64,000 nucleotides of DNA from Dissulfurispira thermophila (GTDB lineage: Bacteria > Nitrospirota > Thermodesulfovibrionia > Thermodesulfovibrionales > Dissulfurispiraceae): positions 1,178,001 to 1,242,000 of the forward strand of contig NZ_AP022873.1 of the NCBI RefSeq assembly GCF_014701235.1, given 5' to 3'. This document shows, piece after piece, positions 1-64,000 of the stretch. The notes under the pieces were generated by a model. The model had not been told where the DNA came from, did not search any database, and was given only the letters and a program-made list of their open reading frames with translations. Numbering within the stretch: the first letter of the stretch is position 1; every line of letters begins with the position of its first letter. The translations under genes were made by a program, and so were the position numbers.

Positions 1-1511
1 TCTATTTTCTTTGCCTTTGCAAGTGCATCAGGTGAGTATTCAACCCCATCTGCACCATAGACTTGTTCTGCTATGAGTTCAATCCTTGTTCTTAATGGGG
101 TGTCAAGTTCATAGAGGAATTTAAAGTGGTTTTCTTCGTTACAGGCATCAATTACAGCATCAGCAAGTTCAAGTGCACCTTCGCCACCATACTGCCAGTG
201 CTTTGAAACAGCAACTCTTGCACCTGCTGATTCACATATTCTTTTTACTGCCTTTATCTCATTATCTGTATCTGTATAGAATGCGTTGATACATACAACA
301 GGTGGAATTCCAGCCTTTTTCACAATATTTATGCAGTGAAGAAGATTTTCCGTGCCTTTTTCTACCCACCCAACATTTTCTGTTTTGTAATCTTCTGGTA
401 TTGGTCTTCCTGGAACTGGAATTGGAGCTCCTCCATGACATTTCAGTGCCCTTATTGTTGCTACTATTACTACTGCATTTGGTTTGAGTCCTGAATATCT
501 GCACTTGAGATTCCAGAATTTTTCAAATCCTATATCAGCAGCAAATCCTGATTCTGTGACATTGTAGTCTGCGAGTTTAAGTGCAACTTTATCTGCTATT
601 ATTGATGACTGCCCTATAGCTATATTAGCAAATGGCCCCGCATGAACAAAGACAGGCTGCCCTTCTATTGTCTGCATGAGATTTGGATTGAGTGCCTCAA
701 GCATCCATGCTGTCATTGCACCGGCTACTTCTAAGTCTTCAGTTGTTACAGGATTGCCATTTTTGTCATATGCAACGACGATCTTTCCCATCCTCTCTCT
801 AAAGTCCTTGAGGTCTTTTGCAACAGCAAGTATAGCCATTACCTCTGATGATACTGCAATTGCAAACCCTGAGTTCATCATAAAACCGTCTGTTTTACCA
901 CCGAGTCCAATAATAATATTTCTTAATGACTGGGCGCAAAAATCTATTATCCATTTCATTTCGACATTACGGGGATCTATATTGAGTCTTTTTAAATTTC
1001 GTTTTGCGAGTTGTTCATCTGTATAGTTGAATTCATGCTGCATGCGCGAGGTGAGGGCAACCATTGCTAAATTATGTGCATTCATGATTGCATTTATATC
1101 TCCCGTAAGTCCTAATGAAAATGGTGTAAGTGGAATGCACTGTGATAATCCCCCACCTGCTGCTGATCCCTTTATATTCATTGTTGGTCCACCAGATGGC
1201 TGCCTTATAGCAGCAGTTACTTTTTTCCCTCTTTTGCCAATACCCTGAACTAATCCAATAGTTGTCGTTGATTTTCCTTCACCAAGAGGGGTAGGGGTAA
1301 TTGCAGTCACATCAATATATTTTCCATCGGGTTTGTTCTTGAGTCTCTCAAGAACTTTTGCATAATCTACTTTTCCATAATAATGACCATATGGAAGCAG
1401 TTCTTCTTTTTGAAGACCTAATTCATCTGCAATCTGATAAATAGTCTTCATGTTTTTTTCTGCTGCCTCGGCAATCTGCCAATCTGCATACTTCGTTGGA
1501 TCAAGTGGCAT
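1..1511 (-). CDS. fhs: Formate-tetrahydrofolate ligase, 3' end outside the window
   Basis: ATP-dependent ligation of formate to tetrahydrofolate to give 10-formyl-THF, the entry step of the methyl branch of the Wood-Ljungdahl pathway and of C1 metabolism. About 503 N-terminal codons are present; the family is about 550-590 residues, so only the C-terminus is missing. Reading starts [17 protein letters not shown]. The ATP-binding loop [13 protein letters not shown] lies at about residues 73-84, followed by conserved [18 protein letters not shown] and [10 protein letters not shown] segments. The ATG at 1509-1511 is preceded by a strong GGAGG. It is the last visible gene of the formate dehydrogenase operon, 20 nt after the cNMP-binding protein, so formate made or used by FdhA is probably channelled to or from folate. 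The family assignment is firm. Confidence 0.97.
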
Positions 1512-1531
1512 AGATACCTCCTTCTTTTTTG

Positions 1532-1987
1532 TTAGTAATTTATGAGCACATTTAGAAACTTATCGTTCATATGCCTCAGATTTTTGCTCAACACAAAAGC
1601 TAATTTCTTCAGAATGACATTTGCAAGGACCAAATCTTCATTCTCTATTTTCTCGAATTCATCCTTTGAAAGCAGGAATATCGTGGTATTCTCAAGGGCA
1701 ATAGCATTTGCCTCGTGGTGCCTCTTTTCAAGGATAGACAACTCTCCACAAAAATGACCTTTGCCGAGGACTGCGAGGGTCTGTTTCCAGCCATCAGGTG
1801 TTGTTTTAGAAATTTCGAGTTTCCCCGAGTGAATAAGATAAATGCCTTTTGCCTCTTCTTTTTCTTTGAATACAAAATTATCTTTTTTTATAGACAATTC
1901 TTGAAGTTTCCCCGCAATCTTTTCGAGATGTTTATCGTCTATATCTTCAAATAAGACTTGTTTTTTGAGATCAGTTATTGCTATCAT
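1532..1987 (-). CDS. Stand-alone cyclic-nucleotide-binding-fold protein (151 aa)
   Basis: A single cNMP-binding (CRP-like effector) domain with no DNA-binding helix-turn-helix. The beta-roll pattern is visible: [20 protein letters not shown], then [21 protein letters not shown], then a C-terminal helix. The GEL of the phosphate-binding cassette is present. The arginine that normally contacts the cyclic phosphate (in PRxA) is not in its usual place; the aligned stretch reads RHHEANA, so real nucleotide binding is doubtful. Its ATG overlaps the fdhA stop by 4 nt (ATGA), with AGGAGG upstream, so it is translationally coupled. The role is unknown; by position it may be a regulatory partner of the formate dehydrogenase or of the folate step. 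Confidence 0.88.
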
Positions 1988-4686
1988 AATTCCCTCCTCA
2001 TTAACTTTTCTATCCTTACACTGCAGACCTTATATTCGGGGGTCTTTACGTATCTGTCAAGAGCACTGTCATTTGTTAATACATTGGCTGCTGCTTCTCT
2101 GTAATGCATTGGTATGAACACCACTCTCTCAGGGACCCTTGATGTAATCCTTGCCCTTATTTCAATGCTCCCACGTCTGGACATGACTTTTACCATATCA
2201 CCCTCCTTAATATCAAGCCTTTTGCTGTCAGAGGGATTAATTTCCACATAAGGCTCACCGGCATGTTTTTCTATAGGTTTTACTCTCCTTGTCATGGACC
2301 CTGCATGGTACTGAAAGAGGTTCCTGCCTGTGGTAAGAATAAACGGATACCCTTCATCGGCAGTTTCTGCAGGAGGTGTATATTGTGTAGGAGTAAAATG
2401 TACTTTGCCTCTCGGAAATCCACCTTTATAAAGGTATTCTGTGCCGGGATGATCTTTTGTCGGGCATGGCCATTGAATACCATATTTTTCTATTCGATTG
2501 TATCTTATTCCAGCAAGTGCTGGCCAAACATGACCAAATTCTTCAAATATATCTTCGGGGGAATTATAATCCATTGGATAACCAAGTCTTTTTGAAATCT
2601 CCGTTATTATAGATATATCATCCCTTGCTTCACCAGGTGGATTTATGGCCTTTCTTACCCTCTGCACCCTTCGCTCTGTGTTTGTAAAGGTTCCATCTTT
2701 TTCTGCAAAGCATGCAGCAGGTAATACTACATCCGCAAGTTCTGCTGTTTCTGTCAGAAAGATGTCTTGAACAACAAGAAACTCAAGGCTTTTTAACGCC
2801 TTTACCGTATGATACATATTGGGATCTGTAATTACAGGATTTTCTCCCATTATATATATGGCCTTTAATTTGCCCTCGAGCGCAGCAGGTATCATCTCGG
2901 TTGACTTTAAACCTACATTGGGGGATAAGGATACACCCCATGCCTTTTCGAATTTATGCCTTACTTCAGATAAATCTACTCTCTGATAGCCCGGATATAC
3001 ATTTGGCAGACAGCCTGCATCTGAAGCTCCTTGAACATTATTCTGTCCCCTTAATGGACCAATACCTGTAAATTCTCTGCCAATATTTCCAGTTAGAAGT
3101 GCAAGATTTGCTATTGCATTTACATTGTCAGTACCACATGTATGCTGGGTGATACCCATTGTATAGAATATGCCTGCCTTGCGTGAGTTTCCGTAAAGCC
3201 TTGCAGCTTTAATTATATCCCCTTTAGCAACACCTGTTATCTTTTCAACATATTCAGGTGTAAAATTCTCCACTGATTTTTTCCATTCTTCAAAGCCATC
3301 TACATTTTTATCTATAAATTGCCTATCATACATATCTTCTTTCAATATCACATGAGCAATTCCATTAAGCAGGGCTACGTCTGTGCCGGGCCTTAAATTC
3401 AAAAACAATTCTGCAAATCTCACCATCGGGACTTTCCTGGGATCCACAATTATTATCTTTGCACCATTTCTGTATGCCTTTATCATTTTGTTAGCAATTA
3501 CAGGATGCGTCTCCTTTGTATTAGAGCCAATTATTAATATGACCTCCATCCCCTCAATCTCTCTTAGAGAATTAGTCATCGCTCCTGAGCCGAATATTGT
3601 TGCCAGACTGGCAACTGTTGGAGCATGTCAAAGACGAGCGCAGTGGTCTACATTATTTGTACCAATTGCTGCCCTCATTAATTTTTGAAATAAATAGTTC
3701 TCCTCATTTGTGCATCTTGCAGAAGAGAGACCCCCAATGGCATCAGCGCCATGTCTGGATTTTATATCTTTAAGTCTGTCTGCAACATAATCAAGAGCCT
3801 CATCCCACGATGCAGGTCTGAGTTCGCCGTTTTTTCTGAGGAGAGGGGTTTTTAACCTTTCAGGGCTTGATACAAACTCATATGCGAATCTGCCTTTGAC
3901 GCAGAGCAATCCTTTGTTTACGGCACTGTCTTCTTTTGAGGTCACTCGAACAATTTCGTTATCTTTTACGTGAAGAGTAATGCTGCAGCCTACGCCACAA
4001 TATGGGCAGGTTGTATCTATCTCTCTTATCTTCCAGTATCTTCCCTTTCCTATCCATTCCTTTCCCACAAGTGCTCCTGTTGGGCAAACCATCACACACT
4101 GTCCACAGAATTCACAGTTGAGGTCTTTTTCAAATGGAGGACAGACCTTTGCATAAAATCCTTTATAAGCGAAATCTATAGCGCCTACGCCCTGCACCTC
4201 GTCGCATATCTTTACACATCTGCCACAGAGAATGCATTTTTCCATATCCCTTTCGATAAAGGGATTGCCGTCTTTTTTTGTGTAGATTCGCCTTTCTCCG
4301 CTGAATATCGGCTTTCTTATGTCATATTTATATGCCAGTTCCTGAAGTTCGCACTCTCCTGTCTTCTGACACACCATGCAATCATAAGGGTGGTCGCTTA
4401 AAATCAGGTCTATGATATCCCGGCGCATGTTTTCTATATAAGGAGAATTCGTGATAACTTCCATGCCCTCTTCTACTGTAGTTGTGCATGATGTCGCAGG
4501 TATCCCATTAACCTCGACAAGACAGACCCTGCATGCACCGGAAACCGAAATCTTCGGATGATAACAGAGGGCGGGGATTTCTATGCCTATCTGTTGGGCT
4601 GCTTTAAGGATTGTAGTTCCCTCAACTGCTTCCACTAAAAAGCCATTTATTCGCAGTTTTATTGTTCTCTTTCCTTCTTCCATCAT
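1984..4686 (-). CDS. fdhA: Formate dehydrogenase catalytic subunit, selenoprotein (900 aa with Sec353)
   Basis: Molybdopterin (bis-MGD) formate dehydrogenase with a NuoG-like N-terminus. It would be read to the first TGA as 352 codons and after it as a second open frame. Both halves are in one frame, and the TGA at 3628-3630 sits in DHCARL-U-HAPTVASL, exactly where FDHs carry catalytic Sec (or Cys) followed by His. Cofactor sites in order: [2Fe-2S] C41/C52/C55/C67; His-Cys [4Fe-4S] H99/C103/C106/C112; two [4Fe-4S] at C151-C161 and C191-C201; MGD-proximal [4Fe-4S] C227/C230/C234/C262; Sec353-His354. The C-terminal MGD-binding domain follows. The N-terminal wiring and the NuoE/NuoF-like neighbours indicate a soluble NAD(P)-linked, possibly electron-bifurcating, enzyme. 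The start is ATG 4686 (ATG 4683 is possible), with GGAG upstream. Confidence 0.95.
3599..3630 (-). promoter_or_regulatory. Bacterial SECIS-like hairpin after the UGA of fdhA
   Basis: Twelve nucleotides after the TGA the coding strand forms GTTGCC-AGTCT-GGCAAC (3615-3599), a perfect 6-bp stem with a 5-nt loop. The GUCU of the loop sits at the same distance from UGA as the GGUCU loop of the E. coli fdhF SECIS element recognised by SelB. Stem, spacing and loop are seen directly; the function is by analogy. selA/B/C are not in this window. Confidence 0.85.
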
Positions 4687-4722
4687 CTCATCGCTCCATT
4701 ACCAATACTCCATTTCTTCTGT

Positions 4723-6519
4723 CTATCCCTTTTTTATTGCCTTAAACTTGCAAGCCTTAAAGCATGCTCCGCATTTTATGCATATATTCTGGTCTATCTT
4801 ATGCGGTTTCTTTAACTCTCCGGTTATCGCTCCAGCTGGACAGACCTTTTTGCAAAGCGTGCAGCCTTTGCATAATTCTTCCATTATAGTAAAAGTTATC
4901 AATGCTGTGCAGACTCCCGCGGGACATTTCTTGTCTCTTATGTGTGCTATATATTCATCTCTGAAATGGCTGAGGCTTGTAATAAAGGGATTAGGGGCAG
5001 TCCTTCCGAGACCACAAAGAGATGAAGAGGTCATTAGTGAACTCAGCCTCTCAAGGGTTATTAGGTCGGAATCTTCTCCCCTGCCATCTGTTATCTTTGT
5101 AAGCAGTTCGAGCATCCGTTTTGTGCCTATCCTGCATGGAGTGCATTTGCCACAGGACTCCCTCTGCAGGAATTCTATGAAGAATTTAGTGACCGATACT
5201 ATGCAATCGTCTTCGTCGAAGACAACCATCCCGCCGGAACCAACAATGCTGCCTACCTTTGCAAGGCTTTCATAATCTAAGCCCATGTCTATCATCGAAA
5301 GTGGTATAAGGCCCCCAGAGGGGCCTCCGACTTGTACTGCCTTCAATGCCTTGTTGCCGGCTATCCCTCCTCCGATTCCATAAACAATATCCCTTAATGA
5401 CATTCCCATCGGTATCTCGACAAGACCAATATTTTTAACCTTTCCAGAAAGGGTAAATACCTTCGTCCCCTTGCTTTCCTCTGTGCCTATGGAGGCGAAC
5501 CATTTCGCTCCTTTGCCGATTATTATCGGTATGTTGGATAAAGTTTCTGCATTGTTTATTACTGTTGGTTTGCCCCATAGTCCTTTTTGTGCAGGGAACG
5601 GCGGCCTGAATCTCGGCATAGCACGCTTACCTTCGATTGATTCCATGAGCGCAGTCTCTTCTCCACATATAAACGCCTCTGTTCCGAAACTGAATTCTAT
5701 ATCGAAATTAAAGTCTGAATCGAAGATATTTTTCCCAATAAAACCCTTATCCCTTGCCTGAGAGATGGCATTCCTGAGCCTCTCAACAGAGAGATGGTAC
5801 CTCTCCCTGATGTATATATAACCCTTTTGAGCGCCTATGGCATATCCACCGATTAAAAGGCCTTCTATTATTGCATGAGGATTCCCTTCTGCCAGTGGCC
5901 TGTTAACCTCGCCGACATTGCAGATAATATACTTTGGAGTTTCTTTTTGAGCCTTGCATATCTCCCATTTTTTGCCTGTAAGAAAACCGCTGCCGCCTCT
6001 TCCTCTGAGGCCGGACATAATAACTTTTTTTATCACATCGTCCTGCGACATCTGTGTAATGGCCTTTCTGGCGGCCTTGTAGCCGTTCATATTCAGGTAG
6101 TCATCAATATTCTCAGGGTCTATCTCACCGCAAGGACCGAGCACAATCTTATGTTGTTTTGTGTGGAAAGATTCATAGTCCTCTTTTGTAAGCCACTCGT
6201 TTACAGGTGTGCCGTTGACGATGTGTTCCTGTACAATCCTTTCTACCATGATTGGCTTGACAGACTGGTAGGTTACCTTGTTGCCGTTTATTATTACATC
6301 TACAAGTACATCTTTTGAGCAGAAGCCCCTGCAACCCACCTTTTTATATCTGCATCTCCTGCCTATCAGTGCCTCTATGCCACTCTCCTGAATATACTGT
6401 TTAAATGCTCTGAGGACATCATTGCCGCCGGATGCCCTTCCGGAAGTGCCCATGCAGACCTTTATTTCTATATAACAATTGTTCATACTTGAATTAATAT
6501 TCAAAGCCTGTGTATTCAT
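4723..6519 (-). CDS. NuoF-like NADH-binding subunit of formate dehydrogenase (598 aa)
   Basis: Flavin subunit that would pass electrons between FdhA and NAD(P), and possibly ferredoxin. Domains: N-terminal thioredoxin-like [2Fe-2S] domain (C22, C63, C67; the usual second cysteine appears as serine in VCMGTSG); NADH-site loop GRGGSGF at 173-179; FMN/NADH domain with GEETALMESIEGKR; [4Fe-4S] CGKCTPCRIG near residue 454; C-terminal two-cluster ferredoxin domain with CKGCTLCKKVC and CIKCGACFKAC. This layout matches NuoF/HydB/HndC-type subunits of NAD-linked and bifurcating hydrogenases and formate dehydrogenases. It overlaps the NuoE-like gene by 26 nt and precedes fdhA by 36 nt. Fusion of the C-terminal ferredoxin is typical of the cytoplasmic enzymes, not of complex I. 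Confidence 0.92.
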   Translation of the reverse strand: MNTQALNINSSMNNCYIEIKVCMGTSGRASGGNDVLRAFKQYIQESGIEALIGRRCRYKKVGCRGFCSKDVLVDVIINGNKVTYQSVKPIMVERIVQEHIVNGTPVNEWLTKEDYESFHTKQHKIVLGPCGEIDPENIDDYLNMNGYKAARKAITQMSQDDVIKKVIMSGLRGRGGSGFLTGKKWEICKAQKETPKYIICNVGEVNRPLAEGNPHAIIEGLLIGGYAIGAQKGYIYIRERYHLSVERLRNAISQARDKGFIGKNIFDSDFNFDIEFSFGTEAFICGEETALMESIEGKRAMPRFRPPFPAQKGLWGKPTVINNAETLSNIPIIIGKGAKWFASIGTEESKGTKVFTLSGKVKNIGLVEIPMGMSLRDIVYGIGGGIAGNKALKAVQVGGPSGGLIPLSMIDMGLDYESLAKVGSIVGSGGMVVFDEDDCIVSVTKFFIEFLQRESCGKCTPCRIGTKRMLELLTKITDGRGEDSDLITLERLSSLMTSSSLCGLGRTAPNPFITSLSHFRDEYIAHIRDKKCPAGVCTALITFTIMEELCKGCTLCKKVCPAGAITGELKKPHKIDQNICIKCGACFKACKFKAIKKG

Positions 6520-6976
6520 CCTTTTTTTCGTATCCTTTTATCAGTTTTGATACCTTCTCTGTATCCATGTCGCCGTAAACCTGATCATTAAGAATTACCA
6601 CCGGCGCAATATTGCAAGCGCCGATACATGTAGCCTTCTGCACTGTGAAAGACAAATTCTGCGTGGTATCTTCGCCTTCTCTAAGCGACAGGATACTCCG
6701 TACTTCCTGAAGTATCCTGTCGCTGCCTTTTATATGGCATGCTGCACCGCAGCATACAGTTATAGTATTTTTGCCTGTAGGCTTAAGGCGGAACTTGGGA
6801 TAGAATGTTATGATGCCGTAGAACTTGCTTGCAGGTATATTCAGCCTGTTCGAAAACCAGAAGACAATATCCTCCGGTATGTATCCGTATGTGTCTTGAA
6901 TCTTCTGTAGCAAATATATGAGATTGCCTTTGTTCTTCTGGTAATCGTTTAAAATCTTATTTAAGACTTTATCCAT
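6494..6976 (-). CDS. NuoE-like [2Fe-2S] subunit of formate dehydrogenase (160 aa)
   Basis: Thioredoxin-fold [2Fe-2S] protein, the 24-kDa partner of the NuoF-like subunit. The ligands appear as C75 (or C76)/C80 in CCGAACHIKGS and C117/C121 in CIGACNIAPV. The N-terminal helical region (GNLIYLLQKIQDTYGYIPED) is typical of the family. The ATG at 6976 gives the usual N-terminus; an in-frame TTG at 6994 would add six residues, and neither has a clear Shine-Dalgarno sequence. First gene of the C1 operon, divergent from glnD across about 130-150 bp. Confidence 0.93.
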   Translation of the reverse strand: MDKVLNKILNDYQKNKGNLIYLLQKIQDTYGYIPEDIVFWFSNRLNIPASKFYGIITFYPKFRLKPTGKNTITVCCGAACHIKGSDRILQEVRSILSLREGEDTTQNLSFTVQKATCIGACNIAPVVILNDQVYGDMDTEKVSKLIKGYEKKDEYTGFEY

Positions 6977-7057
6977 TATTAGTAAATATACCAATAATGT
7001 TCTGATTATTCCAACAAAACAATGCGTATATTAAAATTTTTAATTTTTTATGCGAGA

Positions 7058-7066
7058 TGCTATAGT
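7058..7066 (+). promoter_or_regulatory. Candidate extended -10 promoter for glnD
   Basis: TGCTATAGT fits an extended -10 (TGnTATAnT), about 60 nt before the glnD start. No good -35 is seen. The 6995-7126 gap must also hold the promoter of the divergent formate dehydrogenase operon, for which I see no convincing match. Confidence 0.4.
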
Positions 7067-7126
7067 TAATAGAGCAGAAAATACAAAAACGACATATCTC
7101 TATGATCCGATTATTGAATTGAACTT

Positions 7127-9694
7127 ATGAATGACAGAGAACAGATCACAGAAGACAGGAGTCAGACTATCAGCGAGATTCTATGCCTCAGGGTTGAAGG
7201 GGCAATAAGATCGGGCATGAGCGGGTTGTCGATTTCACGTAAATTGACAGATATTGTTGATAACCTTCTAATTTCAGCTTATGAATCTGCGATTAATCAG
7301 AGAGCACAGACAGAAAATAAGGCTGAAGGAAATAAAAAGACAGAGAATGAAAATCCCGGAATAGATCTTGCGCTTGTTGCCGTAGGAGGTTACGGACGCA
7401 GAGAGATTGCGCCGTTTTCTGATATAGACATAATGCTTCTTGCAAAAAAGGGGGATGACGTAACAGTGCAAGCCGCACAATCTCTTCTTTATCGGCTGTG
7501 GGATATGGGCATAAACATCAGCCACAGTTTCAGAACAATGAACGAATGCATTGAGGACGCTATGAAGGATATTCGGACGCGGACCTCTCTTGTAGAGTCG
7601 AGATTCCTCGCGGGCAGTGAGACACTTTTCAACGAGTTTAAACAGGATATCTACCAAAAGCTCTTATTTAAAGACAAAAAGGAGTTTATAGGGGGTATCC
7701 TGAGGGAAATAGAGAGAAGACATCGGGAATACGGTGATTCTGTGTATCTCCTTGAACCAAATGTAAAAGAGGGAAGGGGAGGTATCAGAGATGTCCATTG
7801 CATATCATGGCTTCTGAAAACAAGTCTATCAACAACATATGTGCGAGTTAATGAAATCAATGGATTAAAAAATTTATTACCATCTGATAACTATAACCAC
7901 TTTATAAAGGCATATGACTTTATTTTAAAGACGAGGATATCTCTGCATCATATCTCAAAAAGAAGAAATGACATTTTGTCATTTGAGTTTCAGGATGAAA
8001 CAGCAAAAATCATGGGGCTAAAAGACACAAAATGGTTTATGGCATCCGAGATATTCATGAGGCTCTATTATAAGAAGGCCAAAAATATAATGGATACACT
8101 TCAGAGAATTGAAAATATTTGCAGTCGGCAATATATAAATTTTTTCATTCCAGTTGATGTAAAGAAAATAACAGATGATTTTTATCTATCCAAAAATGAA
8201 ATTACACTAAAAGACATAAATTTATTGAAAAATACTGATAAGATATTCGAGGCATTTTATATTTATTCCACCACATTGAAAAAGTTCAGCACACAGGTCA
8301 GAGACACTATAAAAAACAGATTCCTTTTTATCAATCAAAAGACTCGTTCATCAAAAAAAGCAATAATGCATTTTATGAATATACTGAAAGGCAATAGGGT
8401 ATATGAGACACTGAGAGAAATGCACGATACGGGTATCCTTGACAGATTTATTCCGGAATTCGGCAGATTAAGGCACCTTGTTATACATGAACCATATCAT
8501 AGATATACAGTTGATGAACACACTCTTATAGCTATAAGAAACCTTGAGAGATTGAAAAATACACGGCATCAAAAGTTACAGTATCTATCAGATATTATGA
8601 GAAAAGTGAAACAAGAAATCTTATTTTTATCCATACTCTTGCATGACATCGGCAAAGGTATCCCAGAGAAACATCATGAAGATTATGGATACAGGATGCT
8701 TAAAGGTATTATGGAAAGATTTAATATAGCTAATGATGATAGACAAAAAATAGAGTTTCTTGTAAAAAATCACATTGTAATGTCAAAGCTTACCCTAATG
8801 CGCGATATCGATGCACCAGAGACTATTGCTCAACTTGCAGAGATAGTAGAAAACATAGATAATCTTAATGCCTTATACCTCATGACATATGCAGACATGA
8901 CAGCAGTAAATCCACATTTCTGGACAGAATGGAAGGCATATCTTTTTCATGAGATGTATGTAAGGACATCTGCATATCTTATAGGACTGAAGAAACAATA
9001 TCTTGATATACATGACCCTAAAATTAAAGAGTTTGTTAAGAATATGCCTGATAGATACTTAATTTCTAATACAATTGATGCGATAAACACTGACTACTAT
9101 CTATCAATATCGAAAAAAGAAAAGCCGATAATTTCCATATCAGAAAGACAAGATGGCACAGCAGAATTAATTATCATTGCCAATAATATGCCGGGTCTTT
9201 TTGCAAAAATAGTTGGTTCACTTGGACGCAGGGGGCTAAACATATTTCGCGCAAGGCTTTATACAGGGATAAATGGCCTTGTAATAGACAAAATACTAAT
9301 ATCAAACTGGAAAGATATGTGGTGGCACGGAATGGGGGAACAAGTAAAGGAGGATATAAAGGAGGCAATATTTCAAGGACATGATAAGACTTTTTCTCTC
9401 CACCCATTCACTAACTTACCAATTTACCGATTTGCGCCTTTTATTGAAATTGACAATGAAACATCCATTGAATATACAATACTTGAATTGTTTTCTCATG
9501 ATAGGCTTGGATTGTTGTATGATATATCAATGCAGCTTTATAAATATGGCATTGATATTATATCAGCGATTATTAATACAGAGGATGGGGTTGCACGAGA
9601 TGTCTTTTATCTGCAGTGCAAAGGGAATAAACTTGATGCAGAGTTAGTAATAAAAGTTTTGAATTCAATTCAGATTGTTGTTTTACAGAAATAA
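7127..9694 (+). CDS. glnD: [Protein-PII] uridylyltransferase / uridylyl-removing enzyme (855 aa)
   Basis: Bifunctional nitrogen sensor that adds UMP to PII proteins under nitrogen limitation and removes it when glutamine is high. Nucleotidyltransferase motif GGYGRREIAPFSDIDIMLL at 87-105; PII-uridylyltransferase helical region; HD hydrolase domain with HDIGKG near 506; two C-terminal ACT domains starting near 680 and 779. The length is close to the E. coli enzyme (890). The first 14 codons after ATG 7127 are a heptad repeat, and residues 56-78 (NQRAQTENKAEGNKKTENEN) are a hydrophilic low-complexity linker before the catalytic motif. No clear Shine-Dalgarno precedes ATG 7127, so the start is uncertain. 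First gene of a plus-strand run with tamB and the barrel protein. Confidence 0.95.
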   Translation: MNDREQITEDRSQTISEILCLRVEGAIRSGMSGLSISRKLTDIVDNLLISAYESAINQRAQTENKAEGNKKTENENPGIDLALVAVGGYGRREIAPFSDIDIMLLAKKGDDVTVQAAQSLLYRLWDMGINISHSFRTMNECIEDAMKDIRTRTSLVESRFLAGSETLFNEFKQDIYQKLLFKDKKEFIGGILREIERRHREYGDSVYLLEPNVKEGRGGIRDVHCISWLLKTSLSTTYVRVNEINGLKNLLPSDNYNHFIKAYDFILKTRISLHHISKRRNDILSFEFQDETAKIMGLKDTKWFMASEIFMRLYYKKAKNIMDTLQRIENICSRQYINFFIPVDVKKITDDFYLSKNEITLKDINLLKNTDKIFEAFYIYSTTLKKFSTQVRDTIKNRFLFINQKTRSSKKAIMHFMNILKGNRVYETLREMHDTGILDRFIPEFGRLRHLVIHEPYHRYTVDEHTLIAIRNLERLKNTRHQKLQYLSDIMRKVKQEILFLSILLHDIGKGIPEKHHEDYGYRMLKGIMERFNIANDDRQKIEFLVKNHIVMSKLTLMRDIDAPETIAQLAEIVENIDNLNALYLMTYADMTAVNPHFWTEWKAYLFHEMYVRTSAYLIGLKKQYLDIHDPKIKEFVKNMPDRYLISNTIDAINTDYYLSISKKEKPIISISERQDGTAELIIIANNMPGLFAKIVGSLGRRGLNIFRARLYTGINGLVIDKILISNWKDMWWHGMGEQVKEDIKEAIFQGHDKTFSLHPFTNLPIYRFAPFIEIDNETSIEYTILELFSHDRLGLLYDISMQLYKYGIDIISAIINTEDGVARDVFYLQCKGNKLDAELVIKVLNSIQIVVLQK
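7134..7168. repeat. Heptad array, word ACAGAAG (5 units)
   Basis: ACAGAGA, ACAGATC, ACAGAAG, ACAGGAG, TCAGACT in perfect 7-bp phase, directly after the glnD start codon and translated as its first residues (REQITEDRSQT). Confidence 0.75.
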
Positions 9695-9696
9695 TC

Positions 9697-12600
9697 ATGA
9701 GGAAAAAAATCATTTATATTGCAATATTAGTTGTTTTTCTTGGCATATCTTTTTATGCCTTGAGAAGTCCTAATATCTCTAATGCACTTAAAAAAGTAAT
9801 CTTACCAGAACTTGAATCAATGTCAGGCAGGAAATTCATAGCTCAAAGGATATATATAAATATATTCCCCCTGTTTATAGAGATGAAAGATGTAAAGGCA
9901 TTTGATGACAACGGAAACCGAATCCTTACCGCTGAACGGGTAAAGGGTTATATAGAAATTTCAGGATTGATGAGAAAAGAAATAGTATTAAGACGGCTTG
10001 TCATAAAAGCACCTGTCATACAGTCAGATGCAAAACAGGTTGAGGAGATAACACAGAACATAAAAAAATATCTATCAGAAGAATCAAAAATGCCTTTTAA
10101 GGTGATTGTAAAATCTATAGATATCGGCAGTGGTGCAATATTCTTTCAGGACAAAGACTACAGCATTTTCTCTAAAGGTATTAATGTTAGCACAATATTA
10201 TCGGACATCCCGAGATTTAGAATATCATCTGAAGACATCAGCATAATCAAAAAAGGATTTCCTGAATTTTCATCAATGATAGAAATGTTTTTCTATATAA
10301 AAGGAGATGATGTGGCTCTGAAGAGCTTAAAGATATTATCTCATGGCTCTGAGATAAAGACATCGGGGATATTTGGAACAGAGAAATTAAGTGGTGAGTT
10401 CAACACAGAAATAAATCTATTAGCAGAATCAGTAAAAAAGATCTTTGGTCTCAGAAATAGGGGTGAAGGAGATATAGTTGCTCATGGTTCTATAAAAATT
10501 GATGACATGAAATCAGTTCAAAAGGTATGGACAAATAGAATTTCTATAGATATGAAAATTAAAGGAAACATGTTTCTTGAAACACTCATGGAATTACTTT
10601 CAGTAAAGGAAAAATTGCAGGGGCATCTAAATTTTGATGGAAATATCAAGGGGTATCTAAATAATCTTCAAGGCAATGCAAAGGCAAAACTTCAAAATGG
10701 TAATCTCTTTAATGTAGAAGTTGATAGCTTAAGCTGTAATGTATCTTACAAAGATGGTATCATGAAATTTACTGCTGGGAGTGCCAATCTTTACAGAGGG
10801 ACTGCTCATGCCGAGGCTGCAATACGACTTCCTATTGTTGATTACTATACGCTAAAAATTAAAGTAAACAATGTAGATAGCAAAGGTCTGTTTAAGTTAA
10901 TACAATGGGATCCTCATATCCCTGCCGGTAGAGTATCTGGAGAAATAGAATCATCAGGCAAAGAGTTTAATCCACATGGTAATTTTTATTATATAAGTAT
11001 GCGATCAAACATGTCAGAAACTATGAATATACTTGACAGAGTGAAAAAAGTCGAGGGTGAATTCAAAAAGACAGGAAATGAAATACATTTTCCTGAAATG
11101 TTTATCTCTACTGATAAATCAAGCATTTTAACTTCAGGAACGATCGACTTGAAAAATAGCACTATGAGTTTTACTGGTAAAGGTATATCAAATGATATAA
11201 AGGAGTTATCATCTCCATATTTTACTGCATTATCAGGTAATGGAAAATTTATCTGCTCTGTATCTGGTGCACTCAAAGACCCAGTAATAGATCTAAAATT
11301 TTCATCTAATGCAATATTATTTTCAACAGAACAGTTGCAGATTCCCGATGTGCTGAAAAAAAGAACTATAAATTTTATAAATGCAGAAGCTGAAATGACA
11401 TACAGAAAAAACTTCTTGGCTGTAAAAAATATGACGGCCTATTCTCTAAAGGAGCATTATAGGGCATCAGGAAATGTCTATTTTAGAAAGGCAAAAGAAC
11501 TATTTGAATTAAAAGAACCTGATTATGACCTGAATATATCGGTAAGAAACATAGACATTGAAGCACTCTCTGATACCTTTCAAGATGCCCCCAGATTTGC
11601 AGGGAATATGGATGCGGATTTCAGATTATATGGAAGATCAGATGATATTAAGGCATCAGGGAATGTCTATGTTAAAAAACTTTCTCTTATTAATAGATAC
11701 ATTGTAGATAGCGCTGATGGATATGTCTCATATGCAAGAAAGATATTTTCATTCGACTCCTTACACATAAAAAGAGGCACATCAATCCTTAATGTTAGCG
11801 GAACGATTGGTTTAGATAAGAGATTTTCTTTTGCTGCCAGTGGCCAAAATATAAAAGCTGCTGACATTATATCTGATAATTTTAGTTTAAATGGTTCAAG
11901 GAGTTCAAATCATTTAAAAGATTATAAGATTTTTGAAACTATGTTGCTTTCAGACATAAATATAAAAGGAAAAGGGACATTTAAAAATCCAGAAATTGAA
12001 TTAAAAACCAGTATAAATGGAGGACAGATTAAGGGACATTCTATTGGAAAGGGAATACTTAGAGCTACCTTAATCAACAAACATGTAGACATGATAGCAG
12101 AGTTTCTGAACGGCAAAATGAGCATAAAAGGCAATGCTGATATCACAGAAAAATTGCCATGGTTCATAACTGCTGAATTAAAACCCGCACGATATGATTT
12201 TATTGCTGCCGGTCTCTTAAAGGATGTCCCAGAGGATTTATTGCTTAATCTCACAGGCAATATAAAGGCACACGGAGACAGAGAACATGTGAATGCAGTT
12301 GCAACAATAAATAGAATGCATCTGTATCTTTACGGCATTGGTTTTACTAATAGCGATGACATCAAGCTTATCCTCGAGGATAAAAAACTCTCTATCAGCA
12401 CATTATATATGAAAGGCGATGTTACAGAATTCAGATTAACAGGAAATATGCTAATAGGTAAAAGCTATGATTTACTTTTAGAGGGATCATCGTCTCTGTC
12501 ACCTTTAAAAGCATTATCAAAAACCATAGATGTTGTAAAGGGAAATGCATCATTTGTCTTTTCTGTTAATGGTGATTGGGAAAAACCAAAAATAAATGGA

Positions 12601-13737
12601 GGCATAGATATAAATAGTGGAACTCTTGGTTTTAAGGACATCAACTATCGCCTTGCCTATCTTGCTGCTTATGTATATATAGATGAAGACCGCATTATAA
12701 TTGAAAGGGCTACTGGAAAACTATCAGGGGGTGATGTAAATATATCAGGGATTGCATATTTAGAAAGGTTTTCTATAAAGAAGTTTTTTTTAGAGTCTAA
12801 ACTGCGCAACATAACAGCTTCTGTATCCAGGGACTTCTGGGTCAATTTTGATGGTAATTTATATTATAAGGGCACACTGGATAGCCAGACAATTTTAGGT
12901 GATATCAACATAAAACGAGCTAAATACAGTGAAAGGATAGAGTGGAAGAGTTGGCTTTTAAAGGCAAGACCAAAGGAAAGACCAAAGGTTGAGGTCACAA
13001 AGCTGGATAAAACCAGTCTTAATATCAGGGCATCAGGCGCAAATCTTTTTATAGATAACAATGTAGCGAGAGCCTCTATTAAAATGGATGTACTTATGAA
13101 GGGAACCATAGGTCAGCCTATACTTATTGGAAAAGTAGAGACAAAGGAAGGAATTGTTTATTTCAGAAACAATGAATTCAAGATATTAAAGGCAAGTGTA
13201 GATTTTGCTAATCCCAACCAGATAAATCCTTATTTTGATATTGCAGCGGAAACAAGAGTAAGGAATTACAATATCAGACTTAATCTCGATGGATTTATAG
13301 AGCAGTTCAATCTCTCTTTATCATCTAATCCTACTCTTGATGAAACAGATATCTTCAGCTTACTTACTGTTGGACAGATGGGAAAACATCTCAAGGGACT
13401 GGAAGGTGGTATCGGCGTGGGTGAAGCTACTTCATTCATTACAGGAAAAATGCAGGATGTATTCGAAGAGAGACTGAAAACCATCACAGGATTTGACAGG
13501 GTACAAGTAGACCCTTCTGTCTCAAAATCCACAGGAACAGTAACACCAAGGGTGACTATAGCAAAGAGATTGCTCGGAGATAAGCTCTATGTAACTTACA
13601 GCACAGCAGTAGGCACAGGAGAAGAACAGATATTGAAGCTGGAATATACACTCGGGAAAAATACATCCATTGTAGGATTAAGGGATGAAAGAGGCGGAAT
13701 AGGTGGAGACATTAAGTTCAGATTTGGATTTAAATAG
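9697..13737 (+). CDS. tamB: TamB/DUF490-like outer-membrane assembly protein (1346 aa)
   Basis: Very long AsmA/TamB-type protein. It has a single N-terminal membrane anchor (IIYIAILVVFLGISFYAL), a long stretch of repeating beta-strand segments expected to form a lipid-conducting or chaperone groove across the periplasm, and a C-terminal DUF490 region (SLSSNPTLDETDIFSLLTVGQ, then VTIAKRLLGDKLYVTYSTAV) that in the family contacts a BamA-type barrel. It lies 2 nt after glnD and directly before the barrel gene, as TamA/TamB pairs often do. The stop TAG at 13735-13737 is followed at once by a heptad repeat. The family call is good; the cargo (barrel proteins or phospholipids) is unknown. Confidence 0.88.
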   Translation: MRKKIIYIAILVVFLGISFYALRSPNISNALKKVILPELESMSGRKFIAQRIYINIFPLFIEMKDVKAFDDNGNRILTAERVKGYIEISGLMRKEIVLRRLVIKAPVIQSDAKQVEEITQNIKKYLSEESKMPFKVIVKSIDIGSGAIFFQDKDYSIFSKGINVSTILSDIPRFRISSEDISIIKKGFPEFSSMIEMFFYIKGDDVALKSLKILSHGSEIKTSGIFGTEKLSGEFNTEINLLAESVKKIFGLRNRGEGDIVAHGSIKIDDMKSVQKVWTNRISIDMKIKGNMFLETLMELLSVKEKLQGHLNFDGNIKGYLNNLQGNAKAKLQNGNLFNVEVDSLSCNVSYKDGIMKFTAGSANLYRGTAHAEAAIRLPIVDYYTLKIKVNNVDSKGLFKLIQWDPHIPAGRVSGEIESSGKEFNPHGNFYYISMRSNMSETMNILDRVKKVEGEFKKTGNEIHFPEMFISTDKSSILTSGTIDLKNSTMSFTGKGISNDIKELSSPYFTALSGNGKFICSVSGALKDPVIDLKFSSNAILFSTEQLQIPDVLKKRTINFINAEAEMTYRKNFLAVKNMTAYSLKEHYRASGNVYFRKAKELFELKEPDYDLNISVRNIDIEALSDTFQDAPRFAGNMDADFRLYGRSDDIKASGNVYVKKLSLINRYIVDSADGYVSYARKIFSFDSLHIKRGTSILNVSGTIGLDKRFSFAASGQNIKAADIISDNFSLNGSRSSNHLKDYKIFETMLLSDINIKGKGTFKNPEIELKTSINGGQIKGHSIGKGILRATLINKHVDMIAEFLNGKMSIKGNADITEKLPWFITAELKPARYDFIAAGLLKDVPEDLLLNLTGNIKAHGDREHVNAVATINRMHLYLYGIGFTNSDDIKLILEDKKLSISTLYMKGDVTEFRLTGNMLIGKSYDLLLEGSSSLSPLKALSKTIDVVKGNASFVFSVNGDWEKPKINGGIDINSGTLGFKDINYRLAYLAAYVYIDEDRIIIERATGKLSGGDVNISGIAYLERFSIKKFFLESKLRNITASVSRDFWVNFDGNLYYKGTLDSQTILGDINIKRAKYSERIEWKSWLLKARPKERPKVEVTKLDKTSLNIRASGANLFIDNNVARASIKMDVLMKGTIGQPILIGKVETKEGIVYFRNNEFKILKASVDFANPNQINPYFDIAAETRVRNYNIRLNLDGFIEQFNLSLSSNPTLDETDIFSLLTVGQMGKHLKGLEGGIGVGEATSFITGKMQDVFEERLKTITGFDRVQVDPSVSKSTGTVTPRVTIAKRLLGDKLYVTYSTAVGTGEEQILKLEYTLGKNTSIVGLRDERGGIGGDIKFRFGFK

Positions 13738-13740
13738 GCA

Positions 13741-13770
13741 GGCAAAAGGCAATAGGCAAAAGGCAATAGG
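13741..13770. repeat. Heptad array, word GGCAATA (4 units)
   Basis: GGCAAAA, GGCAATA, GGCAAAA, GGCAATA, then GG. It begins 3 nt after the tamB stop codon and lies just before the likely start of the barrel gene. Confidence 0.85.
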
Positions 13771-13780
13771 TTTTAGTTTA

Positions 13781-16483
13781 ATGGTATTTTCATTTTGTCT
13801 TTTAGCCCTGGTCATTGAGCCTTTGGTCTCTATCGTTAGGCCTTTTGCCTCTACTCTTGAGCCTTCAGCCTTAAGCCTTCAGCCTGTAGAAAAAATTGAG
13901 GTTTCAGGCCTTCACTCCATCTCTGAAGATGAGCTTTTATACTTACTGGGTATTAAGAAAGGAAAAGTCATAGATGAAACTGACATTAGAGAGGGGATAA
14001 AGAGGGCATTTTTAAAAGGTATTTTTGAAGATATTATATTAGAAAGTCTTGATGATAATAGAACAAAAATAAAAATAACAGTAAGAGAGAAAAATATAAT
14101 AGACTCCATAAAGATTGTAGGCAATAATCATTTTTCAAGCAGATTTATAAAAAAACAACTTGGTATAGAAGATGGAGAGAGATTTAATCTCTTAAATTTG
14201 AAAGAGGCAGTTGAGTCTCTGAAAAATAGTCTAAAAAAAAGGGGCTTTGTTAATTCAAAAATCACCACAGAAATTGTCCATAAAAAAGATAATAAAATTA
14301 TTATTATTGTCAATATCATAGAAGGAGAGCCAGAGGTCATAAAAAAAATCATAATATCAGAACCGGAAGATATTGTTAAATCATATCTGAGACTTTCTGA
14401 AGGAGATATTCTTGATCACACAGAGATAGAGCGTCTGACAAAAAAAGTAAAACAATACTATAAAGAGCAAGGATATATCGGGACATCACTTACTTATTCG
14501 TATAGCAATGGAATATTAGATATAAGGCTTGACACAGGTAAGAAGCTTATCATTTCATTTAATGGCAATACAGCAATGCAATCAAAGATATTACTAAAAG
14601 AAATGCCCTTTTTTGAGGCAAACATATTCAGCGATGACATTGTAGAGGAGACAACAGCAAGAATAATATCGCTTTATCATCAACAAGGTTATCCTTTTGC
14701 TCAGGTTGCGCCCGTAATATCTCTCTCCGATGGTACCATTTCACTCGAATTTTTTATATTCGAAGGCCAGAAGCACATTGTTGATTCAATAAAATTTGAG
14801 GGTATAGAAGGTAAGCTCACACTCCCACAGGAAAGCTTGAAAAATATCCTGACATTACAGATAGGTGGTTATTATAATCCTGATGCACTTGGATCTGATG
14901 CAGAAACTCTCATAGAGTTTTACCATGCACTTGGCTATCTGTATGTAGAAGTTCAGGAGCCGGATATAAAAATTGAAGATAATAAAGTAGAAATAAAATT
15001 CTATATAAAAGAAGGACCTCAGGTAAGATTATCTGGCATCTCTATAAAAAATAACAAATCTATTAAAGAAGAAGATATTTTAAGAGAGGTGCAATTAAAA
15101 GTATCAGAGCCATACAATGAGGTTGATATATCAAATGCAAGGAGGAAAATACTCGAAATATATAATAAACAAGGTTTTCTGGATACCACAGTTACAGTAG
15201 AAAGAGAAATATCAGGTTCAGATGCAAATATAATATTTACAGTTAATGAGGGGAAAGTTACATTTTTTGGAAAAGCCGTTGTTATAGGTAATAAACAGAC
15301 AAGATACCCTGTTATAAATAGAGAATTGATGCATACAGAAGGCAGTCCGCTTAATTATAATCTTGTACTTCAGGAAAGACATAAACTTTATAGGCTTGGT
15401 CTATTTACAGATGTTGAAACTAAACTCTCTGATATGCTCGGTGACAAACGTGATGTGCTTTATAGGTTAAAGGAGGCAGATGCTGGTGCAATAGAGTTCG
15501 GTTTTGGTTATGGAGAATATGAAAAACTTAGGGGATTTTTTGATATAAACTACAAAAATCTCTGGGGTATGAATAAACAAGCTTCATTTAGGATAGAAAT
15601 GAGCACTCTGGAGAGACGATTTATGCTCTCTTATTATGAACCATGGTTTATGGAAAAAAAAGATCTATCATTTAAGGCTTTACTTGTTCATGAAGATAGA
15701 AAAGAAAAAGGACTCGATACAAAAGATATACGTTATAGAATAAAAAGAGATACTGCAAGTGCTGGCATAGAGAAAAAACTGAGTGAAACTTTAAAAACAG
15801 AGATTTATTATGACTTCTCTGTTGTAAAGACCCGTGATATAAAGCCTGATATAGTGTTAAGTAAGGAAGACACAGGAACACTTGTAATAAGCGCAATACG
15901 CCCCGGACTTATATATGACACAAGGGACAATCCTTTTGAACCTAAAAAAGGGCTTCTTGCAGGTTTATCCTTTAAAGTAGCATCAGGTATGCTTTTTTCA
16001 GAGACAGATTTTACCAAAATGTTGTTGTATATAAACAAATATCAGAGTCTGAGCAAAAGGATAGTCCTTGCTTTATCAATAAGAGGAGGAATTGCAAAGG
16101 GTTTTGGCACAACAAGAGATCTCCCAATTGTCGAGAGATTTTTTCTTGGAGGTAGAACGACTGTCAGGGGATATGAACAGGACACGCTCGGACCAAAAGG
16201 GACAGATGGAACCCCGATAGGAGGGAATGCATTTGCAATGGGAAATGTCGAATTTAGAACAGATGTTGGAAAGGGGTTTGGTATAGTTGCTTTTCTTGAC
16301 GGAGGAAATGTATGGAAAAAAGCAGAGGATATAGATGTCAGCACTTTGAAATATACTACAGGACTTGGTTTAAGATATAACACACCTGTTGGTCCTTTCA
16401 GATTAGACTATGGTCATAAGCTAAACAGAGAAAAAGGAGAAAGCAAGGGTGAGATACATTTCAGCATCGGCCATGCATTTTAA
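13781..16483 (+). CDS. BamA/TamA-family outer-membrane barrel protein (about 900 aa)
   Basis: Omp85 protein: several POTRA repeats (first begins VEKIEVSGLHSISEDELLYLL; later ones near IDSIKIVGNNHFSSRFIKK and VRLSGISIKNNKSIKEEDI) and a C-terminal 16-strand barrel with the conserved loop-6 motif VRGYEQDTLGP near residue 793. It ends in phenylalanine (SIGHAF), as outer-membrane barrels do. ATG 13781 gives a plausible signal peptide (MVFSFCLLALVIEPL); an earlier in-frame GTG at 13703 would translate the heptad array and overlap tamB. At about 900 aa with extended POTRAs it could be the main BamA or a dedicated TamB partner; the neighbourhood favours a TamA role without excluding BamA. Confidence 0.9.
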   Translation: MVFSFCLLALVIEPLVSIVRPFASTLEPSALSLQPVEKIEVSGLHSISEDELLYLLGIKKGKVIDETDIREGIKRAFLKGIFEDIILESLDDNRTKIKITVREKNIIDSIKIVGNNHFSSRFIKKQLGIEDGERFNLLNLKEAVESLKNSLKKRGFVNSKITTEIVHKKDNKIIIIVNIIEGEPEVIKKIIISEPEDIVKSYLRLSEGDILDHTEIERLTKKVKQYYKEQGYIGTSLTYSYSNGILDIRLDTGKKLIISFNGNTAMQSKILLKEMPFFEANIFSDDIVEETTARIISLYHQQGYPFAQVAPVISLSDGTISLEFFIFEGQKHIVDSIKFEGIEGKLTLPQESLKNILTLQIGGYYNPDALGSDAETLIEFYHALGYLYVEVQEPDIKIEDNKVEIKFYIKEGPQVRLSGISIKNNKSIKEEDILREVQLKVSEPYNEVDISNARRKILEIYNKQGFLDTTVTVEREISGSDANIIFTVNEGKVTFFGKAVVIGNKQTRYPVINRELMHTEGSPLNYNLVLQERHKLYRLGLFTDVETKLSDMLGDKRDVLYRLKEADAGAIEFGFGYGEYEKLRGFFDINYKNLWGMNKQASFRIEMSTLERRFMLSYYEPWFMEKKDLSFKALLVHEDRKEKGLDTKDIRYRIKRDTASAGIEKKLSETLKTEIYYDFSVVKTRDIKPDIVLSKEDTGTLVISAIRPGLIYDTRDNPFEPKKGLLAGLSFKVASGMLFSETDFTKMLLYINKYQSLSKRIVLALSIRGGIAKGFGTTRDLPIVERFFLGGRTTVRGYEQDTLGPKGTDGTPIGGNAFAMGNVEFRTDVGKGFGIVAFLDGGNVWKKAEDIDVSTLKYTTGLGLRYNTPVGPFRLDYGHKLNREKGESKGEIHFSIGHAF
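13861..13888. repeat. Heptad array, word GCCTTCA (4 units)
   Basis: GCCTTCA, GCCTTAA, GCCTTCA, GCCTGTA inside the N-terminal coding part of the barrel gene, between the hydrophobic leader and the first POTRA strand (translated EPSALSLQPVE). Looser related words (GGCCTTTTGCCT, GAGCCTTTGG) occur at 13826-13852. Confidence 0.8.
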
Positions 16484-16979
16484 AAATTACAGATGGATTA
16501 TCATCTTACTGGCTACTGGTTACTGGCTATTATCTACTATTGTCTGTGCTGATGTAATAGACCGTGTAGTTGCATATGTTGATGATACTGCTATAACACT
16601 TTCTGAATTTAAGGAGACTTATCTGAAAATGAAAAAAACTGCTATGGAAATAACAGAGGAGGATGTAATAAACTCCATGATAAATCGTCTGCTTCTTATT
16701 AAGGAAGCAAAAAAAATGAAACTCGAGGCACACACTGATGATGAACTTCTAAAAGATTACATTGACATAAAAATTAGATCTCTGATTCTTATAAAAGAGA
16801 GTGCAATCAACCAGTTCTATATGGAGCATATAAAGGAATTCAAAGGCAGAGATTATCTATCTGTTAGGGATGAGATAGAAAAGTATTTATTTGAACTTGA
16901 AACTAATAAACAATTAAAAAAACACCTTGAAGAACTGAGAGCAAATTCAGAGGTAATAGTGCAGATTAAAGATAGATGA
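16473..16979 (+). CDS. SurA-N-like periplasmic chaperone without PPIase domain (about 168 aa)
   Basis: Resembles the N-terminal chaperone domain of SurA/PpiC proteins: after a signal peptide the mature start DVIDRVVAYVDDTAITLSEF matches the SurA opening, and the conserved DVINSMINRLLLIKEAKKM helix follows. No parvulin domain is present; a short C-terminal helix (RDEIEKYLFELETNKQLKKHLEELR) ends it, as in small SurA_N proteins. ATG 16473 overlaps the barrel stop by 11 nt; an upstream GTG (16449) with a nearby AAGG is an alternative. The signal-peptide core (IIILLATGYWLLSTIV) is encoded largely by a heptad repeat. It probably escorts outer-membrane proteins to the adjacent barrel machinery (inference). 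Confidence 0.8.
   Translation: MHFKNYRWIIILLATGYWLLSTIVCADVIDRVVAYVDDTAITLSEFKETYLKMKKTAMEITEEDVINSMINRLLLIKEAKKMKLEAHTDDELLKDYIDIKIRSLILIKESAINQFYMEHIKEFKGRDYLSVRDEIEKYLFELETNKQLKKHLEELRANSEVIVQIKDR
16507..16541. repeat. Heptad array, word TACTGGC (5 units)
   Basis: TACTGGC, TACTGGT, TACTGGC, TATTATC, TACTATT in 7-bp phase. It encodes most of the hydrophobic core of the signal peptide of the SurA-like gene. Confidence 0.85.
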
Positions 16980-17415
16980 TCACTGCGTGCTCATCGCATT
17001 CAGGGAACTTGGGACACCTTACGCAGTCACCCCATATCTTATGAGGCAGTTTTGTTTTATCTATTTCTGTAAATCCTATTTTTTTAAAAAATTCAGGTTG
17101 ATATGTGAGGGCAAAAATCTTTTTTATTCCAAAATATTTTGCTTCTTTCAAACATCTCTTAATAAGGCTCCTTCCTATACCAATTCTCCGATACTCCTCT
17201 TTTACAGCAAGGGATCTAATCTCGGCAAGGTCTTCCCATAAAATATGCAGGGCACATACACCTTTTATTATCCCTTGCTCCTCATAGATGAAAAAATCCC
17301 TTATTCCTTCATATAGGTCATTAAGCGACCTTGGAAGCATTTCTTCTTTTTTGGCAAACTCATTTACAAACTTATGAATATGTTTTATATCTGCTATCTT
17401 TGCTTTTCTTATCAT
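16966..17415 (-). CDS. GNAT N-acetyltransferase, short ArgA-like type (149 aa)
   Basis: GCN5-family acetyltransferase; the acetyl-CoA loop is YRRIGIGRSLI in the middle of the protein, followed by QPEFFKKIGF. The signatures MLPRSLNDLYEGIRDFF and CVRCPKFPECDE are those of short proteins often annotated as N-acetylglutamate synthases in Geobacter-like and Nitrospirota genomes, so a role in arginine biosynthesis is likely but not proven. Converges with the SurA-like gene, overlapping its end by 14 nt. Last gene of the miaB-to-GNAT minus-strand run. Confidence 0.85.
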   Translation of the reverse strand: MIRKAKIADIKHIHKFVNEFAKKEEMLPRSLNDLYEGIRDFFIYEEQGIIKGVCALHILWEDLAEIRSLAVKEEYRRIGIGRSLIKRCLKEAKYFGIKKIFALTYQPEFFKKIGFTEIDKTKLPHKIWGDCVRCPKFPECDEHAVIIYL

Positions 17416-17427
17416 ATTTTCTATTTG

Positions 17428-17967
17428 TTATTTTTTTACCAGACCATATCCTTTTCTTATCAGTTCTTTATTTGTATCTACAGATTCTTTTCTACGAGCG
17501 GGTGTTATTTCATCAACAGCATGAATTGCAGAATCAATACTTAAGATATTGGTAAGTCCTATAAGGGCTCCCATCATGATCATATTTGCACCCTTTGTAT
17601 TTTTAAAAGATGCAGAAACCTCTGTTGCGGGTACCCCAATAATTTTAACATCCCTTCTCCTGTCTTTAACATTGATTAGAGAGGAATCATAAATTAAGAT
17701 GCCACCAGATAGAAGTCTTTCAGAAAATCGATTATATGATGCTTCATTCATTGCTATGAGTATATCAGGATTTCTAATGACAGGAGAACCTATCATTTCA
17801 TCAGAAACAATAACTGTGCAGTTTGCGGTACCGCCTCTCATCTCAGCGCCATATGACGGAAACCATGTAACCTCTTTGTTTTCAATCATCCCTGCATACA
17901 CCAATAATTTCCCTAAGAAAAGAATACCCTGACCACCTGATCCTGCTATGATTATTCTGTTTTCCAT
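17428..17967 (-). CDS. 2-oxoacid:ferredoxin oxidoreductase, gamma subunit (179 aa)
   Basis: KorC/PorG-type subunit. N-terminal IIAGSGGQGILFLGKLLVYAG is the family signature, followed by TWFPSYGAEMRGGTANCTV. With the beta subunit it would form part of an enzyme that oxidises or makes a 2-oxoacid (2-oxoglutarate, pyruvate or branched-chain type) using CoA and ferredoxin. Its start overlaps the beta gene by 16 nt, so the two are coupled. The exact substrate cannot be read from the sequence. Confidence 0.92.
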   Translation of the reverse strand: MENRIIIAGSGGQGILFLGKLLVYAGMIENKEVTWFPSYGAEMRGGTANCTVIVSDEMIGSPVIRNPDILIAMNEASYNRFSERLLSGGILIYDSSLINVKDRRRDVKIIGVPATEVSASFKNTKGANMIMMGALIGLTNILSIDSAIHAVDEITPARRKESVDTNKELIRKGYGLVKK

Positions 17968-18698
17968 TTATCCTTTAAAACCCCAATCTTATATATATTC
18001 ATCATCTTATCTCTCATCCAGTCAATAGCTTTCTCTGGGGTCATCCACCAATCAGTAGGGCAGGGTGATAATATTTCCAACATACTGAAACCTTTTTCTT
18101 CCATCTGATATCTGAAAGCCTTTTCTATCATACTCTTGGTATTCAAAAGATTTTTAATAGAATCAATAGAAGTCCTTGCAATAAAAGAAACTCCATCTAA
18201 TGTAGCAAGCATTTCAGAAACATGTAATGGATGACCTGATAATTTTATATCTCTGCCTTTTTGTGTAGTAGTGGTTTTTTGTTCAGGGATGGTCGTTGGA
18301 GCCATTTGCCCTCCAGTCATTCCATAGGTAGCATTATTCACAAAAAAGACTGTAATATTTTCCCCCCTGTTTGCTGCATGGATAATCTCTGCGGTACCAA
18401 TAGCAGCAAGGTCACCATCTCCCTGATAAGAGAAAATTATCCTGTCAGGCAGTGTTCGTTTCATCCCAGTTGCAGCAGCAGGTGGCCTTCCATGTGCAAC
18501 CTCTATCATATCAATATCAAAATAATCATATGCAAACACAGCACACCCTACAGGAGCGATGCCAATAGTTTTTTCTTTAATAGCAAGCTTGTCTATGGCC
18601 TCTGCTATTAGTCTGTGTATTAAACTGTGTCCACATCCAGGGCAATAACGAAACGGTGTTGCCTTAAGACTCTTCGGCCTCTCAAATACCTTTTTCAT
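17952..18698 (-). CDS. 2-oxoacid:ferredoxin oxidoreductase, beta (TPP) subunit (248 aa)
   Basis: Thiamine-diphosphate subunit of the KorB type. RYCPGCGHSLIHRL near the start is the CxGCG segment, and the TPP/Mg motif is GDGDLAAIGTAEIIHAANRG followed by FFVNNATYGMTGGQ. The C-terminal region with LSPCPTDW is typical of 2-oxoglutarate-type enzymes. No alpha subunit or ferredoxin gene lies upstream; the next gene, 8 nt away, is Ppx/GppA. The alpha subunit must be encoded elsewhere or the pair is a partial set. Confidence 0.92.
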   Translation of the reverse strand: MKKVFERPKSLKATPFRYCPGCGHSLIHRLIAEAIDKLAIKEKTIGIAPVGCAVFAYDYFDIDMIEVAHGRPPAAATGMKRTLPDRIIFSYQGDGDLAAIGTAEIIHAANRGENITVFFVNNATYGMTGGQMAPTTIPEQKTTTTQKGRDIKLSGHPLHVSEMLATLDGVSFIARTSIDSIKNLLNTKSMIEKAFRYQMEEKGFSMLEILSPCPTDWWMTPEKAIDWMRDKMMNIYKIGVLKDKWKTE

Positions 18699-18706
18699 AG
18701 CTATAA

Positions 18707-19723
18707 TTATAACACATGATAATTTATAATCGCTCCTTCCAACAACCCGTAGTCACTTACAATAACCTCTTTAATATTTAACACCTCCATAAAAATTAAT
18801 AAAATGAGAGTTCCCGGTATGATTATGTCAGCCCTTTCTGTCTCAAGTCCTTTTATTCTACCTCTCTCTTCGTGGTGTAATGCTATCAATCTTTTATAGA
18901 TTGCATTAATGGTATGAATAGAAATCCTATGTAAATGTATTATGTCTCCATCATATTTATTCATGTTCATATCTATAGCTGCTATTGTTGTGGCAGTGCC
19001 TCCTGTGGCAATAAGATTAAGCAGAGGGCAGGAAATGAGAAGTGAGAGGTTGCTGAATTTCTCAAGCAAAAATTTCTTTATCGTCATCAATTCATTAGGA
19101 GTAGGTGGGTCATGTTTAATGAAGCTTTCGGACAACTTTACAGCACCAATGGGGACACTGCCCATATTTAGTGAGGGGTTAATATTTCGGGATTCTGTAT
19201 TATTCTGCATTTTGTATTTCGCATTATAAAGTATCCATTCAGTACTACCACCACCAATATCAACTAATAAAAGAGGTAATATATTATTAAAATCAGGCAG
19301 TGATGAAATGATTCCTTTCAAGGTTAATTCTGCCTCTTTTTGTCCTGATATGATCTCTATATCTATTCCTGTATTTCTTTTAACATCAAACAAAAACTCC
19401 TCGCTATTATTAGCCTCTCTCAATGCACTTGTTCCAACAGCAATGATTTTTTGTACTCCATATTCTTCACATAGCTTTTTAAGTTTTATTATATATCTTA
19501 TTGATTTTTTTATATTCTCCTTATTAAGGGTGCCTGTTTTTTGCAGGTCCTTGCCAAGGCGGGTAACAGATCTGTCTGTTGTAATGCGGACAACATTTCC
19601 TCTCTTCATATATCCGACTAAAAACCTGATTGTGTTTGTCCCTATATCTATAACTGCAATAAGATCAGAATATATGTCTTTAGTATATTTTTTGGAAAAA
19701 TGCGATTGTCTCGCTGATAGCAT
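18707..19723 (-). CDS. Ppx/GppA-family phosphatase (338 aa)
   Basis: ASKHA-fold exopolyphosphatase / pppGpp phosphohydrolase family. Visible motifs: phosphate-1 loop AVIDIGTNTIRFLVG, TSALREANNSEEF, LLLVDIGGGSTEW, and IATGGTATTIAAIDM. It lacks the C-terminal HD domain of the 500-aa forms, so it is the short type. The start at ATG 19723 overlaps the end of proS by 44 nt; no nearer start codon exists before the first motif. Two loops are longer than usual and are encoded by heptad repeats (KYKMQNNTESRNINPSL and NLSLLISCPLLN). Whether it cleaves polyphosphate or pppGpp cannot be decided here. Confidence 0.9.
   Translation of the reverse strand: MLSARQSHFSKKYTKDIYSDLIAVIDIGTNTIRFLVGYMKRGNVVRITTDRSVTRLGKDLQKTGTLNKENIKKSIRYIIKLKKLCEEYGVQKIIAVGTSALREANNSEEFLFDVKRNTGIDIEIISGQKEAELTLKGIISSLPDFNNILPLLLVDIGGGSTEWILYNAKYKMQNNTESRNINPSLNMGSVPIGAVKLSESFIKHDPPTPNELMTIKKFLLEKFSNLSLLISCPLLNLIATGGTATTIAAIDMNMNKYDGDIIHLHRISIHTINAIYKRLIALHHEERGRIKGLETERADIIIPGTLILLIFMEVLNIKEVIVSDYGLLEGAIINYHVL
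19032..19052. repeat. Heptad array, word GAAATGA (3 units)
   Basis: GAAATGA, GAAGTGA, GAGGTTG within the Ppx/GppA gene, in the loop just before the conserved ATGGTATT motif. Short, but in 7-bp phase like the others. Confidence 0.55.
19202..19229. repeat. Heptad array, word ATTTTGT (4 units)
   Basis: ATTCTGC, ATTTTGT, ATTTCGC, ATTATAA within the Ppx/GppA gene, with looser copies (ATTCTGT, ATTTCGG) out to about 19183. It encodes a loop between the DIGGGST and SVPIGAVKL motifs. Confidence 0.7.
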
Positions 19724-21368
19724 TTTCTATAGAAACCCTCTTTATTTCCTTCGTACGACGGTCTTTTATTTCTATTTGATTATTTTTTAGATTTTTTTCT
19801 CCTATGATAATATGTACTGGTATTCCAATAAGATCAGCATCTTTGAATTTAATACCAGGTCTCTCATCCCTGTCATCTATAAGAACATCTATATCGTTTT
19901 CAATAAATCCTTGATAAAGCATTTTCACAACATCAAGTGTTTTATTGTCATTGATATTTATAGGAATTATCTCAATATCAAAGGGTGCTATACTTTTTGG
20001 CCATATTATACCATCTGCATCATGATTTTGCTCTATAGCAGCAGCAGCAATTCTTGCAGGACCAATGCCATAACTCCCCATTATTACAGGTTTTTCCTGT
20101 CCGTTTTTATCAAGGAAAACAGCATTCAGAGAAACTGAGTATTTTGTCCCAAGTTTAAAAATATTACCAATTTCAATGGCTTTTTCTATAATAATTGGGG
20201 TATTACATTTGGGGCAAAGGTCTCCTGTCTTTACTATATGGAGGTCATGCCACTCTGTCTTGAAATGAAGGTCAGGTTTTACACCTTTTATATGATAATC
20301 AATTTTATTAGCACCTGTTATATATGTTCCATTCTTAAGGCAAGAATCTGCAATCATTCTTATATTATGACCAATTGGCCCTATAAAACCTGCCTCAACC
20401 CCCAAGATAGAAGTTATTTCCTCTTTAGTTGCGGTCCTGAACTGACCGATTATCTTTGTGAGTTTTTTTTCATGCAGGTCCTGGTCACCTCGTATCAAGA
20501 CAAGAACAGGTCCTTTATTTGTCATAAATAAAAGGCTTTTAATAAAATAGGCAGGATTAATATTTAAAAATTCAGAGACCTCTTTTACTGTCCTTTTTTG
20601 AGGTGTATAGACCTCTTCATATTCCCATTCAGAGTCTTTAATATTAGATGAAATAGAATATGCAACTTCAATATTAGCAGTATAACCACATGAATTACAA
20701 ATAATAATTTCATCTTCGCCTGCCAGACTGGGTGCCATAAATTCATGAGCAGTTGCACCCCCCATCATTCCAGGGTCTGATTCAACCTGATAAAATTTAA
20801 GTCCACACCTATTGAATATCTTGTAATACGCATCAGCATGAAGTTTATAGCTTTTTTCAAGTCCTTCTTCATCTGCATCAAAACTATAACTATCTTTCAT
20901 TATAAATTCTCTTGTCCTTAATACGCCGCTTTTAGGACGGGCTTCGTCTCTTAATTTTGTCTGTATCTGGTACCATATCTGGGGTAACTGTCTGTACGAA
21001 CGAATTTCTTTTGATGCAAGCCATGTCATTATTTCTTCATGCGTCATCCCAAGACACATGTCCCTGTCTGTTCTGTCCTTTAAACGAAACATTTCATCCT
21101 TTATCTCATACCATCGTCCTGTTTTTTGCCATATCTCAGCAGGGTGGAGTATGGGCATAGATATTTCTTGCGCACCGATAGCCTCCATTTCTTCTTTAAG
21201 AATATTATTTATTTTATTCAAAACACGCCAGCCGAGTGGGAGAAATATATATAATCCAGATGCGAGCTGTCTGACATAGCCAGCCCTGAGCATAAGTTTG
21301 TGACTGATAGCCTCTGCCTCTGACGGAACCTCACGCATTGTAGGGATGAACATTTTAGAAAATCTCAT
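19680..21368 (-). CDS. proS: Prolyl-tRNA synthetase (562 aa)
   Basis: Class II aminoacyl-tRNA synthetase charging tRNA-Pro. N-terminal MRFSKMFIPTMREVPSEAEA and LASGLYIFLPLGWRVL are typical. Motif 2 includes SGVLRTREFIMKDSYSFD near residue 148. A bacterial-type editing insertion occupies about 225-400. Motif 3 is GSYGIGPARIAAAAIEQN near 431, and the anticodon-binding domain ends the protein. Length matches the bacterial form. ATG 21368 has AAGGAGG upstream. The 267-bp region before it may hold the promoter. Confidence 0.97.
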   Translation of the reverse strand: MRFSKMFIPTMREVPSEAEAISHKLMLRAGYVRQLASGLYIFLPLGWRVLNKINNILKEEMEAIGAQEISMPILHPAEIWQKTGRWYEIKDEMFRLKDRTDRDMCLGMTHEEIMTWLASKEIRSYRQLPQIWYQIQTKLRDEARPKSGVLRTREFIMKDSYSFDADEEGLEKSYKLHADAYYKIFNRCGLKFYQVESDPGMMGGATAHEFMAPSLAGEDEIIICNSCGYTANIEVAYSISSNIKDSEWEYEEVYTPQKRTVKEVSEFLNINPAYFIKSLLFMTNKGPVLVLIRGDQDLHEKKLTKIIGQFRTATKEEITSILGVEAGFIGPIGHNIRMIADSCLKNGTYITGANKIDYHIKGVKPDLHFKTEWHDLHIVKTGDLCPKCNTPIIIEKAIEIGNIFKLGTKYSVSLNAVFLDKNGQEKPVIMGSYGIGPARIAAAAIEQNHDADGIIWPKSIAPFDIEIIPININDNKTLDVVKMLYQGFIENDIDVLIDDRDERPGIKFKDADLIGIPVHIIIGEKNLKNNQIEIKDRRTKEIKRVSIENAISETIAFFQKIY

Positions 21369-21550
21369 GATAAATGCCTCCTTAAAAATAAATGGTCTAT
21401 CAATATATCATTAACAACATTAAAATGACAAATTCTAAGTAAAAATAAAGCCACATAGCAGTTTTCCCTAAAATTATTTTACATAATATATCTTATCGGT
21501 CATTTTCAATAAACATATATTGTTAATAACTTGTTATAAATTCGTTTAAT

Positions 21551-21570
21551 AATGCCTTTGCAAATGCATT
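21551..21570. promoter_or_regulatory. 20-bp near-palindrome upstream of proS
   Basis: AATGCCTTTGCAAATGCATT is symmetric except for one base pair. On the minus strand it contains TTGCAA, which can act as a -35 with a TTATAA -10 about 17 nt further on. It could be an operator for proS; no protein is implied by the sequence. The rest of 21369-21635 is AT-rich with no gene. Confidence 0.3.
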
Positions 21571-21635
21571 ATGGTTAGCTTTTATCAAAACTGTATAACT
21601 TATAGGCAGTTTAAAAAAGTTTATTCTTTAATGAG

Positions 21636-22886
21636 TTACAGATTATTTACAAGACTTCCTATGGCAACATCATTATCATATCCCAAAATGTTAATATTGA
21701 CAAGCATTCCCGGCACTACATCTTTCCTCTCCCTCGATACAACCTTTATGTAATTTTTAGTTGTGCCGATTATTTTTCCATCAATTTGTTCTTCTACTAC
21801 AATATCAAGGGTTTTACCTATATGTTTTTTGATAAATTCCTGTTTTTTAGTTACACCTATTTTTCTGAGAATAGATACTCGTTCTTTTTTTATTGTCCCA
21901 GCAACATGATATGGTAATTCTATTGCCTTTGTTTTAGGTCTTTGTGAATAAGGGAATATATGCAGATAAGAAAAAGCTATAGATTCAATAAGCTTTCTGG
22001 TATTATCAAATTCAGCCTGCCCTTCTCCTGGAAAACCAACTATCACATCTGTTCCGAGCGATATATCAGGGATTGCTTTAAGTATTTTTTCTATACCTGA
22101 AATATACTCTCTGGACAGGTAAGTTCTGTTCATGAGTTTTAGAATATTATCATCCCCGCTTTGAAGTGGTATATGAAGATGCCTGCATACTCGATCATCT
22201 TTAAGTAATTCGATAATTTCATCATCTATCTCTTTAACCTCAAGAGAGCTAAGTCTTATTCTTGGAATACTTGTATTTTTTAATATGGTTTTTAATAATA
22301 TTGAAAGTGATTTCTTTGGTTTTAAATCTAATCCATATGTTCCAAGATGAATGCCTGTCAGAACAATTTCTTTATACCCCATGGACTCATATAATTTAAT
22401 TTCGTTGATTACATCATCAAGCTCAACACTTCTTGACCTTCCCCTTGCCATTGGAATAGCACAATAACTGCATGAATAATTGCATCCGTCTTGTACTTTA
22501 ATTGCAGGTCTATGTCGTGACAAAGGCATAGGATTAAATGAAAATAAATTGCTTGAAGTTTTTTGAAATATTATATTGATAATATTAGATTTTTCACTAT
22601 TTTTAACTGTTTTTATATCACCTTTGATTTTGTTTAACTCTTCATTGTTCAGCTCAGCATAACATCCTGTTACTATAACCTTTGAGTTATTCTTTAAAGC
22701 CTTATTAATTAATTGTCTTGATTGATAATCAGCCTTTGATGTTACTGTGCATGTATTAATAACACATATATCTGGATTTTCTGATATATTAACTATTTGG
22801 TGTCCTGAATTATACAGAGCATATTCAATGCTCATGCTTTCTGCCTGATTAGTTTTACATCCAAGTGTTAAAATTGCTATCCTCAT
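21636..22886 (-). CDS. mtaB: tRNA t6A37 methylthiotransferase (416 aa)
   Basis: Radical SAM methylthiotransferase that adds a methylthio group to t6A37 of ANN-decoding tRNAs. N-terminal UPF0004 domain with LGCKTNQAES and INTCTVTSKAD for the auxiliary [4Fe-4S] cluster; radical SAM CNYSCSYCAIPMARG; C-terminal TRAM domain. The CKTNQAES signature separates it from MiaB. It lies 7 nt after miaB, so the two tRNA-37 modifiers are co-transcribed. Confidence 0.94.
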   Translation of the reverse strand: MRIAILTLGCKTNQAESMSIEYALYNSGHQIVNISENPDICVINTCTVTSKADYQSRQLINKALKNNSKVIVTGCYAELNNEELNKIKGDIKTVKNSEKSNIINIIFQKTSSNLFSFNPMPLSRHRPAIKVQDGCNYSCSYCAIPMARGRSRSVELDDVINEIKLYESMGYKEIVLTGIHLGTYGLDLKPKKSLSILLKTILKNTSIPRIRLSSLEVKEIDDEIIELLKDDRVCRHLHIPLQSGDDNILKLMNRTYLSREYISGIEKILKAIPDISLGTDVIVGFPGEGQAEFDNTRKLIESIAFSYLHIFPYSQRPKTKAIELPYHVAGTIKKERVSILRKIGVTKKQEFIKKHIGKTLDIVVEEQIDGKIIGTTKNYIKVVSRERKDVVPGMLVNINILGYDNDVAIGSLVNNL

Positions 22887-22893
22887 GTAAGAC

Positions 22894-24183
22894 TTAAACT
22901 ATTTCTCCTTCAAGAGAATGTCTGCGCGTACAAATAATTTTTACATTAACAATATCCCCAGTTTTTATGTCATCAGTAGCACTAATGTTTACTACTTTAT
23001 TTGTCCTTGTCCTGCCTGTAAATTTGGAAGGATTTTTTTCATTATGTCCTTCTATAAGAACTTCTTGAAGTATGTCTTTTAACTCTTTGTTTTTTTTCTC
23101 TGTTATCTTATTTTGCAATTCAAGGATTTCTGAAAGCCTTTCAGACTTAATATCATCGGAAAGATGTCCACTCATTAAAGACGCCTTTGTACCGGGTCTC
23201 GGAGAAAACTTAAAGGCAAATATACCATCAAATTCAATTTCTTTTAATGCCCTTACTGTGTCTTTATGATCCTCAACCGTCTCTTGAGGAAAACCAGCGA
23301 TAATGTCTGATGTTATTGCTATATCAGGTATTTCTTTTCTGAGTTTTTCTATTTTCTTGAGATAATCTCCATATGTATATTTTCTATTCATCAGAGTAAG
23401 AATCTTTGTTGAACCTGATTGGAGTGGAAGATGGATGTGCTCACAGACCTTGTCTAAATCCCTTATAGCAAATATAAGTTCATCAGAAAGATCCTTTGGA
23501 TGTGATGTAACAAAACGAATCCTTTTTATTCCTTTTATTTCATTTATCTCTTTGAGAAGTCCTGGAAAATCCATATCACTCTTGTATGAATTAACATTCT
23601 GCCCAAGAAGTGTAACCTCTTTGTAACCTTTATCTGCTAACACCTTGATTTCATTTATTATATTCTGACTCGCCCTACTCTTTTCTCTGCCCCTTGTATA
23701 TGGCACTATGCAATAACTGCAAAAATTATCACACCCATACATTATATTTACCCATGCCCTCACATTATCATTGCGATCAGCAGGGAGTTCTATTTCTGTT
23801 ATATAAGGGTTATCATCAAGAAAAACATGATTGGCTGTAAGATTAACTATATCCCTTAGTGCATTTATATTTTGTGGACCAAGCACATAATCCACATGCG
23901 AGGCCCTCTCAACGATGTTATTTCCTTCTTGCTGGGCAATACATCCTGCAACCACTATTGTTAAATCAGGCCTTCTTTTTTTGAGTTTCTTTATTCTTCC
24001 AAGTTCACTAAAGAACTTCTGCTCTGCCTTTTGCCTTATGCTACAAGTATTGAATATTACGAAATCTGCATCTTTAACATTGTCTGTTTTTTCATATCCT
24101 TCTAATTTCAATATCCCTGCCATTTTCTCAGAATCATGAACATTCATCTGACAGCCAAAGGTAGATATGTAGTATCGTTTCAT
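22894..24183 (-). CDS. miaB: tRNA i6A37 methylthiotransferase (429 aa)
   Basis: Radical SAM enzyme converting i6A37 to ms2i6A37. N-terminal YISTFGCQMNVHDSEKM and FNTCSIRQKAEQK hold cluster ligands; the radical SAM motif is CDNFCSYCIVPYTRG; a TRAM domain closes the protein (LIEGHNEKNPSKFTGRTRTN). Length and motif spacing are standard. First gene of the miaB-mtaB run, divergent from the promoter at 24287. Confidence 0.96.
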   Translation of the reverse strand: MKRYYISTFGCQMNVHDSEKMAGILKLEGYEKTDNVKDADFVIFNTCSIRQKAEQKFFSELGRIKKLKKRRPDLTIVVAGCIAQQEGNNIVERASHVDYVLGPQNINALRDIVNLTANHVFLDDNPYITEIELPADRNDNVRAWVNIMYGCDNFCSYCIVPYTRGREKSRASQNIINEIKVLADKGYKEVTLLGQNVNSYKSDMDFPGLLKEINEIKGIKRIRFVTSHPKDLSDELIFAIRDLDKVCEHIHLPLQSGSTKILTLMNRKYTYGDYLKKIEKLRKEIPDIAITSDIIAGFPQETVEDHKDTVRALKEIEFDGIFAFKFSPRPGTKASLMSGHLSDDIKSERLSEILELQNKITEKKNKELKDILQEVLIEGHNEKNPSKFTGRTRTNKVVNISATDDIKTGDIVNVKIICTRRHSLEGEIV

Positions 24184-24286
24184 AAGTTTCTTATCCCTTC
24201 AATCATTAATCCCAAAATTTTTATACAGAAGATTTTACATTACCCAGAGGCTTACTTAAACCCCTTCACAATTTAGGTTAAAATAA

Positions 24287-24295
24287 TGCTATAAT
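24287..24295 (+). promoter_or_regulatory. Extended -10 promoter, cut off from its gene by IS21
   Basis: TGCTATAAT is a perfect extended -10, with TTCACA 19 nt upstream as a weak -35. Removing the IS21 element would place the start codon at 26799 about 48 nt downstream of the -10, so this was probably the promoter of the coiled-coil gene. No other feature is seen in 24184-24329. Confidence 0.6.
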
Positions 24296-24323
24296 TTTAT
24301 CATAAATTATCTTGTGAAATAAA

Positions 24324-24329
24324 ATTAAG
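24324..24329. repeat. Left target-site duplication of the IS21 element
   Basis: ATTAAG directly before the left terminal TG; an identical ATTAAG follows the right end at 26779-26784. Confidence 0.8.
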
Positions 24330-24441
24330 TGTAGATTGTCAACACATTTGACCCCTTTTATGCAAATAAAATTGACCCCCTTTTGCCGTTAAAAACGGCA
24401 CTATTTGATTTCTTAACTTTTCTGCCCTTCTTCCAATCCAT

Positions 24442-25190
24442 TCAATTTGCCTTCTTCAATTTGTTCTTCAGTCTGTAGCTTTCTCCACTTATATAGAATA
24501 TGCTTGCATGATGCACAACTCTGTCTATTATGGCTGAGGCTACAACAGGGTCTTCAAATACCTTTCCCCATTCGTCAAAGTTGTAGTTGCTTGTAAGGAT
24601 TATTGAGCCTTTTTCGTATCTCATTGAGATGAGTTGAAACAGGAGATTTGCCTGCTCTCTCGTTATCGGCATGTAGCCCAGTTCATCTATTATCAGCAGG
24701 TGGAGCCTTGAGTAAAAGAGGAGTCTTTCTACAAGGTTTCCCTGTCTCTTTGAGAGCATGAGGTCTTCTATGAGTCCCTGGGCTGTCATAAAGAGCACCC
24801 TGAGCCTTGCTGTGCATGCCTTTATGGCAAGCCCTACGGAGAGATGGGTTTTGCCTACCCCGGAGGACCGAGGAATATCACATTTGCCTTTTGAGCTATG
24901 AATTCAAGGCTGCTGAGCTTTATTACTTCTTTGTCTCTGAGGCCCGGCTGGAAGCTGAAGTCAAATTCCTCAATGGTCTTTATGTAGGGAAGTCTGCTCT
25001 TTGCCATCTTTGCCTTTATTGAGCTTTCTGTCTTCCTCTTTACCTCTGCCTCAAGTAACAGGGCAAGGTATTCTTCATATCTGAGGTTGCTCTTTGATGC
25101 CCTCTCTGAGAGGTCTCTGTAGGCAGTTATCATGCCTTTGAGCTTCAATGACCTCATGTGACTCTCTATCTGTCTGTTCAGCTCTGTCAT
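24442..25190 (-). pseudogene. istB: istB helper ATPase, frameshifted in the Walker A run
   Basis: IstB is the AAA+ ATPase that assists IS21 transposition. The N-terminal half (MTELNRQIESHMRSLKLKGM to NVIFLGPPG) and the C-terminal half (VGKTHLSVGLAIKAC to YRLKNKLKKAN) lie in different frames. At 24855-24858 the coding strand has GGGG where GGGGG would restore GPPGVGKTHL. Walker B reads LLIIDELGY. Restoring the one G gives a full-length protein of about 250 aa. Confidence 0.9.
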
Positions 25191-26677
25191 GCCAGAACCT
25201 CCTTTTCCATAACCCTGTATGCTGAAAGGGGTCTCGTTATGTTAATGGATCGTGCAATACAGGGGTTGTTTATGTTCTCTATTAGAGGTTCTCCAGGGGT
25301 CTTGCTTTTAAGAAGCCTCTTTATGCTGTTTTTGTGGTATGAGTCGCATTCAATGCACTCCTTCATGGCGGCTGTTATGTCCTCGGCAGTGTAAATCTCT
25401 GTGAGTTTCAGTATCTCTTCTATATGCCAGTACATGTTGGCACTGACTGTCTTCTTTAAGCCTTCTATGAAGACCTCTCCCTGCTGTTTGAATGCCTCTT
25501 TGAATCTTTTAAGAGTTTCAGACCTGTATGCCCCTTTCCTCTCCCTATATTCCCTGTTGAGCTGTTCATGTTCTGGATGTACAGGCCTTTTGTGCCTGTC
25601 ACTTACCCTTATGTCATGTTCTGCTATGATACTGCCATCCATTGAATAGACCTTAAGGGTCTTTCCAAAAAGGGTCTCTATCTTTACCTGCCTGAGACAA
25701 TGCTTCATGGGCACAGGGTATAATGCACCAGCCCAGCTTATGTAGCCGTCATTCGTTACGCTCCGTATCTCCTTCGGGAAGATTTCAGCAGGCTCTACCT
25801 CAGGTATCGGTCTTAGAAGAGGTTTTTCATCACGCATGAACCTCTCTTCAGGGCTCTCTCCGAGGTCACTGTGTGTCCTTTTATTGTATCTTTCTGTAAA
25901 GTCATACAGAAGTCCATCAAACCGTGCAATGCCTTCTACCTCAAGCCCCTTGAGAAGATGCTCCTGAATGTAATAAAAGGGCCTCTCTACCTTCCCCTTT
26001 GTCCTTGCCCGATAGGGTCTGCACGGGACTGTATCAATACCATAAAGTCCGCAGAACCTCAAAAACTCATCGTTATACCGAATAACACCGTTGTTGTTGT
26101 GAGCAATGACCATCTGTCTGGGATTGTCTATAACAATCTCTTCAGCAATGCCCCCAAAATACTCTATTGCACTCGCTATCGCCCTGATTATATCCGCTGT
26201 GGTGATGCTTAAGGAACTGCAATAATATTTCTTCCTGCTGTAGCTTAAGATTATCTCATGGATGTAGACCTTTACAGGTCTGCCATTTACAGGAAGCATC
26301 CATTCCTTCCAGTCATACTGCATCTGTTTGCCAGGGAGGTCTCTACCCTCGTTGTTGCAGGGTCTTGACCCGTTCTCCTTCCCTTATCCCTGACAGATAA
26401 CGATGCACAGAGGAAAGAGAGCCTCCGTAGCCCTGTTCCTTGAGCTCATTGTATATCCTCGTGCCAATGAAGCCCTTTTGAGCATTTCCTTTATCACTTC
26501 CTCATAAGGGTCAAGTAGCCTTTCATACTGCCTTGCTTTGAATTGCGGAGGTTCATCCTTCCTCAGATACTTCCTCACCGTGTTCCTCGATAGCTTCAAC
26601 TGCCTCGCTATCCCCTTAATGGTCTCACCCTTCTGCCTTAATACCCTTACCTGCTGCCACTTATACATGCTTATCAC
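25187..26677 (-). pseudogene. istA: istA transposase, with three single-base losses
   Basis: IS21 DDE transposase. The N-terminal helix-turn-helix (GIARQLKLSRNTVRKYL) and the catalytic part (QYDWKEWMLPVNGRPVKVY onward, with VIDNPRQMV and FRPYRARTKGKVER-like segments) are in the same frame, but 26324-26480 is shifted. Reading the DNA, one missing G at each of three places (AAAAGGGCTTC, CGAGGGTAG, CCTGGCAAAC) restores KRGFIGTRIYNELKEQGYGG through to KQMQYDW. The start is GTG 26677 or ATG 26668. Confidence 0.88.
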
Positions 26678-26778
26678 CCCTTCTTCTCCTTTCCCTGTTT
26701 ATTTGAAAGGAGATTATAGTATTGCAGGGGGTCATTTTTATATGCCGATCAGGGGTCAATTGTATTTTACGATCTACA

Positions 26779-26784
26779 ATTAAG
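26779..26784. repeat. Right target-site duplication of the IS21 element
   Basis: ATTAAG, matching 24324-24329. It also forms part of the leader of the coiled-coil gene (ATTAAG then GATGGAGGATAATA before ATG 26799). Confidence 0.8.
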
Positions 26785-26882
26785 GATGGAGGATAATAAT
26801 GCCTACTGTAGAAGAAAGAGTTGATAGTCTTGAGGCAATATTAGGACGATTTATTATACATACTGACGTCTCTTTGAAAAGA

Positions 26883-27119
26883 TTTGAAGAACAAGCAGAG
26901 AGAGACAGACAAGTTTTTCATGAAGAGATGAAAAAGTTTGAAGAACGAGCAGAGAGAGACAGACAAGCCTTTCGTGAAGAGATGAAAAAGTTTGAAGAAC
27001 GAGCAGAGAGAGACAGACAAGCCTTTCGTGAAGAGATGAAAAAGTTTGAAGAACGAGCAGAGAGAGACAGACAAGCCTTTCGTGAAGAGATGAAAAAGTT
27101 TGAAGAACGAGCAGAGAGG
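26883..27119 (+). repeat. 54-bp tandem repeat encoding an 18-residue coiled-coil unit
   Basis: Four units of FEERAERDRQAFREEMKK plus a partial fifth, with the 54-bp copies nearly identical in DNA. Diverged copies continue beyond the IS256 element at about 28535-28760. Eighteen residues equals one heptad plus one hendecad, a spacing compatible with a continuous coiled coil. Confidence 0.9.
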
Positions 27120-27161
27120 ATGATATACTATTTTTAGTTGAAACTTGAAAGAGTGGCTCCC

Positions 27162-27179
27162 CCGTGGCATAATCCACGG
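27162..27179 (+). other. Hairpin in the transposase leader
   Basis: CCGTGG-CATAAT-CCACGG, a perfect 6-bp stem about 35 nt before the transposase ATG, inside the element just after its left repeat. Such leaders in IS elements can reduce translation from read-through transcripts. Confidence 0.5.
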
Positions 27180-27213
27180 TAACCAAAAAACATTTTAAAG
27201 AAAGGAGCCACAT

Positions 27214-28481
27214 ATGAAGGATAGCACAAGACAGAGGAAAAAAGTAATCAGAGGTATAGAGGAGGCATACGGCAGGCAATGGGTAGTAGAGCAGATGTAT
27301 CGGATATTAGCAAGGGGTAAGCAAGGATTTGACTCACTTATGATGGAGATGGGAAGGATGGTAGCAGAGGCAATAATGTATATAGACAGGGAAGAGACAG
27401 CAGGGCCTGAGTATAAACCATTTTGCCCTAACATATATAAATGGGCAAGTCAGCCTGGCTCAGTATATATAGCAGATCAAAAGGTGCGTGTAGAGAGACC
27501 TCGACTTCGTGGCAGGCAGGGGAAATACAATTAAAGAGTTATAAGAGAATGAAAGAACCTGATGGATTTTCTGAAGAGCTTTTGGCAAAGGTATTAAGGG
27601 GCATATCGTGTCAGAAGTATGCTGAGACAGTAATAGAGGCAGCGCAGGCATTTGGAGTATCACCGAGTTCAATATCGAGGCATATTATAGAGGCAACAGG
27701 GAAACAACTCAAAGAATTCAAGGAGAGGTCGTTGTCTGATTTTAGAGCCTTTGCCATATATCTTGACACAATACATCGAGCAGGTGAGGCATTTATAATT
27801 GCATTAGGAATAGACACAGAGGGTAAGAAGATGCCATTGGGATTCTGGCAGGGGGCGACAGAGAACCATGAACTATGCGAAGAACTGCTTGCGGACATAG
27901 AAAGGAGGGGATTAAAACTAACAAAGAGAACAATTTGGGTAACAGATGGGGGCAAGGGAATAATCAAGGCATTAAGGGACAAGTTTGGCAAGAAACTTCT
28001 ACATCAGCGTTGCACCATACATAAAGACAAGAACATACAGAAGCATCTTGCCAAGAGATATAGAAAAGAGGCACATCGGAGGTTTAAAACAGCATTGGAA
28101 CAGAAAAGCTATGAAGATGCAAAAGAGATGCTACTTGAAATGGAGAAATGGCTCAGGGGAATCAATGAATCAGCAGCAGATTCACTTTTAGAGGCGATAG
28201 AGGAAATACTTACGCTGCATCGGCTGAAAGTCCCTGAATTACTAAGGAAGACGCTATGCTCAACGAATCCAATAGAGAGCATGTTTTCAATGGTAAGGGA
28301 TGCAGAGGGTAATATTAAGAGGTATCGTAATAGCAGGATGAAACAGAGATGGCTTGCCTCTGTATTACTGTATTGCGAAAAGAGATTCAAAAGGGTTAAT
28401 GGGTATACCTCAATTCCTGATGTCATCAGGAATATTGAGGCATTAGAGGAAACAGGTGAAACTGTAAAAGTAGCAGCATAG
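27214..28481 (+). pseudogene. IS256-family transposase, frameshifted by one G
   Basis: Mutator-type DDE transposase. The N-terminal part (27214-27534) ends VERPRLRGRQG then goes out of frame; the rest runs in the next frame from EIQLKSYKRMKEPDGF to the end. The break is at CAGGGGAAATA (27517-27527); a fifth G restores the frame. Catalytic residues are visible in AIYLDTIHRAGE, WVTDGGKGI and STNPIESMFS. A clear AAAGGAG precedes ATG 27214. Apart from the shift the protein looks intact, at about 422 aa. Confidence 0.88.
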
Positions 28482-29289
28482 GAGAAAAATTAATGAGAGC
28501 CATTCAGAAAATTTCAACTAAAAACTTGACAAGCTCAGCAGAGAGAGACAGACAAGCCTTTCATGAAGAGATGAAAAAGTTTGAAGAACGAGCAGAGAGA
28601 GATAGACAAGGTTTTCGTGAAGAGATAAAGCAATATGAGGAGCGTGCTGAAAAAGATAGAAAGTCATTACACGAAGAAATGAAAGCTTTTAAAGATGAAA
28701 TGCGTGTATATAGAGAAGAATCTGAAAAAGATAGAAAGTCACTACACGAAGAAATGAAAGCTTTCAAAGATGAAATGGGCAAATATAAAAAGGAGCAAGA
28801 CGAGGAATGGAAAAAGTGGAGGAAAGAATGGAGTAATATTGCAAAAAAGATGGGAACCATTGTTGAAGACCTCATAGCACCTGTATTACGTCCTACCTTG
28901 AAAAAATATTTTAACTGCGAGGTATCACTCGAGGGACAGAGGATGTTCAGGAGGAAAAAGGGCGAAGACTATGAAGTTGATGCAATAGCAGCGTGTGATG
29001 ACAAGGTCTTTATGATAGAGGCTCGTTCAACTCCAAGAGACACTGATGTAAGAGAGATAAAGGAAAAGAGCGAGAGATTTTTTGAATTTTTCCCAGAATT
29101 TAAAGGTAAGAAGTTGATTATAATATTTGGAAGCATAACCTTTCCTGAAAATGTGCTTAGGTACGCAAGCAACATGGGAATATATGCAATGGGATGGAGA
29201 GAGTGGGAATACATGGATATATTGAATTTTGATGATGTAAAATCAATCTAATAAGCCTGTAAATTGGTAAAATTTGGTAAAATAGCGTT

Positions 29290-30390
29290 TTAATTTTTGT
29301 GGTTTCTTATAATCAACCACTCCGGTGTCTTAAACCGAACTATCCGCCAGTAAAGCCATATATATATAACGATAAATACTGAAACAAAGAAAGCCAATAT
29401 TAAAGTATATCGCCAAAAAAGCACAGCAGGCACCATGCTCAATAATGAAAATGCCCATAAATATGGAGACACCATAGAATTTCTGATGGTGATATGCCTT
29501 TTTCCATTAGAACTGGTAAGCCAATATAGAAGTCTTTTATATATCAGTTGATGTAGATGCATTGCATCAGGGATACCCACTTTAGTTCCTCTTAAAAATC
29601 TTCTGCGGTAGATCGAAAACAATGTCTCCCATACAGGATATATAACAAGCAAAAAAGGAAACCATGGCGATACTTCTATGTGTCTATTGACTAAAAGCAC
29701 AGAGACGTTTGCTATCATAAATCCCATAAAATATGCACCTCCATCACCTGCAAATATCAACCCCCTTGGATAATTCCATATAAGAAAACCCATTACAGCA
29801 CCTGCCATAACAGCATTTATTCTCAGAAGTAAGAAATCACCAACCATAAATGAAACATATCCTAAAGATGTAAAAATCATAAAGGCAATCATCCCTGAAA
29901 GTCCGTTGTATCCGTCTATAATATTCATTGCATTAGTAACACCACCTATAGCTATTAGTGTGAAAGCAAGAGAAAATACACCAAAATTAAGTAATGCATC
30001 AATAAAAGGCATATCAAATCTTGTTAATTTTATATCAAGCAAGAAATAACCGATAGTTACTCCACAAAAAACCATAATAAGACGCTTCAATGCATTAACT
30101 TTTTTTGTGATGTCTTCTGCAAGTCCACCTATAAAAACAGGAAGAGAGGAAAGCACAAGAAAACCTAAAAACTTAATATCAACACCTTTTGTAATCATAA
30201 TGGATAACCCTGCTAAAAATCCTATAAAAATTGCTATACCGCCAATTCTTGGTGTTGGTCGTGCATGAAATTTCTGCGGACCACTATTAACCACATCAAT
30301 GCCAAAGTCTTCATTCTTATAGGTATAACGAATAAGCATAAGTGCTGTAACAGCAGAAAAAATAAATGAAATTAAAAGGACAAGGATCAT
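29290..30390 (-). CDS. WecA/MraY-like undecaprenyl-phosphate sugar-1-phosphate transferase (366 aa)
   Basis: Polytopic membrane enzyme of glycosyltransferase family 4 that starts lipid-linked glycan synthesis by moving a HexNAc-1-phosphate from UDP to undecaprenyl phosphate. About ten to eleven membrane segments. Signatures: HARPTPRIGGIAIF in the first cytoplasmic loop, NAMNIIDGYNGLSG, FAGDGGAYFMGF, and the C-terminal loop AMHLHQLIYKR in place of the HIHH of WecA. Last gene of the long polysaccharide run. It probably primes the O-antigen made by the genes upstream; the exact sugar (GlcNAc or other) is not readable. Confidence 0.9.
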   Translation of the reverse strand: MILVLLISFIFSAVTALMLIRYTYKNEDFGIDVVNSGPQKFHARPTPRIGGIAIFIGFLAGLSIMITKGVDIKFLGFLVLSSLPVFIGGLAEDITKKVNALKRLIMVFCGVTIGYFLLDIKLTRFDMPFIDALLNFGVFSLAFTLIAIGGVTNAMNIIDGYNGLSGMIAFMIFTSLGYVSFMVGDFLLLRINAVMAGAVMGFLIWNYPRGLIFAGDGGAYFMGFMIANVSVLLVNRHIEVSPWFPFLLVIYPVWETLFSIYRRRFLRGTKVGIPDAMHLHQLIYKRLLYWLTSSNGKRHITIRNSMVSPYLWAFSLLSMVPAVLFWRYTLILAFFVSVFIVIYIWLYWRIVRFKTPEWLIIRNHKN

Positions 30391-30849
30391 CTATATAACA
30401 CCTCATATCTTTTTTTCACATAAAGCCTTAACAACATGACCACCAATATAACCTTTGCCATCTGCTTCAAAGATTTTTTGCATACAATTTTACCCCTCAT
30501 ACTTTTATTTTTTACCTCTTGTATCTTATCCATCTGTGTCATCCTCGGTGGCAATATCTTAGAGTGAAATGGACCAAAGATGCTCTTCGCCTGTGGCATC
30601 TCAATCTGTATATCCCCATTGCCAACCTTGATTGTCCTTATCTTTGACCACCTCCTGCTACCATTAGCTCTGTTAGTCCTTTCGTAATAATCCCTCCCAA
30701 GATATATCGTCACTTCTTCTTCTATGGCTGCCTATAACACCATCTGGGCACCTATCCTCGTTATCCTCTCTAATGACGGCGTAGTTGTTAGCTCCTTAAT
30801 CCCTTCCTCAAATGATTTTTTCCGACTTCTTTGATATACTTCTTTTCAC
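30387..30849 (-). pseudogene. Remnant of a second IS256-family transposase (N-terminal part)
   Basis: Reading from GTG 30849 gives VKRSISKKSEK, then after one frameshift KSFEEGIKELTTTPSLERI, then a stop, then AAIEEEVTIYLGRDYYERTN and KVGNGDIQIEMPQAKSIFG. This is the N-terminal region of mutator-type transposases. The catalytic part is missing; the last 25 or so codons (KQMAKVILVVMLLRLYVKK) do not look like transposase. A different, older element than the one at 27131. It fills most of the 553-bp gap between the WecA-like gene and wzz. Confidence 0.7.
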
Positions 30850-30904
30850 GGGTATAATTCTCCTTTCTTTTTTTAGTTTTAACAACCCATTGAGAATTAT
30901 ACCC
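30850..30904 (-). other. 13-bp perfect inverted repeat over the transposase Shine-Dalgarno
   Basis: GGGTATAATTCTC (30850-30862) and GAGAATTATACCC (30892-30904), separated by 29 nt. In the minus-strand transcript the inner arm contains the AGGAG and ends right at the GTG start of the transposase remnant, so the hairpin would hide the ribosome site. Confidence 0.7.
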
Positions 30905-30943
30905 TAATTTAAATTTGCAGAAAATATGTTACATTATCATCTC

Positions 30944-31672
30944 TCAGTCTCTTTTTGCCTTACTCCACCACTCAACTAAAAAGGCAAGAAATATCCCTGC
31001 AAAAAGTGAGCTAATGGCAGACACAGCAATAATCAACATCCTTTTAGGTTTCACTGGAGTCTCTGAAGAATTTGGATTTTCTACAACATAAAGAACGAAA
31101 TTTTTGCTTTTATCACTCCTTACCTTCTCTGAAGCAAGCACTTCTGAATAGGCAAGAGAGGCTTTATCAAGCTCTTTGCTAAACTCCTCAATAGCAGTCT
31201 GTAAAATCAATTCTCCAAACTTTCTTTCCCTTTGCTCTGATGTAAGCACAATGCTTCCTGTTTTCTTATCTATATCAGCTTTAAAAGGTGGGATATCGAT
31301 TAAACCATAAGTTTGCCTAATCTTATTACTCACCTTTTTCTGAAACTCAACACTCTTAAGTATTGAAAGACTCAGATTATTTACATCCGAAGGCCTATTT
31401 TGCTGCAAAGGAATTATAAAAGATAATCTACCATCCTTCACAGATTGATTCGCTTTAAGGTTTTTAATCATTGCCTGAGTCAAAAAAGAATCCACCCAAA
31501 GTGTTGCCCTTGCCTGATATATATTTGGCATAAGAAAACTAATCAAAGCTGCAATAGCAATGCCAATCACAAAAACACTAACAATGTATCTTATCCTCTT
31601 TTTAAAAACAAGAATTAACTCATAAAGATCAATCTCATCTGAGTATGCTTCTTTGTTTGCATTTTCCACCAT
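30944..31672 (-). CDS. Wzz-type polysaccharide chain-length determinant (242 aa)
   Basis: Inner-membrane Wzz/FepE/Etk-type co-polymerase that sets O-antigen chain length. Cytoplasmic start DEIDLYELILVFKKRIRYI; first membrane helix (VSVFVIGIAIAALISFLMP) followed by the family signature NIYQARATLWVDS; periplasmic helical region; second helix (MLIIAVSAISSLFAGIFLAFLVEWW) near the C-terminus after the proline-containing SSETPVKPKRM. Shorter than E. coli WzzB (about 325), so the periplasmic part is reduced. A truncated near-copy of its first 45 codons lies at 32412-32597. Confidence 0.88.
   Translation of the reverse strand: MVENANKEAYSDEIDLYELILVFKKRIRYIVSVFVIGIAIAALISFLMPNIYQARATLWVDSFLTQAMIKNLKANQSVKDGRLSFIIPLQQNRPSDVNNLSLSILKSVEFQKKVSNKIRQTYGLIDIPPFKADIDKKTGSIVLTSEQRERKFGELILQTAIEEFSKELDKASLAYSEVLASEKVRSDKSKNFVLYVVENPNSSETPVKPKRMLIIAVSAISSLFAGIFLAFLVEWWSKAKRD
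31568..31656. repeat. 89-bp direct repeat, copy 1 (within wzz)
   Basis: Identical to 32502-32590 over 89 bp as read by eye, with weaker similarity further out. It marks the duplication that produced the wzz fragment. Confidence 0.85.
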
Positions 31673-31699
31673 AATATTGCCTCCCCGATCCTTAATTTT

Positions 31700-31918
31700 C
31701 TAAAACTGCTTGATCTTCCCTTCTTTTTTCATTCTATTTATGATATCTTCTACTGTCTCGTCTTTAAATAACTCTCTTCTTAGTTCTGTATAATCTCCCT
31801 GTCCTTTTTCATACTGTAAAATAAACCTTAATGCTCCTGGAAGACCTAATTGTTTCTTTAATGCTTCCCAACCAGCTTTCTGTATTTCTATCGGAGTCAT
31901 ATCGAGAATTTTACTCAT
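31700..31918 (-). CDS. Small antitoxin-like partner of the PIN protein (72 aa)
   Basis: Small charged protein; its ATG overlaps the PIN gene stop by 4 nt. It starts MSKILDMTPIEIQKAGWEAL and contains a GDYTELRRELFKDETVEDII segment. It does not show the AbrB, RHH or Phd pattern of known VapB antitoxins, so the role is inferred only from its coupling to a PIN gene and from a second degraded copy beside a second PIN remnant (32607-32884). It could be an atypical antitoxin, placed downstream of the toxin instead of upstream. Confidence 0.65.
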   Translation of the reverse strand: MSKILDMTPIEIQKAGWEALKKQLGLPGALRFILQYEKGQGDYTELRRELFKDETVEDIINRMKKEGKIKQF

Positions 31919-32364
31919 ATTTTAAACACCTCCTTTGTGACAAACTCTATTAAACTTATTATCTTAACTTTTATTTTCTCTTTATTGGCCCTTCCTTTAC
32001 GAACTAATATATCGTCACATGTCACAAAAAAGTCAACACCTGCCATTTCCGCACATGCAATGTGCAATGCATCCATACCCATTATATCAAGTTTTTCAAT
32101 TTCCTTAGCTCTTTTTTCTAATTCTTCAGAATAATGGACATATTCATTCGCTACCTTTAAAAAGTCACAGATCCTGTTTCTTCTCTCAATAAATGGATTT
32201 TTGCTATTTTCATCTTCCAATACAAAAGAGTTTACTGTAGTGATTTCTCCATCTATAGCTTTTGATAAGAGAACTAGGAATTCTATAGTTTCTATCATGA
32301 TCCGGGGTTGTCGTTGATCATCAAATGGTCTATTGTAAACACACAGATCTAAATAAATCTTCAT
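31915..32364 (-). CDS. PIN-domain protein, putative VapC-like toxin (149 aa)
   Basis: PIN-fold ribonuclease. Acidic sites: D6 in MKIYLDLCVYNRPFDD, the acidic residues of VLEDENSKNP, D in IMGMDALHIACAEMAGVDFF, and the pair in FVTCDDILVRKG. Typical VapC toxins cut tRNA or rRNA and are held by an upstream antitoxin; here the only small partner is downstream. The module interrupts the wzz neighbourhood, between the full wzz and a truncated copy. Confidence 0.85.
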   Translation of the reverse strand: MKIYLDLCVYNRPFDDQRQPRIMIETIEFLVLLSKAIDGEITTVNSFVLEDENSKNPFIERRNRICDFLKVANEYVHYSEELEKRAKEIEKLDIMGMDALHIACAEMAGVDFFVTCDDILVRKGRANKEKIKVKIISLIEFVTKEVFKI

Positions 32365-32411
32365 TTGCTTATCCCAAGTATCAACAATTTCTTTGCTTCC
32401 TCCTTTTAGCT

Positions 32412-32597
32412 TTATATACTTACGGAACTGATAAGCCCCGGCCTTGCCTTATATATATTTGGCATAAAAAAATTAATCAAAGCTGCAATAACAACACCAA
32501 GCACAAAAACACTAACAATGTATCTTATCCTCTTTTTAAAAACAAGAATTAACTCATAAAGATCAATCTCATCTGAGTATGCTTCTTTGTCTGTCAT
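32412..32597 (-). pseudogene. Truncated duplicate of wzz (N-terminal 45 codons)
   Basis: MTDKEAYSDEIDLYELILVF and the following helix match the intact Wzz almost residue for residue up to PNIYKAR. Then come nine unrelated codons (PGLISSVSI) and a stop. The periplasmic region and second helix are absent. It keeps a good GGAGGAG before the start, so a short membrane peptide may still be made. Confidence 0.85.
32502..32590. repeat. 89-bp direct repeat, copy 2 (within the wzz fragment)
   Basis: Matches 31568-31656. Confidence 0.85.
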
Positions 32598-32606
32598 CTG
32601 CTCCTC

Positions 32607-32803
32607 CTAAAATTCAGCTTTTCCCTTTATCTCTTTTATAATTTCTTCAAGGCTTTTTTGATCAAAAATTTTTTTTCTTTCCTCAGTATAATTTCTATAA
32701 CCTTTTTCATATTCCAGAGTAAATAAAGCAGCATCTGCAATGCCTAATCGTGCACCAGCGCATCCCACCTTATTTTCTTTACTTCACTTATAGTTGGCAA
32801 CAT
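32607..32803 (-). pseudogene. Degraded copy of the small antitoxin-like gene
   Basis: From ATG 32803 the reading is MLPTISEVKKIRWDAL; after one frameshift near 32757 it continues ADAALFTLEYEKGYRNYTEE and RKKIFDQKSLEEIIKEIKG to a TAG at 32607. This parallels the intact 72-aa protein (GALRFILQYEKGQGDYTELR, ELFKDETVEDIINRMKK). The DNA is clearly diverged, so the duplication is old or came from a relative. Confidence 0.75.
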
Positions 32804-32884
32804 CAGAACACACCTCCTCTATAAATTTCAATAAACTACAAATCTTGACTTTAATCTTCTTCCTGATTCTTTTGTAATTTTTTA
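32804..32884 (-). pseudogene. C-terminal remnant of a second PIN gene
   Basis: The minus strand reads NYKRIRKKIKVKICSLLKFI and EEVC just before the degraded antitoxin copy, resembling the end of the intact PIN protein (NKEKIKVKIISLIEFVTKEV). The catalytic part is gone. Confidence 0.6.
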
Positions 32885-34006
32885 TTATGTTTTAATTATC
32901 TCAACAATCCTTTTGCTTGTCTGTCCATCTCCATAAGGATTAACTGCTTTTGCCATCTTTTGATATTCCTTATGATTTTCTATCAAAGTGCACACTTCTT
33001 TTAATATATTTTCTTTTTTTGTTCCAACAAGTTTTGCTGTTTCAGCTTCAATTCCTTCAATTCTCTCTGTTACATCTCTCATAACCAACACAGGTTTTCC
33101 TAATGAAGGTGCTTCTTCCTGAATCCCACCAGAGTCTGTCAAAATCATATAACACTTTGACATGAGCCAAATTAAATAGGGATACTCAAGGGGTTCAATT
33201 AAGAATACATTTTTTAACCCATTTAATATTCTTTGTACAGGCTCTCTCACATTTGGATTGAGATGGACAGGATAGATTATTTTCATATCATGATAAAGCT
33301 CTGCAATCTCTTTAAGGGCATTACAAATATTCTCAAATCCTTCTCCAAAGCTTTCTCTTCTGTGCCCTGTAACTAAAATTACTTTTTCACTGGCATCAAA
33401 AAAATAATTAAAGTATGACTCAATCTTATTCTTTAAATCCCGATTTTCTTCTACAATTTTCAATCCTAAAAACAAAGCATCAATGACTGTATTTCCAACA
33501 ACCCAGACATTATCTTTGATTCCTTCATTATATAAATTTAGTTTTGCCCTTTCTGTTGGTGCAAAATGATAATCAGCAATATGCCCAATAAGGATTCTAT
33601 TAATCTCTTCTGGATAGGGTGAGTATTTATCCCCACTTCTAAGTCCTGCTTCTATATGAGCAACTTTAATTTTTTTATAAAATGCAGCAAGTGCTCCTGT
33701 AAAAGCTGTGGTTGTATCTCCTTGGACTAAAACTATATGAGGGCTAAATTCATTTATTACTTTTTCCAAACCTTTCAGGCTATAGGATGTGATATCAAAA
33801 AGACTCTGATTTTCTCTCATTAAATCTAAATCATAATCAGGCTTAATACCAAAAAAATTAAGCACCTGATCAAGCATATGCCTGTGCTGAGCTGTAACAC
33901 AGACTTTTACAAGAAAGTCATTTGGATATTTTTTAAACTCCCAATAAAGAGGAGCTAATTTTATAGCTTCTGGGCGAGTGCCAAAAATGAAAAGTATTTT
34001 TTTCAC
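32885..34006 (-). CDS. wecB: UDP-GlcNAc 2-epimerase, non-hydrolysing (about 373 aa)
   Basis: Interconverts UDP-GlcNAc and UDP-ManNAc for surface polysaccharide. Starts KKILFIFGTRPEAIKLAPL; catalytic and substrate segments HIEAGLRSGDKYSPYPEEIN, ILVTGHRRESFGEGF, YPVHLNPNVREPV and TDSGGIQEEAPSLGKPVLVM are all present. The likely start is GTG 34006, next to GGGGGA; a GTG at 34024 overlaps the previous stop. No WecC-type dehydrogenase is adjacent. Confidence 0.94.
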   Translation of the reverse strand: MKKILFIFGTRPEAIKLAPLYWEFKKYPNDFLVKVCVTAQHRHMLDQVLNFFGIKPDYDLDLMRENQSLFDITSYSLKGLEKVINEFSPHIVLVQGDTTTAFTGALAAFYKKIKVAHIEAGLRSGDKYSPYPEEINRILIGHIADYHFAPTERAKLNLYNEGIKDNVWVVGNTVIDALFLGLKIVEENRDLKNKIESYFNYFFDASEKVILVTGHRRESFGEGFENICNALKEIAELYHDMKIIYPVHLNPNVREPVQRILNGLKNVFLIEPLEYPYLIWLMSKCYMILTDSGGIQEEAPSLGKPVLVMRDVTERIEGIEAETAKLVGTKKENILKEVCTLIENHKEYQKMAKAVNPYGDGQTSKRIVEIIKT

Positions 34007-34020
34007 CCATCCCCCGCTTA

Positions 34021-35121
34021 TCACCTTACTGCACTGCTCATACCGGGTGGAAAGTCTGCGAGCATCTCTATTTTCTCCCAGTTATCCTTAAACCACTCAA
34101 TATTTGCGTAAAGACCCTCTTTGAAATCCACAATTGGTTTATATCCTATAAGTTCTTCGGCTTTCTCAATTGATGCTAAAAGTCTTGGCTTTGTATCCCA
34201 TTTTCTTCTCTCTTTGAAAATTAATCCGGATTTGTTTCCTGTGGTTTCTATAACAAGAGATGCCATATCTTTAATTGATATTTCTCTACCAGCTGCCAAA
34301 TTAAAATTTTCTCCAATTGCTTTTTCATAATATCCTGCTTTTATAAGTCCTTGAACTAAATCAAGAACATAGGTAAAATCTCTTGTTTCATCACCTGTTC
34401 CTGTTATTGGCAAAGGAAGTCCTTTCATTGACCAGTAGATGAAATTCGGTATAACATTTCTGTATTGCCCCGGCACTTCTCCGGGACCATAGGAGTTAAA
34501 GAACCTGCAGTTAATAATCGGCAAACCATAATGATGATTATAAAAATTACAATACATTTCACCAGTCATTTTGTTTATTTGATATGGGGTAGTTAGATGC
34601 ATTGAAATAAAGTCTTCCTTTAACGGTAGCTTCGGATATGAACCATATATGGCACAACCGCTTGAAGCATATATAAACTTTTCAACCTTTGCCAGCCTTG
34701 AGTATCCCAGCAATTTAATTAAACCAATGACATCCACTTCTGCTGAAATCTCAGGATAATCCACAGAATTCTGATTTGCGAAAAATGCAGCCAAGTGAAA
34801 TACAATGCTTATATCTTCTTTAAACACTCTTTTTAAGTCAACATCGTTTCTTACATCACCTAAAACAAACATAATATTCGGCAATGGGGTAACATTACAG
34901 GGGTCTTTTATTTTTATTGCTGAAAGATTATCCAGCACAACCACTCTACCTTTGCCACCTACAAGTTTTGACAATGCAATGATGAGATTGCTTCCAATTG
35001 CTCCTGCTCCACCAGTAACAAGAATGTTTCTGCCTTCATAATATCTGATTAATTTTTTATCAAGCTTAATTCTTCCCAAGTAATCTTCAACCAGTTTTAT
35101 TTTTTTTTCATAAACATTCAT
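34021..35121 (-). CDS. NAD-dependent nucleotide-sugar epimerase/dehydratase (366 aa)
   Basis: Extended short-chain dehydrogenase. NAD loop NILVTGGAGAIGSNL near residue 32; catalytic YxxxK as TPYQINKMTGEMY; substrate region RFFNSYGPGEVPGQYRN and GTGDETRDFTYVLD. It resembles UDP-glucose 4-epimerase and UDP-glucuronate decarboxylase types; which reaction it performs cannot be decided. A helical extension of about 28 residues precedes the Rossmann fold. GGAGG before ATG 35121. Confidence 0.9.
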   Translation of the reverse strand: MNVYEKKIKLVEDYLGRIKLDKKLIRYYEGRNILVTGGAGAIGSNLIIALSKLVGGKGRVVVLDNLSAIKIKDPCNVTPLPNIMFVLGDVRNDVDLKRVFKEDISIVFHLAAFFANQNSVDYPEISAEVDVIGLIKLLGYSRLAKVEKFIYASSGCAIYGSYPKLPLKEDFISMHLTTPYQINKMTGEMYCNFYNHHYGLPIINCRFFNSYGPGEVPGQYRNVIPNFIYWSMKGLPLPITGTGDETRDFTYVLDLVQGLIKAGYYEKAIGENFNLAAGREISIKDMASLVIETTGNKSGLIFKERRKWDTKPRLLASIEKAEELIGYKPIVDFKEGLYANIEWFKDNWEKIEMLADFPPGMSSAVR

Positions 35122-35138
35122 AAATAATCCTCCACCAA

Positions 35139-36350
35139 CTATTTAAAATAGTTTATCAATTTTTCTATGCATATATCCCTGTCAAAATTTTTTTTAACAT
35201 ATTGTAAGCCTTTTTTACCAATCTCTCCCAATGTCTGCTTTTTATCATATAATTTTCTTATTAAATTTTCTGCTTCATTGTAGTTTCCATATAAACAGGA
35301 ATACCCACATCCAGCTTTTTTTATAATCAAGTGTCCATCACTTTCTTTATTTAAAAATGCAAGAACAGGTATTCCAGCACCCATATATCCTAATATTTTT
35401 CCGGGAACTACTGGAGTTTTATTTTTATCAGCAAGGCATACTAAACCAACATCACAATCCTTTACAAGCAGCGGATAGTCTTCCTTAGAAACAAAAGATT
35501 TAAAAATAATATTTTTCAAATTCTTTTTTCTTGCCACTTCCTCAAGTTTTTTTCTTTCCATACCATCTCCAACAAACAAAAATACAAGATCATCAATGTC
35601 CTGAATCCTTTCAGCCAGTTCAATAACAAAATCAAGTCCCTGTGATGGTCCCATAACTCCAGCAAAAAGAATAATAAACTTATTTTCTAATCCGTAAAGT
35701 TTTCTAAAATAATTTTTTCTTTCAAAACTTTCAAATTCTCTCGTGTTAATCCAATTATGTAGTACTATCAATTTTTTTGAAATATAAGGATGTTTATTTC
35801 TTAAAAACCTCTCATTATTTTCTGAATGAACAAAAATGACATCTGCACCTTTATAAGCCTGTTTCTCCATATATTGAAAAAACTTAATTAACAGGCGATT
35901 TTTAAGAATTCCTAAATCTATTGCATTCTGCGGAAAAATATCCTGCACATTGAGAATAAATTTAGCTTTATAAAACTGCTTTAAACTCGCTCCTAAATTT
36001 GCCAAAGTCAAAGGCGGGCTGTATACAATTATAAAATCAACATGAGTAATGTATTTTTTAATTTTCAATGAAAAAATATAGGGCATTGTAAGCTGAGAAA
36101 TTCCTCTGATTATAAAATTTACATTGTGATGTGGCAGGGTTTTTATCCTTAAAGCTTTAATATTTTTTTCTTCTGTAAATTCTGGATAATTTATTCCTCT
36201 TTGGTTTTTCGACAAATTATATTCAGGATAAGTGGTGGCGACAAAAACATTAAAACCTTTTTCATTCAGACCTTCTGCAAGCTCCTGCATAAGATGTGAG
36301 GCAGATCTAATTTCAGGTGGATATGAGTCTGTAATTATAAGTATATTCAT
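35139..36350 (-). CDS. Glycosyltransferase family 4, WbuB-like (403 aa)
   Basis: GT-B glycosyltransferase. N-terminal MNILIITDSYPPEIRSASHL with donor-domain segments NKFIILFAGVMGPSQGLDFV, LVFLFVGDGMERKKLEEV and GKILGYMGAGIPVLAFLNKE. This pattern matches WbuB-like transferases of O-antigen clusters. The acceptor and sugar are unknown. Its ATG overlaps the stop of the bi-domain oxidoreductase by 4 nt (ATGA). Confidence 0.9.
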   Translation of the reverse strand: MNILIITDSYPPEIRSASHLMQELAEGLNEKGFNVFVATTYPEYNLSKNQRGINYPEFTEEKNIKALRIKTLPHHNVNFIIRGISQLTMPYIFSLKIKKYITHVDFIIVYSPPLTLANLGASLKQFYKAKFILNVQDIFPQNAIDLGILKNRLLIKFFQYMEKQAYKGADVIFVHSENNERFLRNKHPYISKKLIVLHNWINTREFESFERKNYFRKLYGLENKFIILFAGVMGPSQGLDFVIELAERIQDIDDLVFLFVGDGMERKKLEEVARKKNLKNIIFKSFVSKEDYPLLVKDCDVGLVCLADKNKTPVVPGKILGYMGAGIPVLAFLNKESDGHLIIKKAGCGYSCLYGNYNEAENLIRKLYDKKQTLGEIGKKGLQYVKKNFDRDICIEKLINYFK

Positions 36351-38506
36351 ATTTTAATTACCTGTCCCTTTGACAAAGATTCATTAATTTTAAAAACGCA
36401 TAAGGTTGAATAATATATTTCCTCATATTGAATTTTGGGAGTATCTTTGCCCGTTATCACATCTATAAAATGTTTGAGTTCTTCCTTATAGCCCATTTCC
36501 TGATTAAGCGTTTTAAACTTTTTAGTCTTTCCGCCAAGCCAGTAATAGGAATTTTTGAAGTCCTCGATAACGAAAGTCTTACCTTCACAGTAAACTTCAA
36601 CCCTTTCTCTTGAAAATGCTTTATCACCTAATGCTGAATAAAATATATTTCCAATTGAGCCATCTTTGAATTTAATCACTATTGATACATTGTCATTATT
36701 AACAACTGTTCTATTGTTTCCTGAAACCCTCTCCGCATATGCCTGAACTGGAATACTCTCCGTTAAATAAATCATAAAATCAACAAAATGGCAGACCTCA
36801 CCAATTATTCTCCCCCCCCCTTCTCCCTCTGAATGAACCCAGTGCTCAGGAGGAATATAACCAGCATTCACTCTATAATTGAGCATGATTGGGTCTTTTC
36901 TTTTTGATAAATATTCAAAAATTTTTTCTCCATGTGGTGAAAATCTTCTGTTATAGCCCACCATTAAAAATGGGTTATTTGACGAGTTTTTATAAACTCT
37001 GGTTATATTTTCTAACTCCTCCTCATTTATGCATAAAGGCTTTTCAACAAAAATATTCTTTCCTGATTGTAAAGCTTCAATAACCATTTTCGCATGCAGA
37101 CTATGTGGTGTAAGGATTATCACTGAATTTATTTCTTCATTTTTCAAAATGGTTTTATAATCTGTTGTGCAGTTTTCAAAACCATATTTTTTTGCTGTAT
37201 GATAAACATTCGCTCCTGATGATGTGCAAAGAGTATGTAACTTTATACCATCAATTTTTGCCAAAGCAGGAATAAGCAAAGCCTTACCAAATAAGCCTGC
37301 TCCAATCACACCAATTGATACTTTGTCTGAAGCTTTAACTCTTTGTGTTAGTGCTTTAAATTTTTCCGCTTTAATATCTCTTTCATCAGGATAATTTATT
37401 ACAACGCCAATATAGGGTCCTCCTCTGTCAGCAAGAATGTCCTTATAGATTTGTAATGCCTGATTTATTGGAATCCTGTGGGTAATCAATGCCTCAGTTA
37501 ATACTCTTTTTTCTGAAAGTAACCTTAAAAACTCCTCTAAATTTCGGTTTTCCGTCCATCTGACAAATCCAATGGGATAATCAATTCCTTTATTTTCATA
37601 AATAGGATCAAGACTACCAGGGCCTGCTGCTTTTGATACAATAATTTCTACCTCTTTATGCCACATTTCATTTCTATTAGGATGAATATCAGCAACACCT
37701 ACAACAACTATCCTGCCAGCGTAACGGGAAATTTCCACAGCAAGATGAACTAACTCATCGCTTTTTGTTGCAGCAGTGATAATAACGGCATCAGCACCAT
37801 AACCACTGGTATATCTTTCTACTAAGTTTTTGAATTCCTCCACATTGGTTGTTGCATTATCTGCCCCCAACTTTTTAGCTAAATCAACTTTGGATGTATC
37901 AATATCAAACCCTATGACAGTAGATCCATAAGCCTTTAAAATTTGAACAGTCAAAAGCCCCAGCAGTCCAAGCCCTAATACAGCTACTTTTTCCCCAAAA
38001 GAGAGTTTTGCACAACGAATTCCATGCATGGCAATAATTCCAAGCATTCCAAAAGATGCTTCTTCAAAACTAACATTATCAGGTATTTTACAGCATAGAT
38101 TTTCTGGCACAGTAATATATTCAGCATGAGAAGCATATCCAGCCCCAATACACGCAATTCTATCACCAACAGAAAATTTATGAACATTCCTGCCAGTTTC
38201 TATTACGACCCCGGCTGAACTATATCCAAGAGGCGTTGGATTGTCTAATCTACCCAAGGCTTCTTGAAAGGTTTTTAAAAATCCTTCCTTTTTTGCTTTA
38301 TCAAGAAAGCGTTTTACAAGGTCAGGACGAGCCTTTGCTTTCCCTAAAAGAGATTTTTTACCCAGATCAATAATAGACCGCTCAGTTCCAACACTGACAA
38401 GAGAAGCATAATTCTTAACAAGAACAGTATTTGAAGATACATTTGGCACAGGAACATCAGCTATTTCTAATTCACCTGTGCGATAGTTTTGGATTAGTTG
38501 CTTCAT
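36347..38506 (-). CDS. Bi-domain oxidoreductase: zinc-ADH-like plus Gfo/Idh/MocA (719 aa)
   Basis: Fusion of a medium-chain dehydrogenase-like domain (about 1-360; NAD loop VAVLGLGLLGLLTVQIL) with a Gfo/Idh/MocA sugar dehydrogenase domain (about 375-719; IGVIGAGLFGKALLIPALAK and the EKPLCINEEE signature). Such fusions are recurrent in surface-polysaccharide clusters, with unproven reaction; oxidation or reduction of a nucleotide sugar is likely. The coding strand holds a run of nine G (36812-36820) within EGEGGGRIIGEV, in frame here. Confidence 0.9.
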   Translation of the reverse strand: MKQLIQNYRTGELEIADVPVPNVSSNTVLVKNYASLVSVGTERSIIDLGKKSLLGKAKARPDLVKRFLDKAKKEGFLKTFQEALGRLDNPTPLGYSSAGVVIETGRNVHKFSVGDRIACIGAGYASHAEYITVPENLCCKIPDNVSFEEASFGMLGIIAMHGIRCAKLSFGEKVAVLGLGLLGLLTVQILKAYGSTVIGFDIDTSKVDLAKKLGADNATTNVEEFKNLVERYTSGYGADAVIITAATKSDELVHLAVEISRYAGRIVVVGVADIHPNRNEMWHKEVEIIVSKAAGPGSLDPIYENKGIDYPIGFVRWTENRNLEEFLRLLSEKRVLTEALITHRIPINQALQIYKDILADRGGPYIGVVINYPDERDIKAEKFKALTQRVKASDKVSIGVIGAGLFGKALLIPALAKIDGIKLHTLCTSSGANVYHTAKKYGFENCTTDYKTILKNEEINSVIILTPHSLHAKMVIEALQSGKNIFVEKPLCINEEELENITRVYKNSSNNPFLMVGYNRRFSPHGEKIFEYLSKRKDPIMLNYRVNAGYIPPEHWVHSEGEGGGRIIGEVCHFVDFMIYLTESIPVQAYAERVSGNNRTVVNNDNVSIVIKFKDGSIGNIFYSALGDKAFSRERVEVYCEGKTFVIEDFKNSYYWLGGKTKKFKTLNQEMGYKEELKHFIDVITGKDTPKIQYEEIYYSTLCVFKINESLSKGQVIKI
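36812..36820. repeat. Nine-base C/G homopolymer inside the bi-domain gene
   Basis: Nine C on the plus strand, coding GGG in the second domain of the bi-domain oxidoreductase. The frame is open at this length; a change of one base would truncate the protein. Candidate slippage site. Confidence 0.6.
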
Positions 38507-38527
38507 TTTGTATATATACCTTGAGAG

Positions 38528-39979
38528 CTACCTGAGATATTTCATCGCTAATTTTCGTATAAATTTTCTAAATCTAACAACAGCCTTTTTATTTGCAGTC
38601 GGATCTAAAAAAATTAAAATAGGCTTTCTCAATAATAATATTATTTTGAGCAAAAATTTCTCAAATAAGAATGGTATTTTTATTTTTGAAAATAGTAGTC
38701 GTGCATAAAAGAATGACTGCATTAGTTCAAAATGTTTTTTCATTTCTCTGTGAGACATAAAAATCTCTTTCAAAGAGGGAGCTTCCAGATAACTGGATAC
38801 CGATTGAAAATTATCCAATAACAGGCCGTAATCTATACATAATTGGTAAAGCCTACTTCCCGGATATGGATAAAAATAAAAACATCTTCCAAAATTTGGC
38901 TGCAGTTCTAAATTCAATTTAAGGGTATCCCTGGCCATTTCTTTTGTCTCAAAGGGCAATCCAACAATGTTGAAAGAAAAATTTTTGATACCATGTTTTT
39001 TAGTTATATGAAAAGCTTCTTTTATCTTTCTATTGGAATGTTTTCTGTTGAGGATATTATTTCTTAACCACTCATTGCCTGTTTCTACTCCAAAATCGAT
39101 AGACACGCATCCTGCATCCTTAAGTAAGGCAACAACTTCATTGCTGATCGTCTCGACCCTTGCATTGCATAAAAAAGGTAGGCCTATTTTTTTCCTGTAT
39201 GTTTTACAGAACTCTGCCAGCCATTTCTTATTCAGGGTAAATGTATCATCGGCAAAAATAATCTTCTTTGTTCTGGGATATAAGAGCAAATTATTCTTTA
39301 TAACATTTATTGTTCGATCTATCGAAGGGAACCGTACATATTTGTTTTTATTTGGATAAATCTCCTTAAAGACATGATTGCAGCAATAATTACAATTATA
39401 AGGACATCCTCTGGACAACATCATGGGAAAACACTGACCGCTATCTTCAATGATTTTTTGATAGCCGAATAGGGAATAATCAGGAAATGGCAGATTGTCT
39501 ATATCCTGAAGAGGTAGCACCGGATTTTTAATCACATCGTCATTGTTTTTAAAATAAAAACTTGGAGTAGATAAATAGGATTCGTTATTATCCAGCCTGA
39601 GACATAATTCATTAACAGCGATTTCCCCTTCACCTATACATACCCCGTCAATATCTGGAAATTCTTCAAATATTTGCTCTCCGACCAGAGTAGCATGAAC
39701 TCCGCCTGCAATTACCAATTTTGCGTTTATCTTACTTTTTTCAAATAAACGATGGACATACTTTTTTTGATTTGTTGTAAAAGATAGCCCAACAACATCA
39801 GGATCTTCCATTTTTAAAACACTTGGAATATTTTCGAATTCATTTTCGTCCGTCAAATGACTTAAATAAACACTATGACCATTATTCTTTAAACTTCCGA
39901 TAAGATAGGCCAATCCATGATGAAAACTTGGATAATAGCCGGTATGAAGATCAAAATATATAAGACAAATTTTTGCCAT
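38528..39979 (-). CDS. B12-binding radical SAM protein, copy 1 (483 aa)
   Basis: N-terminal cobalamin-binding Rossmann-type domain (VVGLSFTTNQKKYVHRLF and GGVHATLVGEQIFEEFPDIDG) followed by a radical SAM domain with CPYNCNYC near residues 192-199 and IDFGVETGNEWLRN. Class B-type methylase or related enzyme. Together with two similar proteins (47152, 51984) and two SAM methyltransferases it may modify an unusual sugar or lipid of the surface glycan. Lies 21 nt before the bi-domain gene. Substrate unknown. Confidence 0.9.
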   Translation of the reverse strand: MAKICLIYFDLHTGYYPSFHHGLAYLIGSLKNNGHSVYLSHLTDENEFENIPSVLKMEDPDVVGLSFTTNQKKYVHRLFEKSKINAKLVIAGGVHATLVGEQIFEEFPDIDGVCIGEGEIAVNELCLRLDNNESYLSTPSFYFKNNDDVIKNPVLPLQDIDNLPFPDYSLFGYQKIIEDSGQCFPMMLSRGCPYNCNYCCNHVFKEIYPNKNKYVRFPSIDRTINVIKNNLLLYPRTKKIIFADDTFTLNKKWLAEFCKTYRKKIGLPFLCNARVETISNEVVALLKDAGCVSIDFGVETGNEWLRNNILNRKHSNRKIKEAFHITKKHGIKNFSFNIVGLPFETKEMARDTLKLNLELQPNFGRCFYFYPYPGSRLYQLCIDYGLLLDNFQSVSSYLEAPSLKEIFMSHREMKKHFELMQSFFYARLLFSKIKIPFLFEKFLLKIILLLRKPILIFLDPTANKKAVVRFRKFIRKLAMKYLR

Positions 39980-40003
39980 AATTTTCTTACAATATAGATT
40001 ATT

Positions 40004-41134
40004 TCAATTAATCAATTCCAATAATGCATTCCATGTTTTTTGAGCGCTTATGCGCGCATTAAAACCAAGCGAATGTTCATATGCCCTTTCCCCCAGCTTG
40101 TCCAAAAACTCACTATTATCGATATACCGGACGAGCAAATCAGCTAACTCCCTGGGATTATATGGGTCAAAATAAATAGCTGCATCAGATGCAAATTCAG
40201 GCATTGGCATATGATTCGAACAGAATAAAGGTCTGCCTGACGCCATAGCTTCCAGTAGAATGTTCGGACAGTTTTCACATGTGGAAGCGAATATATTTAT
40301 TTTCGCAAACTGGTAGTATGCGGGCAGATCATCGTATTTAACATTACCAAGGCAAATGATATCATCTTTCAGCCCATAGTCTTCGATCCTCTTCATAATT
40401 TTATGAAGATACCGCATAGATGCAGGCCCTATCAGGACAAGCTTTTCATAAGTGCTTCTCATTTCTTTTAAATATTTCCACGCCTCAATAACCTCCAACT
40501 GGTTTTTGTAAACGTCCATATAAGATACATATAAAACATATCCGTATGGCAGCGGTGAACTCCTTCTATTTTCATTTTTGAGAAATTGTTTTCCTATCCC
40601 ATGAGGGATAACAACTGACTTGCCCCTTCGTAACGGAACAAACTTATCTATTATGCCTTTGGCATAGTTTGAGATAAAAATAACAAGATTGGCTTTTTTG
40701 AAAGACCGCGCAAGGAAAAAACGGAGCAGCCAGAGTCTAAAACGCATATATCCAGACGGGTATCGTTTAATTTCATTAGTAGCAAAAGGTAACATATTCC
40801 GGAAGGCAACTGCAATCTTACATTTACTCAGGTTTTTTACTAAAACAATACCTCCGGGGCAATACAAAACGCTAGCATCTAATTCTCGTAATAAATTCGG
40901 CAATCTAAATTTCTCCCATAAAAACCGATGGAATATGCTTTTTGATGGAAATTCAGGTGCCAATATCTCAATTGCAGAATTTTTATAATTATTAAACAAG
41001 TATTCATATTTTTTAGGCGCAATAACAACCACCCTTGTATCCTTATATTCTGTAAAATTGCTCAATAAATTAATAAGATATGTCTGCCCACCTCCTTGTA
41101 GGGCAGACAATGCATTAATTACTATTGTTTTCAT
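40004..41134 (-). CDS. Glycosyltransferase family 4 (about 376 aa)
   Basis: GT-B glycosyltransferase: N-terminal MKTIVINALSALQGGGQTYL, donor-domain YVLYVSYMDVYKNQLEVIEA, KLVLIGPASMRYLHKIM and NCPNILLEAMASGRPLFCSN. The EX7E-type nucleotide-binding region is in the last segment. ATG 41134 overlaps the asnB stop by 20 nt; a start at 41167 would lie deeper in asnB and add residues unlike the family. Acceptor unknown. Confidence 0.9.
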   Translation of the reverse strand: MKTIVINALSALQGGGQTYLINLLSNFTEYKDTRVVVIAPKKYEYLFNNYKNSAIEILAPEFPSKSIFHRFLWEKFRLPNLLRELDASVLYCPGGIVLVKNLSKCKIAVAFRNMLPFATNEIKRYPSGYMRFRLWLLRFFLARSFKKANLVIFISNYAKGIIDKFVPLRRGKSVVIPHGIGKQFLKNENRRSSPLPYGYVLYVSYMDVYKNQLEVIEAWKYLKEMRSTYEKLVLIGPASMRYLHKIMKRIEDYGLKDDIICLGNVKYDDLPAYYQFAKINIFASTCENCPNILLEAMASGRPLFCSNHMPMPEFASDAAIYFDPYNPRELADLLVRYIDNSEFLDKLGERAYEHSLGFNARISAQKTWNALLELIN

Positions 41135-43031
41135 CCGAGCATATACCCATAAACTTATTTTTGACATTGCGATTATTCATAACAAACTCTATAAACATCA
41201 GTACAGCCCATAACAAAGGGTGAGCATTGCGTTCACCGGAAATATGCATCTTAAACAATTCAAGTATTTTCTTTTGATTTAAGGGAATTCGATGAAATAT
41301 AGTATAATCGTTAAAACGTTCCTGTGCCCACTCCTTGCACGGGTCTCTCAACCAGACATCGATTGGAACAACAAAACCATGTTTAGGCCGTTCTATAATT
41401 TTCTTCGGAATATAGCGATACGCCAACTTTCTTAAGAGATATTTATTTTGTTTTTTCCGCAACTTATAAGTCATTGGAAGTTTCATGCTCCATTCTACGA
41501 GATCATGGTCAAGAAGCGGTTCTCTTGATTCTAAAGAGAAGGCCATACTGGCAATATCCACCTTCTGAAGAAAATTGTCTGGAAGAGTATAAAGGCCATC
41601 AAGACGCATCCCTTGTTCGCCTGGCAATAATCCAGCAGGAAATGTTTCGGAAGTCGAAACGAACAAGTCGTAAAATCCCTTAGTGCAATTTAAAACCTCA
41701 GGCAATAAGACACTGTTAAAATCTTTCTCGATACCCCTTAGAAACGCAAATGCCGACGAAATTTGGGGTTGTCTCAATGCCCCTGCAAAAAGCCTGGCTT
41801 TATGCTCCGGGATCAAACCTGAAAGAGAAGCAAGCCACATTCTTACATGTTCTGGCAATTTATAAAACAGGCTGATTTTGTTAATAATTCTATAGTAATG
41901 ATACCCTCCGAATAGTTCGTCTCCTCCGTCACCGCTCAATGAAACAGTAACATGTTGACTGGCAAGTCTGGATAACGCCATTGTAGGGAGCGCAGAACTA
42001 TCAAAAAAGGGTTCGTCATATTCTTTTAAAAAAGCAGGCATAAGATTCAATAAATCATTAACTCTCAATAACTCATAATAATGCTCTGTTCCAAGATGTT
42101 TTGCCACCATATCCGCATATCTGCTTTCGTCATAACTTTTTTCTTCGAAACCGATGGTAAAGGTTTTAATCGGTGTTGTCGAATGTTTAGCCATTATTGC
42201 AACTACAAGTGAACTATCTATGCCTCCAGATAGAAATGCCCCCATCGGTACATCGCTTATCATACGAGATTGCACACATCTCACTATTATTTCATCAAGC
42301 TCATCCAATACAGATTCCTCTTGTCGTTTCACTAATGACATATCAGGCTGTATATCGCAGAAGTCCCAATAACGTTTTATATTCAACCCATTCCCATCGA
42401 GAAACAGGTAATGTGCAGGAGGCAGTTTTTTTATAGTCCTATATATAGAATGCGGAGCGGGAATATATCCGCATTCCATATAAAACCGTAATGCTTGTTC
42501 ATCAATTTCATAAGAAAGTTTCGGATTAATCACAAATAATGCGTTTGGTCGTGATGCAAAGGCAAAACAATCCTGGGAGTAGTGATAATAAAAAGGTTTA
42601 ACCCCCATCCTGTCTCGTGCAGCAAACATAACCTTTTCCTGTCTATCCCAAATAACAAATGCAAACATTCCATGGAACCGATTGATACACGAATGTCCCC
42701 ATTTGGCATAGGCATAAAGAACAACTTCTGTATCAGAGTTGCTCTGCCAGTTATTTTCATCCGGGTCTATCTCGTAACGAAGTTCAAGATAGTTGTATAT
42801 TTCTCCATTATACACAATCACATATCGGCCGTCACGGGATATCATTGGCTGATGAGCAGCCGGGGTAACATCCAATACTGCAAGCCTACGATGCCCAAAT
42901 CCGATTTCCCTCTCTACCCACATGCCAGAATCGTTAGGACCGCGTTTGGCAAGCATATCGGTAGCGCGCCTCAATGCATCAACATTAACCAAACCATTAT
43001 CTCTTTTTAAAATTCCGACAATCCCACACAT
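41115..43031 (-). CDS. asnB: Asparagine synthase (glutamine-hydrolysing) (638 aa)
   Basis: Class II glutamine amidotransferase with catalytic Cys2 (MCGIVGILKRDNG) and a PP-loop synthetase domain (FLSGGIDSSLVVAI near 272; SLSGDGGDELFGGYHYY). Family members in O-antigen clusters, often annotated AsnB or WbpS-like, can amidate uronic acid sugars instead of aspartate, which is plausible here. Length and motifs are normal. ATG 43031 lies 33 nt after the methyltransferase upstream. Confidence 0.93.
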   Translation of the reverse strand: MCGIVGILKRDNGLVNVDALRRATDMLAKRGPNDSGMWVEREIGFGHRRLAVLDVTPAAHQPMISRDGRYVIVYNGEIYNYLELRYEIDPDENNWQSNSDTEVVLYAYAKWGHSCINRFHGMFAFVIWDRQEKVMFAARDRMGVKPFYYHYSQDCFAFASRPNALFVINPKLSYEIDEQALRFYMECGYIPAPHSIYRTIKKLPPAHYLFLDGNGLNIKRYWDFCDIQPDMSLVKRQEESVLDELDEIIVRCVQSRMISDVPMGAFLSGGIDSSLVVAIMAKHSTTPIKTFTIGFEEKSYDESRYADMVAKHLGTEHYYELLRVNDLLNLMPAFLKEYDEPFFDSSALPTMALSRLASQHVTVSLSGDGGDELFGGYHYYRIINKISLFYKLPEHVRMWLASLSGLIPEHKARLFAGALRQPQISSAFAFLRGIEKDFNSVLLPEVLNCTKGFYDLFVSTSETFPAGLLPGEQGMRLDGLYTLPDNFLQKVDIASMAFSLESREPLLDHDLVEWSMKLPMTYKLRKKQNKYLLRKLAYRYIPKKIIERPKHGFVVPIDVWLRDPCKEWAQERFNDYTIFHRIPLNQKKILELFKMHISGERNAHPLLWAVLMFIEFVMNNRNVKNKFMGICSDENNSN

Positions 43032-43064
43032 AGTATTATTTGTATTTATTAGTGTATTTTAAAA

Positions 43065-44012
43065 TCAATTAGGACGGCTTCCTTTTCCCACAACACCATT
43101 GGGTCCGGATCTAACTGAAACATTTACAAAACCTACCTCTCTAAACCATCGTTTAACTGTAAAAATGGACTGTGGATAGTCGTATGCAGGGGCATACATA
43201 TCAAAGGTATCCAAAATTGCCCACTGCTTATTAAGTTCATAGGGCAAGCCAAGGTTTGAATATTCTACAATGGGCATTATCCTGGCTCCTATTCTACCGG
43301 CAACATTCCGTAGAAAAATAGACAAAGGTAGAAGCAACGGGACTACCGATTCAATAACTTTATATAAAAGCTGCTTGCTCATATGTTTAGTTAAAGGCCT
43401 GAGAAAATATTTCCACTGAATAAGAGAAATCAGCCTTTTTTCATATACATCTATAACCAACTCTCCCCCCGGACTAACATATTGAGCTAAACTTTTAAAT
43501 GCTTTTTCAGGATCAGGGGTATGTTGGAGAACTCCTAAACAAACAACCTTGTCAAAAGAATATTTTTTTAAAGGAATATTATAGATGTCAGCTTGAAAAA
43601 GATTTAGGTTAGGAAACTGTTTATTATTTGCCCAATTTGCATCAACCGCAGATGAGTAATCAAATGAAAAAATTTCTGCTTCTGTACCAAGCAAAACTTC
43701 AGTAAAGCGTCCAGCGCCCGATCCTGCTTCTAAAATTTTCTGCCCTAACATTTTTTCTGGCCATTGAGTAACTTCAAATAAACGATTTCTTGAGATTGGA
43801 AGCCCAGTATAACTATCCATCTGTGTTCTTCTATGAATGTTCCATTGATATCCAAAAGAATCAGCATAATTTGATTGCGAAACAAATCTCGGAATGTTAT
43901 TAATCAATGGATACATACTTTTACAATGAGAACATTGTAATTTTGAATCAATCAAAACAAGCTCTTGATGACAGTTTGGGCATTGAAATATTTTAATTGA
44001 TTCAGGTTTCAT
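43065..44012 (-). CDS. Zinc-ribbon class I SAM methyltransferase (315 aa)
   Basis: N-terminal zinc ribbon (CPNCHQELVLID...CSHCKSMYP) then a Rossmann methyltransferase: SAM loop ILEAGSGAGRFTEVLLG, acidic FSFDYSSAVDANW, and post-I VVCLGVLQHTPDPEKAF. Possibly O-methylates a glycan or its precursor. ATG 44012 is clear; it follows the broken polymerase gene by 44 nt. Confidence 0.9.
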   Translation of the reverse strand: MKPESIKIFQCPNCHQELVLIDSKLQCSHCKSMYPLINNIPRFVSQSNYADSFGYQWNIHRRTQMDSYTGLPISRNRLFEVTQWPEKMLGQKILEAGSGAGRFTEVLLGTEAEIFSFDYSSAVDANWANNKQFPNLNLFQADIYNIPLKKYSFDKVVCLGVLQHTPDPEKAFKSLAQYVSPGGELVIDVYEKRLISLIQWKYFLRPLTKHMSKQLLYKVIESVVPLLLPLSIFLRNVAGRIGARIMPIVEYSNLGLPYELNKQWAILDTFDMYAPAYDYPQSIFTVKRWFREVGFVNVSVRSGPNGVVGKGSRPN

Positions 44013-44056
44013 GTACCCTCCAGTTTTGCATATAATTTTGCATAATATTTTTGAAA

Positions 44057-45358
44057 TTATTCATTTTTTAGTGATAATCTGCGAGCAGATGATAAAATAT
44101 GTGAACTTAATGCTATAAGAATTGGCACTATAATCGAAAATTCCAAAATTAATTTTACCAATGTTATTTCAAAATCCCTGAATAAACTTATAGCCATCCA
44201 GCCTGAAATCAAAATATACATCACTTTGGGTAACACAGTATCCTGAGACTTTAAAAAACTTAGAAATGCAGACAATGTAAACAAAAACAACATAGAGCCT
44301 AATATGCCAAAATTGACTATAAGAGAAAAAAACAAATGCAAAGCACCAAAAGGTGAATAAGCCGAATAACCTAAGGAGTCGTAGTCAATAAAATAACTAC
44401 TTTTGTCAGGAAACAAAAATGTTGGCAGAATATTGAGCAATTGACTCACTAAACCAATTGGCAGATTCAAAAGCGGCATTGTATTTTCACTGAGTAGATT
44501 TATAAGAGAAAAACTATTAAATAATGTATCTGATAAAAACCATATCTTTAATAAAAGTTAAATTAATAAAATCACTTGTTTGTGTTTGTAAAAGAGCTCC
44601 AGTTCTTAAAAATGGCATAACTATAGAAAACAGTATCACACAAATGGTAATAAAAACGAAATTTTTTATCTTAACTCGTTTATAATAAACTAATAACATT
44701 ATCAGAAATGAGACAGCCCAAGTCCTTCCTCCCAAGGATGAAAGTAAAACAACAAAAATAAAATATATAACAAAATACCTATTAAAAATCGTGTTCTTAA
44801 ATGTTACTATCCGTCTTTTTTTATTTACATTTATAATAAGTGCTATTGAGAGTAATATATTAGTAGCTGCTGTGAATGATCCCTTCCACAATGGAGTAGC
44901 ACTGATAGAATATCCTGTAAAAAAGAAGTCTTTAAGTGTATATGCAAAAAAGGAAGCTGCTAAAACTCCTAAAACAAAAAATACATTAAGAACAGAACTA
45001 TTCAATTCAAACTCCTTAATTTTAAAAATATTATTATTTTTACCTAAAAAAAACTTCCAATTACAAAAGACATATAACAAAAAAGGCTGATTAATAAATA
45101 TTTTATCAGGACATAATCATTAATTTGATCAAAAATCTGGTAATATTCATTCATAGAAGGTTCATATTCAAATAACCTTATTAGTCCAAATAAAATAGGA
45201 AATATCCAATAGAAAATAAAAGCAGCACTAAAAAGCAAGATATGATCAATTTTTACTCCATCTTTGCTAAAATTATTATTTAGCTTAATACAAAAAATTA
45301 AAGGAATTAAAAGATTAAGCGAGATTAATGCAATTATAATAAGTTGACTAATTTCCAT
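44057..45358 (-). pseudogene. O-antigen polymerase-like membrane protein, two frameshifts
   Basis: Three open pieces belong to one polytopic protein: 45358-45044 (MEISQLIIIALISLNLLIPL to SFVIGSFF), 45051-44517 (LGKNNNIFKIKEFELNSS to FIRYII) and 44514-44057 (LFNSFSLINLLSENTMPLLN to the end). At 45046-45053 the coding strand has eight T where nine join FVIGSFF to LGKNNN. Near 44517 one missing base would join RYI to LFNSFSL. About ten hydrophobic segments and the internal GGRTWAVSF and DYDSLGYSAYSPFG segments suit a Wzy-type polymerase (oligosaccharide repeat-unit polymerase). Either a decayed gene, a slippage-switched gene or a consensus error. Confidence 0.75.
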
Positions 45359-45364
45359 GATTAA

Positions 45365-47155
45365 CTATTCAACTTTATATAAAATAGTTTGAGTTTCACT
45401 AAATTTATTAGTTAGCCTTGACGAGTATAGTCTAACATTACTTCTTCTAATTTCTACTATTTTATTATGCTTAATCAATATCTCAACTGCATATTTAGCA
45501 TCTTTATAATCCTTCAAATAATCATTATCTATATATATATATTTTATTCTATATCCTTTAATTACATTTATTATTTTATTAATATCAGTCATAGCACTCC
45601 AGTCAATCAATGCTGATAATGCATCGCCATTAACATAAGGTTTTTTCAGATAATATGTCTGCTGATTTGCGACAATAACAAGTATCTTTTCGGAATCTTT
45701 TAGTTCAATGTTTTTATTAATCCAATCATAATCCTCATAATACCATGTTGCTCTGTGCCAAACCTTTTTATCATAAGTTAAGAGATACTTAAAAGCATCA
45801 TAACTATAAACAAATGTAAAGGTAAAATAAAGAAAAAATGTCATTATAACTACAACTTCAAAGAATTGTTTTAATTTTTCGCCATATTTGTATTTTGTGA
45901 ACTTCTCATAAATATTGGCAATACCAAAAGGTAAAACTATAGGCAACAGATACAAGACATACCGCTCCTTCTCATCGACAGCAAATTGAGGCATCATAAG
46001 CCAAAGTATAAAAAGATAAGACGAGGCTATAAGGACAGGCATATAATTAAGATATTTAAACCTATAAAAGATAAAAAAAATTGGAATAAACGCCATTGGA
46101 TTAATATGATGCGGTATAAGAAATAACCTTATAAAAGACTCAACAAAATTCTGAATGTTTCTTTCTCCGCCAAGAAATGACTCTGTGGTTCTTAAAGCTA
46201 CTATATCCCAATATGGATTTTTAGCAGGAAAAATCTTTGTTAGGGCAGGCCAGACAGGATTGCCAATACTCAAATAATTCATATAATAAGGTAAAATCGC
46301 GAGTATAGTTAATATAAAAAGAAATGGCAGTGATTTCAAATTTATACTATCAGTCCACATTTTCTTAACTGCCCAGAATAAGATAGGTGGAAGAAACATA
46401 AGCATATTGTATTTGACATTCATTCCAAAAACTACAAATAAAAATAAAAAAAATAGTGACTTATTAAACTTTCCCTGCTCATAGAGAATTAATGAATAAA
46501 CCATTCCGGCAACTGCTAAAATCATAGGTATATCTGTTATAACTACTGTTGAAGCCAAAATAATTAATGGATTAAAAATAAACAAGCAGAGAATAATAAC
46601 AACCGTCCTGTCATTAGAAACATATTCCTTGCTGATTTTAATTAGCAAAATCAGAACTGCGCACAATGCAGTCCATATACTGAACTGAAATATCTGACCA
46701 TCCCACATGTTAATCATCGGGAGATGAAAAAGAGTAAACGCATCAGGAGTGTTATAATGCCAATACGGTCTTACAAGCTTTCTGCCTTGCATAAAAACAT
46801 CATATACTTTTGCCAGCCATACTCTCATCGCATCTGCATTCCTCGGAGGTGGAATAATAAAAATCATGAAAGTTAGCACTTCAGCTAAAATTATCCATTT
46901 AAGTTTGGTCTTAAGGCGGAGCAGTTCGACAAAGAAAAAGATCACTACGGGGAGGGCAACTGCCAGATAGATAATAACTGACAGAATAGTGGTAGCGGTT
47001 GATATACTGACAAATGTGTATATAGAAACTATCGACCAGAAATTACCTATACAAAGCCACGTGCCTGCAAATAACGCGACAGAAAAAAAAGGAATGTCCT
47101 CTTCGCTCCATCTCTTAAGCATTGTCGTAATTTTGTTTTTTTCGAAATCGATCAT
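45365..47155 (-). CDS. GT-C/ArnT-like polytopic membrane glycosyltransferase (596 aa)
   Basis: About eleven to thirteen membrane helices with a first large loop PPPRNADAMRVWLAKVYDVF, where GT-C enzymes carry catalytic acids, and a C-terminal periplasmic domain (WYYEDYDWINKNIELKDSEK and later). It most resembles family 39/DUF2029-type transferases that use polyprenyl-phosphate sugars. It overlaps the radical SAM gene upstream by 4 nt. Specific function unknown. Confidence 0.75.
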   Translation of the reverse strand: MIDFEKNKITTMLKRWSEEDIPFFSVALFAGTWLCIGNFWSIVSIYTFVSISTATTILSVIIYLAVALPVVIFFFVELLRLKTKLKWIILAEVLTFMIFIIPPPRNADAMRVWLAKVYDVFMQGRKLVRPYWHYNTPDAFTLFHLPMINMWDGQIFQFSIWTALCAVLILLIKISKEYVSNDRTVVIILCLFIFNPLIILASTVVITDIPMILAVAGMVYSLILYEQGKFNKSLFFLFLFVVFGMNVKYNMLMFLPPILFWAVKKMWTDSINLKSLPFLFILTILAILPYYMNYLSIGNPVWPALTKIFPAKNPYWDIVALRTTESFLGGERNIQNFVESFIRLFLIPHHINPMAFIPIFFIFYRFKYLNYMPVLIASSYLFILWLMMPQFAVDEKERYVLYLLPIVLPFGIANIYEKFTKYKYGEKLKQFFEVVVIMTFFLYFTFTFVYSYDAFKYLLTYDKKVWHRATWYYEDYDWINKNIELKDSEKILVIVANQQTYYLKKPYVNGDALSALIDWSAMTDINKIINVIKGYRIKYIYIDNDYLKDYKDAKYAVEILIKHNKIVEIRRSNVRLYSSRLTNKFSETQTILYKVE

Positions 47156-48630
47156 GGAGAATTACCTTCTTTTGCCTTGAACTGCTGATAATTGGAAAAG
47201 ATTGAAAAGATAAACTTTTCAATGTTCCTGTTTTTCAAAAATTCTGAACTTGCTTTAAACAACGCAGAGGGTGAGATAAGAAAATAAAGTAGTGCCTCCA
47301 TAATCAGCAAAATATTATTTCTCGTGAGCACTCCCATATAATTCTTCAGGAAGACCATGTTACGAAGTTTTTTGTGATAACGCATAACTGTTTCGGTAGG
47401 TTCCGCAGAAAGGTTAACAAGCGGAACAGTCTCCAGCAGCATATCATAATCCCTTGAAAAGTAATCTTCAGACAGTTTCCCTTCTTTAATCGCAACCTCA
47501 GCAGCCTCCGTACCGGGGAAAGGCGTATACAAGTTAAAATAGGTATAATCTGGTTTTATTTTCTTTAAAAACTTAATGTTCTCCAGCATATCATCTTCTG
47601 TCTCCCCGGGAAGGCCAATCATAAAAGATGCAAAGCTCTTAATGCCACTCCTTTTCGTTAATTCAAGCGCCTTCATCACCAGTTCCGGGCTGGTCCCTTT
47701 TTTAATCGATTTCAGTACCCGTTTTGATGCTGACTCAATACCGAAGTCAATCTGAATACAACCAGCGTCTTTCATGAGCGTCAAAAGCTCTTCGCTAACA
47801 AGTGTAACCCTTGTTTGACAGCCCCACTTCAGTCGCAAAGGCTTCAATTCTACGCAAAGCTCTTTTACCCATTCGGGATTTATCGTAAATGTCTCATCAT
47901 GAAAGTAAATACCGTCAAGAGAGTAATGGCGAACAAGATATTTTATTTCTTTCATAACATTGTCAACACTGCGTCGTCTTATCCGGTTATGAAAAATAGA
48001 CGAACTGTTGCAAAAAGTGCACTTTGCGGGACATCCCCTGCTCGTTAGGACACTCATTACGCGCCTCAAGAAGTGAGACCTGATATAACCCGGTGGTATT
48101 AAATAACGTGACACAGGCAGTAATTCTCTCGCTGGAAACGGTAATGAATCAAGATCATTAACAACATCAATTTCGTCATTTATATAAAGTTCGCTCTTGT
48201 TCTTGAACGCGATGCCTTTTATTCCCGACAAATCATTTGACCTTCCGAGAACATCACAGACCTTAACGAGAACATTTTCTCCTTCGCCTATAACAACAAA
48301 ATCCAAACCCATCTTATCCAGGGTTTCGACCGGGCGAACGGTGGGGTGAATACCTCCGGCGCAAAAAATTGCATTGGGAAAATGTTTTTTTAATGAAGCG
48401 GTAAAAGTTCTTGCGCGATGAAAGTTTGTGGTCAGAACAGAAAAACCTATTAAATCCGGAGTAAAATTTTGAGACAGTTCCTGTACTATTTTGTCTGTAT
48501 TGTCATCCGGATAAACATCGTAAAGTCTAACCTCATGACCTTTTTGGAGCAGTACCGCGCCAAGATATGTAATTCCGAAAGGAATTGACATAATATAACT
48601 TGTGCGCATATTTATAAGTACAACCTTCAT
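47152..48630 (-). CDS. B12-binding radical SAM protein, copy 2 (492 aa)
   Basis: Cobalamin-binding N-terminal domain (LIGFSVLTTNFHRARTFTA, FCAGGIHPTVRPVETLDKMG) and a radical SAM domain with SRGCPAKCTFCNSS near 200 and IDFGIESASKRVLKSIKKG. Same architecture as the proteins at 38528 and 51984 but clearly diverged. Followed with 4-nt overlap by the GT-C-like gene, suggesting a shared role in making or modifying the glycan or its lipid. Substrate unknown. Confidence 0.9.
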   Translation of the reverse strand: MKVVLINMRTSYIMSIPFGITYLGAVLLQKGHEVRLYDVYPDDNTDKIVQELSQNFTPDLIGFSVLTTNFHRARTFTASLKKHFPNAIFCAGGIHPTVRPVETLDKMGLDFVVIGEGENVLVKVCDVLGRSNDLSGIKGIAFKNKSELYINDEIDVVNDLDSLPFPARELLPVSRYLIPPGYIRSHFLRRVMSVLTSRGCPAKCTFCNSSSIFHNRIRRRSVDNVMKEIKYLVRHYSLDGIYFHDETFTINPEWVKELCVELKPLRLKWGCQTRVTLVSEELLTLMKDAGCIQIDFGIESASKRVLKSIKKGTSPELVMKALELTKRSGIKSFASFMIGLPGETEDDMLENIKFLKKIKPDYTYFNLYTPFPGTEAAEVAIKEGKLSEDYFSRDYDMLLETVPLVNLSAEPTETVMRYHKKLRNMVFLKNYMGVLTRNNILLIMEALLYFLISPSALFKASSEFLKNRNIEKFIFSIFSNYQQFKAKEGNSP

Positions 48631-48674
48631 ATTACGCTCACTGGATGTATAATAAACAAGATAGAATACCAGAG

Positions 48675-50096
48675 TCAGTCGACAATCCTGTAATCCCTGA
48701 CATGTTTTTCCATCTCTTCAATTATCTGATGGCAGGAAATTCCGACTACAAGCTTTTCACTTATAAACCTTCCCATATCCATACAATGGTCTGCATTATT
48801 GTAATTGTACATGCCGATACGTCCGGTTAAAAGTAGATTTTCGACCTGCTTTAATTTATTTATGACAACCTGCATCTTATCTTCATACTGCAAATCATAT
48901 CGAGGATAAAAGTTTTTCCTGCGTTTGACAAGATGGCCAATTACTTCCTCTGCTTTAATAAAGCCGCCTTCTACCAGCCCTTCCACACATTTCTTTGTCA
49001 ACTCTTCGTTACTTGTCTGCCATTGCCAGCTATCTTCAGAGCAGGTAAAATCACAGCAAATTGCTGTTTTATCTGGTGGACACAGGTCAGGGTTCATCTG
49101 CTTTTGTTCAAAAATTCTGCTGAATATAAATTGTCTTTCAGGAAAAAATATCCACTGATCGCTCAGAATTAGGGGACGGTTAACAAAGATATAAATAAGT
49201 ATCAAATGTCTGAACTGCAAACTCCCAACTGCATGATTAAACTCGCTATCCTCATCTCTAAAAACAAGTCGTCCCAGTTCTTCAATAGGAATGGAGGATA
49301 TCAATAAATCGCATGGAAAAGATCGGTGTTCGCCATGAATAGAGCAAATAACAGACGATATTTTCTCATCTTCTTTCCTTATTTCTGTAACTTTCGCATT
49401 AGTGATAATCTTACCATCCATTCTTTCTATCTGTTCTTTCAGCGCATTAGGAAAATCTCCAAAACCATTTCTTGGATAATAGAAAGATTCAGCACTGGTT
49501 TCAGCCGTTTCTTTTTTTATTCCGAGCAATTTTAAAATCACTTCAAGTCCGCCTGATGAGGGGACTCGTGTGCGGGCCATTTCAAGATGTAGCGATGAAG
49601 GATTTCCCCAAACCTTATCTGCAAGTGGTTCGAAAACAAGTTTATAAGCAGGTCTTCCAAATCGTCTTATTATATATTCTTCGTATGAACCGGCATCATT
49701 CCTGTTCAAAGCCCCTTTGAAAAGTTCAAAGGCATATCCCATTCCCAATCTGAAGAACATGGCAGGACCAAGCGTTTGTGACAAATTGCCAAGCCGCAGC
49801 GGGTAATCTACGAGATGCCTATTTAAGAATAAGCGATTTCTCTTAGGAAGCTTGAGCAATCTGTCTCCCATGAGATTAACTATTTCATCAAGGATGCCCG
49901 GAATTACAGAATAAATCTTATGAGCGCCGTAATCCAGCGTAAATCCATCATGTTTAAAACTGCCGCACAATCCTCCAATAACAGGCTCTTTTTCAAGGAT
50001 AGTAACCTTATATTTGCCTGTCCTGGAGAGAAAATAGCCTGCGGCTAACCCACCTATCCCAGCCCCTAATATAACGACATCTTTTTTATCTCCCAA
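48675..50096 (-). CDS. FAD-dependent oxidoreductase, UDP-galactopyranose mutase/protoporphyrinogen oxidase-like (473 aa)
   Basis: N-terminal dinucleotide loop VVILGAGIGGLAAGYFLSR, LEKEPVIGGLCGSFKHDGF and DYGAHKIYS are the amine-oxidase/UGM-like FAD fold. C-terminal LLTGRIGMYNYNNADHCMDM contacts FAD in the family. Proteins of this type are regular members of glycan clusters and may rearrange or oxidise a sugar; true Glf enzymes are shorter (about 370-390 aa). Function not certain. Confidence 0.82.
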   Translation of the reverse strand: MGDKKDVVILGAGIGGLAAGYFLSRTGKYKVTILEKEPVIGGLCGSFKHDGFTLDYGAHKIYSVIPGILDEIVNLMGDRLLKLPKRNRLFLNRHLVDYPLRLGNLSQTLGPAMFFRLGMGYAFELFKGALNRNDAGSYEEYIIRRFGRPAYKLVFEPLADKVWGNPSSLHLEMARTRVPSSGGLEVILKLLGIKKETAETSAESFYYPRNGFGDFPNALKEQIERMDGKIITNAKVTEIRKEDEKISSVICSIHGEHRSFPCDLLISSIPIEELGRLVFRDEDSEFNHAVGSLQFRHLILIYIFVNRPLILSDQWIFFPERQFIFSRIFEQKQMNPDLCPPDKTAICCDFTCSEDSWQWQTSNEELTKKCVEGLVEGGFIKAEEVIGHLVKRRKNFYPRYDLQYEDKMQVVINKLKQVENLLLTGRIGMYNYNNADHCMDMGRFISEKLVVGISCHQIIEEMEKHVRDYRIVD

Positions 50097-50107
50097 CTGA
50101 ATACTCC

Positions 50108-51040
50108 TTATTTACGTCGTGCAATCACCATCATCTGCCCCATCCAGTACGGAATCGGAACATGTTGTATATGTAATGCCTGCGATAAAAAACTCCCCAT
50201 TCCGGACAACCATGCAATATATGGTTTCATCCTCAAAAATATATATCCCAATTCAAGACTCTGCCAGTACTTCTGTTTATTTATCATCTGGAATCCCGTA
50301 AGTTTTAACATCTTTTCAATAGTATCAACTGTGAAATAATAGAGATGAACCGACAAAAGGAAAACCCATTTACGCCCCATCAGTCGTGCTATCGATGAGC
50401 CTATATCAGGATAGTTCACAATAAGCAAGCCGTCTGGTTTCAACACCCGATGACATTCTAATAATACGGATTTGGGATTCGGAGTATGCTCAAGAACATC
50501 CCAGAGTGTCACCACATCAAATGATGCATCCCCAAGGTTCATATCGAAAATGGTGCCGGTGTGAATGTGTATGCCGTATCGTTGCCTGCCCCATTCTGCC
50601 AGCCAGCGATTTGGTTCGCACCCTGTTGCATCCCAGCCCCGGCTTTTGGCAACTCCAAGAAATGAACCTCCTGCAGTTCCAACATCCAAAATCCTGCCTT
50701 TGTTAGGAACAAGCCGTTCGATAATACTCAGGTGTTTTTCGAATGTTCGCTCACGCGCTGCCGCCTGAGAAATAAATGTTTCATCAGTGCCTTCGCTATA
50801 CCCCTCCAGTATTAAATCCTGTCTAATCCTTGGATTTAGGTATTGCAATCCGCATTTACGACATCGTACAAGTTGGTCTATGAGTATCTCGTCACCAGAG
50901 GAGCGGAATGTCTGTACTATTTTGTCAGGTTGGGAAATTTCATATGAAGGTAAATATATAACATCGTAGTTATCGGCCCCGCAAAGATTGCAAGCAACAT
51001 CTTCAAGCAATGATTTATATTTATCGGCAGCATTAGACAT
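50108..51040 (-). CDS. Zinc-ribbon class I SAM methyltransferase (310 aa)
   Basis: N-terminal metal-binding cysteines (CNLCGADNYDVIYLPS and CRKCGLQYLNPR), then SAM loop RILDVGTAGGSFLGVAKSRG, acidic GCEPNRWLAEW, and VTLWDVLEHTPNPKSVLLEC. C-terminal hydrophobic region. This architecture is common in O-antigen loci for O- or C-methylation of sugars. It overlaps the start of the family-2 transferase gene by 8 nt. Confidence 0.9.
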   Translation of the reverse strand: MSNAADKYKSLLEDVACNLCGADNYDVIYLPSYEISQPDKIVQTFRSSGDEILIDQLVRCRKCGLQYLNPRIRQDLILEGYSEGTDETFISQAAARERTFEKHLSIIERLVPNKGRILDVGTAGGSFLGVAKSRGWDATGCEPNRWLAEWGRQRYGIHIHTGTIFDMNLGDASFDVVTLWDVLEHTPNPKSVLLECHRVLKPDGLLIVNYPDIGSSIARLMGRKWVFLLSVHLYYFTVDTIEKMLKLTGFQMINKQKYWQSLELGYIFLRMKPYIAWLSGMGSFLSQALHIQHVPIPYWMGQMMVIARRK

Positions 51041-51974
51041 TATTATTTTGTCTATTCCTTGTAATCAAATATCTGATTTCCTTAAACCTTGAATTAATAG
51101 AGCTAAGTATTATACCAATTCCAAATGCAATTGTTCCAACAGGCAGAAACAAGAGCATAACTCCTGTCAATATTTGAGACGGTAATTCTGTTATATTCAA
51201 GTAATTCATAACTCTTAAAAAAGCGGCTATAAACACAGTAAAAAAGCACAAAAGGCTGGTAAACCCGAATAGTCTCATAGGATTATGATCTCTCAAAATA
51301 ACGAAAGCCGTTAACATTATACGAAAACCATCACGAAAACTTCTTAGTTTAGACTGGCTGCCTGCAGGACGACTCCTATATGAAATTGGTATTTCTATAA
51401 CCTCCAATCCATTTTCTAATGCCTGGAGGGTTATTTCTGTTTCTGTTTCGAACCCTGGTTTTAACAAAGGTACGGAATCTATGAAGCGACGGCTGAACAC
51501 GCGGTATCCTGATAAAATATCGTGGTAGTTTGTATCAAACATGCGATTAATAGAAGCTACAATCAGACGATTTCCAATCTGGTGGAGCTTCCGCAGTGAA
51601 TCATTTGTAGCATTAGGCAGCCTGTTGCCAACAACCATGTCAGCCTCATTATTCAACACAGGTTTCAGCAATATCAGAGCATCATCTGCTTCATAAGTAT
51701 CATCTCCATCTACAACAATTACTGCATCTGCTGAAATCGTATTGAAGATTGCACGCATAACATTGCCCTTACCCTGCTTTCGGACATGATACACTATCGC
51801 ACCAGCCTCTTTTGCAAGCATTGCACTTCCGTCATTAGAATTATTATCAAAAACATAAATAGAAGCATTAGGCAGCACCCTTCTAAAATCACTTACAACT
51901 TTGGCAATAGTCAACGCCTCGTTATAACACGGGATGGCAACAGCTATTTTTTTTGTGTCCTGCATATTCATCAA
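51033..51974 (-). CDS. Glycosyltransferase family 2, DPM-like, with C-terminal membrane helices (313 aa)
   Basis: GT-A domain IAVAIPCYNEALTIAKVVSD with DGDDTYEADDAL as metal site and GYRVFSRRFIDSVPLLKPGF. Two C-terminal membrane helices (LLCFFTVFIAAFLRVM and ILTGVMLLFLPVGTIAFGIGI). Such enzymes transfer a sugar to undecaprenyl or dolichyl phosphate, which could feed the GT-C-like enzyme at 45365 (inference). ATG 51974 or the adjacent 51971. Confidence 0.9.
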   Translation of the reverse strand: MMNMQDTKKIAVAIPCYNEALTIAKVVSDFRRVLPNASIYVFDNNSNDGSAMLAKEAGAIVYHVRKQGKGNVMRAIFNTISADAVIVVDGDDTYEADDALILLKPVLNNEADMVVGNRLPNATNDSLRKLHQIGNRLIVASINRMFDTNYHDILSGYRVFSRRFIDSVPLLKPGFETETEITLQALENGLEVIEIPISYRSRPAGSQSKLRSFRDGFRIMLTAFVILRDHNPMRLFGFTSLLCFFTVFIAAFLRVMNYLNITELPSQILTGVMLLFLPVGTIAFGIGIILSSINSRFKEIRYLITRNRQNNNV

Positions 51975-51983
51975 CTATATATT

Positions 51984-53471
51984 TTATTTTTTTTTGCTGA
52001 ACAAATCCAGATATTTATATACAAGCGCCCTGTAAGGGATCATCTCCATTTTTGTATTGAAATTGCGCCTTAAAAAATTCAGAGGCTGTTTTAAAATTTT
52101 AAAGGGGTGATAAATAAATTTCCACAATAAAAAATATGTATATAAATGCAATCTGAAATTATTCAACTTGTGATAGTCGGTTCTCCATGAAGGAGAAAAG
52201 TTTAGTTCAGACAGGAATTCGAATCCATGAAAATTTTCATAAATTGCAGCACCCGGAACAGGTGTAATAATAAAAAGAGCTATTTCATCAACACCCCAAC
52301 GGGTCAGATCTCTAACCAATGCATGAGTCAATTGCCTGTCATTGTCTGTTTCATCTGGAAATCCGAGAACAAAACATGCCTGAGAATAAATCCCCGCCTG
52401 ATTCATTCTCTTGATAATACTTAATGCATGTTTAAGGTCAAAAGGCTTATGCATCAGTTCGAGCAGGCGCGATGAACCTGTCTCTGGAGAAATAGAAATA
52501 TACTTGCATCCGGACTTTGCCATAAGGTCTATCGTCTCTTCATTCTTTATTGTTTCAACCTTAGTGCCAGCAACAATCTTCCATATTATCTTCAAGTTTC
52601 TTTTCAATATTTCATTGCATATATCTCTGATTCTCTGATCAGAAACAGTTGGATTCATATCCTCGATGTGAAACTCCTGTACATTATATTTATTGACGAA
52701 AAATTCGATTTCATCCACAACATTCTGCGATGATCTCGATCTCCATTTTTGATTATTAGCATAAGGAGCTACACAGAATCTGCATGAAAAGGGACATCCT
52801 CTTGAAGTCAGCAATGGCAAGTAGCTTTTTGTTGACTGAGGCCCATGAGCAAAACGGAGTTTCCAGTAATTTTGCAAAGGGAATAAATCCCATGCAGGAA
52901 AGGGTAAATTATCCAAATTAGTTATTACATCGCAAGGACTATTATAAAAATTCTGTGAACCCACGCCATCAATTCCTTTTATTTTCTCTAATTCAGAACT
53001 AAGTAATGCTTTAGCAAGCCTGACTGCCCTGTGTTCCCCCTCTCCTGTCAATATATAGTCAGCGCCTGCATCATAAAATTCTCTTGAAACAAGATGCAAT
53101 GAATAGGCTGTTACTGTTTGTGTGTTTTCAACAACTACTACAGGAATGTTCGGATGTGACTGTTTGATCGCATAGACAATTTCAACAGTAGATAAGTGAT
53201 TAATTAAATTTATGGCATACACAAATATTGCCCTGGTATCATCAGGAATTCGTTCTATGATCTCCATATGATTTAAACCTAATAACAAAAAGTTGCCGTT
53301 TTGTCTTGCTTGATATGGTTGTTCAGCAAAAGCATCAATTACTTTCACTGGAATGTTAGCAGCACGCAATGAAGCGGCAATATAAGCAAGCCCGATAGGC
53401 ATATAAACAATGCCAGTCGTGAACGGATCGCTTCGTTGGACAACGAGATTGGGATTGATGAGAATTATCAT
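51984..53471 (-). CDS. B12-binding radical SAM protein, copy 3 (495 aa)
   Basis: N-terminal cobalamin-type domain (MPIGLAYIAASLRAANIPVK; YILTGEGEHRAVRLAKAL) and radical SAM domain with SRGCPFSCRFCVAPYANNQK near 224 and SISPETGSSRLLELMHKPFD. Third protein of this architecture in the locus. It is 9 nt upstream of the GT2 gene and in one run with it. Substrate unknown. Confidence 0.9.
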   Translation of the reverse strand: MIILINPNLVVQRSDPFTTGIVYMPIGLAYIAASLRAANIPVKVIDAFAEQPYQARQNGNFLLLGLNHMEIIERIPDDTRAIFVYAINLINHLSTVEIVYAIKQSHPNIPVVVVENTQTVTAYSLHLVSREFYDAGADYILTGEGEHRAVRLAKALLSSELEKIKGIDGVGSQNFYNSPCDVITNLDNLPFPAWDLFPLQNYWKLRFAHGPQSTKSYLPLLTSRGCPFSCRFCVAPYANNQKWRSRSSQNVVDEIEFFVNKYNVQEFHIEDMNPTVSDQRIRDICNEILKRNLKIIWKIVAGTKVETIKNEETIDLMAKSGCKYISISPETGSSRLLELMHKPFDLKHALSIIKRMNQAGIYSQACFVLGFPDETDNDRQLTHALVRDLTRWGVDEIALFIITPVPGAAIYENFHGFEFLSELNFSPSWRTDYHKLNNFRLHLYTYFLLWKFIYHPFKILKQPLNFLRRNFNTKMEMIPYRALVYKYLDLFSKKK

Positions 53472-53563
53472 AAGCTTAAAAATCTATCTCTAAAATGTTT
53501 AATTTCAATACAACTTTTTTAAAAATTATTTTAAAACAGCTTGACTTGATTTTTATACTGTTT

Positions 53564-53591
53564 CATTACAAGTTTTTCATTACAAGTTTTT
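53564..53591. repeat. Perfect 14-bp tandem duplication
   Basis: CATTACAAGTTTTT twice. It lies over the last codons of the polymerase-like gene and changes its C-terminus. Confidence 0.9.
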
Positions 53592-54993
53592 GTTAAATAT
53601 TTCATGCCTATTCCATAAATCTTTACCCATATAAACGCCAATACAGACAAACGCATCGCTTCGATAATGAGCGTGTCGATGCCGAGACTATTTAACCAGA
53701 GGTGGTAATATATGTATAAAAGAGTGGCCCTATAAAAGTACATGTTGAACGTGTTGGCTGATCTAATTGATAAATATATGAGTTTAAAAAAATAAGCTGC
53801 TACCAATAATACTACCAAAGAACCATATCCATAAAAAAGCACATAGTACTCACCGAACACGGTCATCTGGTCGGTATTAGCAATATTTTCAGAAAAATCT
53901 ATATTATTATAGACATTTGAGAGTTTGCTTGATGCTCTACCAGTATGGAATACGTCAAAACCAGGGGTTGTTGAATCAATAACACTTTTCAAAAATAATT
54001 CAAAATTTATAGCCTTCTCGTATACGTCACTGTTAGAAATTATATCTGTTGCCATATCAAGAAAGCCGATTCTATCAAATAAATTTGCAAAGTTTTGCAA
54101 CCAGTCGTTTTTATATTTATAAGAAATAAAAGAAGAATAAAACTGCTCATAATCAATATTTTTTGATGTTTGTTGCTCATATAATGCAAATCTGGCACTT
54201 GTACCGAAATTGAATAATATAATTGAAACTGGGATGATTATAAGAATTGCAAGCAAAGTTGATTTACCAATCGATACTTTATTCTTCACAGACAATGCAG
54301 CAAATATTGCAGTTAAGATCACTGTCAAAATACCGCTTCTACTGCCATAAATAGTTCTAATCAAGACGAAGATTATAAATAAAAACCAAATTATATAAAG
54401 ATATTTTTTGGAAATATCTTCTTTCTTGTTATTAATTATATACACCCATATACCCATGAGTATAATATCATAATTCATAAATACATTTATATAACTCTCC
54501 AATCGGTTATATAAAGGAGCAAGTCTCCCCATGCCACCGTAAAATAAAGAATAAATTGTATATATCAGCAAGAATAGAAATATAAATATTACAGTGATCG
54601 GGTTAATTAATCTGTCATTATTTGGAAAATACAGGTTATTTCTTCTTTTTATCGGAATACCATTGATGTTTAGTCCCAAAAAAAAATAAACCATACAGCA
54701 AAAAATATAAAGATCATGGTTAAATTAAGATTATAAGCAGTTAATTCGTTTATTCTATTCAAAGAGTACGAGACTGGCAAATATATAAGAGTTGCTACAC
54801 GTGCAAGATAGAAAAAGATGATGTTAAATGCTAATAATAAAACAAATGGATCCCTTCTTTTTTTCTCAAACATTAAGATTATTTGCATTTGAGCGCTCAG
54901 TAAAAATACCAGGATTAATGTGTAAATATCTATGTATGGATTTTGTTCTGATGTAGAATATAGACATATTGTTATTGTAAAAATGAATACATT

Positions 54994-55013
54994 TGCTATT
55001 TTGTGCTATTTTG
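54994..55013. repeat. Perfect 10-bp tandem duplication
   Basis: TGCTATTTTG twice. It shifts the frame in the N-terminal part of the polymerase-like gene. Confidence 0.9.
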
Positions 55014-55175
55014 AGCAAGCTATTCAAATCAAAAATGGATTTATTCCCCTCAATCTTTTGAGAAGCATTCGATGTAGCAGTCATAGTGTTTTTTCTTACA
55101 TCAAACTATATTTTTCTAACTATCACTAGCTTATGATTATTTGTTCTAACGGTCTCTGAAAGGATATTTTATGAA

Positions 55176-56168
55176 CTATGAATTCAACAAAATATGGACT
55201 TTATTTCTAAAATCATGCAATGCACGCCATGCACCAGGCAGATATATAGCAAAATAGAGAATAAAATATTTATAATTAACCAATTTATAAGGATGAAGAT
55301 ATGTTCTTGCTTCCCTTAGATTTCCGTTTTTTATTGCAGTATCTGCTTTCAAATAAGCAATCAGTGCATTTAAATATTTAAGCTCTGAGTGATATTTCTT
55401 ATTAAACGATGGCTCTAGTTGTTTGAACTTATCAACTATATACAAAATTTCTTTTGCAAATCCACTTTTAAATTTTATGCTACTCATATCTTTGTGAATA
55501 CGATATATAGCTAATGGTTCTTTCGAATATGCAGCTTTGGACTTAAAAAGAATGCGCATAAAAAGGTCATATTCTGCAGATAAATTAAGGTTTTCATCAA
55601 ATAAAGTACCAATAGAGGTCAAAGCAGTTTTCCTGATTATTACTGTCTGCATGTTCACTGTATATTGTCTTAACATTTGTCTAAATATATGCCCATCAGG
55701 CTGATTCCTTTTCAAACCTAATACCAATTTATTATTTTTAGACATGATCATCCTAAAATAATTGCTATAAACTAAATCTATACATGGTTTGCTTTCCAAA
55801 ATGTTTATTTGTTTCTCTAACTTCTCTGGCAACCATATATCATCGCAATCTAAAAAAGCTATATATTCACCTCTTGCTTGCTCAATTGCCCAGTTTCTTG
55901 CTTTGCCAAGGGGAACAGTCTCCTCGCTCCTGAAATATCTCAACTTCTCATCATAACTTTTTGCAATATCAGCGCTACTATCCGTAGATGCATTATCCCA
56001 AAATATTATCTCCCAGTCTTTATAAGTCTGAGCATAGACGCTGTCAATAGCCTCACGAAGATATTTCTCGCCGTTAAGACAGTTCATGATAACGCTAACA
56101 GTTGGAGAGGATAAGGGTGAGTTGGTGCGAAGGTGTGAAGGTGTGAGGTTTTCTTTTTGATTATTCAT
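55176..56168 (-). CDS. Glycosyltransferase family 2 (about 330 aa)
   Basis: GT-A glycosyltransferase: PTVSVIMNCLNGEKYLREAI, WDNASTDSSADIAKSYD, LGKARNWAIEQARGEYIAFL, DCDDIW as the DxD metal site and FDENLNLSAEYDLFMRIL. ATG 56168 overlaps the upstream stop by 8 nt and gives MNNQKENLTPSHLRT; longer starts run through the previous gene. The first 20 or so residues before PTVSVIMN are encoded by an octamer repeat. C-terminal helical region. Acceptor unknown. Confidence 0.88.
   Translation of the reverse strand: MNNQKENLTPSHLRTNSPLSSPTVSVIMNCLNGEKYLREAIDSVYAQTYKDWEIIFWDNASTDSSADIAKSYDEKLRYFRSEETVPLGKARNWAIEQARGEYIAFLDCDDIWLPEKLEKQINILESKPCIDLVYSNYFRMIMSKNNKLVLGLKRNQPDGHIFRQMLRQYTVNMQTVIIRKTALTSIGTLFDENLNLSAEYDLFMRILFKSKAAYSKEPLAIYRIHKDMSSIKFKSGFAKEILYIVDKFKQLEPSFNKKYHSELKYLNALIAYLKADTAIKNGNLREARTYLHPYKLVNYKYFILYFAIYLPGAWRALHDFRNKVHILLNS
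56113..56152. repeat. Octamer array, word GAAGGTGT (5 units)
   Basis: AAGGGTGA, GTTGGTGC, GAAGGTGT, GAAGGTGT, GAGGTTTT in 8-bp phase, encoding the N-terminal leader of the family-2 transferase (NLTPSHLRTNSPL). Confidence 0.75.
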
Positions 56169-56610
56169 CGGATGAGTTCCAATTATAGGGTATTTTTTTA
56201 TCATACGGGTCAATATGTTCTGATTCAACCGGCTCATGTGGCATATCAGTGCAGTTTGCAACCAAGGCAAATTCTTTAGATATTCCTTTAAATCCATACC
56301 ATAAAAGAGGCGGAATCCTGACAAGATGATAGTTATCTTCACCTATCTCTAATATCTCAATTTTTTTTCTGCTCACTGAATTTAAACGATCATCGTAAAT
56401 TACGAGCTTAATCTTGCCCACTGGAACAGCAAAATGCTGGGTCATTCTTAAATGCCTTTTCCATGCCTTGACTGCTCCTGGATTAACAATTGAAAAATAT
56501 ATCTCGCCAAATTTTGTAAAAAGAGGCGAGTCAGACCTAATCATGTGCATGACCTTTCCTCGTTCATCAATTATTTGTTTTAATGGTTGAATAACTACGC
56601 CGTCTATCAC
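56161..56610 (-). CDS. RmlC-like sugar 3,5-epimerase family protein (149 aa)
   Basis: Cupin of the dTDP-4-dehydrorhamnose 3,5-epimerase family: MIDGVVIQPLKQIIDERGKV, GEIYFSIVNPGAVKAWKRHL with the base histidine, TQHFAVPVGKIKLVIYDDR and PPLLWYGFKG. Shorter than RmlC (about 180). Placed after CDP-glucose 4,6-dehydratase, it may epimerise the CDP-4-keto-6-deoxy sugar (as in CDP-tyvelose or ascarylose routes). Start ATG 56610. Confidence 0.85.
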   Translation of the reverse strand: MIDGVVIQPLKQIIDERGKVMHMIRSDSPLFTKFGEIYFSIVNPGAVKAWKRHLRMTQHFAVPVGKIKLVIYDDRLNSVSRKKIEILEIGEDNYHLVRIPPLLWYGFKGISKEFALVANCTDMPHEPVESEHIDPYDKKIPYNWNSSDE

Positions 56611-56674
56611 TTTATATATCCGCTAATATGTGACTGAAGAAGGTAAGCCTCGTTTTCGCAACTTTGCCTTTTCT

Positions 56675-56722
56675 CACTTTTACACCTTCAGACATTAGCA
56701 CCTTCACACTTTTACACATTTA
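56675..56722. repeat. Octamer array, word CACCTTCA (6 units)
   Basis: CACTTTTA, CACCTTCA, GACATTAG, CACCTTCA, CACTTTTA, CACATTTA in 8-bp phase. It fills most of the gap between rfbG and the RmlC-like gene, and its last unit supplies the rfbG stop codon. Confidence 0.85.
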
Positions 56723-57814
56723 TTCAACCCAAACAAGCCCCTTTTTCTTAGCTAAATAGATATATTCCTCAATCTGTCTGACAGAAAAATCAAACATATC
56801 CTTTTCACCATTATAATAAGCTTTATACCACTCTGCTGTCATTTTGACAGTTTCTTCAAAAGAAAGAACTGCATGCCATTTAAGATAAAATAAAGCTTTG
56901 TCACAATTAAGTTTTAAAAGTCCTGCCTCTTTTTTATTAGCTATATCATTAACTATTGCTCTCCACTTACCGTTGCCCCATACCTTTACAAATTCATCTA
57001 TCAGTTCTTTCACGCTTCTATTTACATTGTCAGATGGACCAAAATTAAAAGATTCACCAACCACATTGCTGTTATTATTTAAAAGATTTGCTCCAAGCCA
57101 TAAATAACCACTCAACGGTTCAAGTACATGCTGCCATGGGCGCGTAGCCTGTGGATTCCTAATTTCAAGCACATTGTTTTCAGAAAATGCCCTGACGCAA
57201 TCAGGCACAATACGATCAACCGCCCAGTCACCACCGCCGATTACATTACCTGCCCTCGCTGTAGAGATTCTCGATAAATCTTTTTTTGAAAAAAAAGACT
57301 TAATATACGAATTGCATACTATCTCTGCACAAGCCTTTGAAGCACTATATGGATCATCCCCTCCCAATCTGTCATTTTCTCGATAACCCCATACCCACTC
57401 AACATTTTGATAGCATTTATCGCTTGTAATTATTATTGCAGCTTTTACGCTTGATGTATTGCGAATGCATTCAAGAATATTAATTGTTCCACCAACATTT
57501 GTATCGAAAGTAAGTTTTGGATCATCAAATGACCTTCTAACAATCGGCTGTGCAGCAAGATGGAACACTATATCAGGATTATATTTTGAAAAAACATTTC
57601 TTAAATCTTTTATATTTCGAATATCTCCATCAATATGTGTAACTCGGTCTTTAAGGTTGCATACAACAAAGTTGCAAGGATCGGATGGAAGATATAGGGA
57701 ATACCCTACGACTTTTGCGCCAAGAGATAACAACCAGATTGTAAGCCATGAGCCTTTAAAACCTGTATGCCCTGTTACAAAAACTGTTCGATTTTTGTAT
57801 ACTTCTCGAAGCAT
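56720..57814 (-). CDS. rfbG: CDP-glucose 4,6-dehydratase (about 364 aa)
   Basis: Converts CDP-glucose to CDP-4-keto-6-deoxyglucose. Rossmann loop TVFVTGHTGFKGSWLTIWLL, HLAAQPIVRRSFDDPKLTFD, catalytic TSDKCYQN and YSASKACAEI (YxxxK), AGNVIGGGDWAVDRIVPD. These are diagnostic of RfbG. ATG 57814 gives MLREVYKNRTVF and starts 11 nt after the rfbF stop; an earlier start at 57877 overlaps rfbF. Its stop lies in the octamer repeat. Confidence 0.93.
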   Translation of the reverse strand: MLREVYKNRTVFVTGHTGFKGSWLTIWLLSLGAKVVGYSLYLPSDPCNFVVCNLKDRVTHIDGDIRNIKDLRNVFSKYNPDIVFHLAAQPIVRRSFDDPKLTFDTNVGGTINILECIRNTSSVKAAIIITSDKCYQNVEWVWGYRENDRLGGDDPYSASKACAEIVCNSYIKSFFSKKDLSRISTARAGNVIGGGDWAVDRIVPDCVRAFSENNVLEIRNPQATRPWQHVLEPLSGYLWLGANLLNNNSNVVGESFNFGPSDNVNRSVKELIDEFVKVWGNGKWRAIVNDIANKKEAGLLKLNCDKALFYLKWHAVLSFEETVKMTAEWYKAYYNGEKDMFDFSVRQIEEYIYLAKKKGLVWVE

Positions 57815-57824
57815 TATATCAACT

Positions 57825-58598
57825 TCAGTCTTTCCATATTTTCCACGGAGCTTTTTCATTTTCCCACAGACTTTCAAGCAACTGCTTATCCCTCAGAGTA
57901 TCCATACATTGCCAGAAGCCTTCGTGTTTATATGCCATTAACTGACCGTCTTTTGCAAGATTCTCCATGGGTTCTTTTTCAAGAACTGTTTCATCACCTT
58001 TTAAATAGTCAAAAATAGCTTTTTCAAATACAAAAAATCCACCATTAATCCATCCCTCGCCTGTCTGAGGCTTTTCAGTAAATTCAATTACCCTATCTCC
58101 ATTAAACTTCATACCACCAAAACGAGCAGATGGCTTTACTGCTGTCACTGTGGCTATCTTACCATGTGATTTATGAAATTGCACTAACTTTTTTATATCC
58201 ACATTACTTACGCCATCACCATATGTGAGCATAAAAGTCTCATTCTTTAGCTTATCTCTTAAGCGATAAAGCCTTCCCCCTGTCATTGAGTTAAGTCCTG
58301 TATCTATAAGATGCACAATCCAATCTCTATAACAATTCTTTGAAGCTGTAATCTTTCCGGTCTTAAGCGAAATCGTCAGATCGCTCTGAAAATTATAGTA
58401 GTTAAGAAAATATTTTTTTACTGCTTCACCTTTATATCCAAGGGCAAGAATAAACTCATTAAACCCATGCGCCGAATATATGTTCATTATATGCCAGAGT
58501 ATCGGCTTTTCGCCTATCTCTACCATCGGCTTTGGTTTAAGGTGAGTTTCCTCGCTCAGGCGCGTGCCCAATCCTCCGCACAATATGACTGTTTTCAT
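57825..58598 (-). CDS. rfbF: Glucose-1-phosphate cytidylyltransferase (257 aa)
   Basis: Makes CDP-glucose from glucose-1-phosphate and CTP, the first step to CDP-linked 6-deoxy and 3,6-dideoxy sugars. N-terminal VILCGGLGTRLSEETHLKPK followed by PMVEIGEKPILWHIM is the RfbF signature, with TYGDGVSNVDI as metal site and INGGFFVFEKAIFDYL. Length normal (257). Overlaps the upstream epimerase gene by 4 nt. Confidence 0.95.
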   Translation of the reverse strand: MKTVILCGGLGTRLSEETHLKPKPMVEIGEKPILWHIMNIYSAHGFNEFILALGYKGEAVKKYFLNYYNFQSDLTISLKTGKITASKNCYRDWIVHLIDTGLNSMTGGRLYRLRDKLKNETFMLTYGDGVSNVDIKKLVQFHKSHGKIATVTAVKPSARFGGMKFNGDRVIEFTEKPQTGEGWINGGFFVFEKAIFDYLKGDETVLEKEPMENLAKDGQLMAYKHEGFWQCMDTLRDKQLLESLWENEKAPWKIWKD

Positions 58599-59536
58599 AA
58601 TTTGCTCCTGTAATAATTTATAGTCTTTTTTAAACCATCCTCAAGGCTGGTTTGAGGTTTCCATCCCAATAATTTTTTAGCGAGACTAATGTCGGCATAT
58701 AACTCCATATTTTCGCCTTCCCGATAGGGATGGGAACCCCAAAGCGGTTTGCCGCCACCAATCATCGTCACAACTTTTTGCACTACCTTTCTTATTGACA
58801 GAGGCACACCGGATGCAATATTAATAACGTGCCCTTTTGCTTCGCCTGACAATGCAGCCATTATCATTGCATCAACTACATCTTCCACATAACAAAAATC
58901 TCTTAACTGGGCGCCTTCCGAAGTCTTAAATTCTTCGTTCTTCAAGCAAGCCTTTATTATCTGAGGAAGAAATCTCTTGTCGTCCTGACCCGGCCCATAA
59001 ACTAAAAAAAACCTTAAAACTACGCCAGGGAACCCTTCAGTATGAGAAAGCATCTGTATAAATTGCGACGCCGCTGCTTTAGACAGGGAGTACGGGGAGA
59101 TCGGCATTTCTCGCATGGTTTCTTTCTGTGGGGCAGGTGCATTACCATATTCATCGCTGCTGCCAATCTGGACAAAACCCTTAAGCCTTTCCTTATCAAG
59201 ACAATCAACCAAATTCATAAGCCCAATAAAATGAGATTCTATTAATCTCCTGCCGCCCTTAAGATAGGGGGTGTGGTCAATATATCCGCCGAGATTAAAG
59301 ACATAATCAAAGTGTTTATTGGAAAGAGTAAGAGTAAGCCTAAGCTGCTCCTTATTGGTAATATCAGCTTGGATAAATTCCACATTTTGTTTAGAGAAGT
59401 TTTTGCCATGCTCATTTCCTAAACTAATACAGGTGACATAAGGAGTGTCCTTTAAACACCTTCCTGTAAGATGCCTCCCGATAAATCCTGTGCCGCCAAT
59501 GATTAGTATCCTGTCAGTGCTTGTAAAGGTATTCAT
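58595..59536 (-). CDS. NAD-dependent nucleotide-sugar epimerase/reductase (313 aa)
   Basis: Short-chain dehydrogenase fold: ILIIGGTGFIGRHLTGRC, QIGSSDEYGNAPAPQKE, YSLSKAAAS (YxxxK) and LRFFLVYGPGQDDKRFLPQI. Because it sits with rfbF and rfbG it probably finishes a CDP-sugar (reduction or epimerisation at C4, as in CDP-paratose or abequose synthases). The exact product is unknown. Upstream of rfbF with 4-nt overlap. Confidence 0.88.
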   Translation of the reverse strand: MNTFTSTDRILIIGGTGFIGRHLTGRCLKDTPYVTCISLGNEHGKNFSKQNVEFIQADITNKEQLRLTLTLSNKHFDYVFNLGGYIDHTPYLKGGRRLIESHFIGLMNLVDCLDKERLKGFVQIGSSDEYGNAPAPQKETMREMPISPYSLSKAAASQFIQMLSHTEGFPGVVLRFFLVYGPGQDDKRFLPQIIKACLKNEEFKTSEGAQLRDFCYVEDVVDAMIMAALSGEAKGHVINIASGVPLSIRKVVQKVVTMIGGGKPLWGSHPYREGENMELYADISLAKKLLGWKPQTSLEDGLKKTINYYRSKL

Positions 59537-59546
59537 GCAATTATTA

Positions 59547-60290
59547 TCAATTTGTTAAAAAAGGGGTTAAATTCTCTTCAGTCACAGGATAAAAGTACTC
59601 CTTTAAATATTCCTGTGCGACTTGTTGCTCCATATAAAAGCTCTTGTCATCCATATTATAAAAATCATTTATCGCTGATAACAACTCCTTGGGTTTCTTA
59701 ACACTATTTTTGAGAGCATTACACTCAAATAGAGGATCAACATACATAGGGTTAAGCACATCAAGATAGATGATAGGCAATCCCAACCTTAATGCTTCAA
59801 CTGCAACCGTTGTCCATGTGTATAGAACAATATCGGTCGTGGATAATTCCTCATACACACTTTTCTCGTTACTGATAATAAAATTATCAGGGAGTTGGAA
59901 ATTAATATGATTCTTAAATGACTTAAAAGGAGCCGCTGGATGACATCTAATTATAACCTTCGTCTCTGTTTGCCCAAGTCCCGATTCGTAAAGAAATTTC
60001 AGTACCAGAACCGACTCGTTGCTGACCATAGTTAAAGGCACAATAATCTTGTTAAATCGTTTTCTCTTCAACAGCTTAAAATCATTTAAATATTCTTGTC
60101 TCAAGGCGCACCCTATTTTCAGCATCTCCGGGCTGTAATTCCCATATTTCTCCATTATTTCCTTAGTTCTCCTGCCCATACCAAGATAGCTATGGTCTAT
60201 TACTTCAGATAGAGCTTCTTTTTCTAATTCCCCAACAACAGATTTTGAAAGCCTTATTTTCCTAATTTTATTTCCATTTCGCAAAAGCAT
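59547..60290 (-). CDS. Chimera: DegT aminotransferase N-terminus joined to a GT-B-like C-terminal half (247 aa)
   Basis: Residues 12-43 (IRLSKSVVGELEKEALSEVI then DHSYLGMG) are the opening of DegT/DnrJ/EryC1 sugar aminotransferases. After GMG the similarity stops, and the rest resembles the C-terminal, nucleotide-binding half of surface-carbohydrate transferases: NKIIVPLTMVSNESVLVLKF, KVIIRCHPAAP, STTDIVLYTWTTVAVEALRL and GLPIIYLDVL. The PLP lysine and most of the aminotransferase are absent. It looks like a deletion or recombination joint near 60160. The frame is intact, so a hybrid protein may be made, but function is doubtful. Confidence 0.7.
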   Translation of the reverse strand: MLLRNGNKIRKIRLSKSVVGELEKEALSEVIDHSYLGMGRRTKEIMEKYGNYSPEMLKIGCALRQEYLNDFKLLKRKRFNKIIVPLTMVSNESVLVLKFLYESGLGQTETKVIIRCHPAAPFKSFKNHINFQLPDNFIISNEKSVYEELSTTDIVLYTWTTVAVEALRLGLPIIYLDVLNPMYVDPLFECNALKNSVKKPKELLSAINDFYNMDDKSFYMEQQVAQEYLKEYFYPVTEENLTPFLTN

Positions 60291-60291
60291 T

Positions 60292-62133
60292 TTAATTGAG
60301 ATATTCCTTTATAAACTCCTCAGAATTAGGCATGAAAATACTTTCAAGCACTTCTCTACCTACCTTTCTCCTTTCCTCTCGTAAAAAGGGATGGTTTAAC
60401 GCCCATTGGTTAACATAAATATCAACATCTTCTTTGGTATATGCCATCCTCCACATAGAATCTGGAACAACATCATTCATATTTAAATCCAAGCCAACAG
60501 GCAAACCTATTAAAACAACAGGAATCCCCAGACATATAGCCTCACAGGTAACACTACTTGCAGAAGTAATAACTACCTTTGATGATAGTAAGACAGATTT
60601 CATATCATCATAAACTATACTTAATCGCATATTTTCTAATCCAGCTTTATAAAGCATCGAAATCAAATCATTCTTCTTATGTGTAGTGTGTCCCTTAATT
60701 ATTATATTGTAGCCTTTATCCAAAGCATTAATGATGGCATTAGATGAAAGATGAAGTATATACCTAGAAATTTTATTGGAATATGGAAGTAAAATCGCTA
60801 TATTTTTTGCATTTATTGAATTGTTTGAACCTGTTACAATATCCCATAGGTATCCATATCTTAAAGATGCACCGACACTGTAAATACCATCCTTATCGTT
60901 ATGAGAAAAAAGACTTTTCAGTTTAGGTCCGCATGTCACTATCTTATCCGGTGCAACTCCCCATAATCTCTCGGAAGTGGTATTGAAAAGATTCAAATGG
61001 TTTAAGGGGGGTATAAATGGCTTTCCACCTATAACACGAACATTCGGGATGTACTTATGGAAACCTAAAATAAGCGCTCTGGAGAATGTTTGATTTTCAC
61101 TCCAGTTTATATACAATTTAGGAGAAAATCCCGCGTTATGGAGATTTTTTGGCATTTTGTGAATCAACACCTGTAATATATAAGAGAAAGAAAAGAGATT
61201 GAGCCAGTTCTCTTCATCTACCAATGTCTGCACTTCTATACCACAGAAATCCGGCACATGTTCCATATTCATGAGCAGTCTAAAAGGGAACAAAAAGAGG
61301 TCTATAACATCAGATAGCCTGATATAATCCTCAAGGAGTATAAATCTCGTGTTGCTTATGCGCATATTCTTAAAGATTGACCACAATTTCCACGGACTTC
61401 TATCAAGAATAGCAGGCAAAAACGCTACACATATGTCCTGCCTCTTTAGATAATCATAAACTTCTGAAAAATATCTACTTTTGAATATTGCATCTTTCTC
61501 AAACGAACCATTAAGTATATAAGTATCTATTATTACAACTGGATCCCCCATATTTTTATCTGTTTTCATGATACGACTGACAACTGAAATAAGATATCTG
61601 ATTGTAAAAAATAAAACCCTTGCGAGTGCTTTAAAGATATTTATTGACATCTTATAACCTAAATGCACTATTCCATTAAAAAAACCGAGGGTCAAAACCT
61701 TACCCCCAGATATGCTGTACGCTATTTTTTCTGCAATCCTCATTGCGGCATAATTTTCAGATATAAATAGTATATCCCTATTTGTAAAATTGCCTATTAC
61801 ACTTTTGAGCCATAACAAATTCATAAAATAAAGAAACAACTTACTATTATAGGGATTAGAACTAAAAACATCTTTTATCCAATGAGCATAATTGCTACCG
61901 TATTGCATATGGATTTTTTCGGTCCACTCCACAAAATCTTTTCTTTTTGAATCAACAAAATTATGGAATTTAGAAGGATGGATAAATTCTATGTGATTAG
62001 AGAGAGAGTTTCTAAATGATTCAAACCTACGTATATCCTCGCCAGCATAAAGACATATCATATTTTTAGTTAAATATGGTTTTAATCTTTCAGGTTTTAT
62101 AAACGAGGAGGCGATAATAATATGTCGGTTCAT
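60292..62133 (-). CDS. Putative surface-carbohydrate GT-B-like protein (613 aa)
   Basis: No close family recognised. N-terminal IIIASSFIKPERLKPYL, a hydrophobic stretch near 175-190 (ALARVLFFTIRYLISVVSRI), and a C-terminal GT-B-like half: AILLPYSNKISRYILHLSSN, GYNIIIKGHTTHKKND, SSKVVITSASSVTCEAICLG and IPVVLIGLPVG. The C-terminal half parallels the neighbouring chimeric gene, so the two may be relatives or one a damaged copy. Probable glycosyltransferase of the O-antigen; donor unknown. It ends 1 nt before the next start. Confidence 0.6.
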   Translation of the reverse strand: MNRHIIIASSFIKPERLKPYLTKNMICLYAGEDIRRFESFRNSLSNHIEFIHPSKFHNFVDSKRKDFVEWTEKIHMQYGSNYAHWIKDVFSSNPYNSKLFLYFMNLLWLKSVIGNFTNRDILFISENYAAMRIAEKIAYSISGGKVLTLGFFNGIVHLGYKMSINIFKALARVLFFTIRYLISVVSRIMKTDKNMGDPVVIIDTYILNGSFEKDAIFKSRYFSEVYDYLKRQDICVAFLPAILDRSPWKLWSIFKNMRISNTRFILLEDYIRLSDVIDLFLFPFRLLMNMEHVPDFCGIEVQTLVDEENWLNLFSFSYILQVLIHKMPKNLHNAGFSPKLYINWSENQTFSRALILGFHKYIPNVRVIGGKPFIPPLNHLNLFNTTSERLWGVAPDKIVTCGPKLKSLFSHNDKDGIYSVGASLRYGYLWDIVTGSNNSINAKNIAILLPYSNKISRYILHLSSNAIINALDKGYNIIIKGHTTHKKNDLISMLYKAGLENMRLSIVYDDMKSVLLSSKVVITSASSVTCEAICLGIPVVLIGLPVGLDLNMNDVVPDSMWRMAYTKEDVDIYVNQWALNHPFLREERRKVGREVLESIFMPNSEEFIKEYLN

Positions 62134-62135
62134 TT

Positions 62136-62855
62136 TTATGCCTTAGCTAATTCCTTGATAACTTCTGCAAGTCTGCATAAATCTTTTACCTTTATACAAT
62201 CTATATTAGCAAAAATAGATTCATTATCATTAATTCTTGCTATAAAATTTACAAGATTATCTTTTGTAGCCTCATAATCACTCAAGGCATCCCCTACATA
62301 AACAAAGGATTGAGGGCTGAGAGGTGAGGACTGAGTGGGAAGGATTGAGGGATAAGGGGAAAGGACTGAGGACTGAGGACTGAGGGATGAAGTATTAACA
62401 GTAAGTATCTCACGGACAATGTCTACCTTTTTTTTAGGAGAACCGTAAATCCCTTTGAAATATCTCATCATATTTCTTCTTTTGATAATCTCCTCTATCT
62501 CTTCCTGTGGAGTAGCAGAGGCAATATAACAATCATAAACAACGGAGTATGCATCCAAGAATTCTTTTGCACCTTTTACATATGGCGCATTCACCACTTC
62601 ATCTACTACCAATTCAGAAAATCTCTTGCACAAGGCTTTGAAAATCTCATCTGTAAGTTCTCTCTCAAGTATCTCTTTATATATATATCTGAATTTCTCA
62701 AACCTTGATACCCCTGCATTTTTGAGATGATAATCAACGATCTTTTCAACAATCTCTTTCCTTTCAGATTCAAATAATTTAGCAAAGGCTTTTGTTTTTA
62801 TATCCACAGACTCTACTAACACACCATCAAAATCAAAAATAATAGCCTTAATCAT
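62136..62855 (-). CDS. HAD-family phosphatase with a repeat-encoded loop (239 aa)
   Basis: Haloacid dehalogenase fold: motif I AIIFDFDGVLVESVDIKTKA, motif II region YIASATPQEEIEEII, KKKVDIVREIL, motif IV YVGDALSDYEATKDN. Acts on a phosphorylated small molecule or sugar phosphate; substrate not readable. Between the motif III region and motif IV, 28 residues (SSLSPQSSVLSPYPSILPTQ and on) are encoded by a 12-unit heptad array in frame; without it the protein is a normal 211-aa HAD. The intergenic region before ATG 62855 carries the same heptad word. Confidence 0.9.
   Translation of the reverse strand: MIKAIIFDFDGVLVESVDIKTKAFAKLFESERKEIVEKIVDYHLKNAGVSRFEKFRYIYKEILERELTDEIFKALCKRFSELVVDEVVNAPYVKGAKEFLDAYSVVYDCYIASATPQEEIEEIIKRRNMMRYFKGIYGSPKKKVDIVREILTVNTSSLSPQSSVLSPYPSILPTQSSPLSPQSFVYVGDALSDYEATKDNLVNFIARINDNESIFANIDCIKVKDLCRLAEVIKELAKA
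62307..62390. repeat. Heptad array, word GGACTGA (12 units, 84 bp)
   Basis: GGATTGA, GGGCTGA, GAGGTGA, GGACTGA, GTGGGAA, GGATTGA, GGGATAA, GGGGAAA, three GGACTGA, GGGATGA, all in exact 7-bp phase. 84 bp is a multiple of three, so the HAD frame is kept. Confidence 0.95.
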
Positions 62856-62858
62856 TGT

Positions 62859-62886
62859 TCAGTCCTCAATCCTTATCACTCAGTCC
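62859..62886. repeat. Heptad array, word TCAGTCC (= GGACTGA on the minus strand; 4 units)
   Basis: TCAGTCC, TCAATCC, TTATCAC, TCAGTCC. Same word as in the HAD gene. The last unit contains the stop codon of the cyclase gene (GAC TGA), and the array ends 4 nt before the HAD start codon. Confidence 0.9.
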
Positions 62887-63554
62887 TTTATAACCCCTAT
62901 TACTGTGCATGGAGCACTGTCTATTGTCTCTACTCTTAAAGGCATAACCCAGACTTCTTTTATGCCCATTAAATTACTTGATAAGTTCATATCTTCAATA
63001 AGCAAGATTGGTTTATTCATGCCATTAGGATTAAGAAATGCCCTATGAGCCTCTCTGCCAATGTCTCTATTTTGAAATGGTGATATCGATATCCAATCAA
63101 TACCTATTGCCCTTATTTGAGGATAATTTTTCCTAAGAAAATAACCAACCTCAGGATGAATGCCGGGATTTTCTTTATAATATTGCTTGTTATCCCTAAG
63201 TTTATACCAACCCGAGCGTAAAATCAGAATGTCTGTACTACAATCTATTTGCTTTATCCATGTATTACAGTAAAGCAATTCTGATGGCTTTAGAGAAATC
63301 TCTACAACTTGAGGATTTTTAAAAAACCAAAATTCAGGAGAATAATCTGTAACATTTTTGCCATTTTCAAAAAAATGAGCAGGACAGTCTACATGTGTCC
63401 CCCAGTGATTTTGCATAGTAAAACTATATACATTGGCTAAATCACCATAAGAGATTGACTTGACAGCATCTATATTAAGCGATGTCATACCTCCATAAAC
63501 AGGTAGTTCATTAGTTAAAATGTAGGATAAATAGATATACATTTTACTCCTCAA
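62880..63554 (-). CDS. Cyclase/kynurenine formamidase-like hydrolase (224 aa)
   Basis: Metal-dependent hydrolase of the cyclase family: the signature HWGTHVDCPAHFFENGKNV (HxGTHxDxPxHF) is intact and GIHPEVGYFLRKNYPQIRAI is conserved. Members hydrolyse formyl-amides or cyclic compounds; in glycan clusters the substrate is unknown. Ends inside the heptad array shared with the HAD gene. ATG 63554 reads MRSKMYIYLSYILTNE; ATG 63542 (MYIYLSY) is also possible. Confidence 0.85.
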   Translation of the reverse strand: MRSKMYIYLSYILTNELPVYGGMTSLNIDAVKSISYGDLANVYSFTMQNHWGTHVDCPAHFFENGKNVTDYSPEFWFFKNPQVVEISLKPSELLYCNTWIKQIDCSTDILILRSGWYKLRDNKQYYKENPGIHPEVGYFLRKNYPQIRAIGIDWISISPFQNRDIGREAHRAFLNPNGMNKPILLIEDMNLSSNLMGIKEVWVMPLRVETIDSAPCTVIGVIKD

Positions 63555-63570
63555 CTCTCAGAGCCCTTTC

Positions 63571-64000
63571 CTATGGCTTGGGATTAATTTGCTTATAAAT
63601 GTCATAAATACAATCAAGTATCCCCTGCCCAAGGTCAAGATATGTTCTGCTGGTCAATCTTTTACCTACTCGTGGTGCAAAGGAATAAGGAGTAATTTCA
63701 TAATGCAAGCTATCTGTAGTTGGTATAAACTCTATTTCAATTTTATTATCAAGCATTTCCTTTATCATAATAAGAAGATCTTTAATGCGCATCTGTTGAT
63801 TACCTACAAGGATCACATGTTGATTTGCAAATTCATCTGCAAGGATTTCTACACTCCCTCTTGCTGCATCCATTACATGAATATAGTCTCTGAGTTCTTC
63901 ACCATCACCTTCTCTTGTTATTTTCCCCTCTATTAATGCTTGTTTCAGAATTTTGTGAATAAAGTTTCTCTCATCTGCCCTTGGCCCATAGAGTGAACCA
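63571..64000 (-). CDS. NAD-dependent nucleotide-sugar epimerase/dehydratase, N-terminus outside the window
   Basis: The frame is open to the window edge: GSLYGPRADERNFIHKILKQ, GEELRDYIHVMDAARG and VGNQQMRIKDLLIMIKEML are the C-terminal substrate-binding half of an extended short-chain dehydrogenase (SLYGPR corresponds to the NVYGPR segment). The NAD loop and YxxxK would lie beyond 64000. First gene seen of the minus-strand polysaccharide run. Confidence 0.85.
   Translation of the reverse strand, partial: GSLYGPRADERNFIHKILKQALIEGKITREGDGEELRDYIHVMDAARGSVEILADEFANQHVILVGNQQMRIKDLLIMIKEMLDNKIEIEFIPTTDSLHYEITPYSFAPRVGKRLTSRTYLDLGQGILDCIYDIYKQINPKP

What the first reader, a model, noticed from the sequence alone, without database searches (positions are those of the whole stretch)
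53531..55084. Polymerase-like gene with 10-bp and 14-bp perfect tandem duplications and a poly-T break
Three independent indels in one membrane gene. Removing one copy of each duplication restores a sensible protein start and end. These are slippage-type changes and could be reversible, switching O-antigen polymerisation on and off.
Basis: seen in the sequence. Interest (0 to 1): 0.6.

Follow-up and report, generated by a model that had tools for sequence, protein, structure and literature searches.

The report
Frameshifted surface-polysaccharide polymerase gene, recently broken
In an environmental Nitrospirota bacterium, a gene for an enzyme that probably links sugar units into surface chains was recently broken by a 10-base tandem duplication and a second small frameshift, and the only other such gene in the cluster is broken too; this looks like recent loss of long sugar chains rather than a working on/off switch.

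Summary
The gene (minus strand) is a Wzy-like polymerase. One intact 499-aa homologue (33% identity, another Nitrospirota genome) aligns across all its pieces. The homologue and a codon-usage frame model agree on two frame breaks: one at the 10-bp duplication, one in a 55-bp interval holding the T9 run. The 14-bp duplication is not a break; it only alters the last dozen or so residues. So there are two disabling indels, not three. The cluster's only other Wzy-like gene (44057-45358) is also frameshifted, at an interval with a T8 run and at a second place, while neighbouring glycosyltransferase, sugar and flippase genes are open. No extra in-frame stops have accumulated, so the breaks are recent. 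Most likely this is a recent, effectively fixed loss of O-unit polymerisation. Reversible switching is not excluded, but two independent reversions would be needed and no mixed alleles could be examined. The chemistry is well precedented (pneumococcal capsule duplications; poly-A tracts in Vibrio cholerae O-antigen genes). Modest interest.

The parts
53531..55084 (-). Wzy-like oligosaccharide repeat unit polymerase gene, frameshifted (three open pieces)
   Evidence: ORF map; homologue L004:1489-2985 aligns across all pieces at 33%; NF033860 E 3.3e-6 on the joined reading, under cut-off
54994..55013 (-). 10-bp perfect tandem duplication, first frame break
   Evidence: the homologue matches a single copy; codon model switches at 55001
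54670..54724 (-). Interval of the second frame break, containing a T9 run (A9 on + at 54678-54686)
   Evidence: Both frames open here; codon-model posterior shifts mainly over 54692-54670
53561..53591 (-). 14-bp perfect tandem duplication near the 3' end; alters only the C-terminal tail
   Evidence: no frame switch in the codon model
44057..45358 (-). Second Wzy-like polymerase gene of the same cluster, also frameshifted (three pieces)
   Evidence: TIGR04370 E 0.0012 on the joined reading, under cut-off
45046..45116 (-). First break interval of the second polymerase, with a T8 run (A8 on + at 45046-45053)
44520..44557 (-). Second break interval of the second polymerase
55176..56342 (-). Intact family 2 glycosyltransferase, neighbour
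   Evidence: Pfam PF00535 E 4.8e-34
30944..31672 (-). Wzz-type chain-length determinant, one sign of a Wzx/Wzy-type cluster
   Evidence: Pfam PF02706 E 1.3e-12

Best explanation
A Wzy-like polymerase gene of a Wzx/Wzy-type surface-polysaccharide cluster was recently inactivated by two small indels. One is a 10-bp tandem duplication, a replication-slippage product. The other lies in a T-rich stretch, probably at the T9 run. Translation from 55084 leaves frame after about 27 correct residues and stops early, so no full polymerase is made (inferred). The cluster's only other polymerase-like gene is also frameshifted, so the cell probably carries unpolymerised (single-unit) or no O-chain from this cluster (inferred). 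Because two independent lesions must both be undone, this is most likely a fixed loss of function at an early stage of decay rather than a routinely used switch.
For: Intact homologue aligns over all pieces and shows the duplication as an insertion. Codon-usage model independently finds both switches. Second polymerase gene broken twice. Neighbouring cluster genes, including the flippase-like gene at L027:7559-9082, are open. No additional in-frame stops over roughly 930 joined codons of the two genes with about 5% of changes making a stop, which by my estimate puts neutral divergence since the breaks below about 2-4%. Gene absent from the three other genomes of the genus, so it is strain- or species-specific cargo.
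Against: A perfect 10-bp direct duplication and a T9 run are exactly reversible kinds of change, and both genes breaking at T8/T9-containing intervals is more patterned than random decay predicts. Family assignments are below curated cut-offs. Only one homologue is known, at 33% identity, so the exact second lesion is not resolved.
Confidence: 0.62

Rival explanations
1. Phase variation: the 10-bp duplication (and T8/T9 runs in both polymerase genes) gain and lose copies, switching O-unit polymerisation on and off in the population, for example under phage predation.
For: Perfect repeats; the only two genuine ORF breaks at A/T runs of 8 or more in a 464-kb sample are these two polymerase genes; A/T runs of 9 are rare. 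Precedents: tandem duplications in pneumococcal cap3A and cap8E, poly-A tracts of 8-9 in V. cholerae wbeL and manA, A7 in E. coli kpsC.
Against: Two breaks must revert together in this gene and two more in the other; two-copy units are classed as at most mutable rather than hypermutable in a review of such repeats; no allele variation could be observed.
Confidence: 0.18
2. Assembly or sequencing error accounts for the homopolymer breaks; the 10-bp duplication alone is real, or even the whole gene is intact.
For: The homopolymer breaks are of the type that some sequencing platforms mis-call.
Against: 62 of 87 A8/T8 runs in the sample lie inside intact long ORFs, and the run-length distribution matches two independently assembled relatives. 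Homopolymer error does not create a perfect 10-bp duplication.
Confidence: 0.1
3. Slippage during expression (transcriptional slippage or -1 ribosomal frameshifting on the U9 and U8 runs) restores the frame at those two points, so the runs are functional and only the other lesions matter.
For: Both T runs sit where a shift in the same direction would rejoin the frames.
Against: Does not bypass the 10-bp duplication or the second break of the other gene; no stimulatory structure examined; no conserved run in the homologue.
Confidence: 0.06

Closest known systems
Spontaneous tandem duplications in pneumococcal capsule genes cap3A, cap8E and tts (Waite et al. 2001, 2003, cited in PMC2995930 and PMC4022640)
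   Same: Tandem duplication inside a surface-polysaccharide gene abolishes function; there it is documented as high-frequency phase variation.
   Different: There phase variation was documented and the gene is otherwise intact; here a second frame break is present, the gene is a polymerase and reversal is untested.
Vibrio cholerae O1 wbeL and manA poly-A contingency loci (PMC3441752)
   Same: A/T homopolymers of 8-9 in O-antigen synthesis genes, frameshift loss of function, phage as selective force.
   Different: There single-base changes at one tract, reversal shown for manA; here no selection or reversal data, and several lesions.
Oligosaccharide repeat unit polymerases (NCBIfam TIGR04370, NF033860; Pfam PF04932 Wzy_C)
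   Same: Hydrophobic multi-helix protein next to glycosyltransferases, in a cluster with Wzx- and Wzz-like genes; weak profile matches across the frame breaks.
   Different: Scores lie below the curated cut-offs; the gene is frameshifted.

Membership tests
Wzy-type oligosaccharide repeat unit polymerase | Profile match over the curated cut-off | tested here: not met
   NF033860 26.3 bits (cut-off 75) on the joined reading; TIGR04370 22.3 bits (cut-off 40) for the intact homologue; PF04932 24.8 bits (cut-off 31.7). Hence called Wzy-like only.
Wzy-type oligosaccharide repeat unit polymerase | Location in a cluster with glycosyltransferases, Wzx and Wzz | tested here: met
   Glycosyltransferases, Wzz, Wzx-like 507-aa protein at L027:7559-9082, weak match
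Wzy-type oligosaccharide repeat unit polymerase | Fold of the Wzy/WaaL superfamily | tested here: inconclusive
   AlphaFold model of the homologue had mean pLDDT 37.8 with two sequences, unusable; no PDB sequence relative
Phase-variable (contingency) locus | Repeat whose copy number decides the reading frame | tested here: met
   10-bp duplication shifts the frame relative to the homologue
Phase-variable (contingency) locus | One change switches the gene back on | tested here: not met
   A second frame break remains at 54670-54724
Phase-variable (contingency) locus | Both alleles coexist in the population or among strains | not testable with these tools
   No reads; no other genome with this gene except a 33% homologue
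Recent pseudogene | Frame-breaking lesions relative to an intact homologue, little further decay | tested here: met

The most novel reading that the evidence does not exclude
Both O-unit polymerase genes of one cluster act as paired contingency loci in an environmental Nitrospirota bacterium, with T8/T9 runs and a 10-bp tandem unit jointly setting polymer length or phage sensitivity, possibly with leaky decoding at the T runs.
Probability: 0.08. Interest if true: 0.5.

Novelty: new member of a known kind. Interest (0 to 1): 0.24.

Why it matters
If the breaks are fixed, this is a snapshot of a cell recently giving up long surface polysaccharide, a common response to phage pressure or to laboratory growth. 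If they are reversible, it would extend surface-sugar phase variation, best studied in pathogens, to a free-living Nitrospirota lineage. The coincidence that both polymerase genes, and none of the other full-length genes around them, are frameshifted points to selection on polymerisation itself.

Tried and rejected
Profile search of separate pieces: nothing in Pfam, weak TIGR04370 only. Homologues in 60 relatives, 395 genomes of the phylum, 176 of the order, genome contigs and plasmids: one real homologue; weak hits L011-L015 not taken as orthologues (L011 read: a ligase-like protein without full-length similarity; the others not read). Structure prediction of the homologue: unusable, so no fold search was made. 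PDB sequence search: none. Homologue for the second polymerase: none in 395 genomes. A third apparent ORF break at a T8 run (L026:7378) proved to be antisense noise. Idea that the 14-bp duplication is a break: rejected. Idea that poor homopolymer calling is general: not supported. Paper searches for a wzy gene switched by tandem duplication found no direct precedent in the held library.

Full report
What is there. The gene lies on the minus strand, 55084 down to 53531, in three open pieces: an N-terminal piece from the ATG at 55084; a middle piece in another frame, open from 55005 to 54673; and a long piece back in the first frame, open from 54724 to 53534 (397 codons). The 10-bp perfect tandem duplication (54994-55013) sits at the first change of frame. 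An A9 run on the + strand (T9 in the gene) at 54678-54686 sits at the second. The 14-bp perfect duplication (53561-53591) lies near the 3' end.

Which of these are lesions. Searching 395 genomes of the phylum with the pieces joined by X gave one real homologue, in a genome of the same order, with an uninterrupted frame (499 aa from its ATG) and 33% identity over query residues 15-488. The named-contig search shows it is the Nitrospirae MAG WY4.bin7, contig JAKAKQ010000264.1. In the alignment the homologue's residues DLNVLLRIVNVF run straight through the place of the 10-bp duplication, so the second copy is an insertion relative to the family. A three-frame codon-usage model trained on other genes of this genome, which knows nothing of the homologue, switches frame at about 55001 and again between 54692 and 54670, and stays in one frame through the 14-bp duplication. 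Of five intact neighbouring genes used as controls, three stay in one frame throughout and two show a switch only within the last few codons. So two indels disable the gene. The 14-bp duplication only alters the last dozen or so residues, a region that is not alignable with the homologue; 'restoring a sensible end' is not evidence for it. The second break can be placed only within 54670-54724. The T9 run is the likeliest site, but the homologue differs by several residues there, so a small indel just upstream is possible.

Is it more than chance. In the window plus twenty spread 20-kb stretches of the same chromosome (464 kb), perfect tandem pairs of period 10 or more number 14, against 0 to 3 in dinucleotide shuffles; most are built from 7-bp units or are longer coding repeats. 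About five are not, and two of these are in this gene (about 0.02 expected; post hoc). A/T runs of 9 are the ceiling in this genome (6 in 464 kb, none longer), and the same ceiling is seen in two relatives assembled separately. 62 of 87 A/T runs of 8 lie inside intact long ORFs, so a general homopolymer-calling fault is unlikely.

What the gene is. Pfam finds nothing in the pieces. The joined reading matches NCBIfam NF033860, oligosaccharide repeat unit polymerase (Wzy O6/O28), E 3.3e-6 over residues 82-465, but under the curated cut-off; the homologue matches TIGR04370 and Wzy_C, also under cut-off. The setting fits: glycosyltransferases, NDP-sugar genes (by their translated sequences), Wzz and, beyond the window, a Wzx-like 507-aa protein (L027:7559-9082). 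It is best called Wzy-like. A structure prediction of the homologue was unusable.

The second polymerase gene. At 44057-45358 a second polymerase-like gene (TIGR04370, E 0.0012 on the joined reading, under cut-off) is broken twice, once in an interval containing a T8 run (45046-45053) and once at 44520-44557. In the 464-kb sample the only genuine ORF breaks at A/T runs of 8 or more were in these two genes; a third candidate was antisense noise. In the cluster, and in the continuation read in L027, the other full-length genes are open, though a few fragments (a Wzz N-terminus, epimerase pieces, transposase remnants) exist. That exactly the two polymerase-like genes among some 35-45 genes are frameshifted is unlikely by chance (about 1 in 600 to 1 in 900 if genes were hit at random, a rough estimate of mine that ignores gene length). 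The genome has an intact Wzy_C-type gene elsewhere, at about 2.189 Mb, which may be a ligase or a polymerase of another polymer.

Age. Neither gene has gained a further in-frame stop over about 930 joined codons, although about 5% of single-base changes would create one. By my estimate this bounds neutral divergence since the breaks at a few per cent. The breaks are recent.

How it works. Best supported: loss of polymerisation. Translation leaves the frame at the duplication; without Wzy the cell would cap its lipid core with single O units or none (established for Wzx/Wzy pathways, from general knowledge). Selection by phage or relaxed selection in culture could both drive this; nothing here separates them. 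Reversible switching is chemically plausible and well precedented: tandem duplications in pneumococcal capsule genes, poly-A tracts in V. cholerae O-antigen genes under phage attack, A7 in E. coli kpsC. Against it, one reversion does not restore this gene, the other polymerase needs two more, and two-copy units are not in the hypermutable class.

Verdict. It is an interesting but ordinary case of a recently frameshifted surface-polysaccharide polymerase gene. The paired breakage of both polymerase genes is the part worth a read-level check.

Noticed in passing
   Followed up: yes
62325-62385; L027:7472-7492; L026:16445-16475; L036:6103-6128: Heptanucleotide tandem arrays recur across this genome and two congeners; some sit in frame inside enzyme ORFs and encode SPQSS/QSSVL-like inserts (window 62136-62855; L027 451-1491 and 6566-7558).
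   Followed up: partly
36812-36820: A C9 run (G9 in the gene), the longest G/C run in the 464-kb sample, inside the intact 719-aa ORF 36347-38506 of the same cluster; it encodes a Gly-Gly-Gly stretch that looks like a conserved dehydrogenase motif (from memory, not tested).
   Followed up: no
G000, G001, G002 samples: A/T homopolymers fall off sharply at 9 and are absent at 10 or more in three genomes of the genus, below the trend from shorter runs.
   Followed up: partly
30390-32890: Duplicated and truncated Wzz genes (32606-32415 fragment, 30944-31672 intact) with an inserted ORF that looks like a PIN-type protein (31915-32364) and a Mutator-like transposase remnant (30390-30845); assignments of the last two are by eye.
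   Followed up: no
26877-27118 and 28537-28787: 54-bp and 75-bp coding tandem repeats (RAERDRQ.. coiled-coil type) on both sides of a transposase-like gene at 27441-28481.
   Followed up: no
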